Below are positions 1 through 64,000 of a DNA stretch of 64,000 nucleotides, piece after piece. Each line of letters opens with the position of its first letter. Position 1 is the first letter of the stretch. A model generated the notes under the pieces. That model was given only the letters and a program-made list of their open reading frames with translations. It did no database searches and was not told where the DNA came from. The position numbers and the translations under genes are program-made. Origin of the DNA: Methylacidimicrobium sp. B4 (lineage in GTDB: Bacteria > Verrucomicrobiota > Verrucomicrobiia > Methylacidiphilales > Methylacidiphilaceae); NCBI RefSeq assembly GCF_017310545.1, contig NZ_CP066203.1:1116001-1180000 (forward strand), given 5' to 3'.

Positions 1-345
1 TTCTTCGCCCCGCGCAAGGCCTACCGGAAGGGCGAGCTCCTCCAGATCCCGGTTTCGGTCTCTCCCTGGATTCGCTTTCCGTTCTTCTGGCTGGCATTCA
101 AGAACACGCCGGCGCCTCTCTTCCGGGCGGCCGCCGCCTGGACTCTGGCGGAATCGGGCTATCTCCACCTCGTCTTTCATCCTTGGGAGTTCGCGGATCT
201 GGGCGGCTATGGCCTACCCCGCTGGATCTCTTCCCCCTGCGGAGGGGAGCTGCTCGACCGGTTCGCTTCGTTCCTCGACTGGCTCGGGGCGAGAGCCCGG
301 TTCACGACCCTTGCGGACTTTGCCACCGCCTTCCTCGTGCGATGA
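1..345 (+). CDS. Polysaccharide deacetylase family protein, C-terminal part only
   Basis: The reading frame is open from the first base and stops with TGA at 343-345, so only the last 114 codons are in the window. The fragment contains HPWEF followed by a C-terminal helix region (LLDRFASFLDWLG). That is how carbohydrate esterase 4 / NodB-like deacetylases of envelope-polysaccharide loci end: the histidine-containing HPWE strand, then a helix carrying a loop such as FTTLADF. The zinc-binding and catalytic Asp motifs would lie upstream and cannot be checked. The stop overlaps the start of the next gene (ATGA), which suggests a shared transcript with a membrane glycosyltransferase. Family assignment is moderate because so little is present. 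Confidence 0.6.
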   Translation, partial: FFAPRKAYRKGELLQIPVSVSPWIRFPFFWLAFKNTPAPLFRAAAAWTLAESGYLHLVFHPWEFADLGGYGLPRWISSPCGGELLDRFASFLDWLGARARFTTLADFATAFLVR

Positions 346-1514
346 AACCCAGCTCCCGGGAAAACCCCCTCACGCGCGCCGGACTCCTCCTCTGGCTCGG
401 CTATCTCGTTCTCCTCTCCCTGGTGGTCGCTCACGCACCCGAGCATGCGGTGACCCCCACCTATGCCGAGGCAAGCCGATCCTGGTGGGAGCATCGGAAC
501 CTCTACAACCTGCAGAGCGTACATGGATTCCTCTACCTGCCTCAATCGGCGATCCTCTATACCCCCTTTGCGCTCCTTCCTCCGGTACCCAGGGAGATTC
601 TCTGGCGGGCCGTGAATCTCGCCATCGTCGCCAGCGCCCTCGCCCGCCTGGCCCGCTTCCTCCCCCGCCCGACCCGCTCCTTCATCCTCCTGAGCCTCCT
701 TACGATCCCCGCCTCCCTCGCCTCCGCCCGCAACGGCCAAACCAACCTGCCCCTGGCGGGTGCCATGATCCATGGCTTCCTCGAAGCCTCGAACGCCCGG
801 GAGAATCGGGCCGCTGCCTGGTTTCTCCTGGGCTTGGCCTACAAGCCGGTCTCGATCGTCCCCTACTTATTGGCGGGAGCCCTCTACCCACGCCTCCGCC
901 GGTCGCTGATCCTCGGGACTCTTCTCCTTCTGGCACTGCCCTGGCTCTTCGGATCCGCCGGGTTCGTCTTCGACCAGTATCAGCAATTCTGGCAGAAGTT
1001 TCTCCTCTCCGGCCAGCCCGACGAGCCGATCTTCTCGGACCTCTCGGGCCTGCTGAATGCGGTAGGGATCTCCCTCCCTTCGGCTTGGCTCTTTGCCTGC
1101 CGCGCGCTCGCGGCCCCGCTGACGCTCCTGCTCGGCCGGGTCGCCCTCCGGCGCGATCCGACCCGCGGGGCCCTCTGGCTCGACGGCTTCGCCGCAGCCT
1201 ACTTGATGCTCTTCAATCCAAGGACGGAGGCCAATTCCTACATCCTCCTCGCCCCGGCAACGGCCTTTTTCGCGCTGGGGGAGCTCTCGCTCGGCCAGCG
1301 AGCGAGCGCGGCGTGCCTCATGGGGATTACGCTCGGGCTGGGCTCTTCGAGCTACGGACCCATTCACGGCTGGACCCATCTCTGGTTCCAGCCTCTCCTC
1401 GCCCTGCTCTTCTTCGGTTACCTCGCCTTTCGCTGCCTTCGTCCGATGCCCGCGGCCGATCCGGCGACGCCGTCCTCCTTCGGCACCCGCAGGGACGAGG
1501 AGTCCGTGGGCTAA
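342..1514 (+). CDS. DUF2029 / GT87-type integral membrane glycosyltransferase
   Basis: A protein of 390 residues, almost entirely hydrophobic, with about ten predicted membrane spans. The segment SARNGQTNLPLAGAM matches the GQxN loop typical of the DUF2029/GT87 family, polyprenyl-phosphate-sugar dependent mannosyltransferase-like proteins that act on the outer face of the inner membrane. The ATG at 342 overlaps the preceding deacetylase stop as ATGA, so it was preferred to the upstream in-frame ATG at 183, which lies inside that gene. Substrate is unknown. Pairing with a deacetylase suggests surface glycan or glycolipid decoration. The 3' end overlaps the convergent next gene by 4 bp. Confidence 0.75.
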   Translation: MKPSSRENPLTRAGLLLWLGYLVLLSLVVAHAPEHAVTPTYAEASRSWWEHRNLYNLQSVHGFLYLPQSAILYTPFALLPPVPREILWRAVNLAIVASALARLARFLPRPTRSFILLSLLTIPASLASARNGQTNLPLAGAMIHGFLEASNARENRAAAWFLLGLAYKPVSIVPYLLAGALYPRLRRSLILGTLLLLALPWLFGSAGFVFDQYQQFWQKFLLSGQPDEPIFSDLSGLLNAVGISLPSAWLFACRALAAPLTLLLGRVALRRDPTRGALWLDGFAAAYLMLFNPRTEANSYILLAPATAFFALGELSLGQRASAACLMGITLGLGSSSYGPIHGWTHLWFQPLLALLFFGYLAFRCLRPMPAADPATPSSFGTRRDEESVG

Positions 1515-2818
1515 GTTTCGCGCTCTGGCATCGCCAGGCGGACGCGCATCCGGGAGAAATCGATCGTCACCCGGAAGCGCCGACAAAAACCGCTTCCAAG
1601 AAAGCCCCCCAAGGGGAGACCTTCTCCCTGCTCGATCCGCTGGGGAAACGGGGCGATGACGCCCGAGAGATGGTGCGCCGAGAAGCCCGCGAACCGGACC
1701 TCGGGAAGGAGGATCGGCGAGGCGAGGTAGCGCCCTCCCACCCCGAAATAGCGATCTCCCCGACTCGATGGCGTGAGGCCGAGTCGGCGCGCCGCCCGCC
1801 GGCTGAGCGCAAGCGCGGTCTCGGCCGCGCCCGTGTCGAGGAAGACCAAGAGCCTCTCCCGCGAGGCCACTTCCATGGGAACTACGAGGAGCCCGCCCGG
1901 GGTCAGCCGCAGAGGTACTTCAGCGGCCCGGACGCCGGCGCTGGCCGGAGCGCTCCGGCCCGTCCCGCTCCTCTCCGCTTTCTGCAAGGAGAGACGCCGC
2001 CTCGGGTAGTCGAGGGTGACGACGAAATGCTGCAGAAACTCCGACCCCAGGATTCCATCAAACGACTCGCCCACCCGCTCTGGTTGGCGGAGATCGACGA
2101 CCACGACGGGAATGTTACGGACCTCGGTGGCACCGAATCGGAGCGAATCAAGTCGGCCCAGCTTTCCGCTCGCGCTTCTGGCGCCAGCCCCGATGAGCTG
2201 GGCGGATCCTGCCGGAGGAAGCCGAATCTCTTCGGCCAGGCGCCGGTCCAAGACCACGCAGGACGCTCCGGTATCGACCAGGAAGTTGGCCCATCGCTTC
2301 CCCCCGACGAGGACTGGCACCACCGGCCGCAAACCGGACCCGACCCAGTCGAGCTGGATCTCGTCGGGTCCTCTCTGCAGAAAGGGGGCCTCCCTTCCGA
2401 ACCCGGCCAGCTGATCCGCTTCGGCTTCTCCACCCAGGAGCCGCAAGAGATCGGCCGCATCGCGAAAACGCCCTTCCCGCCGCCAGAGGACCGCCAGCAG
2501 GGAGGCCGCTTCCGGATCCCTTCCCCGGACGCGCAAGGCGCGCTCGAGGGCGCGCTCGGCTTGCGGCCAATCGCCCCGCTGGAGCGCAACGGCACCGAGC
2601 AGCTTCCAGGATTCTCCTTCCTCCGGATGAACAACCGCTTCCTTCCGGGCGAGGCGCGCCGCCTCTTCGAGATTTCCCTCCGCCACCTGCTGGCGAGCCT
2701 GAGCGAGAAGATCCAGGGCATGCGCGGACCACGGGAGGGCCGCTCCTCGGGCCAGAGAGAGCAAGAGAATCAGGCCGCTCAAGCGCAAGGCCGCTTTCCA
2801 CCCGGTGCTCCGGCCCAT
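1511..2818 (-). CDS. Exported TPR protein with two retropepsin-like aspartyl protease domains
   Basis: A protein of 435 residues. Residues 1-34 are a basic stretch, a hydrophobic core and a possible signal cleavage site. Residues 35-130 form two to three TPR-like helical repeats (AEGNLEEAARLARKEAVVHP, then RGDWPQAERALERAL). Two aspartyl-protease-like domains follow: the first has DTGAS at 182-186 and ILGSEF near 256, the second DTGAA at 328-332 and FLGSGF near 407. Retropepsins normally dimerise to bring together two DTG motifs, so a single chain with two copies could form an internal pseudo-dimer. The role is unknown. Periplasmic location is inferred from the leader. The gene ends 6 bp before hisF begins on the same strand's upstream side, so it is probably the last gene of the truA-trmL-hisF unit. 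Confidence 0.75.
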   Translation of the reverse strand: MGRSTGWKAALRLSGLILLLSLARGAALPWSAHALDLLAQARQQVAEGNLEEAARLARKEAVVHPEEGESWKLLGAVALQRGDWPQAERALERALRVRGRDPEAASLLAVLWRREGRFRDAADLLRLLGGEAEADQLAGFGREAPFLQRGPDEIQLDWVGSGLRPVVPVLVGGKRWANFLVDTGASCVVLDRRLAEEIRLPPAGSAQLIGAGARSASGKLGRLDSLRFGATEVRNIPVVVVDLRQPERVGESFDGILGSEFLQHFVVTLDYPRRRLSLQKAERSGTGRSAPASAGVRAAEVPLRLTPGGLLVVPMEVASRERLLVFLDTGAAETALALSRRAARRLGLTPSSRGDRYFGVGGRYLASPILLPEVRFAGFSAHHLSGVIAPFPQRIEQGEGLPLGGFLGSGFCRRFRVTIDFSRMRVRLAMPERET

Positions 2819-2824
2819 AGGCTT

Positions 2825-3598
2825 CTAAATCCGGACGGGGACGCCTTGCGCCCGCAGGAAGCGTTTGACCTCGGGGATCGAGACCTCCCCCGAATGAAAG
2901 ATCCCGGCCGCAAGAGCCGCGTCCGCATGGCCCGAAAGAAAGACCTCGCCGAAATCCTCGATCTTCCCCGCACCTCCGCTGGCGACGACAGGCACGGGAA
3001 GCGCGTCCGCCAGAAGGCGAACGAGTGCCCGATCGTATCCGTTTTTCATCCCGTCGCTGTCGATGCTGTTGCAAACGACTTCTCCGGCCCCCAGCTCGAC
3101 CCCTTTCCGCGCCCAAGCGAGCACCTCCCAGGGGGTCTCGCGTCTGCCTCCGTGGCTGCAGACCTGCCAGGATCCAGGGCCGGTTCTCCGGACATCGATC
3201 GAAAGCACGATGCACTGCGCACCAAAGCGCTCCGCGCCCGCGCGGATCAAGCTGGGATCCGCCAGGGCGGCGGTATTCACGCTCACCTTGTCCGCACCTG
3301 CGAGCAGCATTTCTCGAATATCCTCGAGGGTACGGACTCCGCCTCCCGCCGTCAGCGGAATGAAGCAACGATCCGAAACCGCGCAGAGGACGTCGAGAAG
3401 CGCCGTCCGACCCTCCACGCTCGCCGTGATGTCGTAGAAAACGAGCTCGTCCGCACCTTGGTCGTTGTAACGAGCAGCTAAGGCGATCGGATCTCCGACG
3501 TCCCGCAAGCCCCCTTCCTCGGCCCTTCCAAACTGCTGCCCGCGGGTCACGCGCCCGGAATGAACGTCCAGGCAGGGAATGATCCGCCTAGCCAGCAC
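2825..3598 (-). CDS. hisF: Imidazole glycerol phosphate synthase subunit HisF
   Basis: A 257-residue protein of normal HisF length. It starts at GTG (MLARRIIPCLDV), and the Asp of PCLDV at residue 11 is one catalytic residue. A second lies in the VLSIDVRR strand. Phosphate-binding loops TAGGGVRT and VASGGAGK are intact, as expected for this (beta/alpha)8 barrel. HisF cyclises PRFAR with ammonia supplied by HisH, giving IGP and AICAR for histidine and purine synthesis. The partner hisH and the related hisA are about 32 kb away in this window, so the genes are not in one his operon. It overlaps trmL by 11 bp. Confidence 0.96.
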   Translation of the reverse strand: MLARRIIPCLDVHSGRVTRGQQFGRAEEGGLRDVGDPIALAARYNDQGADELVFYDITASVEGRTALLDVLCAVSDRCFIPLTAGGGVRTLEDIREMLLAGADKVSVNTAALADPSLIRAGAERFGAQCIVLSIDVRRTGPGSWQVCSHGGRRETPWEVLAWARKGVELGAGEVVCNSIDSDGMKNGYDRALVRLLADALPVPVVASGGAGKIEDFGEVFLSGHADAALAAGIFHSGEVSIPEVKRFLRAQGVPVRI

Positions 3599-4082
3599 CG
3601 CCGCTCTCCTTCCCTTCTTCCCGCTCCCCTCCTCTCATCGTGAGCTGCCGAATCGCCTCGTAGAGGACGATCGACACCGCATTTGCCAGGTTCAGGCTCC
3701 GCACCTTCGCGTTTAGGATCGGGATCGTGAACACATGGGTTGGATCTTCCTCCAAGAGCCGCCGGGGCAACCCTCGGCTCTCCTGGCCGAAGAGAAGGAC
3801 ATCGCCGCGCCGGTAGAGCGCCTCCGTATACCGGCGGTAGGGGCCGGTTTCAAAGAAAAGAAGCCGGCGGCCCGCCAAGGCGGCACGAAACTCCTCCCAG
3901 GACTCCCACTGCCGGACGACCGCCTCCGACCAATAGTCGAGCCCCGCCCTCCGCACCGCCTGGTCGCTTAAGGAGAAGGGGAGCGGGCCAATCAGATGGA
4001 GCGTCGAGCGGGTCGCAGCACAGAGTCGGGCGACATTCCCGGTGTTCGGCGGGATCCGGGGTGCGATCAGCCCGATCTCCAA
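3588..4082 (-). CDS. trmL: tRNA (cytidine(34)-2'-O)-methyltransferase TrmL
   Basis: A 164-residue SPOUT-class methyltransferase that 2'-O-methylates the wobble base of certain leucine tRNAs. The N-terminal IPPNTGNVARLCA and the C-terminal knot residues (IPILNAKVRSLNLANAVSIVLYE) are diagnostic. The start chosen is TTG at 4082, giving MEIGLIAPRIPPNTGN. It is preceded by GGAGAA with a 6 bp gap and fits the short N-terminus of the family. A GTG at 4100, overlapping the truA stop as GTGA, would add six residues and is the alternative. The reading frame is open far upstream through truA, but that part is only an alternative-frame shadow. It lies between truA and hisF and is probably co-transcribed with both. 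Confidence 0.9.
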   Translation of the reverse strand: MEIGLIAPRIPPNTGNVARLCAATRSTLHLIGPLPFSLSDQAVRRAGLDYWSEAVVRQWESWEEFRAALAGRRLLFFETGPYRRYTEALYRRGDVLLFGQESRGLPRRLLEEDPTHVFTIPILNAKVRSLNLANAVSIVLYEAIRQLTMRGGEREEGKESGGAG

Positions 4083-4096
4083 AAGAGCTTCTCCGC

Positions 4097-5020
4097 TCAC
4101 TCGTACCTCGATCTCGTCCTCTGGTCTAACCGGGAGCAAGGCCCGCTTGTGCGAGAGTCTTCCGCACGGCGGTTCCGCCTCGCAGGCGCGTACTGAACGC
4201 GGAGAAGATAGAGGCCCCAAGGAGGGGCCGAGGCGGGGGCGCGCTTGCGATCCCGGCTTTCGAGGATCTCCTGGAGCCCGTCCCGCGATAATCGCCCCTT
4301 GCCCACGCGCACCAGCGCTCCGACGATGTTGCGGACCATGTGATAGAGAAAGCCATCGCCCGTGACCCGGATGCGCACGGAAGGCCCACGGCGATGCAGT
4401 GCCAGAGCCGAAATCGTGCGCACCGTCGAAGAATAGGCACGGCCGGGGTTGGTGGCGAAGGAGGAAAAGTCCTTCGTCCCTACAAAGAGATCGCCCGCCT
4501 CCCGCATGGCCGGCAGCGCCAAGGGGAAAGGAACGTGCCAGACCCGGTCCACGAGAAAGGGATCGAGCACCGCGTGGTTCCACACCCGATATTCGTAGGT
4601 CTTGGACCGGGCAGCAAACCGTGCATGAAATTCCGGGGGGGCCAGCTTGACCTCGCGCACCCGGACGGAATCCGGCAAAAAGTAGTTGAGGGCTCGCGCC
4701 AGCTCCTCGGGAATCAGCTTTCTTGGGGCCGCGAAGGAAGCCACCTGCCGCAGGGCATGCACGCCGGCGTCCGTCCGGCTGGCCCCCGTAACCGCGATCG
4801 GCCGACCCCAGATCCGTTCGATGGCTGATTCCAGAGCCTCCTGGATCGACGGCTTCCCCTTTTGCCGCTGCCAACCCGAAAAGGCGCTGCCGACGTAGGA
4901 AAGCTCGATTCGATGACCAATGAGCGGAGATTCCGCCGCCTCCTCGACGGAGGCTGCCCCCCGTTTCCTCATTTCTTCCGCATGCGGCATGGACACTTCA
5001 TAATCCGTAGTCGCACTCAT
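4097..5020 (-). CDS. truA: tRNA pseudouridine(38-40) synthase TruA
   Basis: A 307-residue TruA that isomerises uridines 38-40 in the tRNA anticodon stem. The catalytic Asp is D84 in GASRTDAGVHA. Other family motifs are YVGSAFSGWQRQ near the start and GDGFLYHMVRNIVGAL in the second half. The ATG at 5020 gives about 35 residues before the conserved core, slightly longer than usual. Internal ATGs at 4990 or nearby are possible starts, and none has a strong ribosome-binding site. The C-terminal tail of about 25 residues after LYLLRVQY is basic and not conserved. It is the first gene of the leftward truA-trmL-hisF group. Confidence 0.93.
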   Translation of the reverse strand: MSATTDYEVSMPHAEEMRKRGAASVEEAAESPLIGHRIELSYVGSAFSGWQRQKGKPSIQEALESAIERIWGRPIAVTGASRTDAGVHALRQVASFAAPRKLIPEELARALNYFLPDSVRVREVKLAPPEFHARFAARSKTYEYRVWNHAVLDPFLVDRVWHVPFPLALPAMREAGDLFVGTKDFSSFATNPGRAYSSTVRTISALALHRRGPSVRIRVTGDGFLYHMVRNIVGALVRVGKGRLSRDGLQEILESRDRKRAPASAPPWGLYLLRVQYAPARRNRRAEDSRTSGPCSRLDQRTRSRYE

Positions 5021-5136
5021 CTCAAGGGGCCGGACGACGAATCGGCAAGGGACGTTTCCTTTTTCCGATCACCAGCCAATGATTCCGATGCGCGCTGCCG
5101 GAAGGGTTCACCGGGCGCAATCGAGAGCGATCGAGC

Positions 5137-5835
5137 CTATTCCGATCCGAGCAGGTACGAAAAGCCGACCAGCCCTCCGACCTCGTTCACCCCGATGTTG
5201 CGCGCCGCCATATCGGCGTTGGACATGTGGTGGAAGAGCGCTTCGGCATTGATCGACCAGTGCTTCGAAAGCATGTAGCGGAATCCGGCCCCGGCTTGCG
5301 GCGTGAACTCGATCGCCTGCCCGACCATGGACTGGGTGGGCACCGTATAGGCATCGGTAAAAACAAAGCCAAGCCCCCCTTCGACGTAGGGGACGATCCG
5401 CCAGTTCGGCTGAACAAAGTTGTACCGGACGAAGACGTTGGGACCCACCACCACGTTCCCGCTCATGGGACCCGCGAAGATGCCACTCGCGTAGAGATCG
5501 AGAAGCACCTCGACATTGCCGCGGAAGAATCCGTGTCCCTTCGGCGTGGTCAGCATCCAGCCCCAGCTCAAGATAGTGGGCGCCTCGTCGAAGGTGTACC
5601 TCCCCCCCCCGCTCCCCAAGGAAAAGAGCGCCCCGGACATGACTTGAATTTCGTTGGTGCCTTCGTGATAGAGAGCCAACTCGGGAATGCTTTCCGTGTC
5701 GAGAGCCACCCCGCCCTTGGGATCGCTCGTTTCGGCAGCGGCCGACGCAGGATAGGAAGTACTAGACGCTCCCCGGGCGATCCCCAAAGGGCTCAGCACC
5801 CATAAGATCACTACGACCGCTAACGTCCTCCTCAT
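5137..5835 (-). CDS. PagL-like lipid A 3-O-deacylase / outer-membrane beta-barrel
   Basis: A 232-residue exported protein. The chosen ATG at 5835 begins a clear signal peptide (MRRTLAVVVILWVLSPLG, then ARGAS). The rest alternates short beta strands and loops like a small outer-membrane barrel. Near the C-terminus it carries FHHMSNADMAARNIGVNE. This matches the PagL arrangement of catalytic His and Ser within an HxSN motif followed by a conserved Asn-Gly. PagL enzymes remove the 3-O acyl chain from lipid A, so the presence of LPS is implied. The catalytic pair is visible, but overall similarity was not tested. It could also be a related acyloxyacyl hydrolase of unknown substrate. Confidence 0.65.
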   Translation of the reverse strand: MRRTLAVVVILWVLSPLGIARGASSTSYPASAAAETSDPKGGVALDTESIPELALYHEGTNEIQVMSGALFSLGSGGGRYTFDEAPTILSWGWMLTTPKGHGFFRGNVEVLLDLYASGIFAGPMSGNVVVGPNVFVRYNFVQPNWRIVPYVEGGLGFVFTDAYTVPTQSMVGQAIEFTPQAGAGFRYMLSKHWSINAEALFHHMSNADMAARNIGVNEVGGLVGFSYLLGSE

Positions 5836-5910
5836 AGGTCTAAAGTGGTTAGCAGCCGCAACACCATGACGGCCAGCTTTTTTTTCGTCTCCCCAGCAAG
5901 CCATGATCGC

Positions 5911-6333
5911 TCAAGTCTCCCGGAGGGTCAACTCGTCGAGATAAGACTGCAAGAGGATCGCGGCCGCCACCCCGTCGATCTTCTGCCGGCTCGCCTTCTC
6001 CTTCCGTCCGGCCTCACGCAGATAGTGGGCGGCGAGCTTCGTCGTCAGCCGCTCGTCCCGCAATTCGACCGGGATCGGGATGAGCTGCTTGCATTTCCGG
6101 GTAAATTCCCGGACGCGCTCCGCGGCCGGTCCGTAGGAGCCATCCATGTTCCGCGGAAGACCCACCAGGAGAAGGCTGACTTCGTAACGACGAATGAACT
6201 CCTTGAGCTCCCGGACGAATTCCGAAAACGGCTCTGCCGGGAGGTAACCGAGGGGCAAGGCTAGCGTGAGCGTCGGATCGTTGACGGCTACACCGATCCG
6301 CTTGCTCCCATAATCAAGCGCAAGGATGCCCAA
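5911..6333 (-). CDS. ruvX: RuvX/YqgF putative pre-16S rRNA nuclease
   Basis: A 140-residue RNase H-fold protein. The N-terminal LALDYGSKRIGVAV supplies the first acidic residue, LLLVGLPRNMDG the conserved loop, and the C-terminal KIDGVAAAILLQSYL the last acidic site. The family processes the 5' end of 16S rRNA and is also called Holliday junction resolvase-like. The start is TTG at 6333 with a purine-rich AGGGAGAG just upstream. A longer open frame continues upstream but is the alternative frame of trpA. It overlaps the trpA 3' end by 20 bp, so trpA-ruvX are probably coupled. Confidence 0.88.
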   Translation of the reverse strand: MGILALDYGSKRIGVAVNDPTLTLALPLGYLPAEPFSEFVRELKEFIRRYEVSLLLVGLPRNMDGSYGPAAERVREFTRKCKQLIPIPVELRDERLTTKLAAHYLREAGRKEKASRQKIDGVAAAILLQSYLDELTLRET

Positions 6334-7231
6334 CTCTCCCTCTTTCTCCCGCAGGCTCCCGGAGCGGGGCTGCGGGCACGCCCTTCCCCGATGCACGATG
6401 CACCCCTTCCGCCAGCCTCCGCGCAAAATGCTCGATCCTTTCGCACAGATCCGCTGCCGCACCCCAGGCCCCGATCCGCTCCACGAGGGCGCTGCCGACC
6501 ACCACCCCATCGGCATAAGCCGCCACGGTGGCGGCCTGCTCGGGAGTGGAGATGCCAAAGCCGACGCAGGCCGGTACTGTGCAGAGCGTCCGCATCGAGC
6601 GGACGAGATCCTCGGCTTCGGCGGGAGCTTCGTCGCGCACCCCGGTGGTTCCGAGGCGAGCCACGCAGTAAAGAAAGCCTTCCGCGGCTTGGGCAATCGC
6701 CTGCCGGCGCGCTGGCGCGGTGGTCGGAGCCACCAGGTGGATCCGAGTGAGTCCTCTCTCCAGCGATTCGAGCCCGGGTAGCCTCTCTTCCAAGGGCAGG
6801 TCGACCAGCAGGACGCCGTCGACCCCCACCCGGCTTGCTTCGCTGGCAAACCGCTCAAGGCCCATTCGCAGCAGCGGGTTGAGATAGCTAAAGAGAACGA
6901 TCGGAAGGCTCGAGCCTTTGCGGATCTCGGCGACGGTCTCTAGCACGCCCTCAACCGTGGCTCCCGCCCGCAACGCGCGGTGGGCGGCCGCCTGATTGAC
7001 CTCTCCGTCCGCCAGGGGATCCGAAAAGGGAATCCCCAGCTCGACGAGATCCGCTCCCGCCCGTTCCAAGGAGAGCACGAGGTCCCGGGTAGCAGAAAGG
7101 GTTGGATCCCCTGCCGTGACGTAGGGAATGAACGCCCGCCTCCCCTCGACGGAGAGGGAGCGAAACTTCTCCGCGATCCGACCGCTCACAAGACGGTTCC
7201 TGCTTTTCGCATCTCTCCCCATGGACGGCAT
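6314..7231 (-). CDS. trpA: Tryptophan synthase alpha chain
   Basis: A 305-residue TrpA, which cleaves indole-3-glycerol phosphate and passes indole to TrpB. Catalytic Glu lies in DLVELGIPFSDPLADG and the catalytic Asp in GVDGVLLVDLP. The phosphate loop is near GFGISTPEQA and VVGSALVE. The ATG at 7231 (MPSMGRD) is preceded by GGGAGAGG about 8 bp away. ATG 7222 is a near alternative. The protein is 25-35 residues longer than common TrpA at its C-terminus (tail rich in Pro, Ala, Arg), where it overlaps ruvX. No trpB, trpF or trpC is visible here, so the trp genes are scattered or lie outside the window. Confidence 0.94.
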   Translation of the reverse strand: MPSMGRDAKSRNRLVSGRIAEKFRSLSVEGRRAFIPYVTAGDPTLSATRDLVLSLERAGADLVELGIPFSDPLADGEVNQAAAHRALRAGATVEGVLETVAEIRKGSSLPIVLFSYLNPLLRMGLERFASEASRVGVDGVLLVDLPLEERLPGLESLERGLTRIHLVAPTTAPARRQAIAQAAEGFLYCVARLGTTGVRDEAPAEAEDLVRSMRTLCTVPACVGFGISTPEQAATVAAYADGVVVGSALVERIGAWGAAADLCERIEHFARRLAEGVHRASGKGVPAAPLREPAGERGRVGHPCA

Positions 7232-7406
7232 CGCGGACCCTCTCCCGCACGAAGAGGATAGCTCAACTTTTAAGCTAGTTCCTCCCGCGCCCCCGCTCCA
7301 GCATTTTCCTATGCCCTCGATCGATCCCTCTCCCGCGAACCGCCCTTCTTTCTCATTTGTGAGCGGAATCCTTGCTTCCAAGGAAGATTTTCGTAATTTT
7401 ACCCGA

Positions 7407-11975
<4,569 letters not shown>

Positions 11976-11988
11976 CCAGGGCGACGGG

Positions 11989-12615
11989 TCAACGGTCTTC
12001 TGGATTGAGGCTCAGGAAGACCCAAGCGGCACACGCACCCGCCAGGAGCTCCGCGATCCAGTAGAGAGCCAAGCTCGGCCAGGGAATCAGCCCGATCCAG
12101 CCCAGCCCGACGGCGACCGCAGGGTTGAAGGCTCCCCCGGAGATCGATCCAACCGAAAACGCGCCCACCATCACCGTGATGCCGATGGCCAGACCGTAGA
12201 AGGAGTTCCCGGTCGTTCCCTTGGCCGTCGCCACGTTGAGGACCACGTAGACCAGCGCAAACGTAAAGAGGAATTCCGCCAGGAAAGCCGGACCCATGGA
12301 GACCTCCATCCGGGTGACCGGAGCGTTTCCCTTGATCGCCTGTGCAGCAACCGACGCCACGATCGCGCCAGCTCCCTGGGCGACCCAGTACGGGAGAACG
12401 TCCTGCATGGCGCATCGGCCACGCAGCCAAGCCCCGAGCGTTACCGCAGGATTGTAATGTCCCCCGGAGAGATGGCCGCCGGCAAAGACCATCACCATGA
12501 GCGCCGATCCGATCGCCAGCGGGGCGAGGACCCCCGTGGACGCCCCGATCACGCAGCAGCCTATCGTGAGCATGAGAAAGAAGGTCCCGATCAACTCGCA
12601 AAGATACTTTCGCAT
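11989..12615 (-). CDS. Aquaporin / MIP-family channel
   Basis: A 208-residue six-helix channel with both half-helix signatures, HYNPAVTLGA and AFNPAVAVGL. The first helix starts CELIGTFFLML, as in bacterial aquaporins. ATG 12615 follows GGAGGG with about 9 bp spacing. A longer frame to 12657 exists but lacks such a site. Water or small neutral solutes (glycerol, ammonia, CO2) are the possible substrates. The NPA motifs alone do not decide. It converges on gltB with only 13 bp between stops, so any transcription terminator must lie within coding DNA. Its own transcript probably starts at the promoter suggested at 12705-12733. Confidence 0.9.
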   Translation of the reverse strand: MRKYLCELIGTFFLMLTIGCCVIGASTGVLAPLAIGSALMVMVFAGGHLSGGHYNPAVTLGAWLRGRCAMQDVLPYWVAQGAGAIVASVAAQAIKGNAPVTRMEVSMGPAFLAEFLFTFALVYVVLNVATAKGTTGNSFYGLAIGITVMVGAFSVGSISGGAFNPAVAVGLGWIGLIPWPSLALYWIAELLAGACAAWVFLSLNPEDR

Positions 12616-12704
12616 GATCCCATCCCTCCGTGTGTCCGGTGGTCCGTAGCCCGACAATCGGCTGAGCGCACGGTCTCTTGCGTGAACCAGAAACTCTCAT
12701 CTTG

Positions 12705-12733
12705 CTAGTACAACCCGACGAAAGGCCGGACAA
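12705..12733 (-). promoter_or_regulatory. Candidate promoter for the aquaporin gene
   Basis: On the minus strand, TTGTCC (12733-12728) is followed after 17 bp by TACTAG (12710-12705), in the right order for a sigma-70 promoter. Only 4 of 6 and 3 of 6 bases match the consensus boxes. It lies about 90 bp before the aquaporin start. Weak, sequence-only call. Confidence 0.3.
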
Positions 12734-13132
12734 GTTACATTTCCCGGGGCTTAGCGATTCTTCATCGAAAGGCTCCCGTTGCCGATGAGAATCTTGCTCG
12801 GCGGTTCGCTTCTCTCTTGGAAGGGAACGTGACTCGGGGGAGTGACCGATCGAAAACGTCCCCGCCCGCTTGCCCGTAATGCTTGGTCACACCGAAGAAC
12901 CAGGAGAAGGCCGGGAGGGTGCCGGCGTGACATCTCACTCAGCAACGAATGAGCGACAGCCTCGATTCTGGCAAGCCGTCTTTTGCCCGACAAGCTTGCA
13001 ACGGAGTCGGACGCTCTTTTGCCTACTAGCGTCCGATGTGCGGCGAGCGCCCCGTTGCGGGCGGTGCGCCGCGGGAGCCGGCGTTCCGGATTGAACCATG
13101 AGGCTGAGGCGCGGGCCCGCGTCCAGTCTATC
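12734..13132. other. Non-coding gap with two adjacent hairpins
   Basis: No convincing gene is seen between the aquaporin promoter region and the end of the LysM gene. Short open frames here have no recognisable domain and no ribosome-binding site. Two neighbouring inverted repeats stand out. The first is GCAAGC (12971-12976) with GCTTGC (12994-12999). The second is TCGGACGCT (13007-13015) with AGCGTCCGA (13028-13036), a perfect 9 bp stem. Both loops contain CTTTTGCC-like bases. No T-run follows either, so they are not typical terminators. A small RNA or a short repeat element is possible but unproven. Confidence 0.4.
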
Positions 13133-13513
13133 CTATTGCGGCGTTCCCGCCGGCGGATTCGGCGTTGAAGGGGGCATCGGGCTCCCCGAAGGTGTCTCGG
13201 CTTCGCCCTGCTTTCCCTTGGGTGAAGGAGGGGGAACGATGAGCTCCTGTCCGATCTGGAGCCGGTCGTTCTTCAATCCGTTCGCCTTGCGGAGCGCTTC
13301 GACTGTAATCTTGAATCGCCGGCTGATCTTCCATAGGGAATCGCCCTGCTTGACCGCATACTTCGTCGATCCCGGTGGAGGCGGTTCGGCCGCCGCTTCG
13401 ACGGACGACGGCGCCGCGGATTCCGCGGCTGGTAGGGAACGCGGCGTTCCCCCGCACCAAAGCAAGGCGATCAATCCCATGGAAGAACAGAGACGAAAGA
13501 GATTCCTATACAT
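13133..13513 (-). CDS. Exported LysM-domain protein
   Basis: A 126-residue protein. It starts at ATG 13513 with a signal-like leader (MYRNLFRLCSSMGLIALLWCGG). A Pro/Glu/Ala-rich linker follows, then one LysM domain (KYAVKQGDSLWKISRRF to LQIGQELIVPP). The tail is rich in Pro, Ser and Gly. LysM binds N-acetylglucosamine-containing glycans, so it probably sits on peptidoglycan in the periplasm. No catalytic domain is attached, so it may be a wall-binding or anchoring protein. It is transcribed away from the comM gene, with 82 bp between the starts. A longer open frame upstream (to 13870) lies over comM and was rejected. Confidence 0.8.
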   Translation of the reverse strand: MYRNLFRLCSSMGLIALLWCGGTPRSLPAAESAAPSSVEAAAEPPPPGSTKYAVKQGDSLWKISRRFKITVEALRKANGLKNDRLQIGQELIVPPPSPKGKQGEAETPSGSPMPPSTPNPPAGTPQ

Positions 13514-13595
13514 GCGATCATCATAAGTTGCTTTTGCGGCAAGAGAAGACGGAACCTTCCCGTTTCCCGGAAAAAGTGGGAGAATGGGCGCCCGC

Positions 13596-15128
13596 ATGCT
13601 CGCCCGGATCTGTTCGGCCTCGCTTTGGGGAGTCGACGCGTTGCGCGTCGAAGTCGAGGTCGACAACTCCCCCGGAGCGTTTCTGACACGGGTGGTCGGG
13701 TTGCCCGACGCCGCTGTGCGCGAAAGCCTCCATCGGGTTTCCACGGCATTGCAAAACGCCGGGTTTCGCTCGCCCATCGGCCGCACGACGATCAACCTGG
13801 CCCCGGCCGATCTCCGGAAGGAAGGGCCCAGCTTCGATCTTCCCATCGCTCTCGCACTCCTCGCCGCCACGGGTCAACTGGAGAGCCCGTACCTCGGAGA
13901 CTTCTGGGCGTTCGGCGAGCTCGCGCTCTCTGGAGAGCTTCGGCCCGTCCGCGGCGTCCTCTCTGCCGCCCTGGAAGCCCAGCGGCAGCGGGCCAAGCAT
14001 ATCCTGCTACCCGCGGCGAACGCAGCGGAAGCGGCGGTGGTCTCGGGTATCCGAATCCACACGGCTGGAGGTCTCGCAGAAGCCGCCGCTGTTCTTCGCG
14101 ATCCGGAATCTTCGCCACTACCAGATGGCTCGCGTTTTCTCTTGGCCCCCGAACTCCCGAGCGAGCTTGACTTCGCGGACGTCAAGGGCCAGATCGCCGC
14201 CAAGCGGGCCCTGGAAATCGCCGTCGCCGGCGGGCATAATGTGCTGCTCATCGGCCCGCCGGGAAGCGGAAAATCGATGCTCGCCCAGCGGCTTCCCTCG
14301 ATCTTCCCGCCCATGACGCTCGAGGAGTCGATCGAAGCGACCCGGATCCACAGTGTCGCCGGTCTGCTGCCCAACGGTGGCGGGCTCATACGCCACCGCC
14401 CGTTTCGCTCACCGCACCACTCGACCTCCGACGCGGGCCTCGTCGGCGGAGGACCTCGCCTGATTCCCGGCGAAGTCAGCCTCGCCCACCACGGGGTTCT
14501 TTTTCTCGACGAGCTTCCCGAATTCAGCCGGAACTCCCTGGAGGCACTCCGGCAGCCGCTCGAGGATGGGAAGCTCACCCTCTCACGGGCGGCGGGAACG
14601 GTCACCTTTCCCGCTGGCTTCATGCTAGTGGCGGCCATGAATCCCTCACCAACCGGCGGCTTCGACGACGCTGTTCGCGGCAAGTGCACGCCTGGGGCGA
14701 TGCGGCGCTACCTCAACCGGATTTCCGGTCCTCTGCTCGACCGGATCGATCTTCACGTGGAGGTCCCCGCCGTCGACCGGGAGCTGCTCCTTCGCGTCGA
14801 GGAGGCGGAGAGCTCGGCGGCGATGCGACGCCGGGTGGAAGAGGCCCGCGCAATTCAGACCCGGAGGCTGTCGGGGCGGCGCAAGATCCACTCCAATGCC
14901 CGAATGGGCGCCCGCGAGATTACTCGCTTCTGCGTCCTCTCTCCCCCCTGCGCAGGCTTCCTCTCCCAGGCTCTTTCCGATCTCGGCCTGTCAGCGAGGG
15001 CCTTCCACCGGATCCTCAAGGTCGCCCGGACCATCGCCGACTTGGGAGGACGGGAAGAGTTGCGCGAGGAAGACCTGGCCGAAGCGATCGGGTTCCGCTC
15101 GCTCGATCGCCGGATCTGGGGCGAGTGA
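13596..15128 (+). CDS. comM: ComM/YifB family Mg-chelatase-like AAA+ ATPase
   Basis: A 510-residue ATPase of the ComM/YifB family. In other bacteria ComM is a helicase that helps branch migration during natural transformation. The N-terminal Lon-like domain carries NLAPADLRKEGPSFDLPIALALL. The AAA+ module has a Walker A GPPGSGKS, Walker B GVLFLDELPEF and the Mg-chelatase sensor regions (AAMNPSPTG, LLDRIDLHVEVP). The C-terminal Mg_chelatase_C domain ends at FRSLDRRIWG. ATG 13596 (MLARICSASLWG) matches the family's usual start. ATG 13584, four codons upstream, is equally possible. One gene downstream is a LolA-like protein. Confidence 0.92.
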   Translation: MLARICSASLWGVDALRVEVEVDNSPGAFLTRVVGLPDAAVRESLHRVSTALQNAGFRSPIGRTTINLAPADLRKEGPSFDLPIALALLAATGQLESPYLGDFWAFGELALSGELRPVRGVLSAALEAQRQRAKHILLPAANAAEAAVVSGIRIHTAGGLAEAAAVLRDPESSPLPDGSRFLLAPELPSELDFADVKGQIAAKRALEIAVAGGHNVLLIGPPGSGKSMLAQRLPSIFPPMTLEESIEATRIHSVAGLLPNGGGLIRHRPFRSPHHSTSDAGLVGGGPRLIPGEVSLAHHGVLFLDELPEFSRNSLEALRQPLEDGKLTLSRAAGTVTFPAGFMLVAAMNPSPTGGFDDAVRGKCTPGAMRRYLNRISGPLLDRIDLHVEVPAVDRELLLRVEEAESSAAMRRRVEEARAIQTRRLSGRRKIHSNARMGAREITRFCVLSPPCAGFLSQALSDLGLSARAFHRILKVARTIADLGGREELREEDLAEAIGFRSLDRRIWGE

Positions 15129-15205
15129 GCCCGCAAAAGACCTTCCCCGCGCTTTCTCTTTGGAAAAATGGCGGAGTCGGGTCTAGGTTATGGCGGTTCG
15201 CTTGC

Positions 15206-16048
15206 ATGAGACGCACTGCTGACTCGAATCGATCCTCGCGCTGGTCCCGCTCGAGTGCCAAAGCCGCCTTGGCCCTGGCCGGTGCCTTTTGGCTCTTCGC
15301 ACTGATTTCGCCTGCCCGCTCAACACCCGATCCCGCCAAACCCGGCCCGCCGATCGAATTTCTGCAGGGGCGCTTCTGGAAGAACTTCCGCCTCCAGGAC
15401 TTCGCTCTGCACGGGGTGATCGAGTCGGAGCGGGAGAGTTACCCGATCCAGCTCATCCTTCACGACCGCAAGATGATTTACGATTTTGAGAATCCCCCGT
15501 TCCAGATTCGCGTCGAGATTCAGCCGGAGCAAAGCATCGTCGAGCGGCGCAGACAGAAGCGGGAGCCCTGGCAACCCGTTTCCGGCCGGGCACGGATGAG
15601 CCCGATTCTTGACACCGATATCACCTATGAGGATCTCTGCCTCGACTTCATGCGGTGGGAACGGATCCGCCCTCTGGGGACCGATCATATCAAGACGTTG
15701 ACCGCCTGGGCCTTCGATGCCGTTCCGCCTCCGGGCACGAGCGCCTATACCAAGGTGCGCTACTGGATCGCCGCGGAGTATTACGCGCTCTTGCGAGCCG
15801 ACGGGTACAACGGGGCGGGCGAGCTGATCAAACGCCTGGAAGTCAACGGCGTCCAGAGGATCGGGGAAGCCTATGTGATCAAGGAAATGCAGGTTTCCTC
15901 CTTCGACCCGAAGAAGGAGAGCTCCTCGCGCACGTTGATCAACATTCGCCGCGGAGAAGCGCTTCCCCCGGAAGCGCGCACCGTACCCTCGGGCACCGGA
16001 GCCCGCTGTCCCCGCACACCCGGCTTGGCCTCCCACCTAGGAAACTAA
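15206..16048 (+). CDS. LolA-like outer-membrane lipoprotein-sorting domain protein
   Basis: A 280-residue exported protein. The leader (residues about 20-40, AALALAGAFWLFALISPARS) is followed by a region of long beta strands such as FRLQDFALHGVIESE, YPIQLILHDRKMIYDF and PFQIRVEIQPEQS. The middle has YVIKEMQVSSFDPKKESSSRTLINI, the kind of strand-rich end seen in outer membrane lipoprotein-sorting (LolA/LppX-fold) proteins. I infer a periplasmic lipid or lipoprotein carrier, but no catalytic residues are expected or seen. Start ATG 15206 is chosen for the leader. The C-terminal tail overlaps the end of convergent glmM by 12 bp. Confidence 0.6.
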   Translation: MRRTADSNRSSRWSRSSAKAALALAGAFWLFALISPARSTPDPAKPGPPIEFLQGRFWKNFRLQDFALHGVIESERESYPIQLILHDRKMIYDFENPPFQIRVEIQPEQSIVERRRQKREPWQPVSGRARMSPILDTDITYEDLCLDFMRWERIRPLGTDHIKTLTAWAFDAVPPPGTSAYTKVRYWIAAEYYALLRADGYNGAGELIKRLEVNGVQRIGEAYVIKEMQVSSFDPKKESSSRTLINIRRGEALPPEARTVPSGTGARCPRTPGLASHLGN

Positions 16049-17407
16049 AATTTCCTCGCGACGGAGGGCGAGAAGCAGCCGCTCTTCCCACTTTTCCAAG
16101 ACGTCCGGCTCGGGCCCCTCGATCAGGAGACGGATCTTCGGTTCGGTTCCGGAATAGCGGAGAAGGATTCGTCCCTGCGCTCCCAAGGCACGCTCGGCCT
16201 CGTCGACCGTCTCTGCCACCCTCGGCATGTTCTCGAGCGGCCTCTTCTCGCGGACCACCCAGTTGACCTGCCGCTGAGGATATTTCCGCAAGCAGCGGCG
16301 GAGCTCCGCAAGCGGGCTGCCCGTGGTCGAGACGATCCGGAGAATTTCGAGCCCCGCGCGCAGTCCGTCGGCGCTCGAAGCCTGGTCCAGGAGCAAAATA
16401 TGCCCCGATTGCTCTCCGCCGAGATTGAGCCCGCGGGCGCGCATGGCCGCCGCGACATGCCGATCCCCAACCGGTGTTCGCACGACCCGGATCCCGACCT
16501 CCTGCAGCATCCGATCGAGCCCAAGATTGCTCATGACCGTAGCCGCCACCGTCTCATGGGCAAGAACCTGCCGGCGATGATAGTCGAGAGCCAGGATGGC
16601 CAAGAGGTCGTCGCCGTCGAGAACTTCGCCCTCATGGTCGCAACAGAGCAGCCGATCTCCGTCCCCATCGAGGGCCAAGCCGAGGTCCGCGTCGGCCATC
16701 CGGACGAGCCCGGAGAGTTTTTCCGGATGCATGCTGCCGCAATCGAGATTGATGTTGATCCCGTTGGGGCTCGCGGAGAAGACAAACGGCTTCCCTCCCA
16801 GGCGGGCGAAGAGCGGGGCAACCAAGTGCGACGCGGCTCCGTTGGCCCCGTCGACGACGATCCGAAGCCGGGAAATATCTCCGCCAGCCGGCCAATGGCG
16901 CTGCAGTGAATCGAGGTAGAGATCCCGGGCCTGCGGAAGGGGCTCGAGCCGCCCCACCCGCGAACCGGCGGGCCCCTGAAAAGAAAGCCAGGGATAATCG
17001 GAAAGCCGGCAGGCAATCTCCCGCTCGACCTCTTCCGGAAGCTTGGCCCCGTCGGGGCCAAAAAGCTTGATCCCGTTGTCCGGAAACGGGTTGTGCGAGG
17101 CGCTGATCATGACCCCCCCCGCAGCTCCGAGGGACCGGGCTAGATCGCCCACCGCTGGAGTGGGCAGCACGCCCAGACAGACCGCATCCACGCCGGCGGA
17201 AAGAATCCCCGAGACCAGGGCCGATTCGAGCATCTCGCTCGAAATTCGTGGGTCGCGCCCGACGACGATCTTTCTTTTTTCCCCTGCTGCCAGAAAGGAG
17301 GCGGCGATCGCTCCCACCGCGACGGCAACCGTCGGGGTCAGCGGATGACGATTCGCCCTTCCCCGAATGCCGTCGGTTCCAAACAGTGGCTGCGTTGGTT
17401 GCCTCAT
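16037..17407 (-). CDS. glmM: Phosphoglucosamine mutase GlmM
   Basis: A 456-residue GlmM converting glucosamine-6-P to glucosamine-1-P for UDP-GlcNAc, hence peptidoglycan and LPS. N-terminal LFGTDGIRGRAN is diagnostic, and the phosphoserine loop is GVMISASHNPFPDNGIK. The metal-binding site is DGDGDRLLCCD, and the C-terminal phosphate loop is LRYSGTEPKIR. It stands at the end of polX-folP-cdaA-(micro-ORF)-glmM. CdaA/GlmM pairing is known in other phyla, where CdaR and GlmM bind and restrain the cyclase. Here the cdaR position is taken by a 45-codon ORF. Confidence 0.97.
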   Translation of the reverse strand: MRQPTQPLFGTDGIRGRANRHPLTPTVAVAVGAIAASFLAAGEKRKIVVGRDPRISSEMLESALVSGILSAGVDAVCLGVLPTPAVGDLARSLGAAGGVMISASHNPFPDNGIKLFGPDGAKLPEEVEREIACRLSDYPWLSFQGPAGSRVGRLEPLPQARDLYLDSLQRHWPAGGDISRLRIVVDGANGAASHLVAPLFARLGGKPFVFSASPNGININLDCGSMHPEKLSGLVRMADADLGLALDGDGDRLLCCDHEGEVLDGDDLLAILALDYHRRQVLAHETVAATVMSNLGLDRMLQEVGIRVVRTPVGDRHVAAAMRARGLNLGGEQSGHILLLDQASSADGLRAGLEILRIVSTTGSPLAELRRCLRKYPQRQVNWVVREKRPLENMPRVAETVDEAERALGAQGRILLRYSGTEPKIRLLIEGPEPDVLEKWEERLLLALRREEILVS

Positions 17408-17421
17408 CCGCTGCTCCCGGG

Positions 17422-17559
17422 CTACTTTGCCAAGCCTAGCGAGGAGAGAATCTGGTCGATCGAACCGGGTTCAATCGATTCTCGGAGAATCGCCCACACG
17501 GCGATCGCAAGAACCAGAGAAATCACCTTCTGTTTCCAATTCTCCAGCAGCCGGCTCAT
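17422..17559 (-). CDS. 45-residue membrane protein in the cdaR position (possible reduced CdaR/YbbR)
   Basis: This small ORF runs from ATG 17559 to TAG at 17422, between cdaA and glmM on the same strand. The ATG follows GGGGA with a 7 bp gap. The product begins MSRLLENWKQKVISLVLAIA and has one hydrophobic helix (about residues 11-26), then an acidic or neutral tail ending SSLGLAK. The start resembles the N-terminal membrane anchor of CdaR/YbbR, where a (W)xxK(I/V)IxLxLA helix precedes periplasmic YbbR domains. Those domains are missing. It may be a minimal CdaR that keeps only the membrane contact with CdaA, a remnant, or an unrelated peptide. Its coding status is inferred from position, ribosome-binding site and helix; codon bias was not tested. 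Confidence 0.65.
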   Translation of the reverse strand: MSRLLENWKQKVISLVLAIAVWAILRESIEPGSIDQILSSLGLAK

Positions 17560-17592
17560 GGCCAAGTCCCCATCTGCTCGCGCATTGTCTGG

Positions 17593-18336
17593 CTAAATCA
17601 GGATCTCCGTCAACCGTGCACGCAGGCGGTCCGGGTCGAAGTGTCGCTCCAGCTTTCCCTCGAGCGCAATGGAGATGACGCCCGTCTCCTCCGAGACCAC
17701 GACGACCACAGCGTCGGTCATCTCGCTCAAGCCCAAGGCCGCCCGATGGCGCAGACCCAGTGGCCGTTCGAGCCGCTCGGTTTCGCTCAGCGGGAAGACC
17801 GCCGCCGCCACAACCAGGCGATTGTCCCGGATCACCGCCCCTCCGTCATGAAGGGGCGTGCGCGGGTAGAAGGTCGTCACAAGGAGGTCTGCGCTCAGCT
17901 TGGCGTCCAGAAGGGTCCCCGTGTCGCGGGCGGGACGGTAGAGATCTTCCCGCTCCAGGGAGATGAGCGCTCCAAACCGCTCGCGCTGGCAAATTTCGGC
18001 CGCATTGACGATGTGCTCGATCACCTCCGCTTGCTGCTGCCTGCCGGAGGTGGTCACGCTCCGGCGCCCCACTTCCGCGAGCACCTGACGGAGCTCAGGC
18101 TGAAAGAGCACGACCAGCGCCACAAAGAAGGACGGAGAAAAGAGCCGGATGAGCTCGGTGACCACCCGCAAGTGGAGAACGGCGGAGAAGAGGGTGAGGA
18201 CCACGAGCACGATCAGCAGTCCGGTCAGCACCTGCACCCCGCGCGTCCCCTGGAGGAGCTTCCAGACCTGATAGATGACGATGGCGATGATCAGGATCTC
18301 TACCGTCCAGGAGAGAGGCTGACCGAGAGCCTTCAC
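17593..18336 (-). CDS. cdaA: Diadenylate cyclase CdaA (DisA_N domain)
   Basis: A 247-residue membrane-bound cyclase that makes cyclic di-AMP from two ATP. Three N-terminal hydrophobic helices (about residues 12-75) are followed by the DisA_N domain. Catalytic motifs are the DGG loop at 164-166 in TPLHDGGAV and RHRAA at 197-201. Starts at GTG 18336, overlapping the folP stop as GTGA. Cyclic di-AMP controls potassium and osmolyte balance and wall stress in other bacteria. The order folP-cdaA-x-glmM is close to the well-known cdaA-cdaR-glmM layout except that the middle gene is tiny. Confidence 0.95.
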   Translation of the reverse strand: MKALGQPLSWTVEILIIAIVIYQVWKLLQGTRGVQVLTGLLIVLVVLTLFSAVLHLRVVTELIRLFSPSFFVALVVLFQPELRQVLAEVGRRSVTTSGRQQQAEVIEHIVNAAEICQRERFGALISLEREDLYRPARDTGTLLDAKLSADLLVTTFYPRTPLHDGGAVIRDNRLVVAAAVFPLSETERLERPLGLRHRAALGLSEMTDAVVVVVSEETGVISIALEGKLERHFDPDRLRARLTEILI

Positions 18337-19160
18337 GGGAGATCTCCCTCCAGGGCGGTGAAAATCCCCCGGGCGGCGACGGCCCGGTCCACGTCATGCA
18401 CGCGCCAAACCGCGGCACCACGACTCGAGGCGAGAATCGCCGCCGCGAGGCTTGCCGCATCCTGGCCTTTCTCGCCGACCAGCTCCCGAAGAAAGCTCTT
18501 CCGGGAAACTCCCACCAGCAGCGGCCGTCCTATCTCGGCGAACAGGCAGAGATCACGAAGCAACCGCCGGTTCTGCTCCCCCGTCTTGGCAAAGCCAAAG
18601 CCGACGTCGCAAAGGATCCGTTCCCTGGGGATGCCGGCTTCGATGGCCTGGGCCAAGCGGGCCATCAGCTCATCCTTGACCTCGCGGACGACGTCGCCGT
18701 AAACGGCATCCGCCCGCATCGTCTTGGGCATTCCCCGGGAGTGGACCAGAACATAGCCGGCACCCGACTCCTTCACCGCCTCCCAGACTCCGGTGTCCCA
18801 TTTGCCGCCCGACACATCGTTGATGATCTCGGCCCCTTCCGAAAGGGCCGCCCGGGCCACACCGCCCTTGTAGGTATCGACAGAGATCGGGATTGCGAGC
18901 CGCCCAGCGACCTTGCGCAAGGCGGGGAGGAGCCGGCGCAGCTCCTCCCTCTCCGAGACGGGATCCGCCCCGGGCCGCGTCGACTCGGCGCCGAAATCCA
19001 CCAGATCGATCCCGAGTTGCTCCATGCGCAGGGCTTCATCCACCACCTCCCGCACGGAGAGCAGCCGGCCCCCGTCGGAAAACGAATCGGGGGTCAGGTT
19101 GATGATCCCCATGATGGACGGCCTTTGCGAGGAGAGCTCGATCGACCGGAGGGAAGTCAC
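18333..19160 (-). CDS. folP: Dihydropteroate synthase
   Basis: A 275-residue FolP condensing 6-hydroxymethyl-dihydropterin diphosphate with p-aminobenzoate on the folate route. Motifs are SIMGIINLTPDSFSDGG, DFGAESTRPGA, PISVDTYK and GVSRKSFL, and all are intact. GTG 19160 gives the usual length and about 16 residues before MGIIN. The frame is open to another GTG at 19331, only 4 bp after the polX stop, which would add 57 poorly conserved residues. That start may be used by translational coupling, so the exact start is uncertain. The gene overlaps cdaA by 4 bp. Confidence 0.93.
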   Translation of the reverse strand: MTSLRSIELSSQRPSIMGIINLTPDSFSDGGRLLSVREVVDEALRMEQLGIDLVDFGAESTRPGADPVSEREELRRLLPALRKVAGRLAIPISVDTYKGGVARAALSEGAEIINDVSGGKWDTGVWEAVKESGAGYVLVHSRGMPKTMRADAVYGDVVREVKDELMARLAQAIEAGIPRERILCDVGFGFAKTGEQNRRLLRDLCLFAEIGRPLLVGVSRKSFLRELVGEKGQDAASLAAAILASSRGAAVWRVHDVDRAVAARGIFTALEGDLP

Positions 19161-19335
19161 CCATCGCGCAGCCGTGGGCGGCGTCGTTACTCCCTTCCCG
19201 CTGGGGACCGCTCCCGCTGCGAAGGCACGCGAATCGGAAATGAGGGAGACCGCGCGACCCGGGGGTCGACCGGTTGCTGCCTGCGTTCCAGGAGCGGAGG
19301 GGGACGATTTTCTGGAAGCGAAGATCTCCACTCCG

Positions 19336-21120
19336 TCAGCCGCCGCCTCCCCGCTTTTTTCTCAACGCTCCTTCTACGAGCTTCAGCGAGAGTGTATTTA
19401 TCACGTCTTCCCGGCGAAGCCAACCCTTCCTCGCAATGTTTACGCCAATGCGAACGAACCCGAGCTCACGGACATGGTGTGCATCCGGATTGATGACGCA
19501 GCGTACTCCCTTGTCCCTCGCCGCGTGCCACCATCGCCAATCGAGATCGAGCCGGAGTGGCTGCGCATTGAGCTCGATCCAGGTCCCCGTCTCAGCCGCG
19601 CAGTCGATGATCTTTTCCAGATTGACGGGATAGGCCTTCCGCATCAAGAGGAGCCGTCCAGTGGGATGGCCCAGCATGGTGACATAGGGGTTTTCCATGG
19701 CCCGGATGATCCGGCGGGTCATCTCCTCCTCGCTCCCGGAAAACCCGGCATGCACCGAAGCCACGACGTAATCAAAGGTCGCCAGCACCGAGTCGGAGAA
19801 GTCGAGCCGACCGTCACGCAGAATGTCGCACTCCGTGCCGGAAAGAAGCCGAAAGCCGCGAAAGGTCTGGTTGCGCTTGCGAATCTCCTCCTGCTGGCGC
19901 TCTACCCTGGCCTCGTCGAGGCCGCCCGCCTGGAATGAGGACTTCGAATGATCGGCGATTCCCAGGTATTCGAGGCCCAGATCCTGCGCCGCCTCGGCCA
20001 TCGCATCGAGGGTGCTATGCCCGTCGCTCTCCGTGGTATGGCAGTGAAAGGTCCCCCGCAGATCGGTCCACTCCACCAAGCGAGGAATCCGGTCGTTCGC
20101 GGCCGCTTCGATCTCGCCCAGGTTCTCCCGCAGCTCGGGGGGGATGTAGGCGAGCCCGAGCTGGGCGTAGATCTCCGCTTCGTCCCGACAGAGGATCCGT
20201 TCTCCCGGTGCTTCCTGGTCGGGGAGGGCGTCCTCCGAGCCCTCAGAAAAGTGGCCTCGGCTCTCATGAAAGAGCCCCCACTCCGAGAGCTTCTTCCCCT
20301 GCGCGATCGCGCGCTGCCGCAGGGCGATATTGTGCTCCTTGCTCCCGGTGAAATGGAGGAGGGCGTACGGATAGTCCTCCTCGGGCACGACACGGAGATC
20401 GCAGGCGAGCCCGCCTTCCAGGACGACGCTCGATTTGGTCTCCCCGTGATTGACGATGCGCTGCACCCCGGGGGACGAGACGAATGCCTCCATCACCGAT
20501 GCCGGCATGGCCGAAGAGCAGATCAGATCGAGATCCCGGACGATCTCCTTGCCCCGCCGGAAGCTTCCCCCCATGCTCACGCGAACCACCTCCGGATCGG
20601 ATCGAAGCTGCTCGACGAGCTGCTCGGCCAGCCCGATCAGGTCCCCATACCGATGGTAGGAAGCGTAGGCGCGGCGCTGCTCGATCCCCGCAAGGATGTT
20701 CTCCTCGGTCTTCGACCCGAAGCCCGGAAGCGTGCCGACCTGGTGGCCGCGGCAGGCAGCTTCGAGCTCGACCAGATCTCGAATCCCCAGTTTCTCCCAC
20801 AGAATCTTCACTTTCTTGGGTCCAAGCCCGGGAATGTCGAGAAGTGCAACCACCCCCGGCGGGAACGAGCGCTTGAGCTCTTCGAGATAACCCGACCGAC
20901 CCGTGTCGACCATCTCCTGGAGCTTGGCCCGGATCCCCTCCCCGACACCCTTGAGCTGGTCGAGCTTTCCTTCCCGAACCAACGACTCGAAATCTTCTGA
21001 GAGCGAATCGATGGCCCGCGCCGCAGCTCGGTAGGCACGGGATTTGAAGGGATTTTCCCCCCGCAGCTCGAGCAGCGTCGCAATCTCCTCGAGCGCGGCA
21101 GTAGCCTCGTCCTTTGTCAT
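19336..21120 (-). CDS. polX: Family X DNA polymerase PolX with PHP domain
   Basis: A 594-residue protein. The N-terminal helix-hairpin-helix region is near PGLGPKKVKILWEK. The nucleotidyltransferase core has GSFRRGKEIVRDLDLI, whose two Asp bind metal, and the third acidic residue in LACDLRVV. The C-terminal PHP phosphoesterase begins GTFHCHTTESDGHST and has EYLGIADHSKSS and later His/Asp pairs. Bacterial PolX fills short gaps in base excision repair, and the PHP domain trims 3' ends. ATG 21120 was chosen because the longer frame to 21264 has no family support. It is transcribed away from hemL and probably heads the folP-cdaA-glmM unit. Confidence 0.93.
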   Translation of the reverse strand: MTKDEATAALEEIATLLELRGENPFKSRAYRAAARAIDSLSEDFESLVREGKLDQLKGVGEGIRAKLQEMVDTGRSGYLEELKRSFPPGVVALLDIPGLGPKKVKILWEKLGIRDLVELEAACRGHQVGTLPGFGSKTEENILAGIEQRRAYASYHRYGDLIGLAEQLVEQLRSDPEVVRVSMGGSFRRGKEIVRDLDLICSSAMPASVMEAFVSSPGVQRIVNHGETKSSVVLEGGLACDLRVVPEEDYPYALLHFTGSKEHNIALRQRAIAQGKKLSEWGLFHESRGHFSEGSEDALPDQEAPGERILCRDEAEIYAQLGLAYIPPELRENLGEIEAAANDRIPRLVEWTDLRGTFHCHTTESDGHSTLDAMAEAAQDLGLEYLGIADHSKSSFQAGGLDEARVERQQEEIRKRNQTFRGFRLLSGTECDILRDGRLDFSDSVLATFDYVVASVHAGFSGSEEEMTRRIIRAMENPYVTMLGHPTGRLLLMRKAYPVNLEKIIDCAAETGTWIELNAQPLRLDLDWRWWHAARDKGVRCVINPDAHHVRELGFVRIGVNIARKGWLRREDVINTLSLKLVEGALRKKRGGGG

Positions 21121-21265
21121 GGGAAGCCTCCTCGCGCGAGCATACTGCGACCGGAGGGACTCGCCAAGCCGGGGAGCAACCCGGCCCGGAGGCCGCGCCT
21201 TCCGGTCGCCGCCAGACGATCCGCGCGTTGCGCAAGGCCCCTCCGTCCAGTAGACTCTCTCCAAG

Positions 21266-22555
21266 GTGGAGCGTCGTTCATCCGCGAGCCTCTGGCAAGA
21301 GGCGCAGGCTCTTTTCCCCGGAGGGGTGAACTCCCCGGTCCGGTCCTTTGGCTCCGTAGGGGGGGAGCCCTTTTTCGTGCGGCGCGCGGAAGGGGCGACC
21401 CTTTGGGACGAGGACGGCCGTCCTTATATCGATTATGTCTGCTCCTGGGGAGCGCTCCCGCTCGGCCACGCTCATCCCGCGATCCAGGCCGCCCTCCGGG
21501 AGGCGATCGCCGAAGGAACGAGCTTCGGGATTCCGAGCGCGCGGGAGGTCCGGCTCGGAGAAAAGATTCGCGCTGCGGTCCCCTCGATTGAAAAGCTGCG
21601 CATGACCTCGAGCGGAACCGAAGCCTGCATGACTGCAATCCGCTTGGCTCGCGGCTTCACCGGCCGCGAGAAGATCCTCAAGTTTGCCGGCTGCTACCAT
21701 GGGCACAGCGATTCCCTTTTGGTGAAGGCGGGGTCCGGAGCCCTCACGCACGGAGAGCCCGATAGCGCCGGCATTCCCCGGGCGGTGGCGGAGCTCACGC
21801 TCGTCCTGCCGTGGAACGATAGCGCGGCCGCAAGTGATCTCTTTGCCCGGGAAGGCGATCGGCTCGCCGCGGTCATCCTGGAGCCGGTCCCGGCCAACGC
21901 GGGGCTTCTCCCGCCCCGGGACGGATTCCTTGAGCGGGTCAGGGAGCTGTGCGCCCGATATGGCGTGCTGCTTATTTTCGACGAGGTGATCACCGGCTTC
22001 CGCCTGGGCATGGGGGGAGCCCAGGAACGCTTTGCGATTCGGCCCGACCTCACGATTTTCGGCAAGATCATGGGCGGCGGCCTGCCCGCGGCCGCCCTGG
22101 GTGGCAGGGCGGACATCCTCGACCGGCTGGCCCCGGAGGGCGACGTCTATCAGGCCGGCACCCTGAGCGGGAACCCGCTGGCCATGGCCGCGGGCCTCGC
22201 GCAGATCGAGGAGATGGAGAGCAGCGGGGCCCACGACCGGCTCGAGCGGCTGGGGACGATCCTCGAGACGGAAATCCAGGAGCTTCTGCGGCGCCGGGGG
22301 GAGAGGTGCGTGCAGTTTCAGCGAGTAGCCTCTCTCTTCTGCCTCTTCTTCGCCGAAGGCCCAGTCTTCTCGCTCGAGCAGGCGATGGGGAGCGATCGGA
22401 AGCGATTCGCGCGCTTTTTCCACTCGCTGCTCCGTCAAGGGGTCTTTTTCCCACCTTCCCCCTTCGAAAGCTGCTTTCTCTCCACCGCGCACTCAGAGAA
22501 GGAGATCGAGATGACGGTCGCCGCGGTCGACCAAGCCCTGGAAGAATCCCAATGA
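21266..22555 (+). CDS. hemL: Glutamate-1-semialdehyde 2,1-aminomutase HemL
   Basis: A 429-residue PLP enzyme that turns glutamate-1-semialdehyde into 5-aminolevulinate, the C5 entry to haem. The pyridoxal lysine is K267 in TIFGKIMGGGLP. Other signatures are FPGGVNSPVRSFG, IDYVCSWG and LLIFDEVITGFR. Starts at GTG 21266. The last codons overlap the ATG of the S55 peptidase gene (ATGA). Haem demand from the oxidases and the di-haem peroxidase in this window fits its presence, but no regulatory site for haem control is seen. Confidence 0.96.
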   Translation: MERRSSASLWQEAQALFPGGVNSPVRSFGSVGGEPFFVRRAEGATLWDEDGRPYIDYVCSWGALPLGHAHPAIQAALREAIAEGTSFGIPSAREVRLGEKIRAAVPSIEKLRMTSSGTEACMTAIRLARGFTGREKILKFAGCYHGHSDSLLVKAGSGALTHGEPDSAGIPRAVAELTLVLPWNDSAAASDLFAREGDRLAAVILEPVPANAGLLPPRDGFLERVRELCARYGVLLIFDEVITGFRLGMGGAQERFAIRPDLTIFGKIMGGGLPAAALGGRADILDRLAPEGDVYQAGTLSGNPLAMAAGLAQIEEMESSGAHDRLERLGTILETEIQELLRRRGERCVQFQRVASLFCLFFAEGPVFSLEQAMGSDRKRFARFFHSLLRQGVFFPPSPFESCFLSTAHSEKEIEMTVAAVDQALEESQ

Positions 22556-24318
22556 AGCATCGGTTCCTTCCCGCTCTCCTTCTCCCGCTTTTCTGGCTGG
22601 GCCTTGCCATGAGAGCCCCGGCGACCGGTCCGCAGGAATCGCTCTTCCCTAAGAGCCAGCTCCGTCCGGGCATGCGCGGCCTCACCTACACGGTCCTGCA
22701 AGGCAACAAGATCGAACCGCTCCAGACTGAAATCCTGGGCATTGCCAAGGATTTCGTCGGCCCGGGGCTTGACTTGATCATTGCCAAGCTTGTCGATTCC
22801 AAGACGGCAACGACGGGCGCGGTGCATGGCATGAGCGGGAGTCCTCTCTACATTGATGGCAAGCTCGTGGGCGCGCTTTCGCGGCGGATTGCCTCTTTTG
22901 AGAAGGACGGCCATTGCGGCTTTACCCCGATTGAGGACATGTTGCGTGTCGAGCAGGAGCCGGCTCCGGAGCCCGTCCGTCCCTTGCCGACCCCATTGCA
23001 CGACGCCTGGCACTGGGCGGGACCGCTTCCCCTGCGGGGTCTGGCGCTCCGCGCCGACTATTTGGGGATCCCGCTCTCGGTTGGAGGTCTCAACCCGAAG
23101 GTAGTGTCCCGCTTCCTGGAAGCGATCGGCCTCCGGGGAACGCCGGTGCTCGCCGTGCCGGGCGGGGGGACGACGACCGTCGCGGGCGGCGGCTCCGCCT
23201 TGGAGCCGGGGGCGCCGCTGGCCGCAGTCATGATGACAGGAGACATCAACATCTCGGGAACCGGGACCCTCACCTGGCGCAACGGCAATCGGGTCCTCGC
23301 CTTCGGTCACCCGATGTTCGGTTTCGGCAAGAGCGATCTCCCCATGGCTGCAGCAGAGGTGGTGACGACCGTGCCGAGCTATGAGACGCCCTACAAGCTC
23401 ACCAACGTGGGAAGAGTCGTCGGGACGATCCTGGAAGACCGGCTTTCCGCCATCGGAGGGGAGGTCGGGCAGATGCCGAGGCTGGCGTCCTATCGGATCG
23501 AGCGCCTCCACCGGGGCCGCCCATTGCCCGTGCTGCGGGGAGAGTTTGTCTCGCATCCGCTCTTGACCCCACTCCTGGTGAACCTCGCCATGGGCCAGAT
23601 CTTTTCGGCGACCGACAGCTTCGGCCGCAGCTTCACCCTCTCGGTAGACGGCCTGGTCCATTTTCGCAACCTCCCCGCACTCCATCTGCGAGGGATCTAC
23701 TCCGGCGAAGACGGAGATCTGGCGACGGCGATCCTCGAAATGGTGCAGCCGCTGCAGCTGCTCTTTCAACAGCCTTGGGTCGAGCCGGTCGTCGAGTCGC
23801 TCGAGCTGAAGACCGCGTCTACGGAGGAGGAAGCGAACTGGGGAATCGAAAGAGCCTCGGTGGACAACCCGCGATCTCCTTCCGGAGGAACGATCTGGGT
23901 CAACGTGGTCCTACAGGAGCGACATGGCCGCCGACTCACGCGGAGAGTGCCGCTCCGCCTCCCGGAGGGACTCCACGATCAGCCCGTGGCGATCCGCATC
24001 GCGTCCGGACACGCGCTCGACATGCGGGCCCTTCTGCGCAAGGTTCCCTCGGCAGAAAGCGCCGAGGAGCTCATCGCCTTGCTCAACGACCAGCATCCGA
24101 ACGACACGCTCTACGTGCAAGCGATCACCGAATCCTCGGGGCTCGTCTCGGAAGCCAGCGACCTGCCCGCCCTCCCCCCGACGGTTCGGGCGACCCTTTC
24201 TCCCTCCACCTCTTCCAAGCAGGCCGATCCCTGGAACGAGCTGGTCTGGTCCGAGCAGTCCCTTTCGGTCCCGGGAGTCGTCAACGGCGAGCAGCTTGTC
24301 CGAATCGACGTGCGGTGA
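22552..24318 (+). CDS. Exported SpoIVB-type peptidase S55 domain protein
   Basis: A 588-residue protein with a signal leader (MKHRFLPALLLPLFWLGLAM). The N-terminal half carries PGMRGLTYTVLQG, then GAVHGMSGSPLYIDGKLVGAL. The GMSGSP loop is the S55 active-site serine motif. A second conserved block is VLAFGHPMFGFGKSD, which supplies a His. The C-terminal half (from about residue 400) is beta-rich and may hold substrate- or protein-binding modules. SpoIVB is a signalling protease of Bacillus. Relatives in Gram-negative bacteria that do not sporulate are uncharacterised. It overlaps hemL by 4 bp. Confidence 0.8.
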   Translation: MKHRFLPALLLPLFWLGLAMRAPATGPQESLFPKSQLRPGMRGLTYTVLQGNKIEPLQTEILGIAKDFVGPGLDLIIAKLVDSKTATTGAVHGMSGSPLYIDGKLVGALSRRIASFEKDGHCGFTPIEDMLRVEQEPAPEPVRPLPTPLHDAWHWAGPLPLRGLALRADYLGIPLSVGGLNPKVVSRFLEAIGLRGTPVLAVPGGGTTTVAGGGSALEPGAPLAAVMMTGDINISGTGTLTWRNGNRVLAFGHPMFGFGKSDLPMAAAEVVTTVPSYETPYKLTNVGRVVGTILEDRLSAIGGEVGQMPRLASYRIERLHRGRPLPVLRGEFVSHPLLTPLLVNLAMGQIFSATDSFGRSFTLSVDGLVHFRNLPALHLRGIYSGEDGDLATAILEMVQPLQLLFQQPWVEPVVESLELKTASTEEEANWGIERASVDNPRSPSGGTIWVNVVLQERHGRRLTRRVPLRLPEGLHDQPVAIRIASGHALDMRALLRKVPSAESAEELIALLNDQHPNDTLYVQAITESSGLVSEASDLPALPPTVRATLSPSTSSKQADPWNELVWSEQSLSVPGVVNGEQLVRIDVR

Positions 24319-24328
24319 AGGGCGGCGC

Positions 24329-24358
24329 TTGACGGCCTTCGGCGGAAGTCGGTAAACA
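24329..24358 (+). promoter_or_regulatory. Candidate promoter for the di-haem cytochrome c peroxidase gene
   Basis: TTGACG (24329-24334) and TAAACA (24353-24358) are separated by 18 bp, close to sigma-70 boxes. They lie between the S55 gene stop and the peroxidase start. A strong GGAGG follows about 80 bp later, next to the ATG at 24445. Confidence 0.45.
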
Positions 24359-24444
24359 ATAAGCACTGCGGGTTGCGAACGATCGCAGACCAGGAGAATC
24401 CCCGGGTGCGGGGAGCTCTCGAAGTGCTCGATACGGAGGACAGG

Positions 24445-25476
24445 ATGAACGGGAAGCGTCTGATTCTTTGTGCTTTCGTTTTGACCCATCAGTACATCGT
24501 CGGCTCGGTAATCGGGCAAACGGTCGATCCCGATCAGGCCAAGCAGATCTTCGGCGTGCTGCCCCACGTGGCAGAAAATCCGCAGAACCCCGTGACTCCG
24601 GAAAAGGTCGCCTTGGGAAAGTCGCTCTATTTCGACCGGCGGCTCTCCAAGAGCAGCTCGATCAGTTGCGCCAGCTGCCATGACCTGACCATGGCCGGAG
24701 TCGACGGACTCTCCACCTCGCTTGGCTACCGCTGGCAGCTCGGCCCTCGTAATGCCCCTACCGTCCTGAACGCCGCCTTGGAGTTTACGCAATTCTGGGA
24801 CGGCCGGGCCAAGGATGTGGAGGAGCAGGCCAAGGGCCCGATCCTCAATCCCAAGGAGATGGCGGCGACGAAAGAGCTGGTCCTGCAGCGGCTCAAGAGC
24901 ATTCCGGAATATGTCGATGCCTTTCACAAGGCCTTCCCGGAAGAGAAGGAGCCTCTCACCTACGACAACACCGCGAAGGCCATTGCCGCGTTCGAGCGGA
25001 CCCTGCTGACCCCCTCTCGCTTTGACCAGTACATCGCCGGTAACGCCTCCGCCCTCAGCGAGCAGGAACGTCAGGGGCTAAGCACCTTCGTGAGCGTCGG
25101 CTGCACTACCTGCCACAACGGAGTCGGAGTCGGCGGAGGAAGCTTTCAGAAATTCGGCGTAATCCACAAGCCAGATTGGCTCAAGGACTTGGGGAGGTAT
25201 GAGGTAACCAAGAACGACGCGGACAAATATGTCTTCAAGGTACCATCGCTTCGCAACGTCGCCCTGACCGCCCCCTATTTCAACGACGGCTCGGTCTGGA
25301 GCCTGGAAGAAGCCGTCAAGACGATGGCCTATGCGCAATTGGGCCGCACGCTTTCGGAGGCGGAGGTCAAGAACATCGCAGCCTTCCTGCACGCCCTCTC
25401 GGCGGATCCCGCCTTCGTCGTCTCGCCCCCGACGCTGCCCCCCTCTTCCCTCTCGACGCCAAAGCCGATGCCGTAA
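24445..25476 (+). CDS. Di-haem cytochrome c peroxidase family protein
   Basis: A 343-residue periplasmic protein. ATG 24445 follows GGAGG with 5-6 bp. The leader covers about residues 1-25. Two haem c sites are seen: CASCH at 75-79, within SCASCHDLTMAGVDG, and CTTCH at 220-224, within SVGCTTCHNG. RNAPTVLNAA and FWDGRAKDVEEQA between them are typical of CCP/MauG proteins. The family reduces hydrogen peroxide with electrons from cytochrome c or does oxidative protein modification; the former is more likely here. The C-terminal Pro/Ser tail (about 20 residues) is not part of the fold. A beta-propeller-like gene follows after 10 bp. Confidence 0.9.
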   Translation: MNGKRLILCAFVLTHQYIVGSVIGQTVDPDQAKQIFGVLPHVAENPQNPVTPEKVALGKSLYFDRRLSKSSSISCASCHDLTMAGVDGLSTSLGYRWQLGPRNAPTVLNAALEFTQFWDGRAKDVEEQAKGPILNPKEMAATKELVLQRLKSIPEYVDAFHKAFPEEKEPLTYDNTAKAIAAFERTLLTPSRFDQYIAGNASALSEQERQGLSTFVSVGCTTCHNGVGVGGGSFQKFGVIHKPDWLKDLGRYEVTKNDADKYVFKVPSLRNVALTAPYFNDGSVWSLEEAVKTMAYAQLGRTLSEAEVKNIAAFLHALSADPAFVVSPPTLPPSSLSTPKPMP

Positions 25477-25486
25477 GGGGTTCCTT

Positions 25487-27649
25487 TTGCCGCCCCTCTT
25501 CCGTCGCAAGACTCTCCCCCGGTTTGCCACCGCCCTAGCGTGGCTTGTCTGCGCCGGGCAGGGCTTCGCCATTCATCCGCAGCGGATCGTCCTCGACACT
25601 TATTCGGACTTTGCGCTGGGCACCGCCGAGGGCGTGACTGTCTGCGATGCGGGCCTCCTGCAGCCCGCACCCTCGGTCGAGCTGATGGCGAGGCTGCCCG
25701 CCGACCAGCTTTGGACGATTCTCCCGGAAGGCGGCGGGTCGGTGCTCGTGGCCACCTCTCCCGAGGCAAAGATCTTCCGCATCGGACAACATCGGGAGGC
25801 GACGCTTCTGGCATCCTTCCGCGAGCACCAGCTCTACGCGATGGCCCGCGGCCCAAAGGGTGAGCTTTTTGCGGCGACATCCCCCAATGGCAAGATCTAC
25901 CTCGTCCCCGAGAAAGGGGCGCCGGTCGTCTACTTCGATCCCAAGGAAAAGTACATCTGGTCGCTTCTTTTCGATCGTGACGGCATCCTCTATGCCGGAA
26001 CCGGCACCGGCGGGAAGATCTATCGCGTCGAGGGGCCGCAAAAGGGAAGCCTCTTCTGCACCACCGGGGAGACGCATGTCCGCTGCCTCGCTTGGGAAAG
26101 ACCGGGAGTGCTGCTCGCAGGCAGCGCGCCGCGCGGGCTTCTTCTCCGCGTCCTGCCCGGGGGACGGGCCGTAGCTCTTGCCGACAGCGAGAGAGAAGAG
26201 GTCAACCAGATCGTCGTCTCCTCCGACGGCTCCGTCTTCTTTTCCGCCGTCGGGATCCGCCATGCTCCCCGGGCTCCGGGGAGCTCCCCGGAGCCCGGCG
26301 CCGCTGCAACCGACCTCGGCACATCTCCCCCGGAAGCTGCCGAATTCGAAGAGCCGCAGCGGGAACCGGGCCGTGGGCTCCCGCTTGGGATGATCAAGAT
26401 TGCTGCGCCCGCGCCTCTCTCCCAGATCTGGATGATCGATCGATCCCTCGTTCCCCGGACGATTTGGGGGAGTCGCGAGGTCCTCTTCTCTCTCCTCCAG
26501 GCTCCGCTCGGCCTTTTGGCCGGGACGAACGGCGACGGTTATCTCTACCGGATCAGTCCGGAAGGGAGGAGCGATCGTTTCCTCAAGATCGACGCTCCCT
26601 CTGTTCAGGTTGCCGTAGCCACTCGCTCGCAAGAGCTCCTTCTGGGCGCCAGCAACCCCGCTCGCGTCTTTCTGGCGGGCGGAGCTCCCCGGTCCGCAGG
26701 TCTCTACCGCTCCGCTCCCCTTGACGCCGGGAATTTCGCCCGGTGGGGGCGCTTGCTCGTCGAAAAAACGGGCGCGGTAGAAGTTCGGACGCGAACGGGG
26801 AACAGCGCAAAGCCAGATGGCTCCTGGTACGAATGGCTTCCGGCTCCCGATGGCCGCTGCCAGAACCCACCGGGCCGCTATTTTCAGTTCGAGCTCGGGC
26901 TGGCCCAGGGGAGCTCGGTCAATCGCGTCCAAGCGGTCTTTTTGCCCTATAACCTGCCCCCGAAGATCGAGAAGCTCCAAATTCTTCCGCCGGGAGTCGC
27001 CTACTCGGAGCTGCCGCCCCCTCCCACTCCGTTCCAGGCGCGCACGCTCGATCAACTGCTTGCCCAGGAAGAGAAGCCCGAGCCGATGGACATCTTCCCT
27101 CCCATGCCTCCCCGCTATCAGGCGAAGGAAGCCCGCGGGCTCCGCACCGCCGTTTGGAAAGCGGAGGATCTGGACGGCGACGACCTCCGTTATTCGGTCT
27201 TCTATCGAAACGAAAAGGAAAGCTCGTGGCATCTCCTCGTCAAGGATTGGGAGGAGGAGCTCTTCAGCTGGGACACATCCGGATGGCCCGATGGCCGCTA
27301 TCTCCTCAAGATCGAAGCTTCCGATGCTCGGGACAATGCGCCGGGAGAGGGGCTCACCGGCTCCCTCAACAGCCGCTCGTTCCTCGTCGACAATACGCCG
27401 CCGCGCATCCGCATCCTCTCATCGGGGGAGGGAAAGCTCCGCTTCCGCGTGAGCGAGGACGCGAGCGGGATCCAAACGGTCCAGATTTCGCGCGACGGCC
27501 GCGAATTCTTGCCGATTCCGCCGCTCGACGGGATCCTCGATTCCGAAGAGGAGGAGTTTGAAACGGCCCTCGCAAAAGGGGAAACCCTCTTCATCCGCGC
27601 GGAGGACGAAGCCGGGAACGTCGCGAGCGCCTCCTCAGCGAGCAGATGA
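25487..27649 (+). CDS. Exported beta-propeller-like protein, function unknown
   Basis: A 720-residue protein. The chosen TTG start at 25487 is 6 bp after AGGGG and leads into a leader (LPRFATALAWLVCAG) and a likely cleavage after GFA. Residues about 60-450 have repeating short blocks such as LWTILPEGGGSVLVAT, LYAMARGPKGELFAAT and IWSLLFDRDGILYAGTG, the pattern of an NHL- or SMP-30-type propeller. The C-terminal part (about residue 540 onwards) resembles fibronectin-like or Ig-like strands (SSWHLLVKDWEEELFSWDTS, SFLVDNTPPRIRI). No catalytic motif. It may be a periplasmic binding or scaffold protein. Being 10 bp after a peroxidase it may share its transcript. Confidence 0.65.
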   Translation: MPPLFRRKTLPRFATALAWLVCAGQGFAIHPQRIVLDTYSDFALGTAEGVTVCDAGLLQPAPSVELMARLPADQLWTILPEGGGSVLVATSPEAKIFRIGQHREATLLASFREHQLYAMARGPKGELFAATSPNGKIYLVPEKGAPVVYFDPKEKYIWSLLFDRDGILYAGTGTGGKIYRVEGPQKGSLFCTTGETHVRCLAWERPGVLLAGSAPRGLLLRVLPGGRAVALADSEREEVNQIVVSSDGSVFFSAVGIRHAPRAPGSSPEPGAAATDLGTSPPEAAEFEEPQREPGRGLPLGMIKIAAPAPLSQIWMIDRSLVPRTIWGSREVLFSLLQAPLGLLAGTNGDGYLYRISPEGRSDRFLKIDAPSVQVAVATRSQELLLGASNPARVFLAGGAPRSAGLYRSAPLDAGNFARWGRLLVEKTGAVEVRTRTGNSAKPDGSWYEWLPAPDGRCQNPPGRYFQFELGLAQGSSVNRVQAVFLPYNLPPKIEKLQILPPGVAYSELPPPPTPFQARTLDQLLAQEEKPEPMDIFPPMPPRYQAKEARGLRTAVWKAEDLDGDDLRYSVFYRNEKESSWHLLVKDWEEELFSWDTSGWPDGRYLLKIEASDARDNAPGEGLTGSLNSRSFLVDNTPPRIRILSSGEGKLRFRVSEDASGIQTVQISRDGREFLPIPPLDGILDSEEEEFETALAKGETLFIRAEDEAGNVASASSASR

Positions 27650-27672
27650 AGGCTCCCGGCACGCCGCCCGCG

Positions 27673-29745
27673 TCAGGCGGGCGACCCTTCCAACCCGGGC
27701 AAAAGACCTCCCGCAGCCTTCTCTCCGGGGGCCGGAGCAGGGGCAACGTTTCCGGCAGCAGCTGGCAGGGCGTTGCTGGGAGGGGTCGGCCGCGGCGGGG
27801 GAGAAGCCAGGCGTCCGGTCCGGATAATCTCTTCCGCTTGCCGGGCATCCAAGGTTTCGTAGTCGAGGAGCGCCTTCGCCAGCGCCTCCACCTGCGTGCG
27901 ATTCGCAATGATCAGATCCTTCGCACGCTGATAGGCATCCTGGATCAGCTGCTTGACCTCCCCGTCGATGGCTTCGGCGGTCGCCTCGCTGTAGGCCCTC
28001 GACATGCCCAGGTCCCGCCCCAGGAAAGTCATGGTCGGATCGTCCGCATAGTGGACCATGCCCAGCTTCTCGCTCATGCCCCACTCGCACACCATCCGGC
28101 GGGCATACCAGGTAGCCTGCCGGATGTCACCGCTCGCTCCACTGGAGATGTCGCCCAGGAAGACCTCCTCCGCCACTCGCCCCCCCATTGCAACGCAGAG
28201 GCTGTCGAGAAGCTCCTTCTTCCTCGTGTTGTATCGATCGCTTGCCGGCAGCATCATCGTGACCCCTAGGGCCGGCCCCCGCGGAATGATGCTCACCTTA
28301 TGCAGCGGGTCGGTATGCTCCAGCAGCACGTTGAGGAGCGCATGGCCCGCCTCGTGGAAGGCGGTGATCCGCTTCTCCTCCTCGCTCATTGCCAAGCTCT
28401 TGCGCTCGCGCCCCCAGCGCACCTTGTCCCGAGCCTCTTCCAGTTCCGGCTGCCCGATCGACTCCTTCCCCCTTCCGGCCGCCAAGAGGGCCGCTTCGTT
28501 GATCAAGTTGGCGAGCTCCGCTCCTGAAAAGCCGGCGGTGCCTCTGGCCAGGGAATGAAGATCGGCCTCATTCGAGAGCTTCACCTTGGTCGAGTGGACC
28601 TTGAGGACCTCTTCGCGTCCCCGAATGTCCGGCAGGTTGACGCGCACTTCCCGGTCGAACCGGCCGGGGCGGAGGAGAGCCGCATCGAGCACGTCCTTCC
28701 GGTTGGTCGCGGCGATGACAATAACCCCTTCCTGGGATTCGATCCCATCCATTTCGACCAGCAAGGCGTTGAGCGTCTGCTCGCGCTCGTCGTGGCCTCC
28801 GCCCAAGCCGGTGCCCCGGCTCCGTCCCACCGCATCGATCTCATCGATGAAGACGATGCAGGGAGCATGGCGCCGGGACTGCTCGAACATGTCCCGGACC
28901 CGCGAAGCGCCCACCCCGACGAACATCTCCACAAAGTCAGAGCCGCTGATGCTGAAGAAGGGCACATCGGCCTCGCCCGCGATCGCCTTGGCGAGCAGAG
29001 TCTTCCCCGTTCCGGGAGGCCCGACCATCAGGACGCCCTTGGGAATCCGTCCGCCCAGCTTCTGGAACCGCTTCGGATCCTTGAGGAACTCCACGATCTC
29101 CTGCACCTCCTGCTTGGCTTCCTCGATCCCTGCCACGTCCTGAAAGGTAATCTTGGTCTTTTCCCCGGAGAGGAGCCGCACACGGCTCTTCCCGAAGCTG
29201 AAGGCGGTCTTCCCCGCCATCCGGATCTGCTGCCGGAAGAGCAAGTAGAGAGCCAGGATGAAGAGCAGAAAGGGCAGGATGCTCAGCAGCGCCTGGCCCC
29301 AAAAATTATGGACGACCCGGATGTCAACCTCCGGGAACCCCCTGGCGGCAAGAAGATCGTGAAGATCCCGGTTGAAATCGAGATCGACGATCGTTCGAAA
29401 CGGGACGAGAGCCATCCCCCCCGGCGAGTCGGGCGAGGGCTTGACGTAGCGCCCTTCCAGATAGGTTTGTCCGTTCGAAGTGTCACGGACGAAGGCGATC
29501 GACTTCACTTGCTTCTGGTCGAGGAGCCGGACGAGCTGCGGCAGCGTCTTGCCCTCGATCGTCGGGGTCGGCCCCGCGCCCACGAAGTAGAGCAGCGCGG
29601 AAAAGACGAAGGCGACCAGAAGGAAGAAGACCAACCCCTTCCATTTGCCGTCTCCCGAGCCTTTCTGGTCCCGCAGCGGGGAGTCGTTCTTCTTGCCTCG
29701 AGCGTGCTTGTTTCTTTCCGGAAACTGGGTCGGCGTCAACGCCAT
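27673..29745 (-). CDS. ftsH: ATP-dependent zinc metalloprotease FtsH
   Basis: A 690-residue membrane protease. Two membrane helices flank a periplasmic domain (about residues 40-175). The AAA+ module has GPPGTGKT, then [10 protein letters not shown] and an SRH near [20 protein letters not shown]. The zinc site is HEAGH in [13 protein letters not shown], with a downstream Glu/Asp. The substrate gate [13 protein letters not shown] is normal. ATG 29745 (MALTPTQ) follows AAAGGAGA, and an upstream ATG at 29790 seems less likely. FtsH degrades misfolded membrane proteins and regulates LPS synthesis in some bacteria. The tail after about residue 630 is Pro/Ala/Gly-rich. Confidence 0.96.
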
Positions 29746-29802
29746 CGTCTTGTTCTCCTTTGGTCTGAGTATCGATCTAGACCATATCACCGGTCATCTG
29801 GA

Positions 29803-30981
29803 CTAGCAAACCGGCGCCGGATTCGCGATCGAGCTCGGGCACCCCGCTCCGACCGCTTCTCCGGCCGGGCGGGTGACCGAAGCAAACCGGTAGTAGGTGT
29901 CCCGCGCCACCGGCTCGCGACCACTCTCCCGGATCGCCGATGCGAGGGCGTCGGCAGTTTGCGAAACAGGGCTCCTCGAGCCCGCCATGTGAAAGATCTT
30001 TTCCTCCTCGATCGTCCCATGGAGATCGTCCGCTCCAAACGAAAGGGCGACCTGGCCCAGGGACAGGCCCGAGCTGATCCAGTACGAGGTGATGTGGTCG
30101 ACGTTGTCGAGATAGATGCGGCTGACCGAGAGAGTGCGCAGGGTATCCAAGGGACTCGCCCTCCGGAGGTGGGAAAGCTTCGTATTAGCCGGCTCGAAGG
30201 CAAACGGGACGAAGCCGCAAAAGCCCCGGGTCTCCTGCTGCAGCTCGCGCAAGCGCCGCAGGTGATCGACGCGGTGAGCCAGCGTCTCCACATGGCCGAA
30301 GAGCATCGTAGCGGTACTCTTCTTCCCCATCCCGTGCCAGATCCGATGAACTTCGAGCCACTCCTCGGCGCTCTCCTTCCCCCGACAAATCTGATCTCGA
30401 ACCTCGGCATCGAAAATTTCGGCTCCACCGCCCGTGAGGGAATCGAGGCCCGAGGCGGCGAGATCCTCGAGAACCTCCGGGATGGAGCGGCGGGCGATTC
30501 GATGCGCCAAGTGGCGGATCTCCACAGCGGTGAATGCCTTGACCATCATCCCGGGGCAACGCTCCTTGATTGCGGAGATCAGATCCCGGTAATAGGAAAA
30601 CGGCAGCTTGGGATGAAGGCCTCCCACGCAGTGCACTTCGACCGCCCCGTTTCTCCATGACTGCACGGCCTGCTCGGCAAGCTCCTCGACCGAATAGAGG
30701 AAGGCACCCGGCTCGCCCGCGCGGCGGTAGAACGCGCAAAAGCGGCAGCTCAAAAGGCAGATGTTGGAGTAGTTGAGATAGCGATTGACGAGATAGGATC
30801 CGCGCACCCCGTTCTTGCGGCGGGAGACCAGATCGGCCAGCGCGCCGACCGCATTGGGATCCGGGCAGGTGAAGAGCCGCAGGGCGCACCCCTCGTCGAT
30901 CCTCTCCCCCGCGGCGACCCGCTCAGCGATGTCCGCGATCTCGGCCTTACGACAGGCATCCCAAAGGGCTGTCACAGCCAT
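29803..30981 (-). CDS. mqnE: Aminofutalosine synthase MqnE
   Basis: A 392-residue radical SAM enzyme that joins the enolpyruvyl benzoate from MqnA to adenosine on the futalosine route to menaquinone. The 4Fe-4S cysteines are C75, C79 and C82 (NICLLSCRFCAFYRR). GGLHPKLPF, LTGGGAEIF and HGTIEEEKIFHMAG mark it as MqnE rather than MqnC, which is encoded at 41888. It overlaps the mqnP gene by 10 bp, so it belongs with mqnP and ubiX. The C-terminal tail (about 20 residues after residue 370) is variable. Confidence 0.93.
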   Translation of the reverse strand: MAVTALWDACRKAEIADIAERVAAGERIDEGCALRLFTCPDPNAVGALADLVSRRKNGVRGSYLVNRYLNYSNICLLSCRFCAFYRRAGEPGAFLYSVEELAEQAVQSWRNGAVEVHCVGGLHPKLPFSYYRDLISAIKERCPGMMVKAFTAVEIRHLAHRIARRSIPEVLEDLAASGLDSLTGGGAEIFDAEVRDQICRGKESAEEWLEVHRIWHGMGKKSTATMLFGHVETLAHRVDHLRRLRELQQETRGFCGFVPFAFEPANTKLSHLRRASPLDTLRTLSVSRIYLDNVDHITSYWISSGLSLGQVALSFGADDLHGTIEEEKIFHMAGSRSPVSQTADALASAIRESGREPVARDTYYRFASVTRPAGEAVGAGCPSSIANPAPVC

Positions 30982-31847
30982 AGGCTCCCGACAACCCCCA
31001 GCAGAAGAAGCAAGCTCACCGCCACGTTGACTTCGAAAAACGCCATGTTCAGGGCTCGCCCATCCTTCTCCCCATCCTTACCCCGACAGAGGCGATGTTC
31101 GTAGAGGAGGGCCACCCCGGAGATCGCGCAAGCCCACCAATATGCTCCTGAAAGACCCGCCTGCAAGCCGAAAGCGATCCATCCGACCCAAGCGGACCCG
31201 TGAAGAAGGCGCGCCGCCCGAAGCGTGGCGGCCGTCCCGAACCGGGCGGGAAAGGAGTAGAGCCCGAGCCGGCGGTCGACCTCCTGATCCTGCAGTGCGT
31301 AGATCAGATCAAACCCGAAGGTCCAGGCGAGCACCGAAGCCGCAAGCAGGTAGGGAGCGACGCTCGTCAACTCTCCTCGTACCGCTGCCCATGCTCCAAG
31401 CGGGGCCAGGGCGAGAGCGAGCCCCAGGAAGGCATGACAAAGGGAGGTGAAGCGCTTCGCGTAGGAGTAGCCGAGGACGACCGCGATCGCCACCGGGGCG
31501 AAAAGTCGGCAGAGCCCGTTGAGGAACAAGAGGCCGACGCCGAAAACGGCGAGCCCGGCGAGGCAGAGAGCCAGGGTTTCCGCTCGACTCGCCAGCCGGC
31601 TTCGCTCCACCGTCCGGGGATTCTGGCGGTCGATCTCCCAATCGACATACCGGTTGAAGGCCATGGCGGCGGTCCGCGCGCCCACCATGCAGAGCAGGAT
31701 TCCCAAAAGAACCTTCGCGGAGGGGAGCCCTCGGGCCGCGACCAGCATGGCGGCCAGGGCAAAGGGGAGCGCAAAGAGCGTGTGACTGAACTTGATCAGC
31801 CCCAGAAGGTTGGCCAGGCGCGTTGCCGGAGAGCCGACGGTCCTCAT
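30972..31847 (-). CDS. mqnP: UbiA-family prenyltransferase of the futalosine pathway (MqnP)
   Basis: A 291-residue protein with about eight membrane spans. Two Asp-rich motifs bind Mg-diphosphate: NRYVDWEID and DLIYALQDQEVDRRLG. UbiA enzymes attach an isoprenoid tail to an aromatic ring. Its place between ubiX and mqnE points to the naphthoate prenylation in futalosine-type menaquinone synthesis. The ATG overlaps the ubiX stop as ATGA, and its stop overlaps mqnE. A much longer open frame to 32456 is a shadow of ubiX and was not used. A 4-hydroxybenzoate prenyltransferase for ubiquinone is unlikely, since no other ubiquinone genes are visible. Confidence 0.85.
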   Translation of the reverse strand: MRTVGSPATRLANLLGLIKFSHTLFALPFALAAMLVAARGLPSAKVLLGILLCMVGARTAAMAFNRYVDWEIDRQNPRTVERSRLASRAETLALCLAGLAVFGVGLLFLNGLCRLFAPVAIAVVLGYSYAKRFTSLCHAFLGLALALAPLGAWAAVRGELTSVAPYLLAASVLAWTFGFDLIYALQDQEVDRRLGLYSFPARFGTAATLRAARLLHGSAWVGWIAFGLQAGLSGAYWWACAISGVALLYEHRLCRGKDGEKDGRALNMAFFEVNVAVSLLLLLGVVGSLWL

Positions 31848-32404
31848 GCTTTTTTCTCCTTCCACCGGACGGCCAGATCGTGGGGGATCTGCAGGTGGTC
31901 GAGGACACGGGCGACCACGGTGTCCACGAGAGCGAGAACGCTCTGGGGCTTCCCGTAGAACGAAGGGCAGGCGGGAATCACAACCGCACCCGCTTCGATG
32001 AGGGTCACCATGTTCCGCGCATGGATCAAATTCCACGGAGTCTCCCGGGGAACGAGGAGGAGAGGCCTCCGTTCCTTGAGGAAGACGTCCGCCGCTCGCC
32101 CGATCGCCCCTTCCGAGACGCCATGCGCGATCCGCCCCGCCGTGCCCATCGAGCAGGGGATGATGATCATCGCCGAAAAACGGTTCGACCCGCTCAAGAA
32201 CGGAGCCTCCAGTGAGCGCTGACCATGAACCGAGAACCGGGGAGGAATGGCGAGGCCGCCCTTCTCCAGCTCCTCTCTGGCCACTTGACGCGCGCAGTCG
32301 CTGACGACCACGTGGACCTCGTGATCCCCGGCCTCCAGGAACGAAAGGAGCCTCTGCGCATAGACGGCACCACTGGCTCCGGTTACCGCGACGACGAGGC
32401 GCAT
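31844..32404 (-). CDS. ubiX: Flavin prenyltransferase UbiX
   Basis: A 186-residue flavoprotein that adds dimethylallyl to FMN, giving the cofactor of UbiD-type decarboxylases. N-terminal VAVTGASGAVYAQRLL is the nucleotide loop. IIIPCSMGTAGRIAHGVS and LLLVPRETPWNLIHARNM are diagnostic. ATG 32404 was chosen rather than 32425. With mqnP and mqnE downstream it probably serves the UbiD-like MqnL decarboxylase, which is not in this window. The gene overlaps mqnP by 4 bp. Confidence 0.93.
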   Translation of the reverse strand: MRLVVAVTGASGAVYAQRLLSFLEAGDHEVHVVVSDCARQVAREELEKGGLAIPPRFSVHGQRSLEAPFLSGSNRFSAMIIIPCSMGTAGRIAHGVSEGAIGRAADVFLKERRPLLLVPRETPWNLIHARNMVTLIEAGAVVIPACPSFYGKPQSVLALVDTVVARVLDHLQIPHDLAVRWKEKKA

Positions 32405-32482
32405 GGATCGCTCTCCCTCCGTCAAAGGTCAACTCGGACATCGACCCGCCCCGCACGGAGGGAAGCGGCCGGGATCGCGCCG

Positions 32483-33136
32483 CTAGACCAGATCGTAGTC
32501 TCCGCCCGAATCGTCGAAGTCGCTCGAATCGTCGGAGGCCAGATCTGCCGAAGGATCCGCCGAAGAATCATCGCCTCCGTCCCGATCGTCGCAGCAGGAC
32601 GAGGGCGCCGAGGACTCTGCGGGCGGCTGTTGCGGGCGTCCCTCGCCCCAGGACCCCTCCCGAAGCTGCTCAGGCTCGACGATCACGTCGACCGGCTGCG
32701 GGTGCGGACCGAAGACCCGATCGATCATCCCACCCATGAGAGCGCCCAGACCCATAAAGCCCGCCGCCTTCGCCACCTCCCCGACGGGGTTGCCTGTCGG
32801 CGCCGGGGGAGGCGGGGCCGCCGGATGCGCCCCCGGCTGGCGCGGCTCGTCAAACCGCGTGGTGAGCCCATGCTCCGGGGAGGGAGCATGACTCGAGAGG
32901 CGAGAGGCGATCGCCTCTCGCAAGCCCTCCACGGAAGGGGCGGGAATCGGATACGGGAAGGTCAACAAGGCCGGTGCGTCCGGGGAAGCGCCCTCCCCCT
33001 TTTGGAGGGCACCGGCAAGCCACTCCCGTTCCGCCGGCGAAAGGACCGCCGGATTGAGCTCCAGGACGGTGCTCTCCGGCGCATCGATGCCTCGGCGCAA
33101 CGCTTCCACAGGATCGACAGTGCAGCGAAGTTTCAC
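32483..33136 (-). CDS. Uncharacterised protein with Asp/Ser-rich acidic tail
   Basis: A 217-residue protein starting at GTG 33136, after a strong GGAGG with 5 bp spacing. Residues 1-85 look globular (MKLRCTVDPVEALRR, VLELNPAVLSPAEREWLAGAL) and contain no recognised motif. Residues 86-115 are Pro/Ala-rich. Residues about 118-140 hold a Gly/Met-rich hydrophobic stretch (AAGFMGLGALMGGMIDRV). From residue 170 the chain is mainly Asp and Ser, with a CC pair. No signal peptide. The gene lies between dapB and ubiX in a leftward run. The acidic tail resembles metal- or chaperone-binding tails, but this is only a resemblance. Confidence 0.6.
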   Translation of the reverse strand: MKLRCTVDPVEALRRGIDAPESTVLELNPAVLSPAEREWLAGALQKGEGASPDAPALLTFPYPIPAPSVEGLREAIASRLSSHAPSPEHGLTTRFDEPRQPGAHPAAPPPPAPTGNPVGEVAKAAGFMGLGALMGGMIDRVFGPHPQPVDVIVEPEQLREGSWGEGRPQQPPAESSAPSSCCDDRDGGDDSSADPSADLASDDSSDFDDSGGDYDLV

Positions 33137-33225
33137 ATTTACCTCCGATCAATCTGTCCAAGAGTAGCCCTCCTCGCCCGCCCTGGCAAGCCGGGCCTCT
33201 CCCAGCCAAAGACGCCCTCTTCTCC

Positions 33226-33966
33226 CTATCTCTCGGCCAGCCCGAGAACATCCTCCATCGAGTAGATTCCGGGAGGCTTTCCCACCGCCCAGCGTGCCGC
33301 CCGAAGGGAGCCCAGGGCGAAGGTATCCCTTGTCTCGGCCCGGTGCGTAAGCTCCACGACTTCTCCTGGGCCCGCGAAGAGGACGGTATGGAGTCCCACG
33401 ATCCGCCCGCCGCGAATCGCGTGGATCCCGATCTCCCCCGCCTCCCGCAGACCGCTCTCCCCCTCCCTTCCGTGGCGCGCGGCCTTTTCGAGCGCGACCC
33501 CGCGCACCTCCGCGATAATTTCCGCCAAGCGGCGAGCGGTTCCGCTGGGCGCGTCGCGTTTGGCCCGATGATGGGCTTCCACGATCTCGGGATCGAACTC
33601 CTCCCCGAGAACCGTGGCCGCCTTCCGCACGAGGTAGAAAAGCAGGTTGACCCCCGTAGAAAAGTTGGGCGCCCAGACGATCGGAATCCTCTCACCTGCC
33701 CGGCGCATCCGAAGGGCCTCCTCGGGCAGATGGCCGGTTGTCCCGATCACGAGCGCCTTGCCCGCCTTGGCACTCGCCTCCGCGAGCTCCGCAGAAAAGC
33801 CGTGCGCGCTGAAGTCGATGATGACGTCGCTCGCGGCGAGCGCCGGAGCGAGCGGATCCCCTTGATCGATCGCTCCCGCAATCTCCCATTCGCCCGCCAT
33901 GCGCGCCTGCTCCAGAACCGCCGTCCCCATGCGCCCCTTGGCGCCGACCACCGTCAGACGAATCAT
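33226..33966 (-). CDS. dapB: 4-hydroxy-tetrahydrodipicolinate reductase DapB
   Basis: A 246-residue DapB, the NAD(P)H-dependent third step to DAP/lysine. The nucleotide loop is VVGAKGRMGTAV. Catalytic EAHHRAKRDAPSGTA, substrate-contact APNFSTGVN and C-terminal GGRIVGLHTVLFAG are intact. The order dapF-dapA-dapB is compact. dapA stops 15 bp upstream of its ATG. DAP is needed for the cross-linked peptidoglycan for which glmM supplies sugar precursors. Confidence 0.96.
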   Translation of the reverse strand: MIRLTVVGAKGRMGTAVLEQARMAGEWEIAGAIDQGDPLAPALAASDVIIDFSAHGFSAELAEASAKAGKALVIGTTGHLPEEALRMRRAGERIPIVWAPNFSTGVNLLFYLVRKAATVLGEEFDPEIVEAHHRAKRDAPSGTARRLAEIIAEVRGVALEKAARHGREGESGLREAGEIGIHAIRGGRIVGLHTVLFAGPGEVVELTHRAETRDTFALGSLRAARWAVGKPPGIYSMEDVLGLAER

Positions 33967-33981
33967 CTCCGCTCCCCTCTT

Positions 33982-34860
33982 CTATTCCATTCCCACGAGC
34001 GAGAGCGTCTTTTCGAGCCGCGCCCGGCTGCTCGGCTGGAGAGGGACCAGAGGAAGCCGGACGTCGGGCGCGATCCGTCCGCGAAGCGAGAGCGCCGTCT
34101 TGATCGGCACCGGGTTGGTTTCCACGAACAGGTCGCGGAAGAGCGGATAGAGACGGCGATGGAGCCGCTCGGCTTCCGCAAGCCTACCCGAAAGGAAGCT
34201 TTGCACGAGATCGACGACCGCCCTGGGCAGAAGATTGGAGGCAACGCTGACCACCCCCACCGCACCCACGCTCAGGAACGGCAGCGTCAGCGAATCGTCC
34301 CCGCTCAGCAGGGCGAAATCGTCGGGAAGCCGTTGACGCAGCTGGCTGAGCCGGTCGACGGAGCCGCCCGCCTCCTTGAGTCCGATGATGCTCTTGTGTC
34401 CTTGCGCCAGCGCTTCGACAGTCTCCACCGCAATCTCGACCCCGCACCGACCGGGGATGCTGTAGAGGACAAGAGGCAGCCGCGTACTCTGGGCGATCGC
34501 CGCGAAATGGGCATAGAGCCCGGCCTGGCTCGGCTTGTTGTAATAGGGGGCAACAAGGAGCGCGCCATCGGCGCCCACCGCTTCGGCAGCCCGAGTCAGC
34601 TCGATCGCCTCTGCCGTGCTGTTGGAGCCCGTGCCTGCGAGAACGGTCACCCGCCCGGCAGTGAACTCAACCGTCTTGGCAATGACCCGGACATGCTCCT
34701 CGTGGGTCAGCGTGGGAGACTCTCCGGTTGTCCCCACGGGTACGAGCCCGGCCACCCCTCCCTCGATCTGCGCCTCCACCAAGAGTCGCAAGGCCTCCTC
34801 ATCGACCGCACCTCCGCGAAACGGCGTCACAAGCGCGGTATAGGTTCCCAAAAGCTTCAT
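33982..34860 (-). CDS. dapA: 4-hydroxy-tetrahydrodipicolinate synthase DapA
   Basis: A 292-residue (beta/alpha)8 aldolase. The Schiff-base lysine lies in SIIGLKEAGG and the catalytic Tyr in VAPYYNKPSQAGLY. GTTGESPTLTHEEH binds pyruvate. ATG 34860 overlaps the dapF stop as ATGA. The open frame upstream to 35052 is only an alternative frame of dapF. DapA condenses pyruvate with aspartate semialdehyde, usually the lysine-inhibited step, but inhibition cannot be judged from sequence alone. Confidence 0.96.
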   Translation of the reverse strand: MKLLGTYTALVTPFRGGAVDEEALRLLVEAQIEGGVAGLVPVGTTGESPTLTHEEHVRVIAKTVEFTAGRVTVLAGTGSNSTAEAIELTRAAEAVGADGALLVAPYYNKPSQAGLYAHFAAIAQSTRLPLVLYSIPGRCGVEIAVETVEALAQGHKSIIGLKEAGGSVDRLSQLRQRLPDDFALLSGDDSLTLPFLSVGAVGVVSVASNLLPRAVVDLVQSFLSGRLAEAERLHRRLYPLFRDLFVETNPVPIKTALSLRGRIAPDVRLPLVPLQPSSRARLEKTLSLVGME

Positions 34861-35675
34861 TCTCCCACCTCCATCTCTCCCGTAAAGACCGCCCTGGCCG
34901 GCCCCTCGAGCCGAACCCCATGAAGTCGATCGCCCGTCCGCTCGAATCCGACGCGCAGCCAATCTCCGCTTCGAACCAGGACCGATACCGGCGAGGAATG
35001 CCCTTTGACACGATGAGCCACAAGGGCGGAGGCGGTGACGCCGGTTCCGCACGCGAGCGTCTCCGCCTCGACCCCTCGTTCATAGGTCCGTACCGCGATC
35101 CGGTTGGACCCCAGCAGCTCCACGAAATCGGCATTAACCCCTTCGGGCGCGAAATCCGGGAGCCACCGGAGCTCTCGACCCAGCTCCTCGACGTCGATGC
35201 TCTTGACGCTCTGCACGAAGACGACCAGATGCGGCACTCCGGTATGAATCCAGTGCACCTCCAGCGGTCCATGCCGGGTGGAAACGAGCTGCCGCAACCG
35301 CGACTCTCCGGGATCGGGCATCGTAATGGAGACCTCCCCGCCGGCAAAGGTCGCCTCGATGAGCCCGGCACCGGTGAGAAAGGAGAGCCGACCGCCCTCC
35401 TGTTCCCTCACCAGAGGCTCCAAGAAACGGGCGAAGCAGCGGGCTCCGTTGCCGCAAAGGGAGGCCTCGCCCCCGTCGGCGTTGTAGTAGCGCATCCGGA
35501 TGCGGTCTTGCCTGCCGTCGGCTTCCGCGACGAGCATCCCGTCGGCGCCGATGCCGAAGTGGCGATCGCAGAGCCGGGCGATCTGGTCCGGACGCAACCG
35601 GAGGCGACCGTCCCGATTGTCGACCACGACAAAGTCATTGCCGGCCCCGGTCATTTTCGTAAAGTGGATCTTCAT
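34857..35675 (-). CDS. dapF: Diaminopimelate epimerase DapF
   Basis: A 272-residue two-base epimerase converting LL- to meso-DAP. The catalytic cysteines are in SLCGNGARCFARF and ETLACGTGVTA. N-terminal KMTGAGNDFVVVDN is diagnostic. ATG 35675 (MKIHFTKM) was chosen. The longer frame to 35726 runs into the divergent hisH promoter region. It is the first gene of the leftward dap group, whose start faces hisH across about 60 bp. Confidence 0.96.
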   Translation of the reverse strand: MKIHFTKMTGAGNDFVVVDNRDGRLRLRPDQIARLCDRHFGIGADGMLVAEADGRQDRIRMRYYNADGGEASLCGNGARCFARFLEPLVREQEGGRLSFLTGAGLIEATFAGGEVSITMPDPGESRLRQLVSTRHGPLEVHWIHTGVPHLVVFVQSVKSIDVEELGRELRWLPDFAPEGVNADFVELLGSNRIAVRTYERGVEAETLACGTGVTASALVAHRVKGHSSPVSVLVRSGDWLRVGFERTGDRLHGVRLEGPARAVFTGEMEVGE

Positions 35676-35734
35676 TCGTAATCGCAAAGTTTTGATCGAA
35701 TCAGAGCTTTTGCAAAGGAATTGCACGAAAAACG

Positions 35735-36418
35735 TTGAGCTCCCTTTCTCCTCAACCCGCTGCCGCCGACTCCCGCCCTCTTCTGGGCGTCGTCGATTAC
35801 GGCATGGGCAACCTCCGGAGCGTGGAAAAAGCGCTCGCGTTCGTCGGGGCGGCCCCCCGGCGGGTCATGAAGCCGGATGACTTGGCCGATCTGGCCGGTG
35901 TCGTCCTTCCTGGGGTCGGCGCGTTTGGCGACTGCGCCGCGCGGCTGAAGGAAACCGGGTTGTGGAGCCCGCTCCGGGCGTGGGCGGGTGGCGGAAGGCC
36001 GTTCCTCGGCATCTGCCTGGGCTACCAGCTCCTCTTCGAAGGAAGCGCCGAAAGCCCGGGGATTGCCGGGTTCGGGCTCATTCCCGGCCAGGTGGTCCGC
36101 TTTCCGGGAGGGGTCGGGAAGGTCCCCCAAATCGGCTGGAACACGATCCGGATCGTCCGCGAAAGCGCCTTCACCCGGGAGGTCCAGTCGGGAGATTTCG
36201 TCTATTTCGTTCACAGCTACTACCCGGTGCCCCAGGACCCGCAATGGGTCGCCCTCGAGACCGATTATGGCGTGCCCTTCGCCAGCGGTGCCTGCCGCGA
36301 TGCGCTCTTCGCGGTCCAGTTTCACCCGGAAAAGAGCCAGCGGGTCGGCTTGCAGCTCTTGCGCAACTTCGTCCGAGTCGCCGCCCGCCACGAGGCGGCC
36401 CCTCGATCCACCTCATGA
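35735..36418 (+). CDS. hisH: Imidazole glycerol phosphate synthase subunit HisH
   Basis: A 227-residue class I glutamine amidotransferase subunit that gives ammonia to HisF. The nucleophile lies in GICLGYQLLFEG and the catalytic His-Glu in FHPEKSQ. The oxyanion strand is VVLPGVGAFGD. No ATG precedes the core (LLGVVDYGMGNLRSV). The first possible codon after the in-frame stop is TTG 35735, which adds a 16-residue lead and lacks a good ribosome-binding site. The start is therefore uncertain. Its stop overlaps hisA as ATGA. Confidence 0.92.
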   Translation: MSSLSPQPAAADSRPLLGVVDYGMGNLRSVEKALAFVGAAPRRVMKPDDLADLAGVVLPGVGAFGDCAARLKETGLWSPLRAWAGGGRPFLGICLGYQLLFEGSAESPGIAGFGLIPGQVVRFPGGVGKVPQIGWNTIRIVRESAFTREVQSGDFVYFVHSYYPVPQDPQWVALETDYGVPFASGACRDALFAVQFHPEKSQRVGLQLLRNFVRVAARHEAAPRSTS

Positions 36419-37146
36419 AGCTCTTTGCTGCCATCGACTTGCTCGGGGGAAAGGTCGTCCGCCTCCGGCAGGGAAAGCGGGATTCCGCTACCGTCTATTC
36501 CGACGATCCGCTGGCTACGGCCCTTCGCTGGGAAGAGGAGGGAGCGGATGGCCTGCACATCGTCGACCTGGCGGGAGCGTTTTCCGGCGCCTCCTCCTCC
36601 CTGCCCTGGGTCGAAGCGATCGCAAAACGGGTTCGGATTCCCATTCAATTCGGCGGCGGGCTCCGGACGCAAGAAGCCGTCGAAGAAGCCCTCCGGCGCG
36701 GATCCTCGCGGGTGGTCATCGGTACCCGGGCGTGGGAAGAGGATGGTTTCCTTCCGAAGCTCGCAGGCCGCTTCGGCTCGGAGCGGCTCGTCCTCGCCTT
36801 GGACGCCCGCAACGGGGAAGTCCGGATTGCTGGCTGGGAGCGCGGCACGGGAAAGAAGCTGATCGACGCGGCCCGGTATGCCCAGGGTCACGGCGCGGGC
36901 TTCCTCCTCTACACCGATGTCTCCGTCGATGGCATGCTCTCCGGCCCGGACCTGGAGCGAACCCGGCAGCTGGTCGAATCGATCCACCTCCCGATCTTCG
37001 CCTCGGGCGGGATCGGGAAGCCCGGCGATCTCCGCGCCCTGCAGCAAATTCCACGCCTCTACGGGGCGGTCCTGGGCCGAGCGATCTACGAAAAGACGGT
37101 CTCCCTGCGCGATTGGCGCGCGGAAGCCGGCGGAAAGAACGCTTAG
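36415..37146 (+). CDS. hisA: Phosphoribosylformimino-5-aminoimidazole carboxamide ribotide isomerase HisA
   Basis: A 243-residue barrel isomerase acting just before HisF/HisH. The catalytic Asp lies in FAAIDLLGGKVVRL, and the second acidic site is in TDVSVDGMLSGPD. Phosphate loops IQFGGGLRT and FASGGIGK are intact. The alanine-rich end (RAEAGGKNA) is variable. It forms a two-gene unit with hisH. HisF, its functional neighbour in most genomes, is at 2825-3598. Confidence 0.96.
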   Translation: MKLFAAIDLLGGKVVRLRQGKRDSATVYSDDPLATALRWEEEGADGLHIVDLAGAFSGASSSLPWVEAIAKRVRIPIQFGGGLRTQEAVEEALRRGSSRVVIGTRAWEEDGFLPKLAGRFGSERLVLALDARNGEVRIAGWERGTGKKLIDAARYAQGHGAGFLLYTDVSVDGMLSGPDLERTRQLVESIHLPIFASGGIGKPGDLRALQQIPRLYGAVLGRAIYEKTVSLRDWRAEAGGKNA

Positions 37147-37314
37147 GCCGCAAAGGGAAATCGCGCCTCGCGGCTGGCCCTGCGACTCCTGATCTGGGAC
37201 GGCTTTCTCGGCGCTCTTTTGGGTTCTGCTCCCTCTTTGAGTGGCTTTCCTCTCTTTCCTCCTCCGCTGCTGCACGGCCTTGGGAGCCACTCCCCCCCTT
37301 GTTCCGGAAGGCAT

Positions 37315-37337
37315 CGCGGCTCTTGAGAGAAGCCGCG
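37315..37337. terminator. Stem-loop between convergent genes
   Basis: CGCGGCT (37315-37321) and AGCCGCG (37331-37337) form a perfect 7 bp GC-rich stem with a 9-base loop. The site lies in the 244 bp between hisA and the convergent metallophosphoesterase gene. No T-run follows on either strand, so termination would be non-canonical. Nothing else was recognised in this gap. Confidence 0.3.
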
Positions 37338-37390
37338 GTGGCTCATTCCCGGGAAGAAGGCCCAGAGGGTTGGCGGCTTCGCTCTCCTTC

Positions 37391-38551
37391 TTACCCGGCC
37401 GACAAGCGGAGGGTGATCCGGACGATTTCCGAGCACTGGCCGATCCGGACCGGGGGACCCCAGGTTCCCGCGCCCCGGGTAACGACGAAGTGGGTCTTTC
37501 CGCGACGCTCATACCCGTAGGCGAGGGGGAAGAGCCGGGCGACCACGTAGTTGAGGGGCCAGAACTGGCCGTCATGGGTGTGGCCGCAGACGAGCAGAGC
37601 CGCTCCGCAATCGGTCGCCTCGTCGAGTGCGGAAGGTCGGTGGTCGAGAACCAGGAGCGGAAGGCACGGATTGGTCTTCTCCAGGATCTGCCGGAGCGGG
37701 CGGCGCGGACGGCCGTCGCCCAGCACCGTTTTCGCCCGGTCCTCCCGTCCGGCGATGCGGAGAAAGCCTCCGACCTCCACACACCGGTCGCGCAGGACGG
37801 AGATCCCGTTCTTTTCCAGGAAGGTGACGACTCCATCGGCGCCGCAGTAGTATTCATGGTTTCCCACGCAAGCGAAGACGCCGAGCGGGGCGCGAAGGGA
37901 GCGGAAGAGCGGTCCGACGCCAGCCTTCTCGAGAACCTCAGAGGGAGCATCGACCAGGTCCCCCGGGAGAAGGATGAGATCGGGTTCCGTCCGCCGGATC
38001 GCTTCGAGGATGCGGACGAGCCTTTTGGCGCCAAAGGTTCCGGTGATGTGGAGGTCCGAAGCGAGGGCAATGGTCAGAGGCGGGGGAGCCGAGGAGGAAG
38101 CCGTGGAGGTGTCGATCGAAAGGTCGAGCCTTCGGATCTCCACGCGGCGGGCGTTGGCGGATCCCTTGAGGAGCAGGAGTACGACCAAGCCCACTAGGCC
38201 GAGAGCCGATGCCCAGGGGGGAAGGAGGCTCGCTTCGAACCGGGCAAAGCCCGGCAGGAGCCGCAGCAGATCCCAGAGAGTGATTCCGAGAAAGAGGTAG
38301 AGAACCGACGGAATCCAGAGCGAAGTAAGGAGGACCGCTGAATCGGCGAGAGAGGAAGGGTTCCTCTCCTGCCACTTCCGGGCCGCAGGATAGCCGAAAA
38401 CGCAAGCGGCCGCAAGGCCAAGGTAGCCGACGCGGAGAAGGAGATGCGGGGGCAGGACGAGCCAGCCGCGCATGGCCACGTAAAGGCCGAGGGTCAGGTA
38501 GCCGCCAATCAGGAGAGCCGAGAGGGAAATTCCCGGGATCCTCCTCGCCAC
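37391..38551 (-). CDS. Membrane-anchored calcineurin-like metallophosphoesterase
   Basis: A 386-residue protein. Residues 1-130 contain about four hydrophobic helices, and the rest is a metallophosphoesterase domain. Metal-binding motifs are ASDLHIT (DxH), LPGDLVD (GDxxD), GNHEYY, VLDHRP and CGHTHDGQFWP, all present in the right order. This layout (helices, then phosphatase) is like YaeI/YkuE-type proteins, some of which act on lipid-linked diphosphates, but the substrate is unknown. Starts at GTG 38551, 9 bp after the carB stop, and is probably the last gene of the tgt-carB run. Confidence 0.85.
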   Translation of the reverse strand: MARRIPGISLSALLIGGYLTLGLYVAMRGWLVLPPHLLLRVGYLGLAAACVFGYPAARKWQERNPSSLADSAVLLTSLWIPSVLYLFLGITLWDLLRLLPGFARFEASLLPPWASALGLVGLVVLLLLKGSANARRVEIRRLDLSIDTSTASSSAPPPLTIALASDLHITGTFGAKRLVRILEAIRRTEPDLILLPGDLVDAPSEVLEKAGVGPLFRSLRAPLGVFACVGNHEYYCGADGVVTFLEKNGISVLRDRCVEVGGFLRIAGREDRAKTVLGDGRPRRPLRQILEKTNPCLPLLVLDHRPSALDEATDCGAALLVCGHTHDGQFWPLNYVVARLFPLAYGYERRGKTHFVVTRGAGTWGPPVRIGQCSEIVRITLRLSAG

Positions 38552-38560
38552 GGCACGCTC

Positions 38561-41500
38561 CTACCGGCGCGAAGCGAGCGCCGCGTGATGCTCCTGCAGC
38601 GCCTTGACCCGGAATTCCTTGTGCTGCAGGGAGCGGATCGCCTGCACGGTGGCCCACGCCGCCGCCATCGTGGTCATGACGGGGACCCCCGCGTAGAGGG
38701 CCCGGGTTCGAATCTGGATCTCGTCATGCCGCGCCGTGCGTCCTCCCGGACAGTTGATCACCAGCGCAATCTCCTCGTTCTTGAGCATGTCCAAGATATT
38801 GGGACGTCCTTCCGAGAGCTTGTGAAGACGGTGGCAGGGGACGCCCGCTTCGGCCAGGGCGCGACCGGTCCCAGCCGTACTGTAAAGGGTAAAGCCGAGC
38901 TCGTGGAGGGCCTGGGCGATCCGGCCGCCCTCTTGCTTATCCTGATCCCGGACGCTCACGAAGACGTTGCCGCGGAGCGGGAGGCTCGGCGAGGCGGCCG
39001 TCTGAGTCTTGGCGTAGGCAAGCCCCAGATCCTCATCGATACCCATCACCTCACCTGTCGACTTCATCTCGGGACCCAGGAGGATGTCGACGCCGGGGAA
39101 GCGAAGGAAGGGGAAGACCGCTTCCTTGACGCAATAGTAGCTGGGAATTACTTCCCGCGTGAAGCCGAGCTCGGAGAGCTTCCGTCCAGCCATCACCTTC
39201 GCCGCCAGCTTGGCCAGCGGCACTCCGATCGCCTTGCTGACGAAGGGGACGGTTCGGGAAGCCCGAGGGTTGACCTCGAGAACGTAGAGGCCATCGCTCT
39301 TGACCGCAAACTGGACGTTCATGAGCCCTCGAACCTCGAGATCGAGCGCCAGGGAACGCACCGCTTCCCGGATCTCCCCTTGGATGGCTGTGGAAAGAGT
39401 GGGAGCCGGGATCACGCAGGCGCTGTCGCCCGAATGGACGCCGGCCTGCTCGATATGCTCCATGATCGCGCCCACGACGACTGTCTTGCCGTCGCAAAGG
39501 CAGTCGACGTCCACCTCGGTCGCCTCTTCCAGGAAACGGTCGATCAGGATCGGCCTCTCGGGGGAGACGAGCAGCGCCTCCCGGACGTAGCGTCGCAAAT
39601 CTTCCTCGGTGTAAACAATCTGCATCGCTCTACCCCCGAGAACGAAGGAGGGTCGGACGAGGATCGGATAGCCGATCTTGGCCGCCCCGGCGACCGCCTC
39701 TTCCTCGCTCCGCGCGGTCACGCTCCGCGGCTGGCGCAGGCCCAGCTTGGAGACGAGCGCGGTAAAGAGCTCCCGATCCTCGGCACGCTCGATCGATTGT
39801 ACCGCGGTCCCGAGGATCCGCACCCCCGCTCGCTCCAGAGCCGCCGCCAGGTTGAGGGGGGTCTGTCCGCCGAACTGGACGATAGCGCCCGAGGCTTGGG
39901 TCGCCTCGTAGACGTTGAGGACATCCTCGAGCGTGAGCGGCTCGAAGAAGAGGAGATCGCTGCAGTCGTAGTCGGTGGAGACGGTCTCGGGGTTGGAGTT
40001 GACCATGATCGCCTCCTTCCCCAACTCGCGGAGGGCAACCGCCGCATGGACGCAGCAGTAGTCGAACTCGATCCCCTGTCCGATCCGATTCGGTCCTCCT
40101 CCGAGGACGAGGATCCGCTCTTTGGCTCCGACCGGCGGCAGCTCCCGGCATCCGCCCTCGTAGCTCGAGTAGTAGTAGGGGGTGTAGGCGGTGAACTCGC
40201 CCGCGCAGGTGTCCACAAGCCGATAGGAAGGCCGGAGGTTCAACCGGGCCCGCCGGGAGCGTATCTCTTCTTCCGAAAGGCCCCACAAGTGAGCGATCTG
40301 CCGATCGGAGAAGCCCTTGCGCTTGGCTCGCTCGAGGGCGTCCGAGCCCGGCGGCTCCTTGGCCAAACGCCCCTCCTCTTCGACTAGGCCGCGAATCTGC
40401 TCAAGAAACCACGGATCGATGCCTGAGAGCTCGGCAATTTCCGGGAGCTCCATCCCGGCCCGGAAGGCGTGGCGGAGATAGAAGATCCGTTCCGCCCGAG
40501 GAGTGACCAGATAGTGGCGGATCTCCTCCATGGAGGGAGGCGGGTCGGATCGAGCCCCGCCCCCTCCCAAGCCCCAAGCTCCCACTTCCAGGGAACGGAG
40601 GCCTTTCTGGAGCGACTCCTGGAAGGTCCTTCCCATGGCCATCGCCTCGCCCACGCTCTTCATCGAGGAGGTGAGCGTGGGGTCGGAGGCTGGAAATTTT
40701 TCGAAGGTAAAGCGAGGGAGCTTGGTGACAACATAGTCGATCGTCGGCTCGAAGCTCGCCGGCGTCTCCCGGGTGATGTCGTTGCGCAGCTCGTCGAGGG
40801 TGTATCCGACCGCCAATTTCGCTGCGATCTTGGCGATCGGATAGCCGGTCGCCTTCGAGGAAAGAGCCGAGGATCGGGAAACGCGAGGATTCATTTCGAT
40901 GACGAGCTGCCGCCCGGTCTTCGGATCGACCGCGAACTGAATGTTGGACCCTCCGGTTTCAACGCCAATCTCTCGGATGACGGCAAACGCCGCATCGCGC
41001 ATCCTCTGGTATTCCCGATCGGAAAGGGTCTGGATGGGGGCGACGGTGATGCTGTCCCCGGTGTGCACCCCCATGGGATCGAAGTTCTCGATCGAGCAGA
41101 TGACGACGCAATTGTCGACCCGATCGCGCATGACCTCGATTTCGAACTCCTTCCAGCCGAGCAGGCACTCCTCGATCAGGATCTCTCCGATCGGCGAGGT
41201 CGCCAGGCCCCCGGCCACGATCCCTTCGAACTCTTCGCGGTTGTAGGCGATTCCTCCCCCCATGCCACCCAGGGTGAAGGCCGGTCGGATAATCAGCGGG
41301 AACTTGCCGATCGTCTCGGCAACGCTCCGGGCCATCTCGAGGCTTCGCGCAGTCCCCGAGTTGGGCACGCCGAGGCCGATGCGCACCATCGCCTCCTTGA
41401 AGAGCTGTCGATCCTCGGCCTTCTTGATGGCTTCAGGCTGGGCACCGATCATTCGAACTCCGTAGCGCTCCAGGAGCCCGCAGTCCGCCGCGGCGGTCGC

Positions 41501-41794
41501 CACGTTGAGAGCGGTCTGCCCTCCCAGGGTGGGAAGGAGGGCATCGGGCCTTTCCCGCTCCAGGATCTTCTCCAGCACCGCGACCGAGATCGGCTCCAAA
41601 TAGGTGCGATCCGAAAACTCCGGATCGGTCATGATGGTCGCCGGATTGCTGTTGAGAAGGATGACCCGATATCCCTCTTCCTTGAGCGCCTTGCAGGCCT
41701 GCACCCCGGAGTAGTCGAACTCGCAGCCCTGCCCGATCACGATCGGCCCGCTGCCGATCAACAAGATTGAGTGGAGATCATCCCGCTTGGGCAT
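38561..41794 (-). CDS. carB: Carbamoyl-phosphate synthase large subunit CarB
   Basis: A 1077-residue CarB, full length. The two ATP-grasp halves start [20 protein letters not shown] and [20 protein letters not shown]. Repeated [10 protein letters not shown] / [12 protein letters not shown] motifs and the C-terminal allosteric domain ([13 protein letters not shown] onwards) are present. It makes carbamoyl phosphate for pyrimidines and arginine with the CarA glutaminase, which is not in the window. The gene follows mqnC after 93 bp and precedes the metallophosphoesterase by 9 bp. Confidence 0.97.
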
Positions 41795-41887
41795 AGTCTG
41801 GAGAGATTTCCTTTTCCGATGGCTTGGAGGCTCGCAGAGGAGACCGACTTCCGGTGGGGCAGGCTGCCGGAGCAGAGGGTTCGGTCA

Positions 41888-42985
41888 TCACAAGAGCTCG
41901 TACCAGTTGTTCCGACGTCTCGGCTCAAATCCCCCGTTACGGATGAAGCTTTCGATCTCCTCGGCCGTCATGCGGAAGGTCGTGCCCGCCGCAGAGACGA
42001 CGTTCTCCTCCATCATCACGCTTCCGAAGTCGTTGGCTCCGAAGCGGAGAGCCACCTGTCCGATCTCTGGCCCCTGAGTCACCCACGAAGACTGGACGTT
42101 GTCGACGTTGTCGAGGAAGATCCGTGCGAGGGCCTGCATCCGCAGGTATTCGGAGGGGCCGCGCTTCTTGGCGCTCAGGGCCGTGTGGTCGGGCTGGAAG
42201 GTCCAGCAGATGAACGCGGTGAATCCGCCCGTCTCATCCTGAAGCTCGCGGAGGCGCCGAAGGTGCTCGATCCGATCCTCGAGCGTCTCGACATGCCCGA
42301 ACATCATCGTCGAGCTCGATCGCAGCCCCAGCCGGTGAGCGGTCCGCATCACCTCGAGCCACTCATTGGCCGTGCATTTGAGCGCTGCGATGCGCTTGCG
42401 CACTTGGTCGACCAGGATTTCCGCACCTCCACCGGGCACCGAGCCCAGGCCGGCGTCCCGGAAGCGGCGTAGCACCTCTTCGAGCGGCATCTCGAACGTT
42501 CGGGAAAAGTGGACGAACTCCGGAGGGGAAAAGCCGTGGATGTTGATGCCCGGATGCTTCTCCTTCAGATAGTGGAGAAGATCCAGGTAGTAATCGATTC
42601 CCAGGTCCGGATGGTGTCCACCCTGGAGAAGGATCTGCGTCCCGCCGATCGCCTCGAGCTCGGCGACCTTCTTGCCGATCTGCTCGGGGCTCAGGACGTA
42701 ATGGTCCGGATCCTGTCTTCGCCGGTAGAAGGCACAGAACTTGCAGCCAACGTTGCAGACGTTGGTGTAGTTGATATTGCGATCGACGATGTAGGTGACG
42801 ATCCTCTCCCCGGCCCCTTCGTACGCATCTTTCTTCTTCCACCGGCGGCGGGCGTCGGCCAGGAGTCCCAGCTCCGACAACGGAAGGAAATAGAGCTCCC
42901 GCGCCTCTTCCGGAGAAATCCTCTCCCCGGCCAAAACTTTCGCCCCCGCTCTTTCCTCGACATCGTTTCGGTTGATCAAATCCAC
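41888..42985 (-). CDS. mqnC: Cyclic dehypoxanthine futalosine synthase MqnC
   Basis: A 365-residue radical SAM enzyme of futalosine menaquinone synthesis. The cluster cysteines are C77, C81 and C84 (NVCNVGCKFCAFYRRR). ILLQGGHHPDLGIDYY and GSVMMEENVVSAAG separate it from MqnE. It starts at GTG 42985 and overlaps the mqnA stop by 10 bp. MqnC closes the ring of dehypoxanthine futalosine. MqnB, which makes that substrate, is not in the window. Confidence 0.95.
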   Translation of the reverse strand: MDLINRNDVEERAGAKVLAGERISPEEARELYFLPLSELGLLADARRRWKKKDAYEGAGERIVTYIVDRNINYTNVCNVGCKFCAFYRRRQDPDHYVLSPEQIGKKVAELEAIGGTQILLQGGHHPDLGIDYYLDLLHYLKEKHPGINIHGFSPPEFVHFSRTFEMPLEEVLRRFRDAGLGSVPGGGAEILVDQVRKRIAALKCTANEWLEVMRTAHRLGLRSSSTMMFGHVETLEDRIEHLRRLRELQDETGGFTAFICWTFQPDHTALSAKKRGPSEYLRMQALARIFLDNVDNVQSSWVTQGPEIGQVALRFGANDFGSVMMEENVVSAAGTTFRMTAEEIESFIRNGGFEPRRRNNWYELL

Positions 42986-43707
42986 AGTAGCTCCCTCCCA
43001 TCGACTACCTTCTCTCCGAGGATCCGCAGCTCCCGGGCAAAGCGGCAGAGGCCCTCCCGTTCCTGCTCCCCCACTTCGTACCGGATGTAGCGAGTCAAAT
43101 ACTCGAGCTCGTTCTCGTCTTTCGCAATCGAAGCCCGCGCGGCAAGGCCACGCCGCTTCGCTTCGCGCAGGAGCGGAGCGAGCTTTTTGGCTTCCCCTCC
43201 CTCGCGCCGGACCGCCCAGGCGGCGAAGACGAAGGGGAGCCCCGTCTGCTCATGCCATCCTTGCCCCAGGTCGAGCAGCGCGGCCCTTGGGTTTTCCTTC
43301 CGAAACGCGAGCGCCCGATCCCCGATCAGGAGCCGAGCATCGGCTCGCTCCGTAAAAGGGAGGTAGATCGGATGAAAGCCAAGAAAATTCTCCAGCAGCA
43401 CCCGCAGCAGGAGAAAGGACGATCGCGTGTCCGGATCGAGGGCGACTGTCCGCACGCCGCGCAGGGAGCCCTCATGGACCAGGATCACGCTTCTGACCGG
43501 ACCGTCGGCCACGATCCCCACGCCGTCAACCAGCGCAAATTCCCCCGAAAGAGAGGCGCCCAAGGGCGACAGCCCCACGTCGATCTCGCCCGTCCGGAGC
43601 CGGTCGGGCAGCTCGGCGGGCGGGAAGAATGACACGAGCTCCTCCAACCCGTAGATGAGGGGCTTCGCGTTGAGATAGGGGGCGCACCCGATGCGAAAAG
43701 GACTCAT
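42976..43707 (-). CDS. mqnA: Chorismate dehydratase MqnA
   Basis: A 243-residue periplasmic-binding-fold enzyme, but cytoplasmic (no leader). It removes water from chorismate to start the futalosine pathway. MSPFRIGCAPYLNAKPLIYGL and EIDVGLSPLGASL are the family's first conserved blocks, and FVFAAWAV lies in the second lobe. ATG 43707 was chosen rather than the upstream ATG at 44052, which is inside recJ. It lies between recJ and mqnC, so quinone synthesis is embedded in a housekeeping run. MqnE, MqnP and UbiX are 11 kb away. Confidence 0.94.
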   Translation of the reverse strand: MSPFRIGCAPYLNAKPLIYGLEELVSFFPPAELPDRLRTGEIDVGLSPLGASLSGEFALVDGVGIVADGPVRSVILVHEGSLRGVRTVALDPDTRSSFLLLRVLLENFLGFHPIYLPFTERADARLLIGDRALAFRKENPRAALLDLGQGWHEQTGLPFVFAAWAVRREGGEAKKLAPLLREAKRRGLAARASIAKDENELEYLTRYIRYEVGEQEREGLCRFARELRILGEKVVDGRELLWI

Positions 43708-43747
43708 GCCGCTCGGTTCCTCCGAACTTCTATCCGATCGCCCCTTC

Positions 43748-45610
43748 TCATTCAATCGTTCCGCTGCGCGCGCCGCCATCGGGTTCGGCTCGCCAATCGA
43801 CGATCCGCACCCGCACCCGTTTGCCGAAAGCGTCCCAATCGAGGTGCCCGGCAATCTGAAATCTCCCGGAAATGACGCGGCTCTCCGCAAGGTCGAACGC
43901 AAACGCCTCGCACCGGGCATCGCCCGATCGGAGAAAGATCCGCGTGCAACCTCGCGCCTGGACCGGCGGCCGGTCGACGGAGAGCATGGGAAAGGCGAAA
44001 AGCGGCCGGGCATTTCCCGCCCCGAAGGGAGCCAGCCGCTCCAACTCGTCATACAGCGGGAGGCCCGCAGCGGAGAGCGGCAGCTCGCGTGTGATCTTCA
44101 GCCGCTTGCGAAAGAGCTCAGGTGAGCCCTCTCGCTTCGCCCATCCAACGAGGTTCGCGCGAAAGGTGGGGAGGTTCTCCTCCCGGACGGAGAAGCCCGC
44201 GGCAAGGTCGTGCCCACCGAATTTCTCCAAATAGGCGGCACTCGCCCGCAACCCCTCGACGATCGACATCCCCGGAATCCCGCGTGCGCTCCCCTTCCCT
44301 TCCCCCGATTCGTCGAAGGCGACGACCGCCACCAGTCGATGGAACCGCTTGAGAAGACGTGAGGCGACCACTCCCGCTACCCCCGGATGCCACCCCCTCT
44401 TTCCCACCACGATCGCCCCGCTCGTCAAGGCCGAAGGCTCCTTTTGCAGGACTCCGAGCGCTTCCTCGAGCATCTGGCGCTCAACTAGCCGACGCTGGAG
44501 GTTCTTTCGGTGCAGCGAGAGCGCTCCCTCCTCCGCTTCCGAGGCCGAATCGGTCAGCAGAAGGCGGAGCGATTCCATGGCGTCATCGAGCCTCCCGCTC
44601 GCATTGAGACGCGGAGCCAAGCGGAAGGCGACATCGTCGACCGTCGGCTTCTCGCCCACGTTCGATACGCTCGCCAGCGCGCGCAAGCCGGGCAAGCGGC
44701 GGCGCCCGAGCTGCTCCAGCCCGCACGAGACCAGAATCCGATTGTCCCCGGTCAGAGGCACCACGTCCCCGATGGTCCCCAGGGCGACCAGATCGAGCTC
44801 CTCGCGCAGCACCAGCCGCTCGCGGTAACCCGGCTCCAGCTTGAGAAGCCCATGGAGCAGCTTGAAGGCGAGCCCGGCGCTCGCCAAGTGGCTGCCTCGA
44901 CCATCCTGGTGCGGGTTCACGATCGCGCAGGCCCGGGGCCAGCGGCCAGCCGGTTGGTGGTGGTCGACGACGAGCGCTTCGACTCCCTCTTCCGCGAGCC
45001 AGGCCAGTTCTTCGATCGAAGTCGTGCCGCAGTCGACGGCGACAACCAAGTCGGGTGTACCCTTCCCGCCTTGCCCGCGCCGCTCTCTCTCCCGGCGGAC
45101 AAGACGGAAGGCCCGCTCCAGTCCTTTCCGGGTGAGCCCGTAGCCCTCCGAAGCCCGCTCCGGGATGAAGGCCGTTACGGGAACTCCCAGAAGGCGCAGC
45201 GCCCGCACCAGAAGGGCTGTCGAGCTCACTCCGTCGACATCGTAGTCGCCGTACACCAGCGTCCATTGCCTCCGGGCGATGGCCTCCCTGAGCCGTTCGG
45301 ACGCTTGCCGCAAGCCGGTCAGCTCAAAGGGGTCTTCGAGCTCCGAGAGCCGGGGTCGGAGAAAGCGGGAAGCCTCTGCCGGATCACGATAGCCGCGCTC
45401 GGCAAGGAGCCCCCCAAGCAAGGGAGAGACGCCGAGGTCGCGAGCGAGGGCTTCCGCTTCTGCCGGCAACGTGCCGATCTCCCAAATCGTCTCGGCTTCC
45501 TCGCTCGTTGCCGCTTCGTCCATGGAGCTCGTTGCCTTCCTGCCCAACCGGCCTCTCCCCCCCGGCGTTTCCAGGAGAGGGCCCGGTGCCCGCCCGAAAG
45601 GGAAGCGCAA
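43748..45610 (-). CDS. recJ: Single-stranded-DNA-specific exonuclease RecJ
   Basis: A 620-residue DHH/DHHA1 nuclease. Motifs in order are VYGDYDVDGVSSTALL, VAVDCGTTSIEE, LVVDHHQP and GTIGDVVPLTGDNR, then the DHHA1 GKGSARGIPG and GGHDLAAGFSV. The OB-fold end binds DNA. TTG 45610 was chosen because GGAGGGG sits 8 bp before it, 18 bp after the secDF stop. ATG 45523 gives a 591-residue alternative nearer to the common length. RecJ acts in recombinational and mismatch repair. Confidence 0.93.
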   Translation of the reverse strand: MRFPFGRAPGPLLETPGGRGRLGRKATSSMDEAATSEEAETIWEIGTLPAEAEALARDLGVSPLLGGLLAERGYRDPAEASRFLRPRLSELEDPFELTGLRQASERLREAIARRQWTLVYGDYDVDGVSSTALLVRALRLLGVPVTAFIPERASEGYGLTRKGLERAFRLVRRERERRGQGGKGTPDLVVAVDCGTTSIEELAWLAEEGVEALVVDHHQPAGRWPRACAIVNPHQDGRGSHLASAGLAFKLLHGLLKLEPGYRERLVLREELDLVALGTIGDVVPLTGDNRILVSCGLEQLGRRRLPGLRALASVSNVGEKPTVDDVAFRLAPRLNASGRLDDAMESLRLLLTDSASEAEEGALSLHRKNLQRRLVERQMLEEALGVLQKEPSALTSGAIVVGKRGWHPGVAGVVASRLLKRFHRLVAVVAFDESGEGKGSARGIPGMSIVEGLRASAAYLEKFGGHDLAAGFSVREENLPTFRANLVGWAKREGSPELFRKRLKITRELPLSAAGLPLYDELERLAPFGAGNARPLFAFPMLSVDRPPVQARGCTRIFLRSGDARCEAFAFDLAESRVISGRFQIAGHLDWDAFGKRVRVRIVDWRAEPDGGARSGTIE

Positions 45611-45628
45611 AACGCACCCCTCCGACGC

Positions 45629-47923
45629 TCACGCGCTCTGCGCGGCGGGGCGCCCCAACGGATGGGGGCCCTTCCCTCGAAGCTCGTGAAGCCAGTACAT
45701 GAGACCAGGTGTCAAAAAGTGGGAGGAAAACATGCCGCCCAATACACCGATGAGGATCGCCAGAGCAAAGGGGGAGATCACCGGGCCGCCGAGCATCAGC
45801 ATGGAAAGAGTCGCCAGAAGAACGGTGCCGCCCGTAATCAGCGTACGAGCCAGGGTCAAATTGACCCCGCTGTTGACGTGCTCCGCAAAGGTGCCCGCCT
45901 GGCGCAGGCGGGCCGCCTCCCGGACCCGGTCGGAAATGACGATCTTCTCATTGATCGAATAGCCAAGGATCGTCAAGAAAGCGCCAACCAGCGGCATTGT
46001 AAATTCCTGACCCAGGATCGCCATGAATCCTACAGCCAGGAAGACGTCGTGGAGCTGTCCGAGTGCGGCCGCAGCGGCGAAGGACCACTCATAACGGATC
46101 GTGACATAGAGAAGGATAGCTACCAGGCCCAGGGAGAGAGCCAAAAGGGCACGCCCTTTGAGCTCCTCCCCCACAACGGGGCCGACACTGTCTAGCCTGG
46201 CATTGGCGAATCGGGCGGTCGGGAGCTTGTTCTGCAGGATCTGCAGGGCGCGTTCCCCCTCGCCATAGCGGGTCTGCAAGGAGAGCTGCCGGTACTCGCG
46301 CGCATATTGCACCATGCTTGGATGGATCCCCGCCTCCGCCAGCGCCGCTCGAACCTCCTGGATGGATGCCGCCTGCTGATAGCTGACGGTCAGGGAGTCT
46401 CCGCCCACGAAATCGACTCCCAAGAGCTTGTCGCTGCGGAGGAAGAAGGTGGCCATCCCGGCCGCGAGGAGAGCCAGAGCGAGCCAGGACGCCGTCCGCC
46501 GCCAAGCCAGAAAGGGGAAGCTCGGGCGCGTCAAAATACGCATCATCGAAAGGCGCTGCAACCAGCCACTCGCCAGGAGCCACTCGAAGGCATTCCGAGT
46601 CACCACGAGGGCGGCAAAGAGGTTGGCCACGATCCCGAGCACGAGCGTGACGGCAAAGCCTTGGAGCGGTCCGCTCCCGAGCCACATCAGGATCACGGCA
46701 ACCAGGATGACCGTGACGTTCGAGTCGAAGATGGCGCTGAATGCGCGCTCGAATCCGACGGTCACCGCCTGCCGGAGCGGCTTTCCCGCGTCGAGCTCGT
46801 CCCGCATTCGCTCGTACACCAGGACGTTGGCGTCCACGGCCATCCCGATCGTCAAAATGACTCCGGCCAGCCCGGGAAGGGTCAAGGTAAAGTGAAACTG
46901 CGCCAGGAAGCCAAAGAGCAAGAAGAGGTTCACCGCGAGCGCGAGCACGGCTACCAGGCCAGCCGCCCGGTAATAGGCTACCATGAAGAGAACGACGAGC
47001 GCCAAGGCCACCCATGCGGCTCTGGCACCGCTCAAGATCGAGTCGCGGCCCAGCGACGGATCGATCCCCCGCTCCTCCAGCAGCTTGACCGGCATTTCGA
47101 GCGGGTTCTCCAGGACGCTCGCCAGATCCTCCGCCTCCTTGGGACTCATGTTGCCCCCGGAGATGACCGCGCTCCGAAAGATCGCCGACTGAATTACGGG
47201 TGCACTCTTGACCTCTCCATCCAATACGATCGCCAGCTGTTTCCCGATGTTGCCGCTCGTTATCGCCCCGAAGCGGCGCGATCCCTCGTCGCTGAACTCG
47301 ATCACCACGGTGGGTCGGCCGACCTCATCGAAGCCTCGAAATGCCCGCCGCACATACTTCCCTCCCATCTCCGCACGCCGCTTGACCAAGATCTGGCGCA
47401 GCCCGGAGGCCTTCGCCTCCTCCGGGGCAAAGGAAAGCACCTCGTAATCGGGAGGAATCCGTCCCTGTCCTGTCTGAACCTCCGCGAGAAGCTGGCCAGA
47501 CTGCGGATGCACCAACTTGAACTCGAGCTTGGCCACTTTCGAAAGCTGCTGGCGTGCCGAGTTCTTTTCGGCCTCGGCCAGCCCGGGGATCTGAACGCTG
47601 ATCCGGTTGCGACCCACCGGCTGGATGATCGGCTCCGACAGGCCAAACTTGTCCACCCGCTTCCGGATCACCGCCGTGGCTTGCTGCAACGCCCCCGGGG
47701 AGGGCTGGCCCTCCAGCTCCAGAAGAAACGCCGTGCCTCCTTTGAGGTCGAGACCGAGCCGAATCGACTTGTCGAGCGGAAAGAGGGAGATCCCGGCGTT
47801 GGCCAGGAGCATGACAATGGAGAGGAGGCCCACCCATCGGCGCACTCGTTCCTCGGTCGAGGTGAAATACCAGATCAGGGCGATGAGGAAGAAGAGCGCC
47901 GTGACGAAGGACCAGAGCAGCAT
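45629..47923 (-). CDS. secDF: Fused protein-export membrane protein SecDF
   Basis: A 764-residue chain with SecD and SecF joined. SecD part: IRLGLDLKGGTAFLLEL, P1 domain with beta strands, and membrane block TLPGLAGVILTIGMAVDANVLVYERMRDEL. SecF part: LGVDFVGGDSLTVSY and a second membrane block with GYSINEKIVISDRVRE. The DxxxE/R pairs that conduct protons are visible. It pulls translocated chains across with the proton motive force. YajC is just upstream and tgt before that, the usual arrangement. Stops 18 bp before recJ starts. Confidence 0.96.
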   Translation of the reverse strand: MLLWSFVTALFFLIALIWYFTSTEERVRRWVGLLSIVMLLANAGISLFPLDKSIRLGLDLKGGTAFLLELEGQPSPGALQQATAVIRKRVDKFGLSEPIIQPVGRNRISVQIPGLAEAEKNSARQQLSKVAKLEFKLVHPQSGQLLAEVQTGQGRIPPDYEVLSFAPEEAKASGLRQILVKRRAEMGGKYVRRAFRGFDEVGRPTVVIEFSDEGSRRFGAITSGNIGKQLAIVLDGEVKSAPVIQSAIFRSAVISGGNMSPKEAEDLASVLENPLEMPVKLLEERGIDPSLGRDSILSGARAAWVALALVVLFMVAYYRAAGLVAVLALAVNLFLLFGFLAQFHFTLTLPGLAGVILTIGMAVDANVLVYERMRDELDAGKPLRQAVTVGFERAFSAIFDSNVTVILVAVILMWLGSGPLQGFAVTLVLGIVANLFAALVVTRNAFEWLLASGWLQRLSMMRILTRPSFPFLAWRRTASWLALALLAAGMATFFLRSDKLLGVDFVGGDSLTVSYQQAASIQEVRAALAEAGIHPSMVQYAREYRQLSLQTRYGEGERALQILQNKLPTARFANARLDSVGPVVGEELKGRALLALSLGLVAILLYVTIRYEWSFAAAAALGQLHDVFLAVGFMAILGQEFTMPLVGAFLTILGYSINEKIVISDRVREAARLRQAGTFAEHVNSGVNLTLARTLITGGTVLLATLSMLMLGGPVISPFALAILIGVLGGMFSSHFLTPGLMYWLHELRGKGPHPLGRPAAQSA

Positions 47924-47956
47924 GGCGTTTTTCTCTCTCCTGAGGCGATCGCGACC

Positions 47957-48310
47957 CTACTTTTCTTCCGCTTCTGCCTTCGTGACCGAAGTGAGGCTCG
48001 TCTTGAGCACTTCGACCTTCACATTCTCTGCTACCCGGATGAGCACGGTCTTGTCCTTGACGTTGGTGACCGTTCCCAGCATCCCGCCGCTGGTCACTAC
48101 CCGATCACCGGTCTTGACGCCGGCGATGAGGCGTTCCTGCTCTTTCCGCGCCTTCTGCTGCGGCCGGATCAAAAGGAAGTAGAAAACCCCGAAGATGAGT
48201 GCCAGCGTGATCAGCGATGAAAAGGCCGGCATCTCCGCCGGCTGCCCGGCGGCCGACCCTCCTGCGGCTGACGGTTGTGCTGCGGCGATCCAGAAAAGCT
48301 CCATGCCCAT
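47957..48310 (-). CDS. yajC: Preprotein translocase subunit YajC
   Basis: A 117-residue protein with one membrane helix (SLITLALIFGVFYFLLI). The cytosolic part carries RPQQKARKEQERL and VKTGDRVVTSGGMLGTV, diagnostic of YajC. It is part of the SecDF-YajC complex. ATG 48310 was chosen, and ATG 48304 (MELFW) is a near alternative. It lies between tgt and secDF, 33 bp before the latter. Confidence 0.95.
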   Translation of the reverse strand: MGMELFWIAAAQPSAAGGSAAGQPAEMPAFSSLITLALIFGVFYFLLIRPQQKARKEQERLIAGVKTGDRVVTSGGMLGTVTNVKDKTVLIRVAENVKVEVLKTSLTSVTKAEAEEK

Positions 48311-48313
48311 GCT

Positions 48314-49549
<1,236 letters not shown>

Positions 49550-49656
49550 CTAGGTCCGCCCTGTCCGCCCGAGCTCGACTCGAAGGCGGTGCGCCGAGGC
49601 AAGCCTTTGCGCCGGAACGATGCAGGAGAAAGATCGTGAGCCATTCCGCTTTATCG

Positions 49657-49685
49657 TTGAGTGGGTCTACTCTTTCCCATAGAAG
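49657..49685 (+). promoter_or_regulatory. Candidate promoter for the galT/GH57 genes
   Basis: TTGAGT (49657-49662) and TAGAAG (49680-49685) stand 17 bp apart, each matching 4 of 6 sigma-70 consensus bases. The implied transcript would have a leader of about 75 bases that includes the hairpin at 49706-49726. Confidence 0.4.
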
Positions 49686-49705
49686 AGAGATCTCGCAACC
49701 TTTTT

Positions 49706-49726
49706 CCGGTGGATCCGAGCCACCGG
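49706..49726 (+). promoter_or_regulatory. Leader hairpin upstream of the galT-like gene
   Basis: CCGGTGG (49706-49712) and CCACCGG (49720-49726) form a perfect 7 bp stem with a 7-base loop, ending 41 bp before the ATG. The gene has no visible Shine-Dalgarno sequence, so this RNA fold may influence translation. No T-run follows, so it is not an ordinary terminator. Confidence 0.35.
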
Positions 49727-49767
49727 GCGGGATTACAAAAGCCAGCCAACAGCCAACTCATTGCGAT

Positions 49768-50793
49768 ATGCCGCAATTGCGCCGGGAACCGCTTTTCCCC
49801 AAACGGTGGGTCGTTTTTGCTCCGGAGCGCAAGCAGCGCCCGATCGATTACCCTCCTCCGCCCGAGCCGCTCAGCTCGATCTGCCCGTTCATGGCGGGCA
49901 ACGAAGACCTCACCCCCCACGAAGTCTTCGCGATCCGCCCGGAGGGCGGACCTCCGGACTCCCCGGGCTGGAGGGTCCGGGTGGTTCCCAATCGCTTTCC
50001 AGCACTTCGCATCGAGGGAGAACTTCTGCCAGAAGGGGTCGGTCTCTACGACCAGATCAATGGGATCGGCGCCCATGAAGTGATCATCGAGACCCCCGAT
50101 CCGGACCAGGAGCTCGAAGACCAGCCCTTGGGAGCGGTAACCGACGTGCTCCGGGCCTACCGGGCGCGGATCATCGACCTGGTCCAGGATGTCCGCTTTC
50201 GCTATATTTTCGTCTTCAAGAACGTCGGCATGCTCGCAGGGGCCTCCCTGCGGCATCCCCATTCCCAGCTCATCGCTCTCCCGGTGGTTCCACGCGCCAT
50301 CGAAGAGCAGCTGGAGACCGCTCGCTCGCACTTCGAGCTCAAGGAGCGCAGCCTCTTTAGCGACGTCCTGCAAGCCGAGCTCAAGTCGGGCGATCGGTTG
50401 GTCTACGAGAATTCAGCCTTCGCCTCGTTCTGCCCTTGGGCCAGCCGGTTTCCTTTCGAAACTTGGATCCTGCCGAAGTTTCCCGCCGCCTACTTCCACA
50501 CGCTCGATGATTATCATCTCGGCCTGCTCGCCGAAGCGCTCCGCCACGTGCTTCGCCGGATCCGGAAAGGCTTGCGGAACCCGGCCTACAACATGATCCT
50601 GCAGACCGCTCCCTTTCACCTCCCTCGCGTCCGCGAATCGATTCCCCCGGAAATGGAGTTTCGCTGGCATATCGAAATCCTTCCCCGCCTGGCGCAGGCC
50701 GCCGGATTCGAGTACGGCACCGGATTCTACATCAACACCACCTTCCCGGAGGAAGCCGCAGCCTTCCTCCGGCGAGTCCGCGCGGAAATGTAG
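49768..50793 (+). CDS. galT: Galactose-1-phosphate uridylyltransferase-like (HIT superfamily) protein
   Basis: A 341-residue protein with the GalT two-lobed HIT fold. The active-site triad block is ASLRHPHSQLIALP, HPHSQ instead of the classical HPHGQ. The N-terminal zinc site, usually CPxC, reads CPFMAGNE, so the second Cys is Met. VVPNRFPAL and ENSAFASFCPWASRFPFETW are family blocks. The variant motifs leave open whether it moves UMP between hexose-1-phosphates or is a sugar-nucleotide phosphorylase. It precedes two GH57 glycosidase genes, which suggests alpha-glucan use. ATG 49768 has no clear ribosome-binding site. The open frame upstream to 49483 is not supported. Confidence 0.8.
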   Translation: MPQLRREPLFPKRWVVFAPERKQRPIDYPPPPEPLSSICPFMAGNEDLTPHEVFAIRPEGGPPDSPGWRVRVVPNRFPALRIEGELLPEGVGLYDQINGIGAHEVIIETPDPDQELEDQPLGAVTDVLRAYRARIIDLVQDVRFRYIFVFKNVGMLAGASLRHPHSQLIALPVVPRAIEEQLETARSHFELKERSLFSDVLQAELKSGDRLVYENSAFASFCPWASRFPFETWILPKFPAAYFHTLDDYHLGLLAEALRHVLRRIRKGLRNPAYNMILQTAPFHLPRVRESIPPEMEFRWHIEILPRLAQAAGFEYGTGFYINTTFPEEAAAFLRRVRAEM

Positions 50794-50874
50794 CATGGGG
50801 CTTCCCTCGTCTTCGAAAGTCGGCGAAACTCCTCCCCAGGACTCTCCCCGAACCGACACCATAGGAGCCATTCG

Positions 50875-53034
50875 GTGAATCTCGTTCTCCTCTGGCACAT
50901 GCATCAGCCGGATTATGTCGACCGGCAGAGCGGCAAGGCGCGCATGCCCTGGGTCCGGCTGCACGCGGTCCATAGCTACCTCGACATGATCGAGATGGTC
51001 GACCGCTTTCCCAGCCTCAAGGTCGCCTTCAACTTCACCCCGGTTCTGCTCGAGCAGCTCCTGGAGCTGGGCGCAGGCAAGGTCATCGACGACTGCGAGG
51101 CCTGGAGCCGCATCCGGGCGGAGGATCTCACGCAAGGGGAGAAGGAGAAGATCCTCGAGCATTTCTTCCGCGCTAACTTCGATACGCTCATCCGTCCGTT
51201 GCCCCGCTACTGGGAGCTGCTCCACCGGCGCGGCCGAATCGTCCATTTTGGCAACCTGGCGGAGCTGACGACCCTCTTCTCCGCCCAGGACTATCGCGAC
51301 CTGCAGGTGCTCTACAATCTGGCCTGGTGTGGCTTTGCGGCTTACCGGACCTACCCCTTGCTCCGGGAGCTGCGCGCACAGGGACGGGATTTCACCGACG
51401 AGCAAAAAGACCAACTGCTCGATCTCCACCGGGAGATCGTCCGCACGGTGCTCTCCCGCTACCGAGCGGCCGTCGACCGAGGCCAGGTCGAGATCACGAC
51501 CTCTCCGTATTGCCATCCGATCCTGCCGCTTCTCTTGGACACCAACCTCGCCCGTCGATCGATGCCTCACGTCAACCTTCCGCCCCAATTTTCCGCTCCG
51601 GAAGATGTGCGGAGCCAGCTGGCTCTCGCCCAGGAGAAGATGCGGGAGGTTTTCGGAGCGCCGGCGCGAGGCATCTGGCCCTCGGAGGGATCCGTGGCTC
51701 CCGAGCTCATTCCCTTCTTTCGCGAAGCGGGATTCGACTACTTCTTCACCGACGAGGCGATTCTCTTCCGCAGCCTGGAGATCGATCCACGCTGGCGGGG
51801 AAAGGGAGTCGACCACATGGTCCTTTTCCAAGGCTGGGCGGTGAGATGGGGTGGAGCCACGGTTTCGGCGCTGTTTCGCGAGAGGCCGCTTTCGGATTTC
51901 ATCGGCTTTCGCGCTTCGCAGAATCCCCCCGACCAGGCGTCCAACTATCTCCTCCACCACTTCGAGCACATTTGCGACGTGGCGGCTTCGCCGGAGGCGG
52001 CGCTCCTGATCGCCCTGGACGGCGAGAACGCCTGGGAGGCGTTTCCGGACGGCGGAGAGCGCTTTCTCTCGAACCTCTATCAGGGGCTCACGACCCACAG
52101 CCGCCTCCACACCGCCCGTCCGGCGGACTACTTCGACCGTTTTTCTCCGAAAGTGGAGCTCGGAGCGCTCCACACCGGCTCGTGGATCAATGCCGATTTC
52201 GACATTTGGATCGGCGACGCCGAGGAGAATCGCGCCTGGGAGTGGCTCGGACGAACCCGCCAGTTCCTACGGCGTCTCGGAGAAGACCGTGCACTTCCCC
52301 CGGAGCCGCTCACCACGGCGATGCGATCGCTCTACTCGGCCGAAGGGAGCGACTGGTTCTGGTGGTACGGACCCGACTTCTCCACCGACTCCGATCTTCT
52401 TTTCGACGAGATCTTCCGCACGCACCTACGCAATGTCTACCATGCTCTGGGCTTTTCTCCCCCTCCCTACCTTGACCTTCCGATTTGTGCGCCGGCCGCT
52501 CCCACGCCCTATGCGACTCCACGGCTCTACATCCATCCTCAGCTGACCGGTCGATTGGAGAACTTCTTTGACTGGGTGGGCGCGGGAAGCCTGGATGTAC
52601 TGGCGCAACAGAGTACCATGTTCCAATCGAATCGGTTGGGCCAGAAACTCTACTTCGGCTTCGACGAGGAGCACTTTTACCTAAGGCTCGATCTCGCGGG
52701 CTCCCCGGAGGAGGTCGAAGTGGAGTTCCTGGCACCCCAAATCCGCCGAGTGACGGCATCCCTTCGGTCGTCCGGCTCCTGGCTGGTCCGCACCGAGCTC
52801 TCCGATGACGCCGTCCTCTTCGACCCCGTTGACGAGCGGGGCGCGGCCGCATGGGAGGATTTTTTCGTCCTCATGGTGCCGGTGGCCTCCCTCGGATGGA
52901 AAGCGAACGATTCGGTCAGCTTTTTCGTTCGCCTCTTGCGCGAAGGGCTCGTTTTGGAACGTTACCCGGAGCGGGGAACCATTGATTTCCTTTTTCCGTC
53001 CAAGGACTTCGAAGCCCGACAATGGTTCGTCTAG
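50875..53034 (+). CDS. GH57 family alpha-glucan hydrolase (alpha-amylase/pullulanase type)
   Basis: A 719-residue glycosidase with a complete GH57 core. Motif 1 is HMHQP at residues 8-12. The nucleophile is E271 in GIWPSEGSVAPE and the acid/base is D382 in LIALDGENAWE. The part after residue 560 is a beta-rich C-terminal domain (LYFGFDEEHFYLRLDL, EVEVEFLAPQIRRVTA), as in amylopullulanase-like members. Cytoplasmic (no leader), so an internal alpha-1,4/1,6 glucan is the likely substrate. GTG 50875 follows AGGAG with 7 bp. It overlaps the second GH57 gene by 13 bp. Confidence 0.85.
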   Translation: MNLVLLWHMHQPDYVDRQSGKARMPWVRLHAVHSYLDMIEMVDRFPSLKVAFNFTPVLLEQLLELGAGKVIDDCEAWSRIRAEDLTQGEKEKILEHFFRANFDTLIRPLPRYWELLHRRGRIVHFGNLAELTTLFSAQDYRDLQVLYNLAWCGFAAYRTYPLLRELRAQGRDFTDEQKDQLLDLHREIVRTVLSRYRAAVDRGQVEITTSPYCHPILPLLLDTNLARRSMPHVNLPPQFSAPEDVRSQLALAQEKMREVFGAPARGIWPSEGSVAPELIPFFREAGFDYFFTDEAILFRSLEIDPRWRGKGVDHMVLFQGWAVRWGGATVSALFRERPLSDFIGFRASQNPPDQASNYLLHHFEHICDVAASPEAALLIALDGENAWEAFPDGGERFLSNLYQGLTTHSRLHTARPADYFDRFSPKVELGALHTGSWINADFDIWIGDAEENRAWEWLGRTRQFLRRLGEDRALPPEPLTTAMRSLYSAEGSDWFWWYGPDFSTDSDLLFDEIFRTHLRNVYHALGFSPPPYLDLPICAPAAPTPYATPRLYIHPQLTGRLENFFDWVGAGSLDVLAQQSTMFQSNRLGQKLYFGFDEEHFYLRLDLAGSPEEVEVEFLAPQIRRVTASLRSSGSWLVRTELSDDAVLFDPVDERGAAAWEDFFVLMVPVASLGWKANDSVSFFVRLLREGLVLERYPERGTIDFLFPSKDFEARQWFV

Positions 53035-55061
53035 ACTCGGTGCGGCTGGTTTGGGTCGTCCACTTTCACCAGCCCTTGGATAATTTTCCGGAAACCTTCC
53101 GCCGCTTCCTCGACCGGGTCTGCCACCCCTTTTTGGATGCCCTGGAGCGGCATCCACGGATTCGCATGGGCCTCCACTTTTCGGGCGGATTTCTCCGCCA
53201 CCTCGAACGCGAAGACCCCGGACTCCTGGAAAAGCTTGGGAGAATCGTCTCCCGTAATCAAGTCGAGCTCCTGGGGGGGGGCTTCTACGAGCCGATCCTG
53301 AGCATGATTCCGGCTGCGGATGCTGCAGCACAGCTCCAAAAGACCGCGGCATGGCTCCAAGAGCGGTTTCAGGTTCTGCCCCGCGGGGCCTGGCTCCCCG
53401 AATCCGTCTGGGAGCCCTGGTTCCCGGACCTTCTCTCCGAAGCGGGCTACGATTATGTGCTGCTGGAAGACCGCCTGCTCGAAAGGGCCGGCCTCGAGCC
53501 GGCCGAGCTCTGCCATCCCTTTCTGACCAGCCACTTGTCCGCTCCGATCTTGATCTTGCCGGTCGCATCCCGGCTTTCTGCGGAGATCCCGTTTCGGCCG
53601 CTCAGGGATATCCACGCTTCGCTCGTCCAACTCTGCCATCGCCCCGAACCCCAAATGCTGATCCTGGCGCAGAGCGCCGAAACCTACGGATTCTGGCCAT
53701 CGACCTTTCACCGCTTTTATGAGGAAGCCGTACTCGAGGAGTGGCTGACCTACCTCGAAAACCAGTCGCAACGCCTGATCATGGAGACGCCAGGCGAAGC
53801 GTCCGCCGGGAATTGGCCGGCGGTCTTCCTCTCGTCGGGCGCTCGCACCGACCTGGAAGGGTACGCGCTGCCTCCCGCCGCGAGCCGATCCTACTTTGCC
53901 GTACGGGAAGACCTTTCCCACCGTTTCGACGCCGATCGCTTCTTCCGTTTTCTCCACGGCGGCGCCTGGCAGGAGTTTTTCGCGAAGTATTCCGAAGCCA
54001 ACTGGATGCACAACAAGATGCTCGCGATCAGCCGACGCATCCATAGCCTCCCCGGCGCAGAGAGATTCCCCGCTTATGACCACCTCCTCGCCGCGCAGGA
54101 ACATACCCCGTATTGGCATGCGCTGAGCGGCGGGCTCTTTGCCAACTATCTGCGCGATGCGGTCTATCGCCGGCTTCTCCAGGCAGAAGAGGAGCTGGAC
54201 CAGAGTGCCCCGCCTCCGGCAACGGATCGGGTCGACCTCGACGCCGATCGCCAGCCAGAAGTGATCCTGCGCACGAGTGGCTGCCGGGCCGTCGTTGACC
54301 CGGACTATGGCGGGTCGCTCGTGGAGCTGGCGTCCCGTCCCTCCCGCTACAACGTGGCGAATACCTTGCGCCGCTATGCCAAGGTCTATCCCGAGCCGCC
54401 CCCGATGGAGCCGATCGAGGACTGGCATCGGCGCCACCTCTTCCAGGAGCATTTCGTCCCCGGCGAAACGACCCTCTCCCAATTCGAGAAAGAGTCCTAC
54501 ATCGAGCGCGGGGACTTCATCAATCTCCCCTACCAGATCCTCTCGCTCGCAGAGGAGGGCCCGATGAGACGGCTATTGCTCGAACGGGAGGGAGGCATCT
54601 ATCTCGACCAAGAGCGGAGGGCGCTCCGCTGCCGGAAGCTTTTCGAGCTCGAGGAGCCCGATTCCCTTCGGGTGCAATACACGATTACCAATGAAAGCGA
54701 GCTGCCGCTCGATCTTCACTTCGTCTGCGAGGCAAACTACACCTTCCTTTCCCCAGACGGGTCACATCGATTCATCTCCGTAGGGGAGGATCGGCTCCCC
54801 TGCGGGCTCGTTTTCGAGCGGGAGGCGATTCAGTCCTGGGAGCTCGTCGACGAAACGCAGTCGTTGGGGTGGGAGTGGATCCTGCCCGAAGGGCCGTCCA
54901 CTCTCTGGCATTATCCCGTCTACACGATCGGGTATGCGAACGGCCAGTTCGAGCACAATTATCAGGGTTCGGCTCTCGGGATCGTCTGGCCTCTCCATCT
55001 GCCTTCAAGGGAAAAGCAAGTGTTTACGATTTTCACTCGGTTTCGGCATCTCCAAGGTTGA
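53022..55061 (+). CDS. GH57 4-alpha-glucanotransferase-like protein lacking the usual acid/base Asp
   Basis: A 679-residue protein of the glucanotransferase type: N-terminal GH57 barrel, then DUF1925- and DUF1926-like C-terminal domains (from about residue 290 and 400). HFHQPLDNF lies at 14-22, and the nucleophile E127 is present in [11 protein letters not shown]. The motif that is DDGEKFGVWP in well-known members reads [10 protein letters not shown] here (217-226), so the acid/base Asp position is Ser218. The codons are clear and the frame is intact. The protein could be a non-catalytic partner of the preceding hydrolase, or it might use another residue. No leader. ATG 53022 overlaps the first GH57 gene. 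Confidence 0.82.
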
Positions 55062-55099
55062 TCTCGGAAAGGCTTCTCACTACTCTCCTGCCCAAAGGG

Positions 55100-55534
55100 A
55101 TGAAAAAAATCTTTCTGGTTTCATTGAGCTTCAGCTTCTTTGTCTTCGGATGCGCCTCCCCGTCAAAGAAGGTAAAGAGCGGTGAGGCTTCCGGCGCCAG
55201 CTCGGGATCGATGCCCCAACCCGCGAATCAACCCGAGTCGACGGCCGCCAATCAGCCGGGCGGCGGAGGGCCCTCCTCGGGCGGCACCTCCGGAACCCCT
55301 TCGAGCCAGACGCCCGCCACCGGCCAATACAAGCCATGGGGTCAGGAGGGACAGGCTCCTGCAGGACCCTCCACGGCCTCGACACGCTATCCGAAGGGAA
55401 CGCCCGTGGAGGGGAAGCCCGGTTATGTCAAGAGCCCCTATGCGCCGGATGCTGGGCTCGTCGATGTTCGGGGATTTCCTCCGGGAACCGAAGTACGCTG
55501 CCCCTACACCGGAAAGATCTTCGTGGTGCCTTAA
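55100..55534 (+). CDS. Small Pro/Ser/Gly-rich lipoprotein
   Basis: A 144-residue protein with a short leader ([18 protein letters not shown]). The lipobox-like VFGC puts the lipidated Cys at residue 18. A flexible Gln/Pro/Ser/Gly stretch (about residues 25-95) follows, then a conserved-looking end: [19 protein letters not shown] and [12 protein letters not shown] short domain of this kind is familiar to me from Verrucomicrobiota proteins but has no known role. ATG 55100 sits right after AAAGGG, and the spacing is very short. It follows the second GH57 gene by 38 bp and may share its transcript. Confidence 0.7.
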
Positions 55535-56067
55535 GCCGGTTCTGGGATTTCGCCTCCCGCCAGCGGCCAGTGGCGCCTGAGGTGCGACGAAGGCTCGATT
55601 CGTCGTGATTTCCGGTCAGGGCGGGAAGAGACGAGCGGGTTTCCCGAGCCGCCACCCCACGGCTGCTTGCCCGCCCTCGATCATGCCAGCTTCTTCCCGA
55701 ACCGGGAGAGATTGGTTCCCGGATCTTCCGCTATCCCCTCCCTCCCCGATCGGGTTGGCGGTTCCGCTGCGCGGGTCCATTTCAGTCATCCCGCTTCCAC
55801 CCGGCGCGAAAAATGGCCTCTCCACCCAAAAGTCTCTTGGGTTCACTCTGGCAGGGAAGGCCGCTTTCCCTCCCGGTTGTCAAAACGCCAAGTCAAGACG
55901 CTTTGTACCAGGAAAAGCGGGCCTTTCCTGGGCTCTTTTGCGGCCCTCCCCACCGCCATAGTCAGGCGCCTTAAGAAATGCGGTCCACGCCCTGGCCCAG
56001 GAGCAGGCCTGCCCCAAGCGGCTGGCCTTCCTGCCCCATTGCCACCTTCAGACGATCTTTCACCGCA
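55535..56067. other. Non-coding accessory stretch with inverted repeats
   Basis: No gene is recognised. Open frames on either strand are Pro/Ser/Arg-rich and look like chance. Inverted repeats include CGACGAA (55585-55591) with TTCGTCG (55599-55605), just after the lipoprotein gene, and CCAGGAAA (55908-55915) with TTTCCTGG (55924-55931). Base composition is somewhat more uneven than in neighbouring genes. Confidence 0.45.
55908..55942 (+). terminator. Possible rho-independent terminator
   Basis: Stem CCAGGAAA/TTTCCTGG (8 bp, loop AGCGGGCC) is followed by GCTCTTTT. It could stop rightward transcription of the GH57-lipoprotein unit, although it lies about 370 bp past the last stop codon. The T-run is short. 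Confidence 0.35.
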
Positions 56068-56346
56068 TCAGGGCTGCTTCCGGTAGATGTTGCGGCGGTG
56101 ACCGATGAGAAGGACAAGAATACGTAAAGCGCCATCCTCGATCTTTGCGATCAGGCGGTAATCGCCTACTCGATAGCGCCAAAGCTCTCCGAAGCGGGGA
56201 CCTTGGAGGCGCTCCCCTATGCCTCGCGGATCGTCGAGTGGTGCAACACGCTCGTGAAGAAAAAGGAGGATGCGCCGGGCAATCGGTGGGTCGAGCTTCT
56301 CCAGAGTTTTCCGTGCCAGGGTGGATAGCTCAACCCTCCATGCCAT
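56068..56346 (-). CDS. RelE/ParE-family toxin
   Basis: A 92-residue protein of the RelE/ParE superfamily: MAWRVELSTLARKTLEKL, the Arg-rich middle (IARRILLFL), GELWRYRVGDYRLIAKIED and the end VLLIGHRRNIYRK. These match the RelE core, whose C-terminal basic and aromatic residues cut mRNA at the ribosome. The gene overlaps the antitoxin gene by 17 bp, typical of such pairs. A ParE-type gyrase inhibitor cannot be excluded. ATG 56346. Confidence 0.88.
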   Translation of the reverse strand: MAWRVELSTLARKTLEKLDPPIARRILLFLHERVAPLDDPRGIGERLQGPRFGELWRYRVGDYRLIAKIEDGALRILVLLIGHRRNIYRKQP

Positions 56347-56557
56347 AATGTTTCATCACTTCTTCCAGTGGCAGAGCTTCTGACCTCCCTGCGCGCATCG
56401 CCTCGATCTCTCCTTCCGCCAAGTAGATATCCTCCATAACCTCGATGTATTCTCGAATGGCTTCGATCACATAATAGGTTTTGCTGCGGCCAGTCCTATC
56501 GGCGAGGTTTTGCAGTCGAGACTCAAGATCACCTGGGAGGCGGACGGATAAAGGCAT
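56330..56557 (-). CDS. Ribbon-helix-helix (RelB/CopG-like) antitoxin
   Basis: A 75-residue protein. The start MPLSVRLPGDLESRLQNLAD has the short strand and helix of a ribbon-helix-helix DNA binder. RTGRSKTYYVIEAIREYIEVME is the second helix pair. The rest, EIEAMRAGRSEALPLEEVMK, would wrap the toxin. It should bind the palindrome at 56580-56589 and repress its own operon. ATG 56557. Confidence 0.88.
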   Translation of the reverse strand: MPLSVRLPGDLESRLQNLADRTGRSKTYYVIEAIREYIEVMEDIYLAEGEIEAMRAGRSEALPLEEVMKHYGMEG

Positions 56558-56579
56558 GGTGATTCGCTCTTTCGATTCA

Positions 56580-56612
56580 ATACAAGTATCGCATGATCCC
56601 CTGAATTGTCAA
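56580..56612 (-). promoter_or_regulatory. Toxin-antitoxin promoter with operator palindrome
   Basis: On the minus strand a perfect TTGACA (56612-56607) is followed after 18 bp by TACTTG (56588-56583). The sequence ATACAAGTAT (56580-56589) is ATAC/GTAT with two central bases, overlapping the -10 box. Such a site suits binding by the ribbon-helix-helix antitoxin. It lies 23-32 bp before the antitoxin start, giving a short leader. Confidence 0.6.
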
Positions 56613-57140
56613 GGCACCCAACGCTTGCCTCATCTCTCGCGGTCAAGCCGCATCGGCCTGGGTTGAGCCGGACTTGGCGTTTTTGCAGCAGTATGGTCAC
56701 TCGGCGATCCTCTTCACCATGGTGAGGACCTGCTCCTCGCTGAGGACTCTCGTTTGCACAAGTGCCGCCAAATCCACCTTGGGTGGACTTCCTTCGGCCC
56801 ACGAAGATTGGTGCAGACCAGCCCGGAGAAGAAAGAAGAAGCTGAGAGGAAGCAAGAGGTTCCCGCGGCAGTACCTGTTTCTTCTCAGGGGCATGGGAAT
56901 CGCCTCGCTGGAACGCGCCCAAGCGGTTTATGCGGGGAGGGTTGCGTTAGCGTCAACCCCATTTCCCCACCCGTAGCGGGCGGATCAAGAGGAGCAGATA
57001 GCCTCGGCTCCCCGGGCAATTCGGGCGGAGACCGCGTGATTCCGCCTCTTCACCCGGCGTGCCCGCTCCTCTCCCTACCTCACAAAACGGGCAGGGACGC
57101 AAGCTACGCGAAGATGAATTCCCCGGGGAAATTCCCCAGG
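56613..57140. other. Mostly non-coding region between toxin-antitoxin promoter and coxB
   Basis: The one ORF worth listing is the small leftward frame 56697-56894. The part 56895-57140 has no gene. It holds an almost perfect palindrome AATTCCCCGGGGAAATT (57117-57133), just after the coxB stop. I could not match the region to any mobile element. Confidence 0.4.
56697..56894 (-). CDS. Possible small exported protein
   Basis: 65 codons from ATG 56894, with GAGG 8 bp upstream. The start MPLRRNRYCRGNLLLPLSFF is basic then hydrophobic, like a signal peptide, with a possible cut near SSWAEG. The remaining 30 residues (VDLAALVQTRVLSEEQVL onwards) form an amphipathic helix. No family was recognised. 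It may be a remnant or chance frame. It lies alone between the toxin-antitoxin pair and coxB. Confidence 0.3.
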   Translation of the reverse strand: MPLRRNRYCRGNLLLPLSFFFLLRAGLHQSSWAEGSPPKVDLAALVQTRVLSEEQVLTMVKRIAE

Positions 57141-57935
57141 CTACCGCCCAGCCATTGAGGTTCCGCCGACAGGAGGCTTGGTCTGCGAAAGCTGCCCCAT
57201 CTGCTTGAGCCATGCCTCGTAGTCGCTCGGTGTGTCGACGACGAGAAAGCCCTTCATCGCAAAATGGCCGACGCCGCAAAGCTGGCCACAGGCGATCTCG
57301 AAGCGGCCCGTATGCGTCGGAGTGAACCACATCGGAATCGTCAGCCCAGGGATGGCGTCACGCTGAATCCGCATCTGGATCACGTAGTAGTTGTGTACCA
57401 CGTCGCGGGAGCCCAGGTAGATGAGAACCGGCCTGCCGACCGGCACGTGCATCTCGTTCATCGTGATGATGTCGTCCTTGGAAGCCGGGTCAGTCTTGTC
57501 CAGCCCGATCGGATTCATCGCATCCGCCAAGCGCATGTCCCGGCGGCCCATCCTCCCATCGGGCCCAGGATAGTGGAAGATCCAGCCGAATTGTTGGGCC
57601 ACCGCTTCGAGGGTCACCGCCTCTCCCGGCCCTGGCGGGTTGAGCACACGGTTTCCCCAAAGCGGAACCGAAAATCCGAAGAGCAGCACCATTTCCGCGA
57701 AAATGATCGTCCACTCCAGATGCTTGGGCCAAGCGGCCTTCAGCCCCTCGTAGCTCGCCCTCGGGCTCTTGTCGGCGCGAAAGCGCACGAGTGCATAGAC
57801 AAAAAAGCCGAACCAGATGATGAAGAGAATCAGCGAGAACCAGAGGATGGCCTCGATGAATTCATCGATCTGCCGTCCATGCTCGGACATGCAGCGCGAG
57901 ATGCCACTCAGCTCAAGAAGAAGTGCGAACACCAT
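57141..57935 (-). CDS. coxB: Cytochrome c oxidase subunit II
   Basis: A 264-residue subunit with two N-terminal membrane helices (about residues 26-50 and 74-94), then the CuA domain. CuA ligands are H181 in SRDVVHNYY, and C216, C220, H224 and M227 in CGQLCGVGHFAM. Q218 replaces the usual Glu between the cysteines; only its backbone binds copper, so function is possible. The aromatic electron-entry patch is FGWIFHYPG. No attached cytochrome c. Unlike most cox operons, it is the last gene, after three small membrane proteins, and its ATG overlaps the preceding gene. Confidence 0.95.
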   Translation of the reverse strand: MVFALLLELSGISRCMSEHGRQIDEFIEAILWFSLILFIIWFGFFVYALVRFRADKSPRASYEGLKAAWPKHLEWTIIFAEMVLLFGFSVPLWGNRVLNPPGPGEAVTLEAVAQQFGWIFHYPGPDGRMGRRDMRLADAMNPIGLDKTDPASKDDIITMNEMHVPVGRPVLIYLGSRDVVHNYYVIQMRIQRDAIPGLTIPMWFTPTHTGRFEIACGQLCGVGHFAMKGFLVVDTPSDYEAWLKQMGQLSQTKPPVGGTSMAGR

Positions 57936-58161
57936 TCAACCCTCCCGATTGATTTTTGGATCGGCTCGCCCGGATGAAAAAGCGAATGAACGCGCCGAAA
58001 ACCAAGCCCAATAGCGCCAGCATCAGCAATACGGCTGGCAAGATCCCCCGCGTCGCCTGGGTCCTGGGCACGCTACAGATGGCGCAGGCCCAACTCTCGG
58101 TGGGCATGGCTGCCAAGAGCCCTCCAAGAAGGAGAGCGATGTCGCTCAAACGTTTTCTCAC
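57913..58161 (-). CDS. Small membrane protein with CAIC motif in the oxidase operon
   Basis: An 82-residue protein with a leader-like start (MRKRLSDIALLLGGLLAAMP). ACAICSVPRTQATRG follows: a CxxC pair on the outer side. One membrane helix (ILPAVLLMLALLGLVFGAFI) follows, with a basic tail. The CxxC might bind copper or a thiol partner during CuA assembly; this is inference only. Starts at GTG 58161, following AAAGGAG. It overlaps coxB by 23 bp. Confidence 0.75.
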   Translation of the reverse strand: MRKRLSDIALLLGGLLAAMPTESWACAICSVPRTQATRGILPAVLLMLALLGLVFGAFIRFFIRASRSKNQSGGLNGVRTSS

Positions 58162-58206
58162 CTCCGCATCTCCTTTCCGATGCCCGCTCGTTCCGCTCCC
58201 TCTTCG

Positions 58207-58515
58207 CTAGCGATGGCGTGCGCCTCCCCGGGCCGCGACCTCTTCCGAGTCGCCTTCCTCCAGGAATTCGGCGTAGGCCGGTGGGGGCTTCTGCGACCGC
58301 CGGTAGAGAGCCCAGATGAAGTAGGCAACGCTTCCGATCGGAATCAGCACGATCCCCACGAGCGCCCAGGCAACGGCATCTCCCGGCTCGTGCCCGAGCG
58401 CGGGGACGTTGACCATGGAAGAAAAGAGCCGATCTCCGATCGCGATGAACCCGAGCGCCCCGAGGAAGAGGAGCCCCCCACCCAAGGATAGCAGCGAGCT
58501 CAAGCGCAGCTTCAT
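58207..58515 (-). CDS. Small two-helix membrane protein in the oxidase operon
   Basis: A 102-residue protein. Hydrophobic helices are about residues 8-28 (SLLSLGGGLLFLGALGFIAI) and 48-70 (AVAWALVGIVLIPIGSVAYFIWAL), then a charged end (YAEFLEEGDSEEVAA). No motif was recognised. The ATG overlaps the previous gene's stop (ATGA), suggesting co-translation. It may be an accessory subunit or assembly helper. Confidence 0.7.
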   Translation of the reverse strand: MKLRLSSLLSLGGGLLFLGALGFIAIGDRLFSSMVNVPALGHEPGDAVAWALVGIVLIPIGSVAYFIWALYRRSQKPPPAYAEFLEEGDSEEVAARGGARHR

Positions 58516-58721
58516 TCGCCCAGTCCCATACGCCGCGTCTTCCGCAGGAACCAGAAGCCGTAGGCGACCACACCGGATGCCGTCGCCAAGGAGCCCGTCC
58601 CCAGCCAGAGCAACGCGGCACCCTGGTGTTCGTGGTATCCCATCAGCCCCCAGCCTCCCAGTCCAACGAAGAGGCAGGTGACGATCGCAACGAAGAGTAT
58701 GTGAAATTGGCGCAGCGACAT
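58512..58721 (-). CDS. Small two-helix membrane protein in the oxidase operon
   Basis: A 69-residue protein. Helices are about residues 5-25 (QFHILFVAIVTCLFVGLGGW) and 36-58, then an Arg/Lys-rich cytosolic end (FWFLRKTRRMG). ATG 58721 was chosen over the three-codon-earlier ATG at 58730. Function unknown. It lies 15 bp after the subunit IV gene. Confidence 0.7.
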   Translation of the reverse strand: MSLRQFHILFVAIVTCLFVGLGGWGLMGYHEHQGAALLWLGTGSLATASGVVAYGFWFLRKTRRMGLGE

Positions 58722-58736
58722 GCTTCCCACTCTCCT

Positions 58737-59039
58737 TTACTTCACCGAGTTCAACTGATCCACGTAGCAGCAAAGAAACAGGACAAGTAACACCGCAACG
58801 AAAACAACCGCAAGTCCCATGAGGTAGTGGACGGTCTTCTTTTCGGAGAAGAAATGCATCAGGATGCCGAGCGCCAAAATCGCCTGCGTTCCCGCGATCA
58901 GAAGGCCCACCCCCAGGTTTCCGCTGCCGAGAGGAAGATAGGAGGCCGCCACATTGATTACGGCGAGGACCAGAAGCAGCCCGAAGACCTTCACGTACGC
59001 AGGGATCTGCTTCGTTGGCTCATGGGTTTCTTCGTTCAT
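58737..59039 (-). CDS. Cytochrome c oxidase subunit IV family protein
   Basis: A 100-residue protein with three membrane helices after a charged start (MNEETHEPTKQIPAYVKVFG). The pattern VINVAASYLPLGSGNLGVGLLIAGTQAILALGILMHFF, then VHYLMGLAVVFVAVLLVLF, fits the prokaryotic subunit IV (COX4_pro). It stabilises the aa3-type enzyme. It lies between coxC and the three small genes. GAGATTC-like purines precede the ATG at 59039. Confidence 0.88.
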   Translation of the reverse strand: MNEETHEPTKQIPAYVKVFGLLLVLAVINVAASYLPLGSGNLGVGLLIAGTQAILALGILMHFFSEKKTVHYLMGLAVVFVAVLLVLFLCCYVDQLNSVK

Positions 59040-59066
59040 GGCGAATCTCCGAGGGTAAGGGTGCTT

Positions 59067-59870
59067 CTAGAGCAAGTAGAGGGTGGGAAAGAGAAAGATC
59101 CACACCAAGTCGACGAAATGCCAGAATAGTCCCGCGACTTCAACGCGGTTGGCCAGATGTTCCGGGTTGGTTCGATAGAGCTTTGCTCCCGGCCCCCAGA
59201 AGAAGCCGAGAACCAGCAATCCACCAATGATGTGGAGGCCATGAAGCCCGGTCATCGTAAAGTAGGTGGCGAGGTAGGTGCTGTAGCGAGGAGTAAAATT
59301 CGACCACCACTGGATGTCGCTCTTCGGAATCTCCAGCACCTTCTCTTCTCCGGCGGCGGCCGGGCGTCCGAAGATCGACTGTAGCTGGTAGCCGAAGCTT
59401 CCCGCATCCTCCGCGTCCGGGAGGATACGAAGGACATTGCTCTTCATCGCTTCCTCCGGGGTCATTTCCAGGTGTCCCGTGATCTCCTGACCGTTGTTGA
59501 GGATGACCCCGTAGTGATGAAACTTGTCCTTGTACTCCAGCGACTTCACACCGAGGAAGAGGACACCGCAGACGAGCGTCGCGCCGAGCCATCGCCGGTA
59601 GCTCTGGAACTGGCGCATCTTGAGAGCGGTCCACGCCATCACCATGGTGATGCTCGAGGTGATCAGGACGAAGGTGTTGAAGAGCCCCATCGGCACGTTC
59701 AGCAGGTGGTGCGGCCAATGGGTCGCCCCCATGCGCAGGAAGATGTAGGCGGAAAAGAGTCCTCCGAACAACATGACTTCGGAGGCGAGGAAGAGCCAGA
59801 TGCCGATCTTCGCATTGTAGGCGCCCGTATCGGGGCGCGCCGTAACGGTGTAGGGAATTTCCATTTCCAT
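59067..59870 (-). CDS. coxC: Cytochrome c oxidase subunit III
   Basis: A 267-residue protein with seven predicted helices. Family blocks are KIGIWLFLASEVMLFGGLFSAYI, the Glu after RVEVAGLFWHFVDLVWIFLFPTLYL at the end, and GLHGLHIIGG. There is an extra 60-residue loop (about 120-185, hydrophilic, Glu/Lys-rich) between helices that is not usual in short bacterial subunits. ATG 59870 lies just after coxA. Confidence 0.95.
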   Translation of the reverse strand: MEMEIPYTVTARPDTGAYNAKIGIWLFLASEVMLFGGLFSAYIFLRMGATHWPHHLLNVPMGLFNTFVLITSSITMVMAWTALKMRQFQSYRRWLGATLVCGVLFLGVKSLEYKDKFHHYGVILNNGQEITGHLEMTPEEAMKSNVLRILPDAEDAGSFGYQLQSIFGRPAAAGEEKVLEIPKSDIQWWSNFTPRYSTYLATYFTMTGLHGLHIIGGLLVLGFFWGPGAKLYRTNPEHLANRVEVAGLFWHFVDLVWIFLFPTLYLL

Positions 59871-59888
59871 CGTTTGCTGCCTCTTCGA

Positions 59889-61760
59889 TTAGACGGTTGA
59901 AAGCTTGGCCTCGGGAACCTTCGCCTCTTCCTCCACCCATTGAGGGAGGTAGTCATGCGCCGCACCGGGGACGCTGTACTCATAGGGTCCGCGATAGACG
60001 GCGATCGGATGGGTGAAGTTCCCATGCCCGGGCGGGGTCGGGGCCGCCCATTCGAGCGTGTTCGCTTGCCAGGGGTTATCGGACGTCACCTTCTTTCCGC
60101 GCCAGATGCTCCAGAAGAAATTGATGATGAATGGAATCTGTCCAATCGCAAGAATCCAGGCTGAAACGGACATCACCTGGTTGAGCCAGAGAACCGGTTG
60201 CGCCATCTGCCAGCCCGCGCCACCGTCGTACCATCGCCGGTGGACTCCCGCGAATCCCTGGATCAGCATCGGGAAGAAAACGCCGTTGAAAAAGATGATG
60301 GTCATCCAGAAGTGCACCTTCCCCCAGAATTCGTTCATCATCCGCCCGGTCGCCTTGGGGAACCAGTAGTAGAGCCCAGCAAAGAGGCCCATGATTGAGG
60401 CGGGAGCCATCATATAGTGGAAATGGCCGATCACGTAGTAGGTGTCATGGAGCACCATATCCGACGCTGTCCAGCCGAGCGGCAGGCCGGTCAATCCGCC
60501 GATGCCGAACATCGGCAGCCACGCGAGGGCGAAGAGCATGGGCACCGGGAGCCGGATCGATCCGCCCCAAAGAGAGAGAAGGAGCACGGTCCCCAGCAGG
60601 ACCGACGGGATCGAAATGACCGTAGTGAAGATCTGGAAGAAGGTGGTGATGCTCTGTCCCATGCCCGTCATATACATATGATGGGCCCAGACGACCATCG
60701 AGAGGAAGCCGATCGAAAGCAGTGAGTAGACGAAGATCTTATAGCTCCACAGCGGCTTCCGGGTGTTGTTGGCGATCACCTCGCCGACGATCCCCATGGT
60801 GGGCAGGATCTGGACGTAGACCTCCGGATGCCCAAGGAACCAGAAAAGATGCTGCCAGAGCAGGGCGGAGCCGCCCCCGCTCACCGGCCAGTGGCGCCCT
60901 CCCACGACGAGGCCATCGGGCGAGAAGAAGCTTGTTCCGAAGAGCCGGTCCATGAGCTGCATCACCGCTGCGGATTCGAGAGGGGGAAAGGCCAGGAGCA
61001 GGAGAAAGGCGGTGACCAGCTCCGACCAGACGAAGACCGGAAGTCGCATCCACTGGAGGCCTGGGGCGCGAAGCTGAATGATCGTGGCGATGATGTTGAC
61101 CGAGCCGAGCAGCGAACCGGTGATGTTGAAGGCCATGCCGATCAGCCAGAGAGTCTGGCCGTTGAGAATGGGCTCGAAGCCCATTCCCGTGTCGGAGACG
61201 TTGGCCAGAGGCGGATAGGAGGTCCAACCCGACTTCGCCGCCCCTCCGGGCACGAGAAAACTTCCAAGCATGATCAACACACCTACGAAGAAGGTCCAGA
61301 AGCTCGCCATGTTGAGGCGGGGAAAGGTCATATCCGGAGCCCCGATCTGCAGGGGAACGACGAAATTCCCGAACCCCGCAAAGAGCGCAGGGACGATCGC
61401 CATGAAGATCATCATCGTCCCGTGGATCGCCCCGAACGAGTTGTACAGGTTAGGGGTCATCACTCCGCCGGGAGCGAGGTTGGCCCCAAAGACAGCCGTC
61501 AAGAGGGGGCCGATCACCGGCACGGGCTTCCCCGGGAAGGAGAGCTGCCAGCGCATCACGACCATCAAGCCAAAGCCGAAGAGGGCGACCAGGAGCGAGG
61601 TGATCATGTACTGAATCCCGATCACCTTGTGATCCGTCGAGAAGACATAGCGCCTCCACCAGGAAAGCTCGGGATGGTGCTCGTGATGGCCGGCTCCGTG
61701 GGAAGGAGCCATATCCTTGTCGCCTTGCGGCTGTGCCGTCTTGTGCCTCTGCTCGTCCAT
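59889..61760 (-). CDS. coxA: Cytochrome c oxidase subunit I
   Basis: A 623-residue aa3-type subunit I. Low-spin haem histidine is in FGAIHGTMMIF. The CuB/Tyr site is FLGHPEVYVQILP with the catalytic Glu in HPEV, then WAHHMYMTGM for the other two His. The high-spin haem site is YVIGHFHYMMAP. The D-channel block is IGAPDMTFPRLN. ATG 61760 was chosen, and GTG 61772 is a near alternative. It lies between the CcoO/cytochrome c genes (upstream, 263 bp) and coxC. A 7 bp inverted repeat (61834-61840, 61878-61884) lies in its leader. Confidence 0.96.
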   Translation of the reverse strand: MDEQRHKTAQPQGDKDMAPSHGAGHHEHHPELSWWRRYVFSTDHKVIGIQYMITSLLVALFGFGLMVVMRWQLSFPGKPVPVIGPLLTAVFGANLAPGGVMTPNLYNSFGAIHGTMMIFMAIVPALFAGFGNFVVPLQIGAPDMTFPRLNMASFWTFFVGVLIMLGSFLVPGGAAKSGWTSYPPLANVSDTGMGFEPILNGQTLWLIGMAFNITGSLLGSVNIIATIIQLRAPGLQWMRLPVFVWSELVTAFLLLLAFPPLESAAVMQLMDRLFGTSFFSPDGLVVGGRHWPVSGGGSALLWQHLFWFLGHPEVYVQILPTMGIVGEVIANNTRKPLWSYKIFVYSLLSIGFLSMVVWAHHMYMTGMGQSITTFFQIFTTVISIPSVLLGTVLLLSLWGGSIRLPVPMLFALAWLPMFGIGGLTGLPLGWTASDMVLHDTYYVIGHFHYMMAPASIMGLFAGLYYWFPKATGRMMNEFWGKVHFWMTIIFFNGVFFPMLIQGFAGVHRRWYDGGAGWQMAQPVLWLNQVMSVSAWILAIGQIPFIINFFWSIWRGKKVTSDNPWQANTLEWAAPTPPGHGNFTHPIAVYRGPYEYSVPGAAHDYLPQWVEEEAKVPEAKLSTV

Positions 61761-61833
61761 ATCCTGCCGCACTCCGTTTCGCGCTTCTTAGAAAATTCGG
61801 GGCGCAACCATAATCCCGTTGCCCCCTCCCGCT

Positions 61834-61884
61834 ACAAGTGAATTATTTCCGTCGGGACTGACAAGAACTTTCTGCTGCACTTGT
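61834..61884. promoter_or_regulatory. Inverted repeat upstream of coxA
   Basis: ACAAGTG (61834-61840) and CACTTGT (61878-61884) are perfect inverted copies with 37 bases between. A 37-base gap suits a looped operator or a pair of half-sites. No clear promoter boxes could be tied to it. Confidence 0.3.
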
Positions 61885-62022
61885 CCTAACAAGCTCGCTC
61901 CCAAGCGGCTCCTGTCTTCGTCTCCGCTCGAGCTCGGGCGCGCCCTTTGGAGCGATGTTGCCTAAGGGTTTTGCCGGGGATTCCCTTCCGCCAGCTCCGG
62001 GCGGCCTCATCTGCTCCGCAGG

Positions 62023-62682
62023 CTACTGGTCCTTCTTTTCCGCCTTCGCTCCGGAGAGGGACCCAAGCTCGTCGACCTTCCATGGCCCGGAATGGCTCCC
62101 GCATTCGGCTCGGACCGCCCTCACCGCTTCTTCGTCGATGGCCGAGGCATGATTCCCCCAGGATTGACGCAGGAAGGTCAGGATCGCCGCGATCTTCTCG
62201 TCAGTCAGCACGGTTTTCCAGGCGGGCATCATCCCGTTGTACTCGGCTCCCGCGACCGTGACCGGCCCCTGCAGCCCCCCAATCAGGATCGCCGTGAGGA
62301 CTCGAGGGTCTCCGCTTACCCATTCCGAACCGGCGACTGGGGGAAACTGGCCGGCCATTCCCTGGCCGTTGGGTTGATGGCAGGCAGCGCAATTGGCTTG
62401 GTACTGCTCTCGGCCGAGCGCTGCTGGATCGAGAGCCGGGGCTTTGGCCGCCGCTCCCCCCGAGGCGGTCGCCTCCGCCTCATGCGCCGAAGGCGCTGAG
62501 GGCAGGCCGGCAAGGATCCCGCTGGCGTCATAGACGTCCCAGCGAAATCCGCCAGTGTATCGAAGGAAGTAGGCGATCGCGAAGAGCATCACGATCGTCG
62601 CAAAGACGACGAACGAGCAGGGGATTTGGTCCCGAGGCCGATCTCCCGGCCCGCGCTTTTCCGGTTCGACTTCCTGATTCAT
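62023..62682 (-). CDS. Membrane-anchored monohaem cytochrome c
   Basis: A 219-residue protein. One N-terminal helix (FVVFATIVMLFAIAYFLRY) anchors it, with the rest in the periplasm. Haem binding is CAACHQPNGQGMAGQFPPVAGS; the axial Met is probably in EYNGMMPAW. The end after residue 180 is charged. It follows the CcoO-like gene with ATGA overlap, so it probably fills the CcoP role with one haem instead of two. Confidence 0.88.
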   Translation of the reverse strand: MNQEVEPEKRGPGDRPRDQIPCSFVVFATIVMLFAIAYFLRYTGGFRWDVYDASGILAGLPSAPSAHEAEATASGGAAAKAPALDPAALGREQYQANCAACHQPNGQGMAGQFPPVAGSEWVSGDPRVLTAILIGGLQGPVTVAGAEYNGMMPAWKTVLTDEKIAAILTFLRQSWGNHASAIDEEAVRAVRAECGSHSGPWKVDELGSLSGAKAEKKDQ

Positions 62683-63266
62683 TGGGCGTGATCGTTCTCC
62701 ACCGACGATGCTCGCTTGAGGGAAAGAAGATAGGCGACGAGCGCCCTCGCCTCTGGCCTGGGTATGACTTGAAATCCATGCGGCGGTGCATCGCGGCCCG
62801 AAAGGGGCAAGGCATCGGGCAGTGGCGTCCCGAGCAGCGGGACGCGCGCGTACAGGTACCGGTAGGACGGCATCAGCGAGCCCGGAAAGATTGTTCGTGG
62901 ATCATAGAGTAAACGGTAATACCAACGGGCGTCGGTGCGACGCTCTCCCACGTTGGCGAGGTCGGGCCCCAGGCGGAGCACGCCTAGCGGCACGATATGC
63001 TCCTCCCGATACTCGGACGGCGTCGTCCGGTGCGTGCCCCAGCCCCGGGCGATATCCGACCCGAGGTTCGCTGGGCGAACGACCTGCGTGTGGCAGGAAG
63101 CACAGCCGTTGGCCGCATAGATTTCGCCGCCGATGGCCGCTCGCCCGAAGGGCGCTCCGCCGGGTCCGGCCGGCCCGAGCTTCGTCAGGGGCATCCAGAC
63201 GAGAAGAACCCATCCCGCTCCGGTCGCCAGCAGGATCCCGAGGAGCAGACGTTTCGGTTCGGTCAC
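62679..63266 (-). CDS. ccoO: CcoO-like membrane cytochrome c subunit
   Basis: A 195-residue subunit with an N-terminal helix (RLLLGILLATGAGWVLLVW). Haem c site CASCHTQVV is followed by the CcoO-like RPANLGSDIARGWG, RTTPSEYREEHIVPLG and GPDLANVGERR. LPSYRYL-like MPSYRYL supplies the Met. GTG 63266 overlaps the CcoN-like stop as GTGA. These motifs are those of cbb3 oxidase subunit II. The protein is a little short for CcoO. Confidence 0.85.
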   Translation of the reverse strand: MTEPKRLLLGILLATGAGWVLLVWMPLTKLGPAGPGGAPFGRAAIGGEIYAANGCASCHTQVVRPANLGSDIARGWGTHRTTPSEYREEHIVPLGVLRLGPDLANVGERRTDARWYYRLLYDPRTIFPGSLMPSYRYLYARVPLLGTPLPDALPLSGRDAPPHGFQVIPRPEARALVAYLLSLKRASSVENDHAQ

Positions 63267-64000
63267 GGCGTCCGCGCTCCTTCCATCGCTACACCCGGCA
63301 GCGCTGCCTTCTCTCCCTCGCGTCGATTCGACCCGCTTTCCACGAGGAGCCAAAGAAGATGGAGCCCGAAGACCGCGTGAGCCGCCAACAGGGCCGTCGC
63401 CGGGCCAGCCGCGCTACGCAGGAAAGGGAGAAGCGAAAGGATCACCTCATGGATCGGAACCTCGGCATTATCGAGCGCAACCCCTTGGAAAAGCCCACCG
63501 ATGGCGAGCAGGCCGGTCAGGAAGCTGATTCCATAGCTGCTGAGCAGGAAGTGCGCCTTCGCCAATCCCACGGATGGCCAGGAACGGCCGAGCACTCGCG
63601 GCAAGATGGTGTAGAGCAGAGCAAAGAAGGTCATGCCCAAAAAGCCGTACAGGAAGAGCGTCAACTGCGCTTCTTCCAGGACGGTGTAGTGCACGTAGCG
63701 GCTCCATGCCGGCAGGGCCAGCACCGCACCGAGCCCGGCGGCCACCAGGAAGGCGCCCATGCCGAATCGCAGGAAATGCCAGCCGGCATCCCACTGCTTC
63801 CCTTCCACCGGCGCTCTGCGAGCCGCCTCCCAAAATCCCAATCCGATCGCCACCGCCGCCACCCAGAGCAGGAAGCGGGAGGAGACGCCCGACGAAACCA
63901 TCCAGAGGGGGAAGGGTCCGCCCACCAGATGGGCCATTCCGGCAAGATTCGCAAAGAGCACCCAAGCCCAGAAAGCCCGGCGGCCCAGCCCTCCGAAGGC
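63263..64000 (-). CDS. ccoN: CcoN-like haem-copper oxidase subunit I, C-terminal part (runs off the window)
   Basis: The frame is open to the window's right edge, so only the last 245 codons are visible. They show at least five membrane helices. YVHYTVLEEAQLTLFLYGFLG and LLYTILPRVLGRSW resemble the C-terminal half of CcoN, cbb3-type subunit I. The haem and CuB histidine core lies mostly upstream and cannot be checked. It forms a GTGA-overlap unit with the CcoO-like gene. Confidence 0.75.
   Translation of the reverse strand, partial: AFGGLGRRAFWAWVLFANLAGMAHLVGGPFPLWMVSSGVSSRFLLWVAAVAIGLGFWEAARRAPVEGKQWDAGWHFLRFGMGAFLVAAGLGAVLALPAWSRYVHYTVLEEAQLTLFLYGFLGMTFFALLYTILPRVLGRSWPSVGLAKAHFLLSSYGISFLTGLLAIGGLFQGVALDNAEVPIHEVILSLLPFLRSAAGPATALLAAHAVFGLHLLWLLVESGSNRREGEKAALPGVAMEGARTP

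Follow-up and report, generated by a model that had tools for sequence, protein, structure and literature searches.

A CdaR-derived micro-protein lacking YbbR domains is encoded between cdaA and glmM in Methylacidimicrobium and many of its relatives

A 45-codon open reading frame (ORF) between cdaA and glmM in Methylacidimicrobium sp. B4 is a real gene under strong purifying selection. In bacteria that produce the signal molecule c-di-AMP, this place is normally taken by the gene for the large regulator CdaR. Our best reading is that the gene represents an old and stable reduction of CdaR to an anchor that would contact CdaA, and not a gene in decay. We consider it probable that the product, here called micro-CdaR, is what was left of CdaR after loss of the YbbR domains, and that it packs on the membrane domain of CdaA and affects the cyclase.

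The window, meaning the whole 64 000 nucleotide stretch of DNA that was analysed, comes from a genome of 2.37 Mb in one contig. The ORF that a preliminary description had reported between cdaA and glmM was confirmed there on the minus strand, in the tight order folP-cdaA-ORF-glmM with gaps of -4, 33 and 14 nt, the last two running from the cdaA stop to the ORF start and from the ORF stop to the glmM ATG, respectively. The features of the locus are:

16037-17407, minus strand: glmM, phosphoglucosamine mutase (TIGR01455, 499 bits)
17422-17559, minus strand: micro-CdaR gene, 45 codons and a TAG stop (ORF, conservation, pN/pS 0.10, profile match)
17425-17475, minus strand: tail IEPGSIDQILSSLGLAK, codons 29-45 (alignment; EPGxxDQxL conserved in its own order only)
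17473-17538, minus strand: conserved anchor segment W-x-x-K ... A-x-x-x-W, codons 8-29 (alignment; 100-degree periodicity)
17567-17571, minus strand: Shine-Dalgarno-like GGGGA, 7 nt upstream of the ATG (sequence)
17593-18336, minus strand: cdaA, diadenylate cyclase (PF19293, 39.5 bits; PF02457, 117.7 bits; TIGR00159, 207.7 bits against a cut-off of 188.8 bits)
18333-19331, minus strand: folP, dihydropteroate synthase (TIGR01496; 4-nt overlap with the cdaA start)

The ORF begins with ATG (17559-17557) and ends with TAG (17424-17422), both on the minus strand, and its 45 aa product is MSRLLENWKQKVISLVLAIAVWAILRESIEPGSIDQILSSLGLAK. An alternative TTG start at 17565 would add two residues. A good ribosome-binding site had been claimed earlier; the Shine-Dalgarno-like GGGGA lies 7 nt upstream of the ATG, and most congeners have a comparable purine-rich run ahead of their start codon. 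Codons 8-29 are predicted to form a membrane helix, with the N-terminus cytoplasmic by analogy with CdaR. CdaA consists of an N-terminal membrane domain (CdaA_N, PF19293) and a DAC domain (PF02457), and its gene is the only one in the genome to encode a DAC domain. No match to the 45 aa peptide was obtained with the Pfam and NCBIfam models.

The preliminary description had made its proposal depend on conservation of the peptide in relatives, and each of the other 12 genomes in the family encodes it. Identity was 87-100% in all six other congeneric genomes and about 60-67% in the six non-congeneric ones. The peptide is also encoded in many further genomes of the order, nearly always adjoining cdaA, glmM or both, and the reading frame was intact in every relative examined. 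The check on selection proposed in the same description gave a mean pN/pS of 0.10 across the seven genomes of the genus, and the value in Methylacidiphilum was 0.07; pS reached 0.7-0.8, and synonymous sites were near saturation in some of the genome pairs compared. The other two forward frames of the region contained stops and had pN/pS above 1. The low pN/pS and the retained frame, together with the stops in the other frames, exclude a chance ORF and a pseudogene.

The relationship to CdaR was examined with profiles. A profile built from the YbbR-bearing CdaRs of the class had one match in the genome, which was this ORF (E 3.1e-4, model positions 6-36 of 138), and in the reverse search the micro-CdaR profile matched the N-termini of YbbR-bearing CdaRs. 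Because this single genome-wide match falls over the anchor columns, the ORF is, on profile evidence, homologous to the N-terminal anchor of CdaR. As in the CdaR family, it follows cdaA, precedes glmM and has a single N-terminal anchor. PF07949, which was matched in 15 of the 18 longer, YbbR-bearing CdaRs of the class, revealed no YbbR domain in the peptide or in the whole genome, nor did a search of the whole genome with the class-specific CdaR profile reveal one elsewhere. The earlier view that only the anchor-like helix of CdaR is left here therefore holds, and a complete cdaR elsewhere in the genome, which would have spoken against it, was not found with either the Pfam model or the class profile. 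Since the peptide lacks a YbbR domain, we name it a CdaR-derived micro-CdaR; judged from its sequence it is that and not a canonical YbbR protein.

In gene order and in its single N-terminal membrane helix, micro-CdaR resembles the CdaR (YbbR) of Firmicutes, whose gene stands second in the cdaA-cdaR-glmM operon. Three or four extra-membrane YbbR domains are present in the known CdaR of lactic acid bacteria (PMC10243994) and none in micro-CdaR. Within the class, the CdaRs that still carry YbbR are 129-230 aa long, with one or two domains; they share the place after cdaA and the conserved anchor columns with micro-CdaR but, unlike it, keep PF07949 domains. In the open-access papers searched we came across no description of a small CdaR or of one lacking YbbR; the CdaR family is already known, and the YbbR-less form appears to be new.

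The survey covered 180 cdaA loci, all from one bacterial class. A separate micro-CdaR of about 45-110 aa without YbbR was found just downstream of cdaA in 125 of them; in 46 the CdaR had one or two YbbR domains. Six loci, all from one family (f4) of the order of Methylacidimicrobium, had a CdaA with its own C-terminal hydrophobic helix, and a clear in-frame fusion of CdaA to the helix was found once. The remaining two loci, in two genomes of one genus (g56), keep cdaA with no adjoining micro-CdaR gene, which means that the helix next to cdaA can be lost. In the sister classes of the phylum the YbbR proteins are longer, with open frames of mostly about 320-360 aa. The first phylum sample had suggested that the whole class was without YbbR, which was wrong, as one or two domains occur in other families of the class. 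In two families (f11 and f13) glmM is not nearby and the helix stays with cdaA. In Methylacidiphilum the micro-CdaR gene lies directly before glmM, with cdaA up to 1.25 kb off; in Methylacidiphilum sp. Yel, cdaA is separated by some 1.25 kb with no clear gene (3020-4272 of locus L193) from the micro-CdaR gene, which stays with glmM. About 60 genomes of the class without a CdaA-grade cyclase gave few matches to the micro-CdaR profile, all marginal and above E 0.004. In families f10, f12, f16, f17, f19 and f70 the CdaA-model matches were mostly weak and micro-CdaR was mostly absent, and these families may use another cyclase or none. The gene, conserved across the class, is missed by the Pfam and NCBIfam models and is probably unannotated in many genomes.

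In the one clear fusion (locus L164, genome G270) the CdaA ORF is 329 aa long and the helix occupies residues 284-312, scoring 24.7 bits with an order-only profile. It is a natural in-frame fusion of CdaA to the YbbR-less CdaR helix. CdaA-CdaR fusions occur naturally in streptococci (PMC10243994), and L164 is their counterpart in that the CdaR helix is likewise in cis with CdaA; the streptococcal proteins are described as CdaA plus CdaR, whereas L164 joins CdaA to a helix without YbbR. The CdaA of family f4 (L091, L096, L104, L209, L212 and L215) has an additional hydrophobic helix at its C-terminus (ICLGLAVIAWG...), and its gene is not followed by a separate micro-CdaR gene. This helix scored a weak 6.9 bits with the profile, a value reached by 1 of 2000 shuffled tails, and that it is a second, degenerate fusion of the same helix is only a suggestion. 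Overlap between the micro-CdaR frame and the 3' end of cdaA was seen in 64 of 77 micro-CdaR loci; it extends up to about 150 nt and is nearly always in the +1 phase, so that one stretch of DNA encodes both the tail of CdaA and the membrane helix. There is no such overlap in Methylacidimicrobium. Readthrough of the cdaA stop into the micro-CdaR gene, which is in frame in most Methylacidimicrobium, was considered and dropped, as one congener has the micro-CdaR gene in another frame.

An alignment of 107 micro and 36 YbbR-bearing proteins, with K11 and W22 (absent from just one protein per set) as alignment anchors, showed the same conserved columns in both sets, namely N7, K11, S/C14, L15, L17, A18, W22 and I/V25. 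These lie on one face of a helix with a 100-degree period (p 0.005-0.009 in the micro set, 0.02-0.03 in the YbbR-bearing set). The tail after the helix, with its EPGxxDQxL motif conserved inside the order, is variable outside it. Contact with CdaA was examined by pairing helix sequences with those of CdaA and applying a mean-field coupling analysis, with 54 newly fetched sequences as a second set. CdaA position 21 and helix position 14 formed the highest-scoring CdaA-helix pair of the first set (z 7.0); this pair came third in the new set (z 5.7) and first in the combined set (z 8.5). Several further coupled pairs followed an antiparallel line joining TM1 of CdaA to the helix. Cys at helix position 14 pairs with Leu or Phe at CdaA position 21 in about ten families; in a phylogeny-aware sign test of this pair the independent pairs nearly all went in the same direction and were too few (median p 0.125). 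The antiparallel TM1-helix band ranked first of 452 in the first set and third to fifth in the combined set, and the new set by itself placed it no higher than ninth. At its fixed, expected place the band measured 1.43-1.54 against at most 1.22 in 20 shuffles, though the best band anywhere in the shuffled pairings reached a similar 1.4-1.9 and the covariation is weak as a whole. An AlphaFold2 model of CdaA joined to micro-CdaR (cdaA stop as Q, 12-residue linker) had a mean pLDDT of 37.7 with only seven near-identical rows and was discarded. Taken together, the covariation is suggestive of an antiparallel contact between the helix and CdaA TM1. This agrees with the literature, since the CdaR-CdaA interaction runs through the membrane domains, streptococcal fusions exist and models point to CdaA TM1 (PMC10243994); in Listeria the N-terminal membrane region of CdaA makes the contact (PMC8573169).

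In the mechanism we propose, CdaR would have lost all of its extracytoplasmic YbbR domains, leaving micro-CdaR as a single-pass membrane peptide with a short cytoplasmic start, a helix and a short outer tail. The face formed by K11, S/C14, L15, L17, A18, W22 and I25 would pack against the CdaA membrane domain, most likely with the helix antiparallel to TM1, and this packing would affect the assembly or the activity of the cyclase, on which GlmM could act from the cytoplasmic side. The conserved face, the natural fusion and the suggestive TM1 covariation favour the earlier suggestion that the membrane helix suffices for contact with CdaA; the binding itself, like translation, the orientation of the peptide, the place of contact on TM1 and any effect on c-di-AMP synthesis, we infer. 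How CdaR regulates CdaA has been stated to be unclear (PMC8573169), and its effects have been reported with opposite signs, activation or repression, in different species (PMC8573169, PMC9259658, PMC11520302), so neither activation nor repression by micro-CdaR is predicted here. Our comparisons suggest that the part of CdaR acting on CdaA can be a single membrane helix. We give even weight to a broader proposal, that this function would lie wholly in the membrane helix, that a one-helix CdaA subunit has replaced the sensor-like CdaR in most of the class, and that YbbR is an optional input module lost several times.

Of the other explanations, the one with most to be said for it is that the CdaR-derived anchor now serves a partner other than CdaA, for example by recruiting GlmM to the membrane or by serving a cell-wall enzyme. 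The arrangement in Methylacidiphilum, where the gene stays directly before glmM and cdaA can lie farther off, would fit this, but the two families that keep the helix with cdaA away from glmM, the fusion in L164 and the covariation with CdaA position 21 all point to CdaA, and we regard another partner as unlikely. The tight spacing and the frequent overlap with cdaA would also be expected of a short coupling or leader ORF through which ribosomes pass from cdaA to glmM and which matters for translation, not as a protein. Such coupling would not require the peptide sequence, whereas the amino acids of one helix face are conserved even where glmM is not nearby, and again in the fusion with CdaA, which makes this account still less probable. 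A new helix of independent origin that resembles the CdaR anchor by chance, or through overprinting of the 3' end of cdaA, might be suspected from the +1 overlap seen in many families. We find this very hard to credit, given the same position and conserved columns as in the YbbR-bearing CdaRs of the class, the lack of overlap in Methylacidimicrobium itself and the single genome-wide match of the YbbR-bearing profile.

Equally improbable is a decaying remnant, in which CdaR is being lost and the 45 codons are the functionless tail of a pseudogene. The absence of YbbR domains from the genome and the two genomes of genus g56 could be taken in its favour, but pN/pS is 0.07-0.10 (some pairs being close to synonymous saturation), the frame is intact throughout, and the micro, fused and empty forms span a whole clade of the CdaA tree. 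This clade of 64 rows (SH-aLRT 96) contains the order of Methylacidimicrobium together with the majority of the remaining micro, fused and empty loci, and has no YbbR-bearing member; three more micro groups fall outside it, and at least four changes between the micro and YbbR-bearing states are required. The tree alone is silent on loss versus gain, and loss of YbbR is the simpler reading because the CdaRs of the sister classes are longer. The data support loss of the YbbR domains at the base of the large clade and retention of the anchor since then, bar a few later losses or fusions, so the earlier alternative that this lineage is losing CdaR finds no support as it was put. Old reduction to a retained anchor also provides a natural domain-deletion series, from the longer CdaR of the sister classes, through forms with one or two YbbR domains in some of the class and without any in most of it, to a helix fused to CdaA. 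Contact and sensing parts are thereby separated, and the series offers small expressible proteins with which to test which of them alters cyclase activity. One locus (L015, genome G044) combines a cdaA that is only 44% identical to that of the window and groups on the tree with YbbR-bearing families with an adjoining micro-CdaR typical of the order of Methylacidimicrobium, and cdaA was possibly replaced in place.
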